This document shows, piece after piece, positions 1 through 35,318 of a stretch of 35,318 bases of DNA (position 1 is the first letter of the stretch; each line of letters opens with the position of its first letter). The stretch comes from Candidatus Rokuibacteriota bacterium (GTDB lineage: Bacteria; Methylomirabilota; Methylomirabilia; Rokubacteriales; CSP1-6). The stretch covers positions 1 to 35,318 of the forward strand of contig JACQWB010000040.1 in assembly GCA_016209385.1 (NCBI GenBank), in the 5' to 3' direction. The translations under genes were made by a program, and so were the position numbers. The notes beneath the pieces are model-generated. The model worked only from the letters and a program-made list of their open reading frames with translations, did no database searches and was not told where the DNA came from.

Positions 1-36
1 AGATGTGTATTAGTGACTGGCGCTGTGTTAGGTGGG

Positions 37-132
37 ACAATGGGTGGGGGACTGGACGGCCCCATCCGAAGCCTCCCCCGGGAATCGGTTGCGCGGGCAA
101 AGCCCGCGCTCGAAGAGCGTTTTCCGACACGC
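37..132. repeat. Dispersed hairpin-bearing repeat, short copy
   Basis: The core at 91-113 is an inverted repeat (GCGGGC, loop AAA, GCCCGC) followed by a CTCGAAGAGCG...TCCGACACGC tail. The same core recurs at 25872-25894 and the same tail near 26027-26052, and the lead-in (gacaat..gg..gggggac, later cctccc.cggga) also resembles 25727 onward. The two places look like members of one dispersed family, with the second copy carrying about 130 extra bases of hairpins between core and tail. This copy abuts a damaged antiporter gene. Confidence 0.6.
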
Positions 133-661
133 AGCTGGGCGACATGGAACTCCGCGAACTTCTGTTCGGGCTCCTGCGTCCTCCTCGCGGCGGTGGCCGA
201 CCGGGTCGGTCTGGCGACGATCATCGGCGCGTTCGCCGCCGGTTTGATCCTGGCGAAGACCGAGCGGCGCGCCCACATCGAGGAGCAGATCAAGCCCGTC
301 GCCGATCTCTTTGCCGATCTTCTTTGTCACGATCGGGATGAAGGTGCAGCCCGTGACGCTCAACCCGTTCGCGGCCCATGGGAGCCTGGCGCTCGCGGTG
401 CTCTTGACGGCCGTGGCCGTGCTCGCAAAGCTCGCCGCCGGTTTGGGGGTGTACCAGCGCGGCGTTCGACGCTGGCTGGTGGGAGTTGGGATGATCCCGC
501 GCGGTGAGGTCGGGCTGATCTTCGCGGAGGTCGGGCTGGCCAACGGCGTGATCGAGGCGAGCCTCTACGCGGCGCTCGTCGCCATGGTCATGGTCACGAC
601 TTTCGTCGCCCCGCTCTGGCTCAAGGCTCTCTACCGAACGTCGCCCGGGCGCGGCGGTTGA
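130..661 (+). pseudogene. Cation/proton antiporter (CPA2/KefB-like) remnant, 5'-truncated and frameshifted
   Basis: The three forward frames together give one C-terminal half of a membrane monovalent cation/proton antiporter. Frame 3 supplies RELLFGLL, frame 1 supplies CVLLAAVADRVGL followed by GAFAAGLILAKTE, and frame 2 from about 311 supplies LPIFFVTIGMKV, then MIPRGEVGLIFAEVGL and the last helix. The GAF.AGL and PRGE.GL.FA motifs are typical of the Na+/H+ exchanger family. Two frame breaks are needed, near 173-180 and near 307-312 (in a T-rich stretch). The N-terminal half is absent: a dispersed hairpin repeat lies where it should be. Either a decayed gene or, for the breaks only, assembly errors; the missing N-terminus argues for decay. 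Nothing else in the window is an obvious partner. Confidence 0.75.
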
Positions 662-759
662 CCCTCCCCACCCTCTGGACCCGGCCCACCCACGCGCGGT
701 AGAGTTGGCGGGACGCGGGGCCGCGCGCGAGGCGCGGCTCCGGGGGAGGAGCCAGCGAG

Positions 760-1110
760 ATGAGCCCGAAGACGGACAGGCCGACACGTCGGCGTGCAGC
801 AGAGGTCAAGGGCAAGGTCGAAGAGCTGGAGAAGCGGCTGGCCGCCCTCGAGGGGCACCTCCGCCTTCTCAGGAGCCAGGCCCGTCAGTCCACCGGGAGC
901 GCGAAGGAACGGCTCACGCGGCTCGAAAAGCAGACGGTGGCGCGGGCCGAGCAGGTTCGCGAGACCTTCCAGAAATCACTCGAGCGGGTGAGCCAGGTCC
1001 TGAACGCGAGCCGCGAGCGCGTCGAGCGGGAAACCGGCCGCCTGCGCCGCGCGCTCAGGGCGGGGGTGAGGGCGGGCACCGAGGCGTATCGTCGGGGCCA
1101 GAAGGGCTGA
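760..1110 (+). CDS. Small basic coiled-coil protein (phasin-like by appearance)
   Basis: 116 aa starting at ATG 760, preceded by GGGGAGGAG about eight bases upstream. The protein is hydrophilic and almost entirely helical, with heptad-like spacing of Leu and charged residues (VEELEKRLAALE, then RLTRLEKQTVARAEQ) and a basic C-terminus. No signal peptide or membrane segment is present. No catalytic motif is seen. It could be a phasin-like or structural coiled-coil protein, but the family is not certain. It lies about 60 bases upstream of the DHH phosphoesterase gene on the same strand and could be co-transcribed with it. Confidence 0.65.
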   Translation: MSPKTDRPTRRRAAEVKGKVEELEKRLAALEGHLRLLRSQARQSTGSAKERLTRLEKQTVARAEQVRETFQKSLERVSQVLNASRERVERETGRLRRALRAGVRAGTEAYRRGQKG

Positions 1111-1172
1111 ACGAGCCCGCCGATCCTTTGCCCGGTCCGGTCCCCGGCGGTAGAATCGGACAGGAGCGCGAC

Positions 1173-2558
1173 ATGCGCCCGCTTCTCATCTGCCCCGACG
1201 ACTTCCTGGCCCAGCTTCTGCGGGGCGCCTCGCTTCCCGGCGAGCCGCCCCTGTTCGTCGTACGCGCTAGCGCGGCGCGGGCGCGGATCGCGCGCCGGGG
1301 GGGCCACGCCCTCGCTGGCGACCTCGAGGAGCCGGCGGTTTACCGGCGGGCCTTTAAGAGCGGCGCCGAGCCCGCGCTGCTCGCGGGGCCAGCCGACCGG
1401 CTCCCCCGGATGCTGGCCGCGCTCAGGGCCGTCGCCCCCCACGCGCCTGTGCTGGTCCTCACGGATGACGCAGCGCCCCTGAACGGGAACCCCGCCGGCG
1501 TCACCACGCTCCCGCTCGCCGCCTTCGCCGAGCGGGTGATCCAGCCGGAGCTCGAGCGCGCGACGCTCCGGGCCAGGGTGGAGCGCATCCGGCAGCACTT
1601 CGAGAGCGCCGAGCGCGTCCTCATCATGATGCAGGACGACCCCGACCCTGACGCCATCGCCTCGGCGCTCGCCCTTCGCACGCTGCTCGGGCGCAACAAG
1701 GCCTCGGCGCCTATCGCGACCTTCGGGACCATCACGCGCCCGGAGAACCTGGCCCTCTGCAAGCTGCTGGAGATCGAGGTCGAGGAGATCCAGAGCCGGG
1801 CGCTCGACGCGTACGACCGCGTCGCCATGGTCGATACCCAGCCGGGCTTCTTCGAGGAGCGCTTTGACGCCGTGGACCTGGTGATCGACCACCACCCGGA
1901 GGACCGGACGGTGAAGGTGCTCCTCAAGGACATCCGGCCGGCTTACGGCGCCACCTCCACCATCCTCACCGAGTACCTGCGCGCCGCCGAGGTCAAGGTG
2001 ACGCAGCGGCTGGCCACCGCCCTTCTCTATGGCATCAAGGCGGACACGCTCCACCTCGAGCGGGGCGCGACCCGGGCTGACATGGAGGCCTTCGCCTTCC
2101 TGTACCTCCTCGCCAACCACAACGCGCTCCGCCGGATCGAGCGGCCCGAGCTCCCGCCGGAAGCGCTGGACATCCTGGCCCACGGCCTGGCCCGTCGTCA
2201 GATCCTGCGCGGTGTCCTGTTCTCCCACCTGGGGAGCGTGGGTCAGGGCAGCCTGATCCCCCAGTTCGCGGACCTCTTCCTCCAGGTTGCCGGGATCGAG
2301 TGGTCGGTAGTGTCCGGTGTCGTCAACGGGGAGCTTCATATCTCGGTGAGAAACGTCGGGTACGTGAGGAGCGCGGGGGAAGTGGCGCGTCTGGCCTTCG
2401 GCGATCTTGGGCTCGCCGGAGGCCATCGGGCGATGGCGAAGGCGGTGATCCAGCTGAAGGACTGGCGGGCCAGGGTCGGGGAGGTCTCCGAGGCCGCGCT
2501 CAGGGAGGAAATCGCGGATCGCTTCCTCCGGGCCCTCCGGGGGCCCGATGCCGAGTGA
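1173..2558 (+). CDS. DHH/DHHA1-family phosphoesterase with N-terminal RCK-like region
   Basis: 461 aa from ATG 1173 (upstream GGACAGGAG; the open frame runs further 5' but that part overlaps the preceding gene and lacks family character). Residues 1-125 form an alpha/beta region resembling a degenerate TrkA-N/RCK domain. The DHH catalytic domain follows with QDDPDPDAIAS (154-164), VDTQP (220-224) and DHHPE (239-243), the Asp/His residues that bind two Mn2+ ions. The DHHA1 substrate domain ends with GGHRAMAK near residue 416. Such enzymes hydrolyse oligoribonucleotides (NrnA-type) or cyclic dinucleotide products; which substrate applies cannot be read here. It is followed after 3 bases by the lapA-like gene and then mgtE, so the three probably form one operon. 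Confidence 0.9.
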   Translation: MRPLLICPDDFLAQLLRGASLPGEPPLFVVRASAARARIARRGGHALAGDLEEPAVYRRAFKSGAEPALLAGPADRLPRMLAALRAVAPHAPVLVLTDDAAPLNGNPAGVTTLPLAAFAERVIQPELERATLRARVERIRQHFESAERVLIMMQDDPDPDAIASALALRTLLGRNKASAPIATFGTITRPENLALCKLLEIEVEEIQSRALDAYDRVAMVDTQPGFFEERFDAVDLVIDHHPEDRTVKVLLKDIRPAYGATSTILTEYLRAAEVKVTQRLATALLYGIKADTLHLERGATRADMEAFAFLYLLANHNALRRIERPELPPEALDILAHGLARRQILRGVLFSHLGSVGQGSLIPQFADLFLQVAGIEWSVVSGVVNGELHISVRNVGYVRSAGEVARLAFGDLGLAGGHRAMAKAVIQLKDWRARVGEVSEAALREEIADRFLRALRGPDAE

Positions 2559-2561
2559 CCC

Positions 2562-2825
2562 GTGCCGCTGGTCTATCTGCTCGTCGCCGCGCTGGCCATC
2601 GCGGTGGCGGTCTTCGCCCTTCAGAACGCCGACCGCGTAACCGTCAGCTTCCTGGCGTGGAAGATCGAGGGCGCACCGCTGGCCGGGGTGATTCTCGTGT
2701 CCTTGGCTGTCGGGGGCCTCCTGGTGAGCCTCGTCGGCCTGGTTCAGCGCTGGAAGCTCCGCGCCCAGATCCGCCAGCTCGAGGCCCGGCTGCGGACCCC
2801 CGAGCCACCCAGACCCGTGACCTGA
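2562..2825 (+). CDS. LapA/DUF1049-family inner-membrane protein
   Basis: 87 aa from GTG 2562, starting 3 bases after the stop of the DHH gene and ending one base before mgtE. There are two transmembrane helices, roughly residues 3-21 and 39-62, with the family signature FALQNADRVTVSFL between them. A basic, coiled-coil-prone tail follows (RWKLRAQIRQLEARL). This is the LapA (lipopolysaccharide assembly protein A) domain architecture, usually about 90-110 aa. Its tight packing between the phosphoesterase and mgtE suggests translational coupling. The exact role of this protein in such organisms is not established. Confidence 0.85.
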   Translation: MPLVYLLVAALAIAVAVFALQNADRVTVSFLAWKIEGAPLAGVILVSLAVGGLLVSLVGLVQRWKLRAQIRQLEARLRTPEPPRPVT

Positions 2826-2826
2826 C

Positions 2827-4173
2827 ATGGATGCCTCAAACCGCTTCGACGAGATCGTCAAGGACCTCCTGGAGGGGGGGCGCGAGGAGCGCCTCGCCCA
2901 GCTCCTCGAGGAGTCGCACTCCTCCGACGTCGCCCGGGCGCTCCGGGAACTGCCGGCGGCCGTGCAGATCCGGCTCTTCCGCCTGCTGAACCGGGAGCAG
3001 GCCGGAGCGGTCCTGCACGAGATGGACGATCAGACGCTCCTGGAGCTCGTGCGGGCGCTGGACGAGGTGGAGCTTTCCGGGATCCTGGACCGGATGCCCG
3101 TGGACAACGCCGCCGAGATCGTCGACGAGCTGCCCGACGAGCAGGCCGAGAAGGTCCTCGACCTCATGAAGGAGGAGCAGGCCGAGGAAGTCCAGGAGCT
3201 CCTCGAGTACGGTGAGAAGACCGCGGGGCGCATCATGTCCCCACGCATCGTCGCAGTCCACGAGGAGGCGACGGTGGCCCAGGCGATCGAGCACGTGCGC
3301 AAGACGGCCTCCAGCGAGCAGGTCTTCTATCTCTACGTGGTGGACGACCACGATCACCTGGTCGGCGTGGTCCCGTTCCGCCGGCTCATCACCGCCGACC
3401 TGGCCACGCCGGTGAAGCTGATCCGGGAGGAGGACGTGCTGAGCGTGACGCCGGACACCGACCAGGAGGAGGTGGCCCGGCTCGTGGCGAAGTACAACCT
3501 CGTCGCCATCCCCGTGGTGGATCAGGGCCGGCGGCTCCTCGGCACGATCACGGTGGACGACGTCATCGACATCATCCAGGAGGAGGCCACCGAGGACATC
3601 CAGCGCCTCGCGGGGGTCGCAGGGGACGAGACCGTCTTCGACCCGCCTCGGACGGTCTTCACCAAGCGCATGGTCTGGCGGCTCATCAACCTGGCCACGG
3701 CCATCCTGGCCGCCTCCGTGATCGGGCTCTTCGAGGAGTCGATCCAGTCGCTGGCGCTCCTGGCGGTGTTCATGCCGATCGTGGCCTCCATGGGCGGGAT
3801 CGGGACCACCCAGACCGCCACCGTCGTGATCCGCGGGCTCGCCCTGGGCGATATGACCGCGGGTCACCTCAGGCGGGTGCTGCGGAAGGAGATCCTGCTG
3901 GGCCTCACCACCGGCGCCGCCAACGGCCTGCTGATGATGGCGATCGCCTACGTCTGGCGAGGGCAGTTCCTCCTGAGCTTGATCCTCGGGCTGGCTCTCC
4001 TCTTCAATATGCTGGTGGCCGCCGCGGTCGGCGTACTCATCCCGCTGGCGCTCAAGACCTTCCGGATCGACCCCGCGATCGCCTCCAGCGTCATCATCAC
4101 GACGTTCACCGACGTGTTCGGCTTCTTCTCCTTCCTGGGGCTGGCCACCCTCCTGATGAAGTTCCTGCTGTAG
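2827..4173 (+). CDS. mgtE: Magnesium transporter MgtE
   Basis: 448 aa, ATG start one base after the lapA-like stop. The order is the full MgtE architecture: an N-terminal helical MgtE_N domain (about 1-125, with repeated charged helices such as EQAEEVQELL), two CBS domains (about 130-255, including IMSPRIVAVHEE and VVDDHDHLVGVVP), and five transmembrane helices from about residue 280 to the end. The conserved pore segment MPIVASMGGIGTTQT is present. MgtE is a Mg2+-gated Mg2+ channel of the inner membrane whose cytosolic N and CBS domains sense Mg2+. The length is normal. No Mg2+ riboswitch is seen because the gene follows directly on its neighbours. A 77-bp stretch of its second CBS region recurs as a fragment near 8100. 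Confidence 0.97.
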   Translation: MDASNRFDEIVKDLLEGGREERLAQLLEESHSSDVARALRELPAAVQIRLFRLLNREQAGAVLHEMDDQTLLELVRALDEVELSGILDRMPVDNAAEIVDELPDEQAEKVLDLMKEEQAEEVQELLEYGEKTAGRIMSPRIVAVHEEATVAQAIEHVRKTASSEQVFYLYVVDDHDHLVGVVPFRRLITADLATPVKLIREEDVLSVTPDTDQEEVARLVAKYNLVAIPVVDQGRRLLGTITVDDVIDIIQEEATEDIQRLAGVAGDETVFDPPRTVFTKRMVWRLINLATAILAASVIGLFEESIQSLALLAVFMPIVASMGGIGTTQTATVVIRGLALGDMTAGHLRRVLRKEILLGLTTGAANGLLMMAIAYVWRGQFLLSLILGLALLFNMLVAAAVGVLIPLALKTFRIDPAIASSVIITTFTDVFGFFSFLGLATLLMKFLL

Positions 4174-4250
4174 GGCACTCGGCGGGGGGCCACCCAGGCA
4201 CCCATGGTTTGCGTTACACTCCGGCGTGAGCGCCCCACACACGTCCCAGT

Positions 4251-4391
4251 TCACACGTTCTCCCGAGAGAACCAACTCTCAAGGGCTTCGTCGTAGTAGA
4301 CCGTCAGGATCCAGGCGTCCTCAAGCTCGACCCTGAACCAGCGCCGAAGCCCGTCGCCGGGTTCCAGTCCTGTCTCCACCCACATCATCAT
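4251..4391 (-). pseudogene. C-terminal half of a split small ORF (MWVETGL family)
   Basis: The minus-strand frame reads MWVETGLEPGDGLRRW, then a stretch with EDAWILTVYYDEALESWF and a stop at 4251. Its first 15 residues match the end of another truncated minus-strand ORF at 5368-5454 (MWVETGLKPGDGVRR then stop), which in turn has an apparent N-terminus that this copy lacks. The simplest reading is one small gene of about 57 codons whose two halves now flank the EEP/hicBA segment. I do not recognise the family. Confidence 0.45.
4339..4386. repeat. 48-bp direct repeat, left copy
   Basis: About 44 of 48 bases match 5369-5416 in the same orientation. It covers the codons shared by the two halves of the split small gene and brackets the EEP remnant and hicBA. 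Confidence 0.75.
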
Positions 4392-4740
4392 GGGGGACTG
4401 GAACGAGCCGCCGGATGCCCCGGCCTGGCGCAGCTTCCACGACCTCGAAGGCGCGGGCCGGGCGCGATTTCGATCCATCAACACGAAGTCCGCGATCAGT
4501 CACCTCTACTTCAAGAACAAGCAGCGCATCGGGTCGCGCCTGGACCTGGTGGCGCTCTCGATCGCGGCGGTGGACGAGCTCGCGGGCGATCCGGCCGTGG
4601 TCCGCTGGCGGTCGCTCGGCGCCCTCCTGGACACGCAGCCCAAGGCCGCCCAGATCAAGCGCTACATCAAGGAGGTCAGCGAGGAGATCTCGGACCACAT
4701 GCCGGTGGTCACGCGCTTCTTCTTCGAGGAGCGGTCGTAA
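4381..4740 (+). pseudogene. Endonuclease/exonuclease/phosphatase (EEP) family C-terminal remnant
   Basis: The frame contains IIMGDWNEPPD near its start, the central EEP-fold motif (GDxN), and ends with SDHMPVVTRFFF, the catalytic SDH motif that closes EEP domains. About 119 codons lie between. An intact EEP domain is about 230-280 aa and has an N-terminal Asn and Glu metal-binding segment, which is missing here: immediately upstream the sequence is the minus-strand small-ORF sequence. It is therefore a 5'-truncated fragment joined at a direct-repeat boundary. An ATG at 4390 could still allow translation of 116 aa, but without the N-terminal metal ligands it should be inactive. Confidence 0.65.
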
Positions 4741-4777
4741 CGGGGCACGATCCAACTGGGTATGTCATGAAGGCCTT

Positions 4778-4805
4778 TTGGTTCAGCTTGCGGCTGGTGT
4801 AAACT
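4778..4805 (+). promoter_or_regulatory. Possible sigma-70-type promoter for hicBA
   Basis: TTGGTT (4778-4783) and TAAACT (4800-4805) are separated by 16 bases and lie about 38 bases before the hicB start. The region is also locally less GC-rich than its surroundings. Prediction by eye only. Confidence 0.35.
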
Positions 4806-4842
4806 ATTCGCGTGAGGAATCCGAGAGGAGACGCCGAAGCTC

Positions 4843-5178
4843 ATGGGTGAGCGGGTGATCCGCCTCCTTGTCCATCTCTCACGTGGCGAACGCGGCTGGA
4901 TCATCGCGGAGGCGCCTGAGGTCCCTGGAGCGACTAGCCAGGGCCGCACTGAGGAAGAGGCGTTGCGCAATATCCAGGAAGCCGTCGAAGGGACATTGGA
5001 GGTCCGGCTCGGATTCGTCCTTGGGGAAGAAAAGGATGCGTCGGGCCGGCCGGTTCAACTCTTTGAGGCCTACGGACACCCGCGACCGGTTCCCCCGGAG
5101 GTATGGGAGCGGCTGATTGAGGTGGATCTCGATGCCATTGCCCGTCGTCTCCGGGGCGAAAGCCGTCAAGGCGTTTGA
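4843..5178 (+). CDS. hicB: HicB-family antitoxin
   Basis: 111 aa from ATG 4843, with AGGAG about ten to fourteen bases upstream. The N-terminal half has the HicB fold: short beta strands with GWIIAEAPEVPGATSQG, then the TEEEALRNIQEAVEG helix, the classic partially degraded RNase-H-like antitoxin domain. The C-terminal part carries a helical segment (PPEVWERLIEVDLDAIARRL) rather than a clear ribbon-helix-helix. It overlaps the hicA gene, so the two are translationally coupled. HicB would bind and neutralise HicA and repress its own promoter. The gene order antitoxin-then-toxin is opposite to canonical hicAB but common. Confidence 0.85.
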   Translation: MGERVIRLLVHLSRGERGWIIAEAPEVPGATSQGRTEEEALRNIQEAVEGTLEVRLGFVLGEEKDASGRPVQLFEAYGHPRPVPPEVWERLIEVDLDAIARRLRGESRQGV

Positions 5179-5353
5179 GCGAGCCGGATGGGTGGTTGCC
5201 CGCCGGAAGGGCAGCCACATCATCCTGAAGAAACCGGCGACCTTCTACACCCTCTCCGTTCCAGACCACGACGAACTCGATCCCGGAACTCTGCGATCCC
5301 TGATTCGGAAGGCTGGGCTGACTGTCGAGGAGTTCGCCGCGCTGCTCGATTGA
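5132..5353 (+). CDS. hicA: HicA-family mRNA interferase toxin
   Basis: 73 aa from ATG 5132, overlapping the 3' end of hicB by 47 bases; a TTG five codons upstream is an alternative. The sequence has the compact dsRBD-like HicA fold: VVSGAKAVKAFERAGW, then RRKGSHIIL, which contains the catalytic histidine in the GSH motif, and LRSLIRKAGLTVEEF. HicA toxins cleave mRNA independently of the ribosome. Length and key residues are normal, so it is probably functional. It sits inside the segment bounded by the 48-bp direct repeats, consistent with a mobile or recently inserted module. Confidence 0.9.
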   Translation: MPLPVVSGAKAVKAFERAGWVVARRKGSHIILKKPATFYTLSVPDHDELDPGTLRSLIRKAGLTVEEFAALLD

Positions 5354-5367
5354 CGCTGACGGTTTTA

Positions 5368-5454
5368 TCAGCGCCGGACCCCGTCGCCGGGCTTCAGTCC
5401 TGTCTCCACCCACATCTGGCGGACGGCCTTCACCCGGATGGCCTCTCGGCGCAT
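5368..5454 (-). pseudogene. N-terminal half of a split small ORF (MWVETGL family)
   Basis: Minus-strand ORF of 28 codons from ATG 5454: MRREAIRVKAVRQ followed by MWVETGLKPGDGVRR and an immediate stop. The second part matches the start of the fragment at 4251-4391, which continues for about 30 more residues. The matching 48 bases form a direct repeat. This looks like the 5' portion of the same ancestral small gene. Confidence 0.45.
5369..5416. repeat. 48-bp direct repeat, right copy
   Basis: Partner of 4339-4386, same orientation, about four mismatches. The distance between the copies is 1030 bases. Confidence 0.75.
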
Positions 5455-5557
5455 ACGAACGGCCAGCGAGCGCTCTTCCCCTCGCGCGCCCGCGTAGGAG
5501 ATGGCGTCAACAGGGCGGTCCACTGCTCGCTCCGGTGGCTCGGGCGAGAAACACCCT

Positions 5558-5587
5558 CCTAACGCCCGCTCCCGCGTGAGGTTAGGC
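5558..5587 (-). other. Short inverted repeat resembling integron R sites, just after the glyoxalase stop
   Basis: On the minus strand GCCTAAC begins 3 bases after the stop of the glyoxalase-fold gene and is followed 17 bases later by GTTAGG. These match the RYYYAAC and GTTRRRY consensus of attC outer sites. At about 30 bp it is too short for a normal attC, so it is either a shortened site or a chance hairpin/terminator. Confidence 0.35.
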
Positions 5588-5590
5588 CGC

Positions 5591-6016
5591 TTACTGGATG
5601 GACTCGTCGTAGCACACGAGCTCTAAGATGTTCCCTTCCGGGTCTCGCACGTACAGCGATCGCCAGTGACACCATCGATGTTCGAATGTCGTGACATCGA
5701 CGCCAAGGCCCCGAAGGCGGCCTAGCTCGGCGTCGAAGTCGCTCTTATCTATCTCGAGTGCGAAGTGGTGAAGGGATGTCTGCTCAAGACGAACCGGTTC
5801 GCGTGGGTCCTTCGGGAATGGCGCAGGCAAAGATTCATGGAAGAGCCCGATGATCTGAGTGTGGCCGCCGTAGCCGTCTGAAACCTTCAAGAAGGCGATT
5901 CGTTCGAACTCTTGGAGGATATCGAGGCCGATGATATCGGTGTAGAAGCGCTTGACGGCCGAAAGGTTCTTGACGCGTAAGACGGTTTCTCCCAGAGCTC
6001 TTACTCGCCTATTCAT
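5591..6016 (-). CDS. Glyoxalase/bleomycin-resistance (VOC) fold protein
   Basis: 141 aa from ATG 6016 on the minus strand, with GGGAGG about a dozen bases upstream. The frame stays open farther 5' but that part runs through a hairpin-rich repeat and has no family character. The vicinal-oxygen-chelate features are present: VLRVKNLSAVKRFYTDIIGLD at the start, a central SLHHFALEI strand with the metal-binding His, and the closing VRDPEGNILELVCYDE with its Glu. Such proteins are metal-dependent lyases, dioxygenases or resistance proteins; the substrate cannot be told. It is a free-standing single-domain gene in the accessory island and its stop is directly followed by an R-site-like inverted repeat, the arrangement of a gene cassette. 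Confidence 0.85.
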   Translation of the reverse strand: MNRRVRALGETVLRVKNLSAVKRFYTDIIGLDILQEFERIAFLKVSDGYGGHTQIIGLFHESLPAPFPKDPREPVRLEQTSLHHFALEIDKSDFDAELGRLRGLGVDVTTFEHRWCHWRSLYVRDPEGNILELVCYDESIQ

Positions 6017-6049
6017 CGACAGCCCTGGACCTCCCGCACATCGGTACTT

Positions 6050-6253
6050 CTCTCTGCTCTCGCAGCGGCCGAACGGGGCGGCGGCTGAGCCGCAGGCGCA
6101 GAGGCAAGCTGGCTTGCTGAAGCGCCTGCCGGCTCCAGCCGCGTGATGGGCCGCGCGAGCGGCCCACGCACGCGGCGCGCCCGCGCCGCCGCCCCGATGG
6201 CCCGAGAGCGAGTGGGCGTTGCGAAGCAACGGCGGCGAGCGTCGGGCCATCGC
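6050..6253. repeat. Cluster of GC-rich palindromes upstream of the glyoxalase gene
   Basis: Several inverted repeats follow each other: 6195-6205 with 6242-6252 (perfect 11-bp arms CGATGGCCCGA) enclosing a second hairpin GTTGC-GAA-GCAAC; GGGCCGC/GCGGCCC around 6150-6167; and GCGGCTGAGCCGC near 6080-6092. No coding potential is convincing on either strand. Confidence 0.6.
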
Positions 6254-6344
6254 TGGCGCTCACCCGCCGCGGCCAGACCGCGACCGTGCCCGCTTGGGCC
6301 GAACGCGTCGATGGCCGCGGTTGGGTGGAGCGCCCTTGTTAGAC
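6254..6344 (-). other. attC-like imperfect palindrome (partly degenerate)
   Basis: Arms 6254-6275 and 6312-6335 pair over about 21 bp with one or two unpaired bases on one side only, as in folded attC sites. On the minus strand the right end carries GTCTAAC (6338-6344), matching RYYYAAC, followed by AAGGGCGCTC. The opposite end lacks a clear GTTRRRY, so the site may be decayed. It overlaps the 3' end of the Phd-like antitoxin reading frame. Confidence 0.4.
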
Positions 6345-6589
6345 GGGGCGTCTACATCTTCCAAACGCACGCCACGCCCCGCTTGGAGGCTGGCCCTAGC
6401 CACGGCGATGCGGTTCAAGAACCGGGGATCGCTTTCAAGGCGGTAGTCAAACCAGTCTTCTTCCGACTCAAACCCGATCAGCACCCCCGCTGCCCTCCCG
6501 TGACGGGTAATGACAAGCTCTTCCTTCGCGGCCAGCCGAAGGTAACGCGACAGATCATCCTTGACTTCCGACAAGGCAACCCTCTTCAT
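6260..6589 (-). CDS. Phd/YefM-type antitoxin (C-terminus runs into a palindrome)
   Basis: 109 aa from ATG 6589, overlapping the toxin stop by 4 bases (ATGA). Residues 1-45 have the Phd/YefM N-terminal pattern: VALSEVKDDLSRYLRLAAKEELVITRHGRAAGVLIG, the DNA-binding and autorepression part. Residues up to about 80 (RIAVARASLQAGRGVRLEDVDA) are the normal toxin-binding tail. The last 25-30 residues are Arg/Pro/Gly-rich and are encoded by the attC-like palindrome, so the original stop has probably been lost or the frame shifted. The toxin gene comes first in this pair, which is less usual for Phd-type antitoxins. Confidence 0.8.
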   Translation of the reverse strand: MKRVALSEVKDDLSRYLRLAAKEELVITRHGRAAGVLIGFESEEDWFDYRLESDPRFLNRIAVARASLQAGRGVRLEDVDAPSNKGAPPNRGHRRVRPKRARSRSGRGG

Positions 6590-6909
6590 TCTGCTTCCTC
6601 GTCTTCCCCCTTGGTCTTGTCCGACTGCCCGTAGCGCTCAAGCCACGCCGCAGCCTCTTTCTTCGGCACTATAGCCAGAATCTCCACCTCTCTGTCGGTC
6701 ACGTCGTAGAAGACCCGGATCTCGCCGACGCGCAATCGATATTGCGGCCGCCGTATCCCACGCAGCCGCCTGATTCGACGCTTGCTCGTCTTCGTGGGTT
6801 CATGGCGGAGGTGCGTCTCGATGGCTTCACGCAACATTGCGCGGTCATACGCCCTCACTGCCTCGAAGTCCTCCACCGCCTCGGGCGCGAGGAAGATCTC
6901 TCGACACAT
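6586..6909 (-). CDS. RelE/ParE-superfamily toxin
   Basis: 107 aa from ATG 6909 on the minus strand. The C-terminal half has the RelE/StbE pattern QYRLRVGEIRVFYDVTDREVEILAIVPKKEA, a central beta sheet with the basic and aromatic residues used at the ribosomal A site. The N-terminal helical part (APEAVEDFEAVRAYDRAMLREAI) fits the fold. It probably cleaves mRNA on the ribosome and is held in check by the downstream Phd-like protein. About 55 bases upstream lies the GTTAGAC end of an attC-like site, so the pair has the position expected for a gene cassette. Confidence 0.82.
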   Translation of the reverse strand: MCREIFLAPEAVEDFEAVRAYDRAMLREAIETHLRHEPTKTSKRRIRRLRGIRRPQYRLRVGEIRVFYDVTDREVEILAIVPKKEAAAWLERYGQSDKTKGEDEEAE

Positions 6910-6962
6910 TCTGGCCAGATTCTAGCCAAAACGGTCGCGTGGCGCAAGTTCCTGCGTTATGC

Positions 6963-7033
6963 GTCTAACTCGCGGTCACCGGCCGGAGCGCGAGCAACGC
7001 GAGCGCCCGGCCCGGTGGACTGCGGGGTTCGGC
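6963..7033 (-). other. Putative integron attC site (71 bp)
   Basis: On the minus strand the site begins GCCGAAC (7033-7027), 4 bases after the stop of the HNH gene, and ends GTTAGAC (6969-6963). These outer boxes fit RYYYAAC and GTTRRRY. Between them the inner arms 7008-7026 and 6970-6986 pair around CCGGTG/CACCGG with extrahelical bases, and about 20 bases form the loop. Length, box spacing and position right after an ORF all fit an attC recombination site. A search with a covariance model of attC is the decisive test. Confidence 0.5.
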
Positions 7034-7037
7034 TGCC

Positions 7038-7394
7038 TCATCTGCGTGACCGTCCTCTCCGCGCCTTGTTCCGGCGCCGCCGCTGGCGGTAGTGCTCGAG
7101 GACCGCCTTGCCGAGCTTAGTCTTCTTGCGGATCTCGGGAAGGAGGTAAGTCCCAAGCCGAAGAACGCGCCGGATGACGCCGGAAGGGCGGTGCCACCGC
7201 GTTCCGTTGCAAGTCCCGCATGCTGGCAGGTAGTTGTTCTCGGCGTCCCTTCCCCCACGGGCCCGTGGGCGCACGTGGTCTGCAGACCACTTTGGCCCGA
7301 GGGGGCCTCCGCAGACGTGACACCGGCTCCCGGTCTTACGCCGCACTCGCTTCCTCACACCCGCCGACAACGATCGCGCTCGAGTGCTCTTCAT
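7038..7394 (-). CDS. HNH endonuclease
   Basis: 118 aa from ATG 7394 on the minus strand. The HNH/zinc-knuckle core is clear: CHVCGG, then SADHVRPRARGG with the catalytic Asp-His, then NNYLPACGTCN with the second Cys pair and Asn. The tail is highly basic (RQRRRRNKARRGRSRR), suitable for DNA binding. Such free-standing small HNH proteins are nicking or double-strand nucleases found in phages, mobile elements and integron cassettes. It is immediately followed by the attC-like site. No restriction methylase is adjacent. Confidence 0.88.
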   Translation of the reverse strand: MKSTRARSLSAGVRKRVRRKTGSRCHVCGGPLGPKWSADHVRPRARGGRDAENNYLPACGTCNGTRWHRPSGVIRRVLRLGTYLLPEIRKKTKLGKAVLEHYRQRRRRNKARRGRSRR

Positions 7395-7425
7395 CTCTCG
7401 CTTCGCTTGTCAGCCGAATATTGAG

Positions 7426-7555
7426 TATGCTGACCAGCATATCTCGCTGCTGAACCCTCTAGCGACTGCGGGAATTCTTTCCGGTTTTCAAGGACTTGTC
7501 AAGGTTCGGGAACTCGCCGTTGCCGACAAACACTGGTCAGCATAATCCCATTATG
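7426..7555. repeat. Paired inverted repeats TATGCTGACCA / TGGTCAGCATA
   Basis: 7426-7441 is a near-perfect palindrome, and its left arm (7426-7436) recurs inverted at 7534-7544, which runs into a second palindrome, CATAAT-CCC-ATTATG (7541-7555). The region is upstream of the HNH gene. The arrangement could be an operator or recombination arm sites; no protein-coding signal is seen in 7445-7650. Confidence 0.45.
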
Positions 7556-7808
7556 GCTGCAGCGCGTTGAGCGCAGGGGGCGTCGGGAAACGCCCCTCCC
7601 TCACGCCGCGGCGAAGAGGCGCCGCACACCGGTGAAGACCTCGGGGCCGGCTCGGGATCACCCGCGGGCGCGGCTGCCGGAGGGCGTCGTGCATCCCCGT
7701 GAAAAACGTTGAGGAGACACCTCAGGAGACTCTGCGTGCGAGGGCTCCGGAGAACGCTCGTCACCGGGGAGGACCAAGGGGAGGTTCACGGTGTACGGCA
7801 TGCCCCCT
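7556..7808. other. Non-coding or decayed stretch
   Basis: No convincing gene is seen here. A weak minus-strand frame beginning MPYTVNLPLVLPGDE ends near 7658 but has no recognisable family and is probably debris of the same element as the primase-like tail. Tandem ACCGGTGAC units occur just to the right, at about 7820-7845. Confidence 0.4.
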
Positions 7809-8100
7809 CTACTCCGAAAAACCGGTGACACCGGTGACAGGTGGTGACGGAGCCGGCAGCTCCTCTTCCAGGAGGGCCTCCACCGCACGCCGGCGGAGCC
7901 GGAGCACCCGGCGCCGCTGGCCACCCACCCGGGCCACGACGCTGTGGCGCCGGGGGTCGCACTCTGAGAGCCTTCCCCTCGCCAGCTCCCGCTTGAGCCG
8001 GTCCTGTCTCAGCGGGAAGGGTTCCCCCATGTCGCGGCAGAGGCGGCTCACGGCTCTGAAGGCCGCGTCCGGGAGCAGGTACACGGAGTCCTCGTCCAGG
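7809..8100 (-). pseudogene. C-terminal remnant of a DUF927/primase-type mobile-element protein (tentative)
   Basis: The minus-strand frame reads EDSVYLLPDAAFRAVSRLC, then GEPFPLRQDRLKRELA, a segment with DPRRHSVVARVGGQ, and RRVLRLRRRAVEALLEEE before stopping at 7809. This winged-helix-like pattern resembles the C-terminal end of DUF927/primase-helicase proteins of integrative elements. The frame continues upstream only into sequence that is antisense to an mgtE-like fragment, so the rest of the protein is gone. The family assignment is from memory of similar tails and needs a profile search. Confidence 0.4.
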
Positions 8101-8176
8101 CGACCCCGGTCAAGCTGATCCGCGAGCAGGACGTGGTCAGCGTGAGCCCCGACACCGACCAGGAGGAGGTCGGCCA
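8100..8176 (+). pseudogene. Fragment of an mgtE-like gene (second CBS region)
   Basis: The plus strand encodes PVKLIREQDVVSVSPDTDQEE, nearly the same as PVKLIREEDVLSVTPDTDQEE in the intact mgtE at about 3407-3470. The nucleotide match over about 75 bases is roughly 85 percent. Both sides are unrelated to mgtE: a primase-like tail on the left and tandem 35-bp repeats on the right. Confidence 0.75.
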
Positions 8177-8266
8177 TGCCAGGGGGCAGGCCCGCCACGA
8201 GGCAGGCCCGACGCAGTTCGAGCCGAGGGGCGTCGGCCATGCCAGGGGGCAGGCCCGCCACGAGGC
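8169..8266. repeat. Two 35-bp direct repeats
   Basis: 8169-8203 and 8232-8266 are identical (GTCGGCCATGCCAGGGGGCA... ending in ACGAGGC), spaced 63 bases apart, i.e. 21 codons. On the minus strand both would read CLVAGLPPGMAD. The first copy begins inside the end of the mgtE-like fragment. Confidence 0.7.
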
Positions 8267-8276
8267 GAGGCCCGAA

Positions 8277-8492
8277 TTAATCGCGCTTCCGGAGGGCGAC
8301 GCGCTGGAGGATTCGTCGCGCCCACAAGAACTCGAGCGCGAGGATCTTGAGGCTGATCGGGATGATCAGCACCGCAGGGCCGGGGACGGGGAGGGCGATC
8401 AGCACGAGGCCGAGCAGGAGGACGACCAACCCCGCTACGGTGATGACCAACCTTCGGCCGTGCTTCACGGTCCCAGCCACCAAATCCCGCAT
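8277..8492 (-). CDS. PGPGW-family small membrane protein
   Basis: 71 aa from ATG 8492 on the minus strand, with AGGGGGAAACG just upstream; the open frame extends 5' but lacks a ribosome site there. Two hydrophobic helices are separated by the family turn LPVPGPAVLIIP, which matches the PGPGW transmembrane family, and the C-terminus is basic. Members are small inner-membrane proteins of unknown role. It does not share an obvious operon with its neighbours. The upstream sequence (8493-8800) shows no other gene. Confidence 0.8.
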   Translation of the reverse strand: MRDLVAGTVKHGRRLVITVAGLVVLLLGLVLIALPVPGPAVLIIPISLKILALEFLWARRILQRVALRKRD

Positions 8493-8813
8493 CGTTTCCC
8501 CCTGGGTAGAGAGCCCCGGGTCGAGCCCGGGCGGCCCTTCTCTATAGTCATTCGGTCGCGCCCGGCTGTTCCCGGAGCCATCCTGACTGCCAAGGCGCGG
8601 CATGCTCGGGCAAGCCCTGGATTTGCAAGGCGTTCGGCATCGCCGGCGACCGGGCTCGCGATGACTGGGATTGAACCGCGCCAGCGCAGACTGGCACGGG
8701 CGAAGGCTCGACCGGCGGGGTTCCTGAAGGGATGCTCGCCTTGACAGCCCTCGGGGTGGGTGCTACACGCTTGCGTCTGTGGGGTGCCCGGCGTCAAGGC
8801 AAGGGGAAGACAG

Positions 8814-9362
8814 GTGACGAGGCTCCTGGCGATCACGCTCCTCGGGGTGGCGCTTGCCGGCTGCGTCGCCGTCATGTCGCCGGCCCAGCGGGCCGCGCTC
8901 CAGAAACAGCAGGTCGCCCTCCAGCGCCAGCGGGAGGCCAAGCGAAGGGCCGAGCAGGTCGTGCTGGAGTGTCGGGAGAAGCGGCTGGCCGGCGAGCTGT
9001 CCGGGTACGTGGCGTCGGTGCGGTGCAGCAACGACCGGATCCGCGAGGCGTGGGCCGCGAGCGGTTACCCCCACATGGACCTGGTGGATCTGCAGCTCGC
9101 CTATCGCCTGGCCGTTGCGCGCCGGGTCGATGCGGGGAGCTTGTCCGAGCAGCACGGTCAACGCCGGGTCGCGGAGCTGACGGCGCGCATCAACGCAGAG
9201 GTGCGCGAGCGGACCGCGACGGCGTCCCGGGCTAACAGTGAACGGCCCCGGAGCTACGAGGAGCTGCTCCAGAGGCTCGGGGTCTGGAGCGCGGCGACCG
9301 ATCCCCCGGAGCCCGACACGATCCGCTGCTTCCAGGGCCGCGAGCTGATCACCTGCGACTAG
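8814..9362 (+). CDS. Putative lipoprotein
   Basis: 182 aa from GTG 8814, preceded by AAGGGGAAGACAG. The N-terminus VTRLLAITLLGVALAGC is a signal peptide with lipobox LAGC, so the mature protein should be anchored through its Cys to a membrane. The next 45 residues are a Gln/Arg/Lys-rich helix (LQKQQVALQRQREAKRRAEQV). The remainder has no family I recognise; two further Cys residues (VLEC, VRCSND) and one near the C-terminus (IRCFQG, then LITCD) may form disulfides. It is convergent with the hydrolase gene that ends 8 bases downstream. Confidence 0.75.
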   Translation: MTRLLAITLLGVALAGCVAVMSPAQRAALQKQQVALQRQREAKRRAEQVVLECREKRLAGELSGYVASVRCSNDRIREAWAASGYPHMDLVDLQLAYRLAVARRVDAGSLSEQHGQRRVAELTARINAEVRERTATASRANSERPRSYEELLQRLGVWSAATDPPEPDTIRCFQGRELITCD

Positions 9363-9369
9363 AGGGCGG

Positions 9370-10230
9370 TTACAGCCGGATCGACATCAGCTCCTCGGCG
9401 AAGACGATCTCGCCGTCGTAGACTCGCCGGACGTCCCCGATCCCCTTTTCCATGGGGCCGTGGGAGGCGAGGTGCGGGCCCACGTGCACCAGGACCAGCT
9501 TCCCGACGCCCGCCTCGCGCGCCATCTCCGCCGCCCCGGTGGTACCGCACTGGCCCGCGGCCTCACCGCTGGCGATCATCCGCTCCTGCTCGTCCCAGCA
9601 CATGCAGAGCATCATGTCCGCCCCGCGGGCGAGCTCCACCACGCTCTGGCAGGGCTGCGTGTCCCCGGTGAAGACGACGCTGCCCTCGGCGCTGTCGAGC
9701 CGGTAGGCCAGGGAGTCGAGCCACGGCTGCACGTGCTCCGCGGGAGCGGCGCTCACCAGCCACTCCCGTCCCTGGTGCACGAGCCCCGGCCCCACGTCTT
9801 TGGCGCGCACGGCAGGCGGTGTGCGCGGCAGCGTGCCCCCCCGGTTGACGTGGACGCGCTGGCTCAAGGGGTGATTCACGCGGGCCTTCCAGTCGTGCAC
9901 AAAAGCGCCGTTCTCGCCCAGGATGCGCTCGGTGATGATCTCGGTCAGGGTCGGGCCGTACACGCGGAGCGGGTTCTCCCTGCCGATCGACTGGTCCCAG
10001 CGGCAGAGGAGAAAGCACGGGTAGTCCACGTCGTGGTCGAAGTGGTGGTGGGTGAAGAAGAGGTAGTCCACCTTGGTGGGGAAGATCCCGGCCTTGACCA
10101 GCTTGTAGGTGGCCGCAGGACCGCAGTCGAACATCAGGTACTCGCCCGCGACCTGGACCGCGAAGGCCGAGCCGAACCGGGTGGATGTAGGTGTCGGCGT
10201 CCCCGCGCCGAGGATGAAGACCTGGGCCAT
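9370..10230 (-). CDS. Metallo-beta-lactamase-fold hydrolase (RNase Z/arylsulfatase-like)
   Basis: 286 aa from ATG 10230 on the minus strand, with a strong AGGGAGGTAA about six bases upstream; the frame is open farther 5' but without a better start. The N-terminus QVFILGAGTPTPTSTRFGS is the ElaC/RNase-Z-like opening. The zinc motif HHHFDHD (61-67) supplies HxHxDH, VFTGDTQP gives the bridging Asp, and LVHVGPH near the end supplies the last His. This is the beta-CASP-less RNase Z-like or AtsA-like branch, commonly about 280-310 aa. The substrate is unknown. It is transcribed away from the methyltransferase gene. Confidence 0.88.
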   Translation of the reverse strand: MAQVFILGAGTPTPTSTRFGSAFAVQVAGEYLMFDCGPAATYKLVKAGIFPTKVDYLFFTHHHFDHDVDYPCFLLCRWDQSIGRENPLRVYGPTLTEIITERILGENGAFVHDWKARVNHPLSQRVHVNRGGTLPRTPPAVRAKDVGPGLVHQGREWLVSAAPAEHVQPWLDSLAYRLDSAEGSVVFTGDTQPCQSVVELARGADMMLCMCWDEQERMIASGEAAGQCGTTGAAEMAREAGVGKLVLVHVGPHLASHGPMEKGIGDVRRVYDGEIVFAEELMSIRL

Positions 10231-10456
10231 GGCGTTACCTCCCTGTCCGTCCAGCAGTGGGAGCGATGCTAGGACTGAAGTCGGGGCAGAACCGGGTGGC
10301 ATGCCGGGGCTGCCGGGCGCGGCACGCGGCCTAGGGTAGCCTGACAAAAACGCGCTTGGCAAGCCTCGGCGAGTGTGATAGAAAATACGCGCCTCCTGGG
10401 GGCAGCACGCGACGCGGGACCAGCCTCGGCATCCAACGCGGAGGAGGGTCACATCG

Positions 10457-11086
10457 GTGGGCTCGGAGCTCGAGAAGAGGCAGGTCAAGCGCGCCTACGC
10501 GCTCTACTCTCCGGTCTACGACCTTCTGTTCGACTGGATCTTCCACCCGGGCCGCGAGGCCGCGGTCAGGCTCCTCGCCATCCAGCCCGGGGATCGGATC
10601 CTGGAGGTCGGCATCGGGACCGGCCTCAATCTCCGGCTCTATCCGCCGCACTGTCAGCTCGTCGGCATCGACCTGTCCGAACGGATGCTGGAGAAGGCCC
10701 AGGCGAAGATCGAGGAGCTCCGGCTCGGCAACGTCACGCTCAAGGTGATGGACGCCGGGGCGACGGACTTCGCCGACAACGAGTTCGACCGCGCGGTCGC
10801 CACCTACGTCATCAGCGCGGTTCCGGACCCGATCACGGTCCTGCGCGAGATGCGCCGGGTCGTCAAGCCCGGCGGGACGCTCGTCATCCTCAACCATTTC
10901 CGGAGCGAAAAGCCCCTGATCGGCTCGCTCGAGGACCTGGTCGCTCCCGTCTGCGCACGCCTGGGCTGGAAGTCCAACCTGGCGCTGGGGCCACTGCTCC
11001 GGGAGGTCGGCCTGACTCCCGAGCTGGTCGCCACGGTGAACCTCTTCAACGGCTGGCGCCTGATCCGCTGCGTCAACCGCAAGTAG
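10457..11086 (+). CDS. Class I SAM-dependent methyltransferase, PmtA-like phospholipid N-methyltransferase
   Basis: 209 aa from GTG 10457 with GGAGGAGGG upstream. The N-terminus KRAYALYSPVYDLLFDWIFHPGR closely follows the Rhodobacter-type phosphatidylethanolamine N-methyltransferase opening. Motif I is EVGIGTGLNL (50-59), followed by the acidic loop GIDLSERML (70-78) and the motif-III-like VVKPGGTLVIL. The expected reaction is transfer of methyl groups from S-adenosylmethionine to a membrane lipid headgroup or a related small molecule. The assignment to class I is firm; the phospholipid substrate is inferred from the N-terminal motif. The last bases overlap the end of the opposite-strand recombinase remnant. 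Confidence 0.82.
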   Translation: MGSELEKRQVKRAYALYSPVYDLLFDWIFHPGREAAVRLLAIQPGDRILEVGIGTGLNLRLYPPHCQLVGIDLSERMLEKAQAKIEELRLGNVTLKVMDAGATDFADNEFDRAVATYVISAVPDPITVLREMRRVVKPGGTLVILNHFRSEKPLIGSLEDLVAPVCARLGWKSNLALGPLLREVGLTPELVATVNLFNGWRLIRCVNRK

Positions 11087-11374
11087 TCACACCGTCGGCG
11101 CGTCCCCCGAGAATATCGCGCGAGGCATCAAGCACTTCCAGATCACCTGCCCTGACTCCTCCCTTGGTTGCCACCATTTTGCTACGACTCGCGTCGTCCA
11201 GCCTGTCCACGGCTCCCTTATTCCCGATCGGGAGCCACTTGCCGTAGGTGTCCACGGTGAGCTTGATCGAGGAGTGCCCGAGCCAGCGCTGGACATAGAC
11301 CGGGCTCACTCCGGCCTGCAGTAAGAGCGAGGCGTAGGTATGCCGGAGGCAGTGGGGCGTGAGTGAAGAGGCAG
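11073..11374 (-). pseudogene. Tyrosine recombinase (phage-type integrase) C-terminal remnant
   Basis: The minus strand encodes the catalytic tail of a tyrosine recombinase: LTPHCLRHTYASLLL with the second Arg, then VQRWLGHSSIKLTVDTYGKW with the His and the nucleophilic Tyr, ending at 11073. The core-binding and N-terminal regions are missing. Upstream the frame becomes GGGQCPASS and does not continue as an integrase. Another minus-strand frame (11380-11569, TTLDRAATEAAYRRALTHW) shows regular codons but no family I know. The remnant lies beside a set of inverted repeats and toxin-antitoxin genes, so it probably marks an old integrative element. Confidence 0.8.
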
Positions 11375-11602
11375 GACACTGTCCACCTCCGTCCGGTCGG
11401 CGTCGGGGCCCTGGGCGGTCAGCTCGAACCAGTGCGTCAGGGCCCGGCGGTAGGCCGCTTCGGTGGCGGCGCGGTCCAGGGTAGTCGCGGTCCCCGGTCC
11501 GGGCTCGTCCCGGCCTGACAGCCGGGTGACGAGGGTCAGGATCCTGGACCCGAGATTATCCACCGTCACCCGGGTCTTCCCTTCGTTTTTCAGGCCCGAA
11601 GC

Positions 11603-11728
11603 GTTGACACGTTGCCAGGCCAGGATTCATGCGGCTTGGCAACGCTTCTCGATCCGTTGACTGTCAACACTTGCAGAAGCGTTGCCACGCCGCTCCTGGA
11701 GCGGGTTGGCAACGTGTCAACGGATCGA
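11603..11728. repeat. Interlocking inverted repeats (four TGGCAACG boxes)
   Basis: Outer pair 11603-11617 (GTTGACACGTTGCCA) and 11707-11721 are perfect 15-bp inverted repeats. Inner pair 11637-11649 (TGGCAACGCTTCT) and 11676-11688 are perfect 13-bp inverted repeats. A third pair is CGATCCGTTGAC (11651-11662) with 11717-11728, and GTTGACTGTCAAC (11656-11668) is itself a palindrome. The octamer TGGCAACG occurs four times in alternating orientation. No ORF is convincing here. Confidence 0.85.
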
Positions 11729-11754
11729 GGTCTTCTGGAAGAGGGAGAAAGCAT

Positions 11755-12010
11755 GGCTCAAGGCTCCTCGTCCGTCGGTGCCGGGGGGTTCCGACGGCAT
11801 CCGCGTGGAGACGACGTATGATCCGGCTCACCGGTACTCGCCTTCCTCCAGGCGGCAGGTACGGGCAATGTCCCGGTTTTCCTGTCGGCCAGGGACTGAA
11901 GATCGTGCTCGTCGACCATGTGCTGAGGACCGACCTTGCGGGCGCGCAGCTTGCCCGACCGGATCCATCGTCGGATCGGCGGACGCAGGTCCGGAGGTGG
12001 ATGCTCCCGA
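11755..12010 (-). pseudogene. Degenerate excisionase/MerR-like helix-turn-helix gene
   Basis: One minus-strand frame contains RRWIRSGKLRARKVGPQHMVDEHDLQ, the second helix and wing of an excisionase-type HTH as found in many small antitoxins. The preceding helix (LGSIHLRT) is in a different frame, so a frameshift separates them near 11960. The tail also drifts. The fragment starts directly after the PIN toxin stop on the same strand. It is probably a dead antitoxin or excisionase gene. Confidence 0.55.
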
Positions 12011-12011
12011 G

Positions 12012-12428
12012 CTAGGTCTGCTGGCTGACGATCTTGAGGAAAGCGGCCGGAGCCACAATCCGTACGCCGCGGAACGATTTCAGGGCCAGGAGATGGTCGT
12101 CTCCTGTGACGATATGGGTGGCCTCTCCGGCGAGCGCGCACTCCAGCACGCGATTGTCCGCAGGATCCTGACGCACAACGCTGATTCGCCCCTCCGGTTC
12201 CACCATCTGGGCGATGAGCGGCAAGAGCGCCAGCACCTCTCGAACCCGGGCCGGTGGGAGGGCACGCAGCCGGGGATAGGTCAGGACGCGGCGGATCTCC
12301 TCCAGGAGGTCGGCGCTGATCAGGAGGACGAAGGCGCCGGCGATGGCGGCGTCGAGGATTAGGCGGGGTGGTCCGCTCCAACCGATCCCGGAAACGATCG
12401 TATTGGTATCCAGGACGGCCCGGTTCAC
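12012..12428 (-). CDS. PIN-domain toxin (VapC-like, COG1569 type)
   Basis: 138 aa from ATG 12428, overlapping the antitoxin stop by 4 bases. The PIN fold starts with AVLDTNTIVSG, whose Asp-7 and Asn-9 are metal site residues; further acidic positions are in LISADLLEEI and QDPADNRVLECALAGEATHIVTGDDHLLAL. Such proteins are Mg2+-dependent ribonucleases, often cutting tRNA or rRNA. All key acidic residues appear present, so it is likely active. The antitoxin is directly upstream, making a standard operon. Confidence 0.9.
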   Translation of the reverse strand: MNRAVLDTNTIVSGIGWSGPPRLILDAAIAGAFVLLISADLLEEIRRVLTYPRLRALPPARVREVLALLPLIAQMVEPEGRISVVRQDPADNRVLECALAGEATHIVTGDDHLLALKSFRGVRIVAPAAFLKIVSQQT

Positions 12429-12706
12429 CTGAGGCCCCGGGTCGCCTGCAGGGCCTCATCTACCAGGTGACGGGGAAGACGCGCCTTGCGAACGGCGCGC
12501 CGAATCTCCCGGAGGGCTTGGCGCAAGCGCGTTTTCGCCTTTCCCTCCGCCAGTGCCTTGAGGGCCGTGAACTCCTCATAGCTCAGAAGGACGGCCAGCC
12601 TGCCTGTCCGCTTGGCAATGACCACCGGTTCTCCCCCGGCCACCACTTTGTCCACCAGGGCGCCGAGGGCTGGTCGCGCCTTGTCCACGCCGAGCACTTT
12701 AGTCAT
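12425..12706 (-). CDS. Phd/YefM-family antitoxin
   Basis: 93 aa from ATG 12706 on the minus strand. The N-terminal domain has the Phd/YefM pattern: ARPALGALVDKVVAGGEPVVIAKRTGRLAVLLSYEEF. The C-terminal half is a basic helix (KTRLRQALREIRRAVRKARL) that should wrap the PIN toxin. The ATGA overlap with the toxin start indicates translational coupling. It would repress its own promoter, likely in the less GC-rich stretch at 12720-12775, where an inverted GTGAACGTTCA lies at 12734-12744. Confidence 0.88.
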   Translation of the reverse strand: MTKVLGVDKARPALGALVDKVVAGGEPVVIAKRTGRLAVLLSYEEFTALKALAEGKAKTRLRQALREIRRAVRKARLPRHLVDEALQATRGLR

Positions 12707-13059
12707 GCGCGCGATCTCCTGCGAGAAGATTACTGTGAACGTTCATGTTTGTCAATTTTCCCTTTGTGCGTCCCTTTTTGCCTGCGGTGAATGGCACCCA
12801 GGTCGACGGGAGAGAGATCGTTGTACGGTCGGAAGGCGTTGGCGACCCGCTGGCGTGTTGCCTCCGAGGCGGCATCGCGGACACCTTGCGTCGTGAGGGA
12901 CGCCTGGCTGTCGAGGACCGGCGAGGTTGGTTTTTAGCGCTCGATTCGCGGCCGGTCGGCCAGAGCGAAGAAGGCTTCGTAGCCCGGCGAGGAGAGCAGA
13001 TAGACCCGGCGGAGCATCGATATGGTCTCGATCGTGGAGCGTTGGGGCTGGCTCTGACT

Positions 13060-13370
13060 GTCCGGTGGCTGGCATGCAGCTCGCGCCCGCTGGCCCCGAC
13101 CGCCTGAAGGGCGCGCGCGGCGGCCGCGGTGCGCGTCCCTACCCCCAGCTTCTCGAAGATGTGGTCCAGGTGCCGTTGCACGGTGCGCGGGCTGATGCCC
13201 AGGATCGAGGCGATCTCCGGGGTCGTTTTCCCCTGACTCACCTACGCGAGCACCTCGGCCTCGCGGCGGCTCAGGCCCAGGGGTTCGAGCGCGACGGGTT
13301 CAGGAGCGGTCACCTGCTCCTCGAGGAGGAGCGCCGAGCGTCCGATGCCCGGAGGAATCCTTGGTCGGGC
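13060..13370 (-). pseudogene. LuxR-family HTH regulator remnant with in-frame stop
   Basis: The minus strand encodes LEPLGLSRREAEVLA, a TAG at 13244-13242, then VSQGKTTPEIASILG and ISPRTVQRHLDHIFEKLGV, i.e. a complete LuxR/GerE DNA-binding domain interrupted by one nonsense codon. In-frame sequence 5' of it (RPRIPPGIGRSALLLEEQV) reaches about 13370, and no sensor domain follows. GTG at 13241, right after the stop, could restart translation but would miss the first helix. Best read as a pseudogene. Between it and the antitoxin at 12706 there is only patchy coding signal, including a minus-strand fragment with MLRRVYLLSSPGYEAFFALAD at about 12945-13020. Confidence 0.75.
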
Positions 13371-13527
13371 CGGGGTGGCAGGCGCCTGCTACCACTCTGC
13401 TACCAGAACACCCCGCGCCAGCGGATACCAGGAGCACTACCGTCTATTCGGGTTCGTCGGTTTTTTGCGCGGATACGTTGTCTGAGGTACTCTCAAACTG
13501 TGGCTCAAACGAACCGGAAGTAGCGCG

Positions 13528-14625
13528 ATCCCGAAGCGCCTCGCCTGGCTCGCTCTCGCCCTCGGCCTCGCCCTCCCCGCCCTTGCGTCGGCCCGGACCG
13601 CGTGCCTCACCACGGCGTTCCTCGTCGAGTTCCTCTCCGACGGGCGTGTTCCCGCGCTCTCGCTCCTGACCCGCGAGCCTCTGGCGGCCCCGCTCCCACT
13701 GGAGGGGGGAGCCGCCGCCAGCCTCTACCGTCCGCTCGCGCTCGCCCCGGCTTCGCTCGTCCTGGTCCACGGCCTCGCGCCCCTGGGCCGGCACGACCCG
13801 CGGCTTCAGCAGGCGGCGCGGCTTCTCGGGCGCGCCGGCTTCTGGGTGGCTGTCCCGACGGTACCGGGGCTCACGGCGCTGAGGCTTCGGCCCGAGGATG
13901 CCGAGCCTGTGGTCGAGGCGATCCGGGCGTTGGCGCGCCGGACCGGGGCGCCCCGTGTCGGCGTCGTCGGGGTCAGCGTGGGGGCGGGGCCCGCGCTCCT
14001 CGCCGCGGCGGACCCGCGCGTCGCGGAGCGGGTGGGCTGGGTGCTGAGCCTCGGCGGCTACGCATCGAGCGTGGAGCTCCTCCGGTACTTCCTCACGGGC
14101 CACTACGCCTTCGCAGCGGTCGCGGTACGCGCGGCGCCCAACCCCGAAGGCGCCCGGCTCTTCCTCCGGGCCAACCTGGACCTCGTCGAGCGCCCCGCCG
14201 ACCGGCTCCGGCTCAGCGAGTGGCTCGACGCTCGCGGCTCGGCGCCGCCGTCCGGGCTCTCGCCCGAGGGGGCGGCTGTCGCCGCGCTCGTGGAGAACCG
14301 GGATCCCGAGCGGGTGGAGGCGTTGATCGGCGCGCTGCCGGCACCGCTCCGGCGGCTCCTCGAGGTTCTCTCGCCGGAACGGGTCGTCGCCCGACTCAGG
14401 GCGCGGCTCGTCCTCGTCCATGGCCGGAACGACCCCGCGGTGCCGTTCACGGAGAGCCTGAGACTGGCTGAGGCGGCCCGTCGGGCGGGGATTCCGACCC
14501 GGCTCGCCATCGTCGGCGTGGTCGAGCACGTGGAGGCGGCGGAGGGGCCGAGCGGGGCGTGGCAGCGGTGGACCGGGCTGGCGACGTTCTGGGCGGTGAC
14601 CTTCGATCTCTTCGCATCGCGATAG
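13528..14625 (+). CDS. Exported alpha/beta-hydrolase-like protein with no canonical start codon
   Basis: The frame runs uninterrupted from 13486 to 14625. A signal-peptide-like start IPKRLAWLALALGLALPALASA begins at ATC 13528, with GGAAG seven bases before it, but no in-frame ATG, GTG or TTG precedes GTG 13846. The body has LVLVHGLAP (oxyanion strand), GVVGVSVGAGPALL (nucleophile elbow, G-x-S-x-G), and RLVLVHGRNDPAVPF with the acid Asp, the dienelactone-hydrolase/acyl-peptidase pattern; a late His lies in VVEHVEA. About 365 aa if ATC is used. Starting at 13846 would lose the first strand. Either a mutated start or a rare ATC start. It precedes the secreted-protein gene by 13 bases. Confidence 0.78.
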   Translation: MPKRLAWLALALGLALPALASARTACLTTAFLVEFLSDGRVPALSLLTREPLAAPLPLEGGAAASLYRPLALAPASLVLVHGLAPLGRHDPRLQQAARLLGRAGFWVAVPTVPGLTALRLRPEDAEPVVEAIRALARRTGAPRVGVVGVSVGAGPALLAAADPRVAERVGWVLSLGGYASSVELLRYFLTGHYAFAAVAVRAAPNPEGARLFLRANLDLVERPADRLRLSEWLDARGSAPPSGLSPEGAAVAALVENRDPERVEALIGALPAPLRRLLEVLSPERVVARLRARLVLVHGRNDPAVPFTESLRLAEAARRAGIPTRLAIVGVVEHVEAAEGPSGAWQRWTGLATFWAVTFDLFASR

Positions 14626-14638
14626 GAGGGGAATTACT

Positions 14639-15088
14639 ATGAGACGTGTACTGATCTTCTCCTTGGCCTTCCTCGTGATCCCTGCGAACACCTTGGCTCA
14701 GCAGGTCGTGGTTCCGCCGACCGCCCGCTACCAGCTCGTCGTGGTCCCAAATCACCCCGGGAGCCCGTTCCTGGTGGACACCAGCACGGGGTGCATCTGG
14801 CATCTGGTCCAGCAGGCGGAAACCAAGCGCTCCACCTTCATCGAGGTGGACGTGGAGAACCTCCACTGGAGCTGGGGCAGCGGAGCCCAGCAGCTCCTGG
14901 CTGCGCGCATAGACGCGTCGGAGCTGACCGACGAGCAGAAGCGTGCCCTAAAGCAGGAGCTCCAGCGGACCGGTTGCGGGCTCTCCCACGTGGTCCTGAC
15001 GCCGACAATCACGTCGCCTCCCAGCGCCGGACAGGGGCCTACGCCGGCGCCCCCTGTCTCCCCCCTGCCCGCGCGGCCTAGGCGGTAG
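14639..15088 (+). CDS. Small exported protein of unknown function
   Basis: 149 aa from ATG 14639 with GGAGGGGAATTACT just upstream. Residues 1-21 (MRRVLIFSLAFLVIPANTLAQ) form a signal peptide. The middle has YQLVVVPNHPGSPFLVDTSTG followed by CIWHLVQQAETKRSTFIEVDVENLHW, a beta-rich motif found in small secreted proteins that display bound values, but I cannot name the family. Two Cys (CIW, TGCG) may pair. The tail is Pro-rich. A 42-base block of its 3' end recurs at 19821-19862, upstream of the second FecR gene, showing that this gene was once duplicated together with the FecR gene. Confidence 0.75.
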   Translation: MRRVLIFSLAFLVIPANTLAQQVVVPPTARYQLVVVPNHPGSPFLVDTSTGCIWHLVQQAETKRSTFIEVDVENLHWSWGSGAQQLLAARIDASELTDEQKRALKQELQRTGCGLSHVVLTPTITSPPSAGQGPTPAPPVSPLPARPRR

Positions 15089-15112
15089 ATACGGAAGCCG
15101 GAGCGATTTCGG

Positions 15113-15142
15113 TTGACAATGCGAAGGGCTCGATTCGAAAAT
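15113..15142 (+). promoter_or_regulatory. Conserved TTGACAATGC promoter-like element, copy 1
   Basis: TTGACA (15113-15118), an 18-base spacer and GAAAAT (15137-15142). The same TTGACAATGC..AA.GG.T.GATTC pattern is found at 19971-20000, and its conservation between duplicated regions supports function. Confidence 0.5.
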
Positions 15143-15265
15143 GTGGTGACTTTTTCCTCTCAATGGGAAGCGTACGTGCAACATCTTCGGGGAGAAACGT
15201 AACGATTGACCGTGGGGAGTCAGGCGCGGTCTCGGCGGGAATCGGCCTGTAGAGGAGGGCTCACA

Positions 15266-15682
15266 ATGGTGAAACGAGGGTCGATAGGGTCGGTGACACT
15301 TCTCGGGTTGCTGCTCCTAGCCACCAGCGCGTTCGCGGGCCTTGAGGTCGATGTATCTTGCCCGGATACAGCAAAGCGAGACACCGAGGTCAGCGCGACC
15401 ATCAAGTTGACGAACACGGGGGAATCGAAGACCATTACCCGTGGCGCCTTTGCTATGCATCTCGGTAACTTGAGTTTAGTTGGGCCGATCGCTTTTGCCG
15501 TCTCGCAATCTCTAGCGCCGAACGCGAGCGTTTCTGTCGGCCCTATTCCCGTTTTCATTCCCACTCAGGCCCGCTCGGGGTTGTTTGTCTCTGTAATTTT
15601 TGGCCTTTTGGGCCAAAATGGCGCCAGTCCCACCCGGGAGCTCCTGGGGGACGGGCAGTGTCTCATTGAGATTGTTCCGTGA
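15266..15682 (+). CDS. Exported beta-sandwich-like protein of unknown function
   Basis: 138 aa from ATG 15266, chosen because AGAGGAGGG lies about eight bases upstream. The signal peptide is GSIGSVTLLGLLLLATSAFA. The mature part resembles a single Ig/CARDB-like beta sandwich: VDVSCPDTAKRDTEVSATIKLTN with a later SLAPNASVSVGPIPVFIP and a closing LGDGQCLIEIVP. One Cys near each end could form a disulfide. It overlaps the next gene by 4 bases (GTGA), so both are translated together and probably work in the same compartment. Confidence 0.75.
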   Translation: MVKRGSIGSVTLLGLLLLATSAFAGLEVDVSCPDTAKRDTEVSATIKLTNTGESKTITRGAFAMHLGNLSLVGPIAFAVSQSLAPNASVSVGPIPVFIPTQARSGLFVSVIFGLLGQNGASPTRELLGDGQCLIEIVP

Positions 15683-16599
15683 TCCGGCTTGTTCTGCGTC
15701 GGATACTCTACGCTCTTGGCTTAGGAATCCTCCTCCTCCTGGTGAACCTGGCGAGAGGAACCGAGCCGACGCCCCGGCCAGGGTCCGTGGGAGAGATCTC
15801 CGCCTCGCTCAAGTCCGGGATCGTGCTGGCCATGGCGGAGGCGTCGCCTACGGAGGAAGTCATTTTCCGGCGGATCAGCTCAAGGGAGACCGATGGGAGA
15901 ACGCAACTTTTCATACAAGTCGAGCGTGGTTTGGCGGGACCTCTCCGCCAGGGCCCGTTCGTAGTCGTGAACGGTCTTCAGGTCACGCTCCAGAGCGTCA
16001 GGGTGACAGCGGTACACCCCGGCGATCAGGAGGTGGAGCCCAGAGCCTCGTCGCTGTCCATCCTCTCGAATGCGTTCCAGGAGACCGTAAGGGGGCTTTT
16101 CCCGGAAGCGCCACCGCGGGAGCCGACCATCTTCACTGTCGCCAAGGCCGCCACCGCGCGGAGGATCGGCCGTGTGGTCTTTGAGCCGCTCGAAGCCGGG
16201 CTCGTGACCGGCGATCAGCGGGTGGAGCTTCGCGCTGTCTCAGCCCTCTGGTCCTCGGGCGCCGAAGACCTTCACATCACCGGGCTGACCCTGAAGACTG
16301 CGGGAGGCCAGCGCTTGGAAGCGGACGAGGCGAACCTGAAACCCAACGGAAACCTCTTCATCCTTGGTCCATACATGCTTTTTGCCGACACAGAAAAGAG
16401 CCAGGGAGAGTCGGCCGTGTTCACCCTCACTCCTGATGGGAGCCGGCTGGTCAATCGTGGGCCGCTTCCACTCGGGGCCATTGCCCCGGGGGGGACGATC
16501 GGGTTTTCCACCGACTTGACCTGGACCGCCATTCTGAGCCCTGTCTCCCCCCGAATCGTCCCGGTCGATAAAGCTGCGAGACGGCCGGGTCGGACATGA
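15679..16599 (+). CDS. Exported or membrane-anchored protein of unknown function
   Basis: 306 aa from GTG 15679, coupled to the preceding gene by a 4-base overlap. Residues 2-26 (IRLVLRRILYALGLGILLLLVNLARG) form an uncleaved anchor or signal peptide. The rest is beta-rich and without Cys: two similar halves seem present, around FRRISSRETDGRTQLFIQVERGL and around VSALWSSGAEDLHITGLTL. I recognise no family. Together with 15266 it forms a two-gene unit just before the first FecR giant, so a role in the same surface system is likely but unproven. Confidence 0.65.
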   Translation: MIRLVLRRILYALGLGILLLLVNLARGTEPTPRPGSVGEISASLKSGIVLAMAEASPTEEVIFRRISSRETDGRTQLFIQVERGLAGPLRQGPFVVVNGLQVTLQSVRVTAVHPGDQEVEPRASSLSILSNAFQETVRGLFPEAPPREPTIFTVAKAATARRIGRVVFEPLEAGLVTGDQRVELRAVSALWSSGAEDLHITGLTLKTAGGQRLEADEANLKPNGNLFILGPYMLFADTEKSQGESAVFTLTPDGSRLVNRGPLPLGAIAPGGTIGFSTDLTWTAILSPVSPRIVPVDKAARRPGRT

Positions 16600-16708
16600 A
16601 AAGCGTTCTGTTGTGTGCTGTGGAATGGGACCAGCTGTTTGCTCAAAAACTCACGTGCTTGCTGAGACCTGGCGGGGAGAGAACCGTCCCAGTCCTGGAG
16701 GGACTCCG

Positions 16709-19579
16709 ATGAGCCGAGACGTTGCGCGCAAGCTGGTGGCTGTCCTGCTCTTTCCCACCCTCTGGCCCACTCTGGCTCTGGCCCAGGAGCCCAAGGCCGG
16801 CGTCGTCACGACCCTGCAGGGACAAGCCACGGTCGCACGTCCAATTCTCCCCCGACCGGTTGCGTTGAAGTTTAAGGACGACGTCTTCGTCCGTGACCAG
16901 ATCGATACCCGTGAAAACTCCATCGTCAGGCTGCTCCTGGGCGGCAAGGCGCTGGTGACGATCCGGGAGCTTTCCGCGTTTACCGTCACCGAGGAGCCGG
17001 GCCGCGCCGTGGTGGACCTACAGTCGGGGAAGCTAGCCGTGGCGGTATCCAGGCGTCTGCTCAGGCCCGGCGAGTCCATCGAGATCCGCACCCCCAACGC
17101 CGTTGCCGCGGTGCGGGGGAGTTTACTCGTTGCTGAGGTCAGGATCGTCGCGGGAGTTCCTGAGACTCTTTTCACGGCCCTCCAGGTCACCGTGCCGATC
17201 CTGGTTTCCTTGCGGGCTGATCCCACCGTCAGCATCCCCCTCGGCATCAACCAGGCCGTAGGGGTCTTGGGACTGGGGGCGGCCTCGAGGGCGGGATCGG
17301 TCCAGACGATTACCCCTGAGCAAGCCAAGGAGGTCGGCAAGACGGCCGAGGCGCCCAAGCCCAAAGAGCAGAGCGAGAAGCCCCCGGAACAGGTGGCCGA
17401 GAAGGTCAGCAGCGACAAGGTTCAGGAGGCCGCCCAGCTTGCGGCTCAGCTTGCCCCGGCGCTCCCGACTGCGCCTCCGCCTCCGTCCGTGGCCCTGGCA
17501 CCGCCGCGCACCTCGACATCAGACATCGGCGTCCAGGAACAATCCAGCACTCAGACGGCGCCTACCCTTCTGGATGTGCCGGATGTCCTGATCAAAAATA
17601 CCTCGAAGACCTTGGCTCTGGGCGAGACGTTGAAGACGTTCGGCTCTGACACCGTCCGGAGCGGCAAGTCTCCTGTGGTGGAGGTGAGCAACTCCACGGT
17701 CAGCCAGTCCGGGGACGGCAGTGTGATCCAGACGGCTCCAGGGGTGACCGTAAAGTTGAACGGACCGCTCCTGGTCGCGAGCCCGACCAGCAGCCTTAAC
17801 CTGCTCGGCAGCCTGCTCTCCGTTAACGGGACATTCAGCAGCAGCGCGGATGCCCCGCTCGTTCAACTTTCCGGTACCGAGGTCATCCACACGGGGATCG
17901 AGGGCTTGATCGAGGTCGCCCCAGGCGCCAAGCTCACCGTGACCGGGCAGCTCCTTAGCGCTCTCAACAGCAATGTCCAAGCCGGAACGAGCCTCCTCAC
18001 CGTGGCGGGCAGTTTGACAAGCACCGGGAGCGCCCCGCTCCTGCAGTTCGATTCGAGCGCGGTCACCAGCCTGCTCACGATTCCAGGATCGGACGTCAGC
18101 CTTCAGGGCCCCTTGTTTAGCTCGACCAAGGGGACCGTGACGACAAACTTCGATGCCGTCAGCATCTTCAATGGTGGGACGCTGACGAATACGAGCACCC
18201 TCCCGCTGATCCAGCTGAGCGGGACCACGGTCAACGTCGGGACCCATGGCGCCGATACCCACCTCGTTCGGGTGTTCGGCGTGCTGGCCGGCAAGCGCTC
18301 CTCGGTCACTCTGGCGGGGGCGCTGCTGAGCGCCGCTGACAGCGCGCTGACTGTGAGAGGAGACGACTTCATCGAAATCGCGGCCGGCGCCAAGGTGGCG
18401 AGCACCGGCAGCGCGGCACTCGTCCAGTTGACCAATACGCCGCTCACGGTGACCGGCACGCCCGCGCTCGTCAACGCCTTCCTCCATGTTGTCGGCTCTG
18501 CTGGCGGGTTTAGCCCAGAGCTTGCGCTCAGCGGGCCGCTGCTCGCCGCGACAGGGAGTGCCTTAAAGACCAAGGGTTCTTTCATAGTCATCGAGTTGGA
18601 CGGGATCGTCACCAGCACGACGACCGAGCCTTTTATCAAGTTGACCGGTGGCTCCCTTGAGACCGGGAGTCCGGACGAGAGCCTTCTCAGCCTGGAGACC
18701 GGAGGCAAGCTGAATCTGAAAGGGTCGCTTCTCAGCGCTAACAGCAGTACTCTCACCCTCCCGGGAGGGTTGGTCGCCATCGACGACGACGGCCAGCTCG
18801 TCGTAACTGGCTCGACCGACCCCCTGGTGTCGATCACTGGAGGGACCCACTCGATCGCGAGCACGAGCGGGGAGGCGATGTTCGACCTGCAGGGGAGTGC
18901 GACCGCGGTGGATGCGGAGACAGGCCTGACTCTGGGGACGGACAAGCCGCTCCAACATGGCGGAGCGCTCCTCGAGATTTCGGGGGCCACGGTGAGCGGC
19001 CAGAAAGGCCTGAGGATTGACACCGCCCTTCTGGAGGCCACGGCCCCGCTCCTGAACCTCAAGGCGGGGAGCAATCTCACCACGAGCACGGATGCCATAG
19101 ATCTCTCCCTCAAAGCGAAGGTCACCAGCCTTGGGCCAGTCATCAAGCTAGATGCGAGCACTCTCAACGTCGCCAGTGGGGCGCTGATCAACCTCGCGGG
19201 CGGGAGCTTTCTGAAAGTGACCGGAGATCTCTTCCAGCTCAGCAACGGGAGTATCATCAACGTCAACGGCCTGAGTAACGGGTTCCTGATCGCCGCCTCC
19301 GGCGGGTCTATCCTGAATGTCTCCGGGGCTCTCGTCGTGTTCAACGGCACGGGCGGCAACAGCATTGTTATGAAGAACAACCTCCTACCCACGACGACTC
19401 TCAACGTGGGGGCCTTTTCGTTCCCGATCCTCCTCGTCAACGGGGCTCAGAGCACCCAGGTCTCCATCAACGGCACTCCGATCAAAGGCTCCACCTTGGG
19501 CAGCATCACCTTCCCCAACGGGGGCAGCCTGATCAAGGTCGACGGCCCCACGGCCAAGGTCGTCATCTCGGGGCTATAG
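16709..19579 (+). CDS. Giant exported FecR-domain protein with beta-solenoid-like repeats (copy A)
   Basis: 956 aa from ATG 16709, with GGAGGGACTCCG before it; the longer frame lacks a credible start. Signal peptide 1-25 (ending LALAQ). FecR domain about 28-150: GVVTTLQGQATV, DQIDTRENSIVRLLLGG, VVDLQSGKLAVAV, IRTPNAVAAVRGS. Next come a small conserved beta domain with VGVLGLGAA, a Lys/Glu-rich then Pro-rich linker (about 205-265), and a 650-residue region of short strands repeating patterns like APLVQLSGTEV, LSLQGPLFSST and TSTLPLIQLSGTTV, which suggests a parallel beta-helix. No Cys was noticed. FecR domains sense or scaffold envelope signals; the solenoid would project from the cell surface. 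Gene B at 20138 is a paralogue. Confidence 0.85.
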   Translation: MSRDVARKLVAVLLFPTLWPTLALAQEPKAGVVTTLQGQATVARPILPRPVALKFKDDVFVRDQIDTRENSIVRLLLGGKALVTIRELSAFTVTEEPGRAVVDLQSGKLAVAVSRRLLRPGESIEIRTPNAVAAVRGSLLVAEVRIVAGVPETLFTALQVTVPILVSLRADPTVSIPLGINQAVGVLGLGAASRAGSVQTITPEQAKEVGKTAEAPKPKEQSEKPPEQVAEKVSSDKVQEAAQLAAQLAPALPTAPPPPSVALAPPRTSTSDIGVQEQSSTQTAPTLLDVPDVLIKNTSKTLALGETLKTFGSDTVRSGKSPVVEVSNSTVSQSGDGSVIQTAPGVTVKLNGPLLVASPTSSLNLLGSLLSVNGTFSSSADAPLVQLSGTEVIHTGIEGLIEVAPGAKLTVTGQLLSALNSNVQAGTSLLTVAGSLTSTGSAPLLQFDSSAVTSLLTIPGSDVSLQGPLFSSTKGTVTTNFDAVSIFNGGTLTNTSTLPLIQLSGTTVNVGTHGADTHLVRVFGVLAGKRSSVTLAGALLSAADSALTVRGDDFIEIAAGAKVASTGSAALVQLTNTPLTVTGTPALVNAFLHVVGSAGGFSPELALSGPLLAATGSALKTKGSFIVIELDGIVTSTTTEPFIKLTGGSLETGSPDESLLSLETGGKLNLKGSLLSANSSTLTLPGGLVAIDDDGQLVVTGSTDPLVSITGGTHSIASTSGEAMFDLQGSATAVDAETGLTLGTDKPLQHGGALLEISGATVSGQKGLRIDTALLEATAPLLNLKAGSNLTTSTDAIDLSLKAKVTSLGPVIKLDASTLNVASGALINLAGGSFLKVTGDLFQLSNGSIINVNGLSNGFLIAASGGSILNVSGALVVFNGTGGNSIVMKNNLLPTTTLNVGAFSFPILLVNGAQSTQVSINGTPIKGSTLGSITFPNGGSLIKVDGPTAKVVISGL

Positions 19580-20137
19580 CGCGCCTGCCCTGTCAGCTTC
19601 AGGCCGTACCGGAGCAACGGCGGTGCGGGGGTGGGTTTTATTCCTTGTGGGTCATGCTCGTGGGGTCATGATGGACTCCCCTAGCCTTCGTTAACAGTTC
19701 CCGCCGCGGTCCCTACTCCGGCTTCCAATACCCTTCGATTGGAAGAAGTGATTTTCCTTCGGGAACGGTCGTGGCAACACTCCTTCGATTCGCTCCCTTC
19801 CGGGCGAGGCGGCGCTACGCGAAGCGTGCCCCAAAGCAGGAGCTCCAGCGGACCGGTTGCGGCCTCACCCCGGACGATCACGCGGGCTCCCGGTGCCGGT
19901 CAGGGCCCCCGGCTTCGCGACACGGGCTCGACTCAAGCCGTAGAGGCAGGGCACGACCCCAAATTTTGGGTTGACAATGCAAATGGTTAGATTCCAGAAT
20001 CTGGCAATGTTTGCGCTGCCTTGCCTGAGAGGCTGAGTTCTGTTGAGCATATCTTCGACAAAACCGTTGCCCAACGGTCACGCGCTTCGTGAGACTCTGG
20101 GGAGCGAGATTCGTCCGACCTCTGGAGGGGCACTCTG
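19580..20137. repeat. Intergenic region with remnants of the duplicated upstream block
   Basis: No intact gene. 19821-19862 matches 14938-14979 in 41 of 42 bases (3' end of the small secreted gene), followed by a Pro/Gly-coding decayed tail resembling 15010-15070, and then a second TTGACAATGC element at 19971. The order (secreted-gene tail, promoter, FecR gene) repeats that at 14639-16709, but without the two genes at 15266 and 15679. 19580-19820 shows nothing recognisable. Confidence 0.8.
19971..20000 (+). promoter_or_regulatory. Conserved TTGACAATGC promoter-like element, copy 2
   Basis: TTGACA (19971-19976), an 18-base spacer and CAGAAT (19995-20000). It lies about 138 bases before the second FecR gene. 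Confidence 0.5.
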
Positions 20138-23100
20138 ATGAGCCGACGCGTTGCACGCAAGGTGGTGGCGGTGCTGCTCCTTTACACCCTCTGGCCTGCC
20201 CTGGTCCTGGCCCAGGAGCCCAAAGCTGGCGTGGTCACGACCCTGCAGGGGCAGGCCACGGTCGCGCGTCCAATCCTCCCCCGACCGGTTGCGTTGAAGT
20301 TTAAGGACGACGTCTTTGTGCGGGACCAGATCGATACCAGGGAAGCTTCCATCGTACGGTTGCTCTTGGGGGGCAAGGCCCTCGTGACGATCCGGGAGTT
20401 GTCCAGGTTTACCGTCACTGAGGAACCCGGCCGTGCTGTCGTGGACCTTCAGTCGGGCAAGCTCGCCCTGGCGGTGGCCAAGGGCCTGCTGAGGCCGGGG
20501 GAGTCCATCGAGGTCCGCACCCCCAACGCCATCGCCGCGGTACGCGGCAGCCTGATCGTCGCCGAGGTCAGGATCGTCGCTGGCGTTCCTGAGACTCTTT
20601 TCACGGCCCTCCAGGTCACCGTGCCGATCCTGGTTTCCTTGCGGGCTGATCCCACCGTCAGCATCCCGCTCGGCATCAACCAGGCCATCGGGGTCTTGGG
20701 ACTCGGGGCGGCCGCGAGGGCGGGAGGTGTTCAGACACTGACCCCTGCGCAGGCCAAGGAGGTGGGCAAGGCGGCCGAGGCACCCAAGCCCAAGGAACAG
20801 AGCGAGAAGCCCCCGGAACAGGTGGCAGCGAAGGTCAGCAGCGACAAGGTTCAGGAGGCCGCCGAGCTCGCCGCTCAGCTCGCCCCTGCGCCACCGACTG
20901 TGGCCCCGCCCCCGCCTGTGGCCCCGCCACCCCCACGGACGTCAACATCCGATATCGGCGTCCAGAACCAATCCGCCACGCAGACGGCACCGACCCTTGT
21001 GGGGCCGCCGGAGATCCTCATCAAGGACACCTCCAAGACCTTGGGCGCCGGAGAGACGCTCAAGACGTTCAGCGGGACCGTCCGCCGCACCAGCACTGGA
21101 CCCGTCGTGCAGATCATCAACGCCACGGTGACCCAGCCAGCGTCCGATAACTTGATCCAGTCGGACCCCGGAGCGGACGTGGGCCTTGCCGGGCCGGTTC
21201 TCGACGTGAGCAACGGCATCCTCACGACCGGCGGCAGCGTGCTGCGGTTCAGCAACGGCATCCTCACGACAACCACCCTCAAGCCCCTCATCTCCTTCAA
21301 CCCGAGCAGCTCCACCAGCGGCGGTAACTTCCTCTTATTGACCGACGGCTTCGTCCTGGACCTGAAGGGCGCGCTCCTCACCGCCCAGGACACGACCTTC
21401 AAGACCGGTGACCCGGCCACCACCCCGCGCTCGTTTATCTTCATTGGCGACAGCGCCAAGCTCACGAGCACGACGCTCGATCCCCTGATCACGTTCAGCC
21501 AGAGCACGCTCGACACGTCGGGAAGCTTTTTCAGCCTACGCCGGTCCGGAACCACACCGAGCGCCGTGGAGCTGGCCGGACCGCTGCTGAAGGCGGCGGG
21601 CGGGAGCATTAAGGCGTTCACCACCGCACTGAAGGACACCTCGGGGAACCCCGTGCTCTGCTGCAACCTCCTCTCTGTGGGCCAGGGGGCGAAGTTCACG
21701 AGCACTACTGGGAGCCCGCTGATCGAACTGAACGGCACGACCATCGATGTCGGCAGCAGGGTTGTCAGCGTCTTTGACACCACGTCCATTCAAGGGGAGC
21801 CAACCATCACGGCGCCGGCCTCACTGACGCTGTCGGGTCCGCTTCTGAAGGCTACGGATGGCAGCATCAAAGGGATCCTGGACCTGTTGGGAATCTTCCG
21901 CTCCTCGTTGACCAGTAGCACGACTGACCCCTTGATCCAGCTCGGCGGAACAACGGTAACCATGGGCGGGACCAACCCGTTCACGGGCGCCACGACAGCG
22001 GGCCGCCTGCTCCAGATGTCCGCGTCGACCACCACGCCCGCCAACCTGATCCTGAAGGGTCCGTTGTTCAGCTCGACGAATGCAACCATCGTGACCACCG
22101 ATGACGCCTTTGCCGTCTTCAACGGCGCCACGTTGAGCAGCACCACCACTAACCCCCTCATCTCGATCGATGGCGGCTCGCTGACCGCCAAAGGCTTCGG
22201 GAACTTCATCGTCCTCGCGTCGGGCACCGGCCAGCCGGCTGCTTCGGTGAGCCTTGCCGGCCCGCTCCTGAGCGCGAGCGGTACGACCCTTAAGAACGGT
22301 GACCCTACCAGCAATGTGATCAGCTTCATGTTTATCGGCGATAGCGCTACGTTCACGAGCACGAGTGCCTCGCCCCTTCTCTCGTTCAGCGGTGCCACGG
22401 TGGACGCCTCCGGCGGAATCCTTTCGCTTCGCCGCTCGACCTCGACGAGCGCCCCCAGCACCCTGACACTGGCTGGACCGCTCTTGGCGGCGACGAACGG
22501 AAGCAGTTTCGATGTCACGAGCCTCGGTTTCGAGTCATTCTCCGGCTTTAAAGCAGCCTGCTGCACGGCGTTCTTCATCGCCCAGGGGGCTCAGCTCATG
22601 AGCACCGCCACGTCCCCGCTTATTCAGCTTTCCAACTCCACCTTTAACGCCGGGCCTGATGCCCAGTCGGGAGGCACCTTCTTTAGCGTGACCGACACGT
22701 TTACCGGAGCTCCGGCGTCGGAGATCGTCGCCCCCGCGAGCGTGAGCCTCGCCGGGCCACTCCTCAGCGCCACCGACAGCAAGATCAGCGCGCTCTTCAG
22801 CCTCCTGAGCGTGGTCCGATCGAGCCTCACCAGTACCAGCACCGATCCGCTCATCCAGTTCGGCGGGACCACTGGCACCACTGTCAATCTCGGAGGGACC
22901 AATCCCTTTAGCCCCACTACTCCAACCCGGGGGTCCTTGCTCGTTACCGTAGCATCCTCTACTGGTAATACCCCGAGCGCACCCGCCACGACCTCGCTCA
23001 GAGGGCCGCTGCTCCAGGCGACGAACGCTAGCATCACTGTCACGGGTGACGTCCTGGGGATCTTCAATGGGGCGGCGGTGGCGAGCGATAGCACGTCAGG

Positions 23101-24259
23101 ACTCGTGATCCTCGACAAGACTTCACTCAAAGCTGGCAGCAGCGCGTTCACTCAGCCATTCCAAGGCGTGTTGCTTCATCTGGCGAACAAGGGTGGGCCA
23201 GGCGGGACGACCCCGTCATCCCTCAGTCTCAAGGGGCCGATCCTCGTCGCGTCGAACGGGAGTAGCCTCGAGTTTACGGGTCGGCTGGTTCATCAGTCGC
23301 TTGGCGCCACCTTCACTGGCACGGGTAGCGCCCCGTTGATCCAGCTCAACGGAAGCACGTTGAAGAGCGGCGGCAACCTGCTTGGAATCTTCAACCCTGG
23401 GACCAGGATGGATCTGAAGGGACCGCTGCTCAGCGCGGTCAACAGTACCTTGACTGTTCCCTTTGGGCTAGCCTTCATCTCTGGCGGCGGCCAGCTCGTC
23501 GTGACCGGCTCGACGGATCCCCTCGTTTCCATCAGCGGGGGCACACACTCCATGGCCAGCGCTAGCGGCTCTGCCGTGTTTAATCTGACGGGCATCGCCA
23601 CGGCAGTGGATGCGGAGACAGGCCTGACTCTGGGGACGGACAAGCCGCTCCAACATGGCGGAGCGCTCCTGGAGACTTCGGGGGCTACGGTGAGCGGGCA
23701 GAAAGGCCTGAAGATCGACAGCGCCCTTTTGGAAGCCACCGCCCCGCTCCTGAACCTCAAGGCGGGGAGCAATCTCACCACAAGTGTGGATGCGATAGAC
23801 CTCTCGCTCAAAGCCAAGGTCACCAGCCTCGGGCCGGTCGTCAAGCTGGACGCGAGCACTCTCAGCGTCACGAGCGGCGCGCTGATCAACCTCGCGGGCG
23901 GGAGCTTTCTGAAAGTGACCGGGGATCTCCTCGCTCTCAGCAACGGGAGCACGCTCAGCCTCCTCAACGGAGCGCTCCTCAGCGTGAGTGGCGGGTCAGT
24001 GTTGAACGTATCCGGCGCTCTCGTGGCGTTCAACGGCACCGGCGGCAACAAGATCAACGTGACCAACAGCCTCTGCCCCTGCACGCTGTTCAGCGGCATC
24101 CCTGTGGCCCTCACGGGTGGGGCAACTTCGTCCAACGTCAGCATCGGCAAGAACCCGACGAAGAATCCCAGCCTCGGGTCAATTAACCTGTCTTCCTCCA
24201 GCACCGCTGTCATCGTCGTGAGCGGATCCACGAGCAAAGTCACGATCGCAGCCCCGTAG
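20138..24259 (+). CDS. Giant exported FecR-domain protein with beta-solenoid-like repeats (copy B)
   Basis: 1373 aa from ATG 20138, after CTGGAGGGGCACTCTG. Same architecture as copy A: signal peptide (ending LVLAQ), FecR domain, conserved beta domain, Pro-rich linker (PPPPVAPPPPRTSTSD), then a longer solenoid-like region. Units repeat with LTSSTTDPLIQLGGTT, a short linker, and SLAGPLLSATDSK. Some segments recur at about 300-residue spacing: SFIFIGDSAKLTST and SFMFIGDSATFTST. Cys occurs as CC pairs (NPVLCCNLL, FKAACCTAFF) and CPC near the end, unlike copy A. The last 220 residues and first 260 are nearly identical to copy A, so the middle has diverged and expanded. Probably a surface-exposed, signal-responsive or adhesive protein. 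Confidence 0.85.
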   Translation: MSRRVARKVVAVLLLYTLWPALVLAQEPKAGVVTTLQGQATVARPILPRPVALKFKDDVFVRDQIDTREASIVRLLLGGKALVTIRELSRFTVTEEPGRAVVDLQSGKLALAVAKGLLRPGESIEVRTPNAIAAVRGSLIVAEVRIVAGVPETLFTALQVTVPILVSLRADPTVSIPLGINQAIGVLGLGAAARAGGVQTLTPAQAKEVGKAAEAPKPKEQSEKPPEQVAAKVSSDKVQEAAELAAQLAPAPPTVAPPPPVAPPPPRTSTSDIGVQNQSATQTAPTLVGPPEILIKDTSKTLGAGETLKTFSGTVRRTSTGPVVQIINATVTQPASDNLIQSDPGADVGLAGPVLDVSNGILTTGGSVLRFSNGILTTTTLKPLISFNPSSSTSGGNFLLLTDGFVLDLKGALLTAQDTTFKTGDPATTPRSFIFIGDSAKLTSTTLDPLITFSQSTLDTSGSFFSLRRSGTTPSAVELAGPLLKAAGGSIKAFTTALKDTSGNPVLCCNLLSVGQGAKFTSTTGSPLIELNGTTIDVGSRVVSVFDTTSIQGEPTITAPASLTLSGPLLKATDGSIKGILDLLGIFRSSLTSSTTDPLIQLGGTTVTMGGTNPFTGATTAGRLLQMSASTTTPANLILKGPLFSSTNATIVTTDDAFAVFNGATLSSTTTNPLISIDGGSLTAKGFGNFIVLASGTGQPAASVSLAGPLLSASGTTLKNGDPTSNVISFMFIGDSATFTSTSASPLLSFSGATVDASGGILSLRRSTSTSAPSTLTLAGPLLAATNGSSFDVTSLGFESFSGFKAACCTAFFIAQGAQLMSTATSPLIQLSNSTFNAGPDAQSGGTFFSVTDTFTGAPASEIVAPASVSLAGPLLSATDSKISALFSLLSVVRSSLTSTSTDPLIQFGGTTGTTVNLGGTNPFSPTTPTRGSLLVTVASSTGNTPSAPATTSLRGPLLQATNASITVTGDVLGIFNGAAVASDSTSGLVILDKTSLKAGSSAFTQPFQGVLLHLANKGGPGGTTPSSLSLKGPILVASNGSSLEFTGRLVHQSLGATFTGTGSAPLIQLNGSTLKSGGNLLGIFNPGTRMDLKGPLLSAVNSTLTVPFGLAFISGGGQLVVTGSTDPLVSISGGTHSMASASGSAVFNLTGIATAVDAETGLTLGTDKPLQHGGALLETSGATVSGQKGLKIDSALLEATAPLLNLKAGSNLTTSVDAIDLSLKAKVTSLGPVVKLDASTLSVTSGALINLAGGSFLKVTGDLLALSNGSTLSLLNGALLSVSGGSVLNVSGALVAFNGTGGNKINVTNSLCPCTLFSGIPVALTGGATSSNVSIGKNPTKNPSLGSINLSSSSTAVIVVSGSTSKVTIAAP

Positions 24260-24383
24260 CAGGGCCGAGCCGGTCGGCCAGCCCGGTAGTGTTTGGTGCG
24301 GCCGCTCCGGGTATTCGTCCCAGCCTGGTTCGCGGGTTCATGGCAAGCCACCCGCCCGTCTCGCCGCGAGGGAGGAAGGGAAG
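24260..24383. other. Intergenic gap
   Basis: 124 bases with no ORF; ends in GGGAGGAAGGGAAG, a ribosome binding site for the barrel gene. Confidence 0.6.
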
Positions 24384-25724
24384 ATGACTCGCTCGAAATG
24401 GTGGCTGCTCGCTCCTGCACTCCTACTGGTCTTGTCCGGTGCCGCGCCCGGCGAGGGGGGCGGGCTGTCCAACACCGAAACGTTCGGCGGGTTCGAATTC
24501 AACTTCAATAACCCGGGGGCCCGGGCGCTCGGAATGGGTGGGGCGTTCATCGCAGTGGCCGATGACGCGACGGCTGTGGTGACTAATCCGGCCGGACTCG
24601 TCACCCTCCAGCGCCCTGAGATCTCCGCCGAAGTCAAGTTCACCAAGTTCACGAACACCATCAGGAACTTCTCGGCCACCGAGCAGGAGGCGCTGGCGGG
24701 TAGCGTCCGCAGCCGGGATTTCGACGACGAGGTCACCACGCCGTCGTTTTTCAGCTTTGTGTATCCGACGGAACGCCTGGTGGTGGCTGTCTTCATGAGA
24801 GAGCTGGTAAACTTCAAGACCAGCTTCATGACGGAGGGCGCGATCCTGCCTGACGGGTTCCGCTTCTTCCCGGGCGGGTTCAGGCTTTTTCCGGTCAAGT
24901 CTGACCTCGAACTTACTGCTCTCAATTTGGGAGCCGGAGTCGGCATCAACCTTGCGAAAGTTCACCCGCTCCTCCCTAGCCTCGGGGCGAGCATCGAGTT
25001 TTCGCACGGTGTGGTGAGCTCGAAGTTGCAACGCTTTTCCCTCGCTACATTTGAGGGGCCCCCGGACTTTTCTCAGGACAATGTTCGGGTGACAACCTTG
25101 GTGAGCGGAGAGGACATCAGTGCTGGGTTTAACGTGGGGGCGCTGTGGCGGCCATTGAAGGATCTCTCCCTCGGTGCAGTCTTCCGAAGGGGGCCGAGGT
25201 TCGAGATGCAGCAGACGGTAGAGCGCGGTCCGACCCTCTTTCCTGGCTCTCGGAGTTTCTTCGACTTCGCGGTCAAGGTTCCGGACGTCTATGGGGCAGG
25301 CGTGTCGTATCGGCTATTCGACCGCCTGACGGTCGGGCTCGACGTGGTCCGGATCCGATATTCGCAGCTTCTTGGAGACTTTCAGATTATCTTTTTCACT
25401 CCGGATCAGCCGTTGACCCAGCCGGGACAGTATCGGCTGGACGATGCGACGGAGGTCCACGTTGGAGCCGAGTACGTCTTCTTCGTCCGCAATGCCCTGT
25501 TTGCTCTCCGGGCGGGGTTTTTCACGGATCCCGATCACAAGATCCGTTTTACCGGACCTGCCAATCATCTGGTCGAGCGCGCCCTGTTTCCCGGCGGGAG
25601 AGACCAAAACCACTACACCGGCGGCTTCGGCGTGGTGCCCATCCCCGGCCTCCAGATCGACTTCGCCGTGAACCGGTCGGACACGGTGAACGAGTTCGTG
25701 GTCTCGACGGTCTTCCGCTTCTAG
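24384..25724 (+). CDS. FadL/PorV-like outer-membrane beta-barrel protein
   Basis: 446 aa from ATG 24384 with GGAGGAAGGGAAG upstream. Signal peptide 1-22. Just after it is the family signature NPGARALGMGGAFIAVADD followed by ATAVVTNPAGL (44-72), typical of FadL/OmpP1/PorV-type barrels. Then come alternating amphipathic strands to the end, and the last residue is Phe (FVVSTVFRF), the usual C-terminal signal recognised by the BAM machinery. FadL relatives move hydrophobic compounds; PorV relatives help export or anchor surface proteins. Its position directly after two giant exported proteins makes an export or anchoring role worth testing, but that is inference. Confidence 0.85.
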   Translation: MTRSKWWLLAPALLLVLSGAAPGEGGGLSNTETFGGFEFNFNNPGARALGMGGAFIAVADDATAVVTNPAGLVTLQRPEISAEVKFTKFTNTIRNFSATEQEALAGSVRSRDFDDEVTTPSFFSFVYPTERLVVAVFMRELVNFKTSFMTEGAILPDGFRFFPGGFRLFPVKSDLELTALNLGAGVGINLAKVHPLLPSLGASIEFSHGVVSSKLQRFSLATFEGPPDFSQDNVRVTTLVSGEDISAGFNVGALWRPLKDLSLGAVFRRGPRFEMQQTVERGPTLFPGSRSFFDFAVKVPDVYGAGVSYRLFDRLTVGLDVVRIRYSQLLGDFQIIFFTPDQPLTQPGQYRLDDATEVHVGAEYVFFVRNALFALRAGFFTDPDHKIRFTGPANHLVERALFPGGRDQNHYTGGFGVVPIPGLQIDFAVNRSDTVNEFVVSTVFRF

Positions 25725-25725
25725 G

Positions 25726-26060
25726 ACAATCGGAGGGGGACACCGACGCCTTCGGCGTGGGTACCCGGGTCCCCTCCGAGGCCTCCCTCGGGATGGTGGT
25801 TCGAGCGTGGCGGGTTCGGCCATTATTCGGAGGGGGGCTTCGCCCCCCTTCCGATACCTCCCCCCAAGCTTGCGCGGGCAAAGCCCGCGCTCGATGCCGC
25901 GAGGCAGCGGGCACCCCGGGCACCCAGCGAAGCTGGGTCGGGCGGGTCGCGCCGGCGCCGCGCGAGGCCCGAGTCAATTGCGCGGGCCGGGTACCCGCGC
26001 CGGGTACCCACGAAGTGGGTGCGCGCGCTCGAAGGGCATTACTCCGACACGCTCGTAGCG
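25726..26060. repeat. Dispersed hairpin repeat, long copy
   Basis: Inverted repeats follow one another: GGAGGGGGGC-TTC-GCCCCCCTTCC (25829-25852), GCGGGC-AAA-GCCCGC (25874-25888), CCCAGC-GAA-GCTGGG near 25921-25935, GGGTACCCG/CGGGTACCC near 25989-26008 and ACCCAC-GAA-GTGGGT near 26006-26020. The outer parts match the copy at 37-132. No coding signal on either strand is convincing. Confidence 0.75.
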
Positions 26061-26310
26061 CTCACGCGTTTCCCGCCCCCAACTTCCCGGCGCTTGTCCG
26101 GTTCCGGGCGAGACCGTCACGCCTGGCAATTCTTGCCCGCCGGGGCACCGATTTCCTGCTCTTCGACGCGAACCCCTCGGGTGGTAGTTTCCTCGCCGTC
26201 CCTGGCAACCGGAGAAATCTGCTAGGTCTTCTTAGCACTTAGCGGACGAGGTTGCCGCTTCCATCCTAGCGGCCTCCAGATTGCATTTCCTTTCTCTCAC
26301 GAGGTGCGAC
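26061..26310. other. Intergenic region without recognised content
   Basis: Apart from scattered open frames, nothing recognisable as a gene, promoter or structured RNA. Confidence 0.4.
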
Positions 26311-26598
26311 ATGACAAGTCCAAGTCACGCCAACGAGTACTGTGAAGACCAGTTCATGGTGAGCCCGGGCGCGTCCGGCGTTGTGGTGACGTTCGGTGTT
26401 TCACCGCTTCAACCCGCCGGCCATGCGTCCCCGTCGCCCAATGACCTCGTCCGGATACGCATGAACCTCCAGCATGCCAAGCTCATGGCGATGATTCTGC
26501 GCAGAGACCTGAAGGCCTACGAGCGGACCAACGGCATTTCGATCGAAGTGCCGCCGAAACTTTACTCGGGTCTGGGAGTATCGTCGCAAGACTGGTAG
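26311..26598 (+). CDS. DUF3467-like small protein
   Basis: 95 aa from ATG 26311, preceded by GAGGTGCGAC; an upstream TTG at 26281 is less likely. The first part EYCEDQFMVSPGASGVVVTFGV and the later DLVRIRMNLQHAKLMAMILRRDLKAYE match the DUF3467 layout: short strands, then an RxxMxxQHAKxL segment and a helix. Members of that family are small cytoplasmic proteins of unknown role, often near ATPase or regulatory genes. It has no signal peptide, unlike its neighbours, so it could be a cytoplasmic partner of the CHAT/cyclase protein. Assignment is by pattern. Confidence 0.6.
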   Translation: MTSPSHANEYCEDQFMVSPGASGVVVTFGVSPLQPAGHASPSPNDLVRIRMNLQHAKLMAMILRRDLKAYERTNGISIEVPPKLYSGLGVSSQDW

Positions 26599-26806
26599 AC
26601 TCCTGTCCCTCGCAGCCCCGGGCGTGAGCGCCGGCCTGTAGTAGGTTTGCCGGGTCCCCGTTTGTCCGCTCGTTGCTGATCCACCCCGGGCGGCGCCACC
26701 GCATCAGTCGTTTTCTCCAACCGCACGCTGCCGCCGGTTGACTTGGGTGCGGATTTCGCTTAGAGATTAGCCTGTACGGGATTCTGGGCGATTTTGCCCC
26801 GGTGAG
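26599..26806. other. Intergenic gap
   Basis: 208 bases without a gene. The start of the following gene is uncertain within this margin. Confidence 0.4.
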
Positions 26807-29110
26807 GTGGATGCGTTGAGGCGGATCGGTCCCGCAGCGGGCAGCGTCCTCGCACTCCTTGTCCTGCTTGTCCTCTTCCTTTCCCCGCCACCCGCGTGGT
26901 CTGAGGCGTGGAAGGAGGCCTATCTGAAGGGCCTGGACCTGATGGATGCCCAGAAGTGGGAGGAGGCTGTCCAGGCGTTCGAGAAAGCCATTCAGGCGAA
27001 TCCTCGCGAAAACAAAAGTGTTCGCCTCTACGGGATGCGGTACGGCTATTTTCCCCACCGGGACAAAGGCATCGCCCTCTATCGCCTGGGGCGGTGGGAG
27101 GCGGCAACTCAGGCCCTCGGGGAGTCGCTCAGGCAGGGTTTCTCGGAGGAGGCCGCTCGGTATGCAGAGCTCGCCCGCAAACGCCAGCCGATTGTGGAGC
27201 TGCCGCGGGTCTTCCGAGGCACGTGGTGGGACTACTACGAGAGGGGCCTCCTCCATAGCGAGCGCGGCCTCTGGAATTTGGCCGTCGAGGACTTCCGGGC
27301 CGCCCTTAAGGGTCAGAGCCGAGAGGAGCGCTTTGCCCGAACTTACGGCGTCCACTTCATCGAGTACTTTCCCGTGCGCGAGATGGGGGTGGCCCTCTAC
27401 CACGAGGGGCAGTTTAAGGCGGCGGTCCAGGCTCTGGAGCGCTCCCTGGCCACCGCTCCGACCGCAAAAGCCGCCTACTATTTGAACCTGGCCCGGGCGG
27501 CGCTGCTCCGGCAGTCCGCACCGGATCGCCACCCGCCACAGATCAAGATTGGGGCGCCCCCTGACGGTCTCCTGACCAACCTCGCCAAGGTGGAGGTGCA
27601 CGGAACGGCAGAGTCGCGGAACTTCGTCGCCGGTGTCGAGATTAACGGTGAGCCGCTCCTCATCGAAACCGCGGCGGCGAGGCTCCCCTTCGCCCAGACC
27701 GTCCTGCTGTCGCCTGGTCAAAACCTCATTGAGGTCGTAGCGAGGGACTTGGTGGGCAACGAAGCTAAGGCGACGGTGGGTGTGCTCTCGGATCGGGAGG
27801 GCCCCGTAGTGGAAATCGAACGGGTGGCCCGCTCGGCGGCTGGACGGATCCAGTTGGACGGCGCCCTCTACGACAATGTGCGGCTGGGTGCCCTCATGAT
27901 CGATGGCCGCAGCATCCCGCTCAGCGGAGTGACCGAGAGCAAGTTCTCGGCCGAGGTACGGAGCGGGGTGGACTCGGTCCTGATCGAAGCCGCCGACGCG
28001 GCCGGTAACCTGACGCGCGCCCGGCTGCCGATTCCGCCGGAGCTGAGGCAGCCTGGCGCGAAGCGGTGGCCGTCGGTCCGGCTCGTCGCCTGGGGGCCGG
28101 CGGTCCCGGTCTTCTTCCACACTCGGGAACCCTTGACCATCGAGCTTGAGCCTGTCCCGACGGAGGTCCAGCAGGAGACGATGCCGATAAGCTGGATCGT
28201 TGCCGCAGTGTCCGGGCTGGCCGCGGTGAAGATCAACGACGAGGCTAAGACCGTCCGTCAGGCTGAGGGCGCTAAGCCTCAGATCTTCAGTCATATCCTC
28301 ACCCTGGCCGAGGGCGAGAACGTTTTCATCATCGGTGCTGCCGATCGCGCGGGCCGGACGGTCTCGAAAAAGCTTACGGTCGTCCGGAAGGTCGAGGAGG
28401 TCAACCAGATCGGCTCGCGGCTGAGCGTGGCCGTGATGCCGTTCCAGCACAAGGGGAAACCTACCGAGTTCTACGAGGGTGCCTACGAGGCGATGGTGGA
28501 CGCGCTGGTGAACCAAGGTCGATTCAAGATCGTGAGCCGGGTCCAACTGGAAAATATTCTGAGGGAGCTGAAGCTCAGCCGAACGGAGCTTGTGGACCCC
28601 GCGACGGCCGTCCGAGTCGGAAAGCTGGCCGCCGCCGAAGCGATCATGGTGGCGACGGTGGCGGAATACACCCGCGAGGCCGAGACGTACGTCCAGCTCA
28701 TCAATACGGAGACAAGCACGGTGTTGGCGTCCAAGGACGTGTTCGACCCGGCCAAGTCCCCGGGCAGCGTCCAGCTGAAGATGCGCGAGCTGGCGGCGAA
28801 GATTCGCCAGGACTACCCGGTGGTGGCGGGGGCGGTCATCGCGGTTCGGGACCGGCGGGTCGCCGTGGGCTTGGGGAGTCAGAAGCGCGTACGCCCCGAC
28901 ATGAAAGTGATTGTGTATCTTGAAGGAGACCCGCTCATCGATCCCGAGACGAAAGTGGTGCTGGATCGGAACGTCGAGCTGCTGGCGGAGGGGTTGCTCA
29001 CCGAGGTACGCCCCCAGGTGTCGTTCGCCGACATCAAGAAGGGCGAGGAGCTGTCACGGATTGAACGCCACGTCGCGCAACGCAAGAGCCTCAAGGTGAT
29101 TACCAAGTGA
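26807..29110 (+). CDS. Exported TPR, Ig-like and CsgG-domain protein
   Basis: 767 aa from GTG 26807; TTG 26816, with GAGGTGG before it, is an alternative start. A signal peptide or N-terminal anchor spans 8-31 (AAGSVLALLVLLVLFLSPPPA). TPR repeats lie at about 32-230 (GLDLMDAQKWEEAVQAFEKAI, then similar blocks). Two Ig-like segments (VEVHGTAESRNFVAGVEING, and similar) lie at 260-500. The CsgG-type domain starts near 539 (LSVAVMPFQHKG) and includes ENILRELKLSRTELVDPATA. A FlgT-like C-terminal piece (VRPDMKVIVYLEGD) ends the protein. CsgG domains build outer-membrane or periplasmic assemblies; here none of the pore lipoprotein features is seen. The same CsgG/FlgT pair ends the next gene product, suggesting the two interact. 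Confidence 0.85.
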   Translation: MDALRRIGPAAGSVLALLVLLVLFLSPPPAWSEAWKEAYLKGLDLMDAQKWEEAVQAFEKAIQANPRENKSVRLYGMRYGYFPHRDKGIALYRLGRWEAATQALGESLRQGFSEEAARYAELARKRQPIVELPRVFRGTWWDYYERGLLHSERGLWNLAVEDFRAALKGQSREERFARTYGVHFIEYFPVREMGVALYHEGQFKAAVQALERSLATAPTAKAAYYLNLARAALLRQSAPDRHPPQIKIGAPPDGLLTNLAKVEVHGTAESRNFVAGVEINGEPLLIETAAARLPFAQTVLLSPGQNLIEVVARDLVGNEAKATVGVLSDREGPVVEIERVARSAAGRIQLDGALYDNVRLGALMIDGRSIPLSGVTESKFSAEVRSGVDSVLIEAADAAGNLTRARLPIPPELRQPGAKRWPSVRLVAWGPAVPVFFHTREPLTIELEPVPTEVQQETMPISWIVAAVSGLAAVKINDEAKTVRQAEGAKPQIFSHILTLAEGENVFIIGAADRAGRTVSKKLTVVRKVEEVNQIGSRLSVAVMPFQHKGKPTEFYEGAYEAMVDALVNQGRFKIVSRVQLENILRELKLSRTELVDPATAVRVGKLAAAEAIMVATVAEYTREAETYVQLINTETSTVLASKDVFDPAKSPGSVQLKMRELAAKIRQDYPVVAGAVIAVRDRRVAVGLGSQKRVRPDMKVIVYLEGDPLIDPETKVVLDRNVELLAEGLLTEVRPQVSFADIKKGEELSRIERHVAQRKSLKVITK

Positions 29111-29160
29111 ACGCGAGTGACGAGTTCGGTGTTTCCCAAGTCGTCGACGCTTAGCCTGAG

Positions 29161-32100
29161 GTGACGAGGGTGGCCGAAACCGAGCGTCCGTCGAGCGAGA
29201 AAGACCCGGAAGGAGTGTGGGAATACCTCCGCCGACGCAGCGAGCTGGATCGGGAGATCCAATCGAAGTTCGCTCGCCCGGTGACCATCATGTTCACCGA
29301 TATCAAGGGCTCCACGACGTTCTTCGACATGCGCGGCGACATCGAAGGGATCACCATGCTCCAGCGCCACAACGACCTGGTCTTTCCCCCCATTGAGGCG
29401 ACTGGGGGGCGGGTGGTGAAGCGGCTGGGTGATGGCCTCATGGCGACCTTCCCGGGGCCCGCCAATGCGGTCCGGTCGGCAAGGGAGATCCAGCGGGTGC
29501 TGGCCGACTTCAACAAGGGTCGGTCTGAGCGGGAGCAGATCCACCTGCGGATCGGTATCAACGCTGGGATGGGGATCGTGGAAGAGCAGGACGTCTTTGG
29601 CGATGTGGTCAACGCCGCCGCCCGCGTCCAGGGCCTTGCCGAGCCCGACCAGATCCTGGTGACGGAGTCGGTCTATACAGAGGCGAGTCCGGAGCTCGGG
29701 ACCGCACTGTTCCTCCCCGTCGGTGCCTCGGCGCTCAAGGGGAAGTTGGAGAACGTGATTCTCTACGAGGTGGTCTGGTCCCCGGAGCTGAGCAGTCTCC
29801 GCGCGGCGGTCCGCGGCGTCCCCGAGGGACCGCGCAAGGTCTTTGTCCTGGAGCTTTCCCGGCTTGCCGGCCGCCTGAAGGTCTCCAGCTACGAGCGGCT
29901 AGAGGGTGAGGAGAAAACCCTTCGCGCCTATGAAGAGTTGGAGTTTGACGAGGCGGAGCTGAGTGAACCCGTCCAGCGGGTCGGAGCTATCCTCGAGGCG
30001 GGAGACCGGGAGGGGCGGGTTGCGAAGCCGGACCTCGAAGATCTCGCCCGGCTCGGCCAGTTCCTCTACGAACGGCTCCTTCCTCCCCAGACCCGGGACA
30101 AGCTGGCACAGAGTGCGGTCCTGGAGCTGATGCTGGCCATCGACGATCAGCTCGTTCAGATTCCCTGGGAGCTGCTGCACGACGGCCGGGAGTTCCTTTG
30201 CCTACGGTTTGGGATCGGTCGGGTGGTCAGCACACCTCAGCCGGTGGCCCCGGGCAAGCTACGGGAGCTCCAGAGCCCACTTCGGATCGGGATCGTTACA
30301 GATCCCCGGGGCAACCTCCCAGGCGCGCGGCGGGAGGGGACCCAGCTGATGGCGCAGTTCGGCAGCCGGCCGGAGTTTCGCGTGGTGGCGCCAGCGAAGA
30401 TGGTTACCCGGGAGGAATTCCTCACCCACTTCACTACGTGCGACGTGATCCACTTCGCGGGCCATGCTGAGTTCGACGCCGCGGCCCCGGCCGCTAGCAG
30501 CTTTCTCCTATCCGACGGCCGGTTGCCAGCAGCCGAGCTCGGCAAGCTCAGGAACGGGGAGACCGTCCCAAGCCTGATCTTCTTGAACGCGTGTCAGTCG
30601 GGACAAACTCCGGAGTGGAGAGGGCCAGAGTTGGCCACCAAAGTCTTCGGGCTCGCCAACGCAATCCTCCTCACGGGGGTGAAGCACTACATCGGCAGCG
30701 TCCGGGCCGTTCAGGACCGGTCAGGCTACCAGTACGCCGTCGAGTTCTACCGCCAGCTCGGAAACGGGCAGACGGTCGGGGTCGCGATCCGCGAGGCTCG
30801 GCGAGCGCTGGTGGAGCGCTACGGCAAGGCCTCGCTGGCGTGGGCCACCTATGTCCTCTACGGCGATCCCACCTCCAGGTATCTCCCGCAGCGGGCCGAG
30901 GTCCCAAAGCGAATCCGCGTGGGTCGGCGCGCCCGGCTTGTGCTGGCGGGCAGCGTCGCCGGGTTGATTGTGCTCCTCTCGGGAGGCCTCTTCCTCACCG
31001 GCTTTCCAACCGGCCCCGGGCAGCAGTCGCTCTTGGAAGCGGCCTACCGGAAGCTCGACGCGGGTCAGCTCGAGGAGGCAGCGCGGGACTTTCAGGCGTT
31101 GGTGGGAGCCCGTCCAGCGGTGGCGTACGAGGGGCTGGCAGCCGTAGCGCTCAAGCAGAACGAGCTGGCCAAAGCTGAGAGTCTTTGCGCCGATGCCCTG
31201 CGACTGGATTCCCGGCGCGCCAGTTGCCTGCTCATCCAGGGCGACGTCCGGCTCCTCAAGGGCGACCTTGAGCACGCCGGAGGGGCCTACGAGGCAGTGC
31301 TGGCCCTCTCGGGGGTGACGGCGGCCCAGCAGGCTACGGCCTACAATCGGGTCGGGCGGCTGGCGGCTGAGCGGGGGCATACGGACCGGGCTGCGACAGC
31401 CTATGCCAAGGCGCAGGAGCTCGACCCCCAGAACTGGGAGAGCCTGAGCAATCTGGGTGCGCTCCTCCGACGACAGGGGCGGCACGCTGAGGCCGTGGGG
31501 CTCTTCGAAAAGGCCGCTGCGCTCCGACCTGACGACCCCATGGTTCAGACGCTCTTGAAAGAGAGCCGGGAAGCGGAGACCCTCACCAAGGATCGTGAGC
31601 GTCAGCGCCGCGTCAATGAGCTGGTGGAAGAGTTAACGCAGCGCTACAAGCGGGGCGACGTGGTTCGCCTCCCGGCCGACCCAGACGAGTGGACTTCAAA
31701 GCCCCTCACCCTCTCCTTCATTGGGCTGGAAACCCGCGGGCGCGTGCCGTTTCGCGAAGGGGAGCACGACTTCTTCCTCCTCAAGCTGGGTCAGGTGCTT
31801 GAGGCAGAGACCCGGGTCCGCCTGGTGGAGCGGAACGTGCTCGACAAGCTCCTGAACGAGCTGAAGCTGAGCACCTCTGTCCTCGTCGATCCCCAGACCG
31901 CGCTTCGGCTCGGGCGGTTGCTCTCGGCGCGCCTGATCTCGGTGGGGAGCATCGCAGCCGGGGGTGGCGAGTGGCAACTGACGCTCCGGGTCATCGAGAC
32001 CGAGACTTCGGCCGTGACCGCGTCCGTGGCTCAGGCTTTCCCATTGAGCCAGCCAAGCCGCGAGGCCGCGGAGCTGGTGGGCAAGCAGCTTACGCAGCGG

Positions 32101-32352
32101 CTGGTTCGCGCCTATCCGCTTCGGGCTCGGGTGGTGGAGGTAAGCAACGGGGACGTCACGCTCAACGTCGGAACCGCTGAGGGTGCAGTCCCGGGGCTGC
32201 GGCTCCAACTCCTCCGGGAAGGCCCGCAGGGTCGGCGCGAGCTGGTGGCTGCGGTAGAGCTGGTTGAGGTCCAGGAGAAACGCTCCCGGGCCAAGGTGGT
32301 GGAGGCGCGTGGCCACGTCGCGGCGGGACTCAAGGCGCTCCAGGTGCCCTGA
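29161..32352 (+). CDS. Class III nucleotide cyclase, CHAT protease, TPR and CsgG fusion protein
   Basis: 1063 aa from GTG 29161 (GTG 29170 is an equally possible start). Cyclase domain about 38-195: MFTDIKGST with metal Asp-47, RLGDGLMATF with Asp-91, and GDVVNAAARVQ with Asn-151 and Arg-155. CHAT (caspase-like) domain about 205-580: HFAGHAEFD with His-435 and LNACQSG with Cys-478, the intact dyad. A transmembrane helix follows at about 590-612 (LVLAGSVAGLIVLLSGGLFL). TPRs run from about 620 to 800. A CsgG-like domain (LTLSFIGLETRG, then ELKLSTSVLVDPQTA) and a FlgT-like end complete it. Thus cyclase and protease face the cytoplasm and TPR/CsgG the periplasm. No signal peptide. The arrangement fits an envelope-sensing enzyme; I know of no described example with exactly this order. 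Confidence 0.9.
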   Translation: MTRVAETERPSSEKDPEGVWEYLRRRSELDREIQSKFARPVTIMFTDIKGSTTFFDMRGDIEGITMLQRHNDLVFPPIEATGGRVVKRLGDGLMATFPGPANAVRSAREIQRVLADFNKGRSEREQIHLRIGINAGMGIVEEQDVFGDVVNAAARVQGLAEPDQILVTESVYTEASPELGTALFLPVGASALKGKLENVILYEVVWSPELSSLRAAVRGVPEGPRKVFVLELSRLAGRLKVSSYERLEGEEKTLRAYEELEFDEAELSEPVQRVGAILEAGDREGRVAKPDLEDLARLGQFLYERLLPPQTRDKLAQSAVLELMLAIDDQLVQIPWELLHDGREFLCLRFGIGRVVSTPQPVAPGKLRELQSPLRIGIVTDPRGNLPGARREGTQLMAQFGSRPEFRVVAPAKMVTREEFLTHFTTCDVIHFAGHAEFDAAAPAASSFLLSDGRLPAAELGKLRNGETVPSLIFLNACQSGQTPEWRGPELATKVFGLANAILLTGVKHYIGSVRAVQDRSGYQYAVEFYRQLGNGQTVGVAIREARRALVERYGKASLAWATYVLYGDPTSRYLPQRAEVPKRIRVGRRARLVLAGSVAGLIVLLSGGLFLTGFPTGPGQQSLLEAAYRKLDAGQLEEAARDFQALVGARPAVAYEGLAAVALKQNELAKAESLCADALRLDSRRASCLLIQGDVRLLKGDLEHAGGAYEAVLALSGVTAAQQATAYNRVGRLAAERGHTDRAATAYAKAQELDPQNWESLSNLGALLRRQGRHAEAVGLFEKAAALRPDDPMVQTLLKESREAETLTKDRERQRRVNELVEELTQRYKRGDVVRLPADPDEWTSKPLTLSFIGLETRGRVPFREGEHDFFLLKLGQVLEAETRVRLVERNVLDKLLNELKLSTSVLVDPQTALRLGRLLSARLISVGSIAAGGGEWQLTLRVIETETSAVTASVAQAFPLSQPSREAAELVGKQLTQRLVRAYPLRARVVEVSNGDVTLNVGTAEGAVPGLRLQLLREGPQGRRELVAAVELVEVQEKRSRAKVVEARGHVAAGLKALQVP

Positions 32353-32368
32353 TGACCATGACCTGTTG

Positions 32369-32614
32369 ATGGTGCGCCCTGCTACAAGGCTTTTCGTCCT
32401 TTTAGCCACTCCAACCCTCCTTGGGTACTCCAGCGCGGCCTGGGGCCCGCCCGCCGGGCCGAGACAGCGTACCACGCCCTTACGGCTTCCTGCGACGCTT
32501 CCGGCTTCAAGTCGTCGCGGCGTGTACTCGCTGAAGAGCTCTCGGGCCGGGACCCCGGCGACGACGGGCGCCGGGAGATCGCGGTGTTCAGCCGCGGGAA
32601 GCCGGGAGGGCTAG
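32369..32614 (+). CDS. Doubtful short exported ORF
   Basis: 81 codons from ATG 32369. The first 24 residues (VRPATRLFVLLATPTLLGYSS) look like a signal peptide; the rest is Arg/Ser/Pro-rich and without family features. No ribosome site is seen and the end overlaps the convergent barrel gene by 4 bases. It may be a remnant of a truncated exported protein. The rest of 32353-32610 shows no other gene or clear terminator. Confidence 0.25.
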   Translation: MVRPATRLFVLLATPTLLGYSSAAWGPPAGPRQRTTPLRLPATLPASSRRGVYSLKSSRAGTPATTGAGRSRCSAAGSREG

Positions 32615-34227
32615 TAGGACCAGATCAGGGAGAGCGAGACCACGTTGCGGTCAAAACTGAAGACCGCCAGGTTGGAGCGGCTCACGATCCGCTGATACTC
32701 GGCGGCCAGGGTGAGGTCGTAGGGGAGGGGAAGCGTGAGCCCGACCATATGCGTGGACTCGGTGTCGAACCGCTCCTTCGTGTTCGGGCTCGCCACGGGG
32801 AGCAGCGTGTTCGTGTTCCGGTAATCCCGCAGGTGGATGTCGAAGTCGTATTTAAAGCGCAGCCCCGCCCAGGGCAGCGTGTACTGGAGGCCCGCAAGGA
32901 CCCGATGCCCTAGGTAGCTGAAATTCTTCCCGCGACGGCTCGGCCCTTCGGTGTCGTCGAAGTCCCACTGGTATCCGAGCTTGAGGAGATGCTTGTCGCC
33001 TTCGAAACGGAAGATATGGGTGAGGCCAGCCATCCAGTTGTTGCCGTCGCGCTTGTCCTCTCTGGGGATGTTCGTGTCGTTAGCGAACTGCTTGTTCTGA
33101 TACCGGAGCTGGAGGGCGGTGAGGTTGTTGAGGTTCTCGACCAAAGCCGCCACCGGCGCCACGGTATGCCGCTGGACGAACTCGTCGTCGTCCAGGGTGA
33201 GAAAATCGTAGGCGTACTGGAGCGCCAGTTGATAGGGGAGCGCTCCCACCGTACTCCGGTAGGTGACGCCGAGGCCGCCCAGGTGATCCACGATATTGAA
33301 GCTCGGGAGGTCGTTGTTGTAAGTGGTGAAGAACGAGTACGTGGCCGTGGCCTCCACCGACCCGATCCGGAGAAACGCGTAGTCCAACCGGAGACTGGCT
33401 AGCCACCCCGGACTCTCATGCTTCTGCTGCCGCAGCACCTGGACGAGCGCGTCCGCGCTGGGCTCTGGGTTGACGGAGACGTTGTCATCGAAGAAACCGC
33501 CGACGCGAACCTCAGCCCTGAACCGCCGCTCCTTTTCCCGGGCTGCGACAACGGCCTCCCGCAGGCGTTCGGCGGGACCGGTGAGCGGCGAGGCGGGCTG
33601 AAGCCGGAGGGCCTCCTCGATCTCGGCGGCGGCTCGCTCAGGGAGTCCCAAGATCCCGAGCGCCAGGCCTGAATAGAACCGGGTGAGCTGCTGGATGTTG
33701 GGATCAGTCGTCGCTCCTGCGCGGAAAGCCCGGAGGGCCCCCTGATAATCCTTCTTCCGGTAGCGCATGAACCCCACATAGTACCCGAGGCCATCCAACC
33801 TTGGATTGACGGTAAAGACCTGCTCCAGAAGGAGCTGGGCCTGCTCGTACTTCTCCAGGCTGAAGTAAACCACCCCGAGCTGGAAGAGGACGGTCTGATC
33901 CTTCGGGTCACGGGTCCGCGCGCGCTCGAGGGCTTCGACAGCCTGGTCGAAGCGCCCGAGAGCCACGCGCACGAGGCCCGTGTAGTAGAGGGCGTCCACG
34001 TTGTTCGGGTCCAGCTCCAGGGCCTGGCCCAGCGCGGCTAGCGCATCCTCGTAACGCTTTTCCTCGTAGGCGAGGATTGCCTGGGCGACGAAGACCTCTG
34101 CCTCCGCCTGCTGGGCCGACGCCGGCGCGCTCACCAGGCCGACAGCCAGGGTCGCGCCGAACAACGTCGCCATGAAAAGAAGAAGGCCTCCCAGAGCACC
34201 ACTCCCTGAGAGGCCTTGCTGTTGCAT
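32611..34227 (-). CDS. Exported TPR plus outer-membrane beta-barrel protein
   Basis: 538 aa from ATG 34227 on the minus strand, with GGGAG about five bases before it. Signal peptide to about residue 39 (ends SAPASA). TPRs occupy about 40-230 (AILAYEEKRYEDALAALGQAL, ALYYTGLVRVALGRFDQAVEAL). A short charged helix (AREKERRFRAEV) then leads into a barrel of about 14 strands (VRVGGFFDDNVSVNPE, then SLRLDYAFLRIGSVEATATYSFF), ending SLIWSY with a final aromatic. TPR plus barrel resembles the Slam (DUF560) surface-lipoprotein exporters and cellulose/PgaA-type export porins. It is transcribed with the sigma-54 activator gene upstream. Confidence 0.85.
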   Translation of the reverse strand: MQQQGLSGSGALGGLLLFMATLFGATLAVGLVSAPASAQQAEAEVFVAQAILAYEEKRYEDALAALGQALELDPNNVDALYYTGLVRVALGRFDQAVEALERARTRDPKDQTVLFQLGVVYFSLEKYEQAQLLLEQVFTVNPRLDGLGYYVGFMRYRKKDYQGALRAFRAGATTDPNIQQLTRFYSGLALGILGLPERAAAEIEEALRLQPASPLTGPAERLREAVVAAREKERRFRAEVRVGGFFDDNVSVNPEPSADALVQVLRQQKHESPGWLASLRLDYAFLRIGSVEATATYSFFTTYNNDLPSFNIVDHLGGLGVTYRSTVGALPYQLALQYAYDFLTLDDDEFVQRHTVAPVAALVENLNNLTALQLRYQNKQFANDTNIPREDKRDGNNWMAGLTHIFRFEGDKHLLKLGYQWDFDDTEGPSRRGKNFSYLGHRVLAGLQYTLPWAGLRFKYDFDIHLRDYRNTNTLLPVASPNTKERFDTESTHMVGLTLPLPYDLTLAAEYQRIVSRSNLAVFSFDRNVVSLSLIWSY

Positions 34228-34282
34228 CACGTTCTCCCGCGCTGAGCAAGTTTCTAGTCAACCGCAACGGCCTGTGGTCCAT

Positions 34283-34311
34283 TTTCTAGCAGCGCAGTCC
34301 ACCTTTGTCAA
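34283..34311 (-). promoter_or_regulatory. Sigma-70-type promoter for the TPR-barrel gene
   Basis: On the minus strand TTGACA (34311-34306) and TAGAAA (34288-34283) are separated by exactly 17 bases, about 55 bases before the start. The stretch is AT-rich against a GC-rich background. No -24/-12 sigma-54 element (GG...GC) is apparent here. Confidence 0.6.
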
Positions 34312-34323
34312 CGAAAAAATCGG

Positions 34324-35318
34324 TCACTGCAGGGTAGGTCCCGTGGCTTCGTTGGGAGGGGCGAAGCCCGGCTCGATCCCGTCGGTGCGCCGGACGCCCC
34401 AGGCCGCTAGCTTGGCGAGGAGCGTGTTGCGGTGGAGGCCCAGGAGCCGCGCCGCCCGGCTCTGGTTCCACTCCACGCGCTCCAGCACGCGCAGGATGAA
34501 CTGGAGCTCGAACTGCTCGCGCGCCACCTTGAGCGTGGGTGGCGCGTCGGCGGCCCCCGGGCCCGCGTGGTTCGCGAGGGCGAGGTCGAGCGGGAGGTTG
34601 TCCAGGGAGAGGACGGGGCCCGTGGCCAGCGCGACCGAGCGCTCGATGATGTTCTCCAGCTCCCGCACGTTTCCGGGCCAGGAGTAGTTCAGGAGCATCG
34701 GCAGCGCCCCGCGGGAGATCCCGCGCACCTCCTTGCCGAACTCGTGGTTGTACTTGCGGATGAAGTGGTCCACCAGGAGCCGGATGTCCTCCCGGTGCTC
34801 ACGGAGGGGCGGCACTTCAATGGGCACCACGTTGAGCCGGTAGTAGAGGTCTTCCCGGAAGGTGCGCTCCTTTACCGCGCGACGGAGATCCAGGTTGGTC
34901 GCCGCGAGGAACCTCACGTTGATCTTGATGATCCGGGTGCCGCCGAGGCGCTCCACCTCGCGCTCCTGGAGGACCCGGAGGAGCTTGGCCTGGAGGTCTA
35001 CGCGGAGACTCCCGACCTCGTCCAGGAACAGGCTGCCCCCGTGGGCCAGCTCGAACTTCCCAAGCTTCTTCGCCTGCGCGCCGGTGAAGGCTCCCTTCTC
35101 GTAGCCGAACAGCTCGGACTCGAGCAACGGCTCCGGGATCGCGGCCAGGTTCACGGCCACGAAGGGCTGCTCGCGCCGGGGCCCCTGGCGGTGGATCGCG
35201 CGGGCGATCAGCTCCTTGCCGGTGCCGCTCTCCCCGGTGATGAGCACGGGGGCCGTCGTCTGGGCCACCTGCGCGATCAGCTCGTAGTTGCGCACCATCC
35301 CGGGATGGCGCCCCACGA
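34324..35318 (-). CDS. Sigma-54-dependent transcriptional activator, partial (5' end outside window)
   Basis: 330 codons of an NtrC-type protein whose N-terminus lies beyond the window. The AAA+ domain has Walker A GESGTGKE, the sigma-54 contact loop GAFTGA, Walker B SLFLDEVG, and the arginine-finger region TFREDLYYRLNV. The C-terminal Fis-type helix-turn-helix is WNQSRAARLLGLHRNTLLAKL. It hydrolyses ATP to remodel sigma-54 RNA polymerase; its sensory N-terminal (receiver, PAS or GAF) is not visible. It directly precedes the TPR-barrel gene and may regulate this locus, though the promoter next to that gene looks sigma-70-like. Confidence 0.95.
   Translation of the reverse strand, partial: VGRHPGMVRNYELIAQVAQTTAPVLITGESGTGKELIARAIHRQGPRREQPFVAVNLAAIPEPLLESELFGYEKGAFTGAQAKKLGKFELAHGGSLFLDEVGSLRVDLQAKLLRVLQEREVERLGGTRIIKINVRFLAATNLDLRRAVKERTFREDLYYRLNVVPIEVPPLREHREDIRLLVDHFIRKYNHEFGKEVRGISRGALPMLLNYSWPGNVRELENIIERSVALATGPVLSLDNLPLDLALANHAGPGAADAPPTLKVAREQFELQFILRVLERVEWNQSRAARLLGLHRNTLLAKLAAWGVRRTDGIEPGFAPPNEATGPTLQ

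Follow-up and report, generated by a model that had tools for sequence, protein, structure and literature searches.

The CHAT protein Csx29 of Craspase/CASP (type III-E CRISPR) cleaves Csx30 and thereby relieves the inhibition of an ECF sigma factor, CASP-sigma, as found by experiment (PMC10028731). In Campylobacterota, gene clusters combine CHASE2–adenylate cyclases with phosphodiesterases, FecR-domain proteins and TPR proteins (PMC9239204). HetF is a cyanobacterial membrane CHAT protein whose active site is needed for function and which interacts with FtsI (PMC8406250). A protein of Gemmata massiliana has the order cyclase–FGS–TRADD-N–caspase (PMC8195603). Cyclase–FecR–TPR clusters, membrane CHAT proteins, cyclase–caspase fusions and modules of CHAT, sigma factor and inhibitor are each known. 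A further protein to be compared is DdvA of Myxococcus (PDB 8rot), a transmembrane anti-sigma factor by the title of its record, with a CHAT-type fold and a link to an ECF sigma factor.

The window analyzed here, a stretch of 35,318 nucleotides from Candidatus Rokuibacteriota, encodes a fusion of a class III nucleotide cyclase, a CHAT protease domain, a transmembrane (TM) helix, TPRs and a CsgG-like end. The earlier note on this DNA knew of no description of this order, and none of the fusion or of its gene cassette was found in the open-access literature; likewise, no open-access paper containing both 'CHAT domain' and 'CsgG' was found. At its sigma-linked loci, the family resembles Craspase in that a protein of the CHAT fold is encoded next to an ECF-like sigma factor and a putative inhibitor. 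However, the switch for Csx29 is target RNA in complex with Cas7-11, whereas the CHAT domain of this family is membrane-tethered and linked to a predicted periplasmic TPR/CsgG part. The inhibitor would be a small zf-HC2 protein, CRISPR genes are absent, and cleavage, experimental for Craspase, is presumed here. The CHASE2 clusters also have a membrane cyclase with FecR-domain outer-membrane and TPR proteins, but their sensor is CHASE2, whereas the window protein has a TPR–CsgG-like part, an N-terminal cyclase and a CHAT domain between the cyclase and one TM helix. HetF resembles it by its N-terminal CHAT domain with a conserved active site and by its role at the cell envelope, and the window protein has a weak local NCBIfam match to HetF. 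Reports on HetF, however, mention neither a cyclase nor a TPR–CsgG part nor a cassette. By the title of its record, DdvA is itself the membrane anti-sigma factor, whereas the anti-sigma-like protein of the present family is separate and soluble. In the Gemmata massiliana protein, a single chain likewise carries a nucleotide cyclase together with a peptidase of the caspase fold, but in another order, with other adaptors and in a conflict-system context, and no TM–TPR–CsgG part is reported for it.

Domain organization of the fusion protein

The features of the locus are listed in Table 1. The gene is a single open frame with a GTG start, and its GC content by codon position (0.73/0.45/0.81) is of the coding type. 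As the whole protein recurs in three other genomes (71, 54 and 53% identity), it is not a product of chance or misassembly. Profile searches with the translation matched the cyclase, CHAT, TPR and CsgG families, the last at the borderline. Together with alignments of the relatives, they confirm the domain order that had been read from the letters in one polypeptide. The window gave no match to Rfam, and in the operon of the fusion gene nothing matched a sigma-70-type promoter.

Table 1. Features of the window and of the fusion protein.
Feature	Residues	Position	Strand	Evidence
FecR-domain repeat protein of 988 aa, in tandem with its paralogue		16613..19579	+	PF04773, E 2.2e-6
Large FecR-like repeat protein of 1373 aa, probably at the surface		20138..24259	+	Paralogue of 16613-19579
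OMPP1/FadL-type outer-membrane barrel		24384..25724	+	PF03349, E 8e-20
Partner: TPR–Glucodextran_B (Ig-like)–CsgG protein, N-terminal hydrophobic signal		26807..29110	+	Pfam
Cyclase–CHAT–TM–TPR–CsgG-like fusion, 1063 aa		29161..32352	+	ORF, Pfam, alignments with relatives
Class III nucleotide cyclase	37-195	29269..29745	+	PF00211, E 2.4e-16
CHAT protease domain, full profile	297-569	30049..30867	+	PF12770, E 2.3e-37
CHAT His435 codon	435	30463-30465	+	Alignment
CHAT Cys478 codon	478	30592-30594	+	Alignment
Single TM helix	~593-611	30937..30993	+	Hydropathy in all four relatives
TPR repeats, predicted periplasmic	~621-800	31021..31560	+	Pfam, AF2
CsgG-superfamily/LpoB-like domain and FlgT_C-like end	~846-985 and 986-1063	31696..32349	+	Weak in window, clearer in relatives

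By alignment, the metal-binding residues of the cyclase are Asp47 and Asp91, the substrate residues Lys87 and Asp144, and the transition-state residues Asn151 and Arg155; both metal aspartates, the Asn and the Arg named earlier are thus present. The closest solved relative by sequence is Ma1120 (PDB). Its Lys101 and Asp157 form the Lys/Asp pair that specifies ATP (PMC4215837), and Lys87 and Asp144 align with this ATP-type pair. The metal and transition-state residues are kept in all ten cyclase-bearing family members, the complete set (D-K-D-D-N-R) in eight. The N-terminal domain is predicted to be a class III adenylate cyclase that would produce cAMP. About ten genes for cNMP-binding domains lie above the Pfam cut-off in the genome of the window. 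The nearest cyclase found outside the family is part of an Acidobacteriales protein (L015, 9908-12115) that also contains a Ser/Thr kinase, a TM-like segment and a TPR, a layout like that of the window fusion with the kinase replacing CHAT.

The CHAT residues His435 and Cys478 are located in alignment columns that are common to 23 and 22, respectively, of the 24 CHAT proteins of the phylum. An AF2 model of the CHAT domain (residues 226–578, 22 sequences) was obtained with a pLDDT of 87 and a pTM of 0.89 and has a confident caspase-like fold. In the numbering of this fragment, His435 follows the strand 204–208 and Cys478 the strand 247–250. Both residues thus lie just after core strands, and as judged from the model this is the usual placement in clan CD peptidases. 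A Foldseek search of the PDB with the model returned separase, Csx29/TPR-CHAT, SAVED-CHAT and the transmembrane anti-sigma factor DdvA at a probability of 1.00, whereas a sequence search of the PDB with the CHAT profile gave no match. The domain is predicted to be a caspase-like protease of clan CD with a His/Cys dyad. A full-length AF2 model from four sequences (pLDDT 50) was unusable for cyclase and CHAT.

A single TM helix, as claimed earlier, is evident from hydropathy and follows the CHAT domain in nearly all family members. It is flanked on its N-terminal side by an Arg/Lys-rich stretch. By the positive-inside rule, this stretch suggests that cyclase and CHAT are cytoplasmic and the TPR/CsgG part periplasmic. 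The fusion is likely a single-pass protein with its N-terminus inside, oriented from the envelope to the cytoplasm. The linker between CHAT and the TM helix is the least conserved stretch (28–60% identity).

The TPRs are substantiated by Pfam TPR families matched at residues 725–800, and in the full-length model the TPR stretch has a pLDDT of about 70–90 over most of its length. The CsgG match of the window protein (PF03783, residues 885–933) is borderline, scoring 21.3 bits where the cut-off is 20.8, and extends over 49 residues (profile positions 53–100 of 210); a full CsgG domain with the pore-forming parts is not present in this protein. In other phyla, the relatives that bear the cyclase have clear CsgG matches (E down to 1e-10); those without it have a FlgT_C match below the cut-off. 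The proposed CsgG/FlgT-like end is supported by these clearer matches, although that of the window itself is marginal. From the profiles, it appears to be a CsgG-superfamily/LpoB-like domain and not a CsgG secretion channel.

Loss of protease dyad residues in one Rokubacteria genus

The fusion protein is present in four of the 95 genomes of the phylum, and two of the three close relatives are encoded on contigs of Candidatus Rokuibacteriota. The CHAT Cys is missing in G027 and G028, which belong to one Rokubacteria genus. Cys478 is replaced by Ala in G027 and by Ser in G028, in which His435 is also replaced, by Gln. Asp47, Asp91, Asn151 and Arg155 of the cyclase are unchanged in both. The other CHAT proteins of the phylum in the alignment retain the Cys (20 of 20). 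Protease activity is thus dispensable at least in these two members, and the claim that all catalytic residues are intact holds for the window protein and most relatives but not for this pair. Protease and messenger need not work jointly in every member.

The dN/dS ratio of CHAT relative to that of the cyclase plus the TPR/CsgG part is 2.10 (95% 1.36–3.20) for the Cys-less pair and 1.08 (0.73–1.61), i.e. without relaxation, for the intact pair of the window and G092; each value derives from one pair and a simple method. The absolute CHAT dN/dS of the Cys-less pair is still below 1. These ratios suggest that the Cys-less CHAT domain is relaxed, yet still under purifying selection.

In the cyclase of G027 and G028 (L007/L008), Lys87 is replaced by Gln together with Asp144 by Asn, a combination found only in these two members, which may point to a different cyclic nucleotide. 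In the C-terminal part of the G028 fusion gene (L008/L012), the alignment is interrupted at about residue 906 and is regained close to the end, a pattern expected of a frameshift or an assembly error.

Family members in other phyla

Strong homologues outside the phylum were found by a search across 388 relatives and by follow-up searches. Ten genomes from four phyla encode the cyclase–CHAT–TM–CsgG-like fusion, four of them Rokubacteria and six from three other phyla; hence, the order is no singleton. The full order outside Rokubacteria includes TPRs recognized by Pfam in G281, G134 and G388 and none in G358, G391 and G392. Further members from the third phylum are CHAT–TM–CsgG proteins without the cyclase, sometimes with a cyclase-bearing copy in the same genome. 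In a tree of CHAT domains, the family separates as a single group from three other CHATs (100/99), and its cyclase-bearing members cluster. The CHAT–TM–CsgG unit appears to be the core of the family, in which the cyclase is often absent, and the cyclase fusion may have arisen once. All 20 members outside Rokubacteria retain His435 and Cys478, and the assumption of a generally degenerate protease in the family was dropped for this reason.

In a single scan of contigs the patterns fell into the cyclase and yielded mostly unrelated cyclases; only two Rokubacteria matches were true relatives, and the resulting list is not a measure of rarity. No match of the fusion protein was found in viral contigs and no full-length match on plasmids, the best covering at most 34% of the query. 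In one protein of G358 (L101, 705-3026), a predicted ATPase-like C-terminus after CHAT replaces the TM–CsgG part; no sigma pair was seen beside this gene.

Gene neighborhood and recurrent cassette

Homologues of the TPR–Ig–CsgG partner, a predicted periplasmic protein, are present in exactly the same four of the 95 genomes as the fusion gene and are adjacent to it in all four. Homologues of the FadL-type barrel (53–64% identity) are found at the other three Rokubacteria loci. Because of the co-occurrence and adjacency of the partner and the presence of the barrel at all four loci, the three genes are regarded as one unit; partner and barrel also belong to cassettes of other phyla. The C-terminal end of the partner is 31% identical to the CsgG-like end of the fusion protein, which makes a hetero-assembly of partner and receptor plausible.

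The two upstream FecR-like genes match each other in 5' and 3' stretches of 300 nt (85% and 77%) and have long repetitive middles. Both encode probable surface proteins, which were not seen at the relatives' loci. In G027 (L011, 7379-12271), an open-ended giant Calx-beta/CARDB protein is located directly upstream of the partner, in the place of a surface protein. Downstream of the fusion gene, a TPR protein (32611-34230) and a sigma-54 activator (34324-35316) are encoded convergently on the minus strand, and no homologues of either were found on the relatives' contigs.

Gene maps and Pfam matches revealed a recurrent cassette of an ECF-like sigma factor, a zf-HC2 protein, the CHAT–TM–CsgG protein with or without the cyclase, the TPR–Ig–CsgG protein and the FadL-type barrel. 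A large surface-type protein is usually present (beta-helix, LVIVD propeller, dockerin, cohesin or CarboxypepD-like). Sigma and zf-HC2 genes were found at 13 of the 16 loci outside Rokubacteria that have enough flank (20 loci in total), with a weak sigma match at one of the 13 (L134), and the pair is absent from three. These are draft genomes with many contigs and several loci end at contig ends; neighboring genes were obtained with a simple ORF picker, except for L010–L012, which were read separately. By its domain and the adjacent sigma gene, the zf-HC2 protein is probably an anti-sigma-like inhibitor of this sigma factor. The zf-HC2 proteins of the cassettes lack a TM segment, so that release by a protease in the cytosol is plausible, and the neighboring sigma/anti-sigma pair points to a specific protease output.

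The neighborhood survey thus established a conserved partner and barrel, whereas the sigma/anti-sigma pair was seen at loci outside Rokubacteria. Neither the window gene nor the G092 gene has the pair beside it. A close homologue of the cassette sigma factor was not found in the genome of the window, the best match being a generic ECF sigma factor (31% identity, E 7e-8). On another contig of this genome (G000, C203; L138, 6610-10432), ECF sigma-like, zf-HC2-looking and CsgG-like genes are present, unlinked to the fusion gene. This set was rejected as a cassette pair kept elsewhere, as it has no CHAT. Sigma was present at three and absent from four cyclase-bearing loci, and present at ten and absent from one of the cyclase-less loci (Fisher p 0.047). 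Since the loci are related by descent, an exclusion between cyclase and sigma is suggestive only.

Discussion

The reading favored here, which we hold with even confidence, is that of an inner-membrane receptor which crosses the membrane once and has two outputs, CHAT and the cyclase; CHAT would act on the anti-sigma factor at sigma-linked loci, and cAMP would be the main output in Rokubacteria. The periplasmic TPR–CsgG-like part would sense the state of the envelope or surface assembly of its own cassette, i.e. the TPR–Ig–CsgG partner, the FadL-type barrel and the large surface protein. At sigma-linked loci, CHAT would cleave or release the adjacent soluble zf-HC2 anti-sigma factor and thereby free the ECF-like sigma factor. 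The cyclase, where present, would provide cAMP as a second cytoplasmic output. In Rokubacteria, cAMP would be read by the cNMP-binding proteins of the genome, and CHAT may have another substrate, act on the receptor itself or serve as a relay. cAMP is the likelier output there because no sigma pair adjoins the gene and because the protease is dead and the cyclase conserved in one genus. The earlier proposal that an envelope event controls both a second messenger and a protease agrees with the likely topology and the intact domains, but joint action does not extend to every member. A broader version, more tentative, is a receptor class of several phyla in which a tethered cytosolic CHAT protease cuts a soluble zf-HC2 anti-sigma factor upon a periplasmic signal and an added cyclase has become the main output in Rokubacteria.

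Alternatively, the protein could signal by cAMP only. The CHAT domain, a protease by ancestry, would then have only a structural or relay function between TM helix and cyclase in Rokubacteria. The loss of Cys478 in G027 and G028, and of His435 in G028, next to unchanged metal and transition-state residues of the cyclase, the relaxed yet constrained CHAT domain of this pair, as if retained without its old chemistry, and a locus without the sigma pair are in line with this. The dyads of the window and G092 are intact and show no relaxation, however, and the dyad is kept in all members outside Rokubacteria, so we regard this explanation as unlikely, though the nearest competitor. Self-processing is rather improbable: an envelope signal would cause CHAT to cut its own or a neighboring chain, which would release a soluble cyclase from the membrane. 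This would fit the position of CHAT directly between cyclase and TM helix and the poorly conserved linker that follows it, but such variation fits any flexible linker, and cyclase-less members keep the CHAT dyad, so that release of a cyclase cannot be the general role of CHAT. We regard as very improbable a defense or cell-death module resembling Pycsar, CBASS or Craspase, with the cyclase or CHAT as the effector of abortive infection, since the weak PADLOC matches (PycC to the cyclase, E 6.6e-9; BovA to CHAT, E 5e-5) probably reflect shared domain families, frequent as caspase-fold and cyclase domains are in conflict systems (PMC8195603), and since the genes around it belong to the envelope and surface in every phylum, viral and full-length plasmid matches are lacking, and neither a cognate effector of the Pycsar/CBASS type nor defense neighbors were among the genes scanned.

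The envelope receptor with two outputs can be compared with envelope-stress systems. In the known ones, for example that of RpoE in E. coli, the anti-sigma factor is bound to the membrane, and its cleavage by periplasmic and intramembrane proteases sets the sigma factor free. If the proposal is true, a soluble anti-sigma factor and a separase-type domain on a membrane receptor would take their place, and a caspase-like enzyme would carry the outside signal inward. With cyclase-bearing and cyclase-less as well as protease-intact and protease-dead members, the family would offer a testable case of a switch from proteolysis to a second messenger. The CHAT–TM–CsgG family looks like an undescribed route by which information on the state of the cell surface reaches the inside of the cell.
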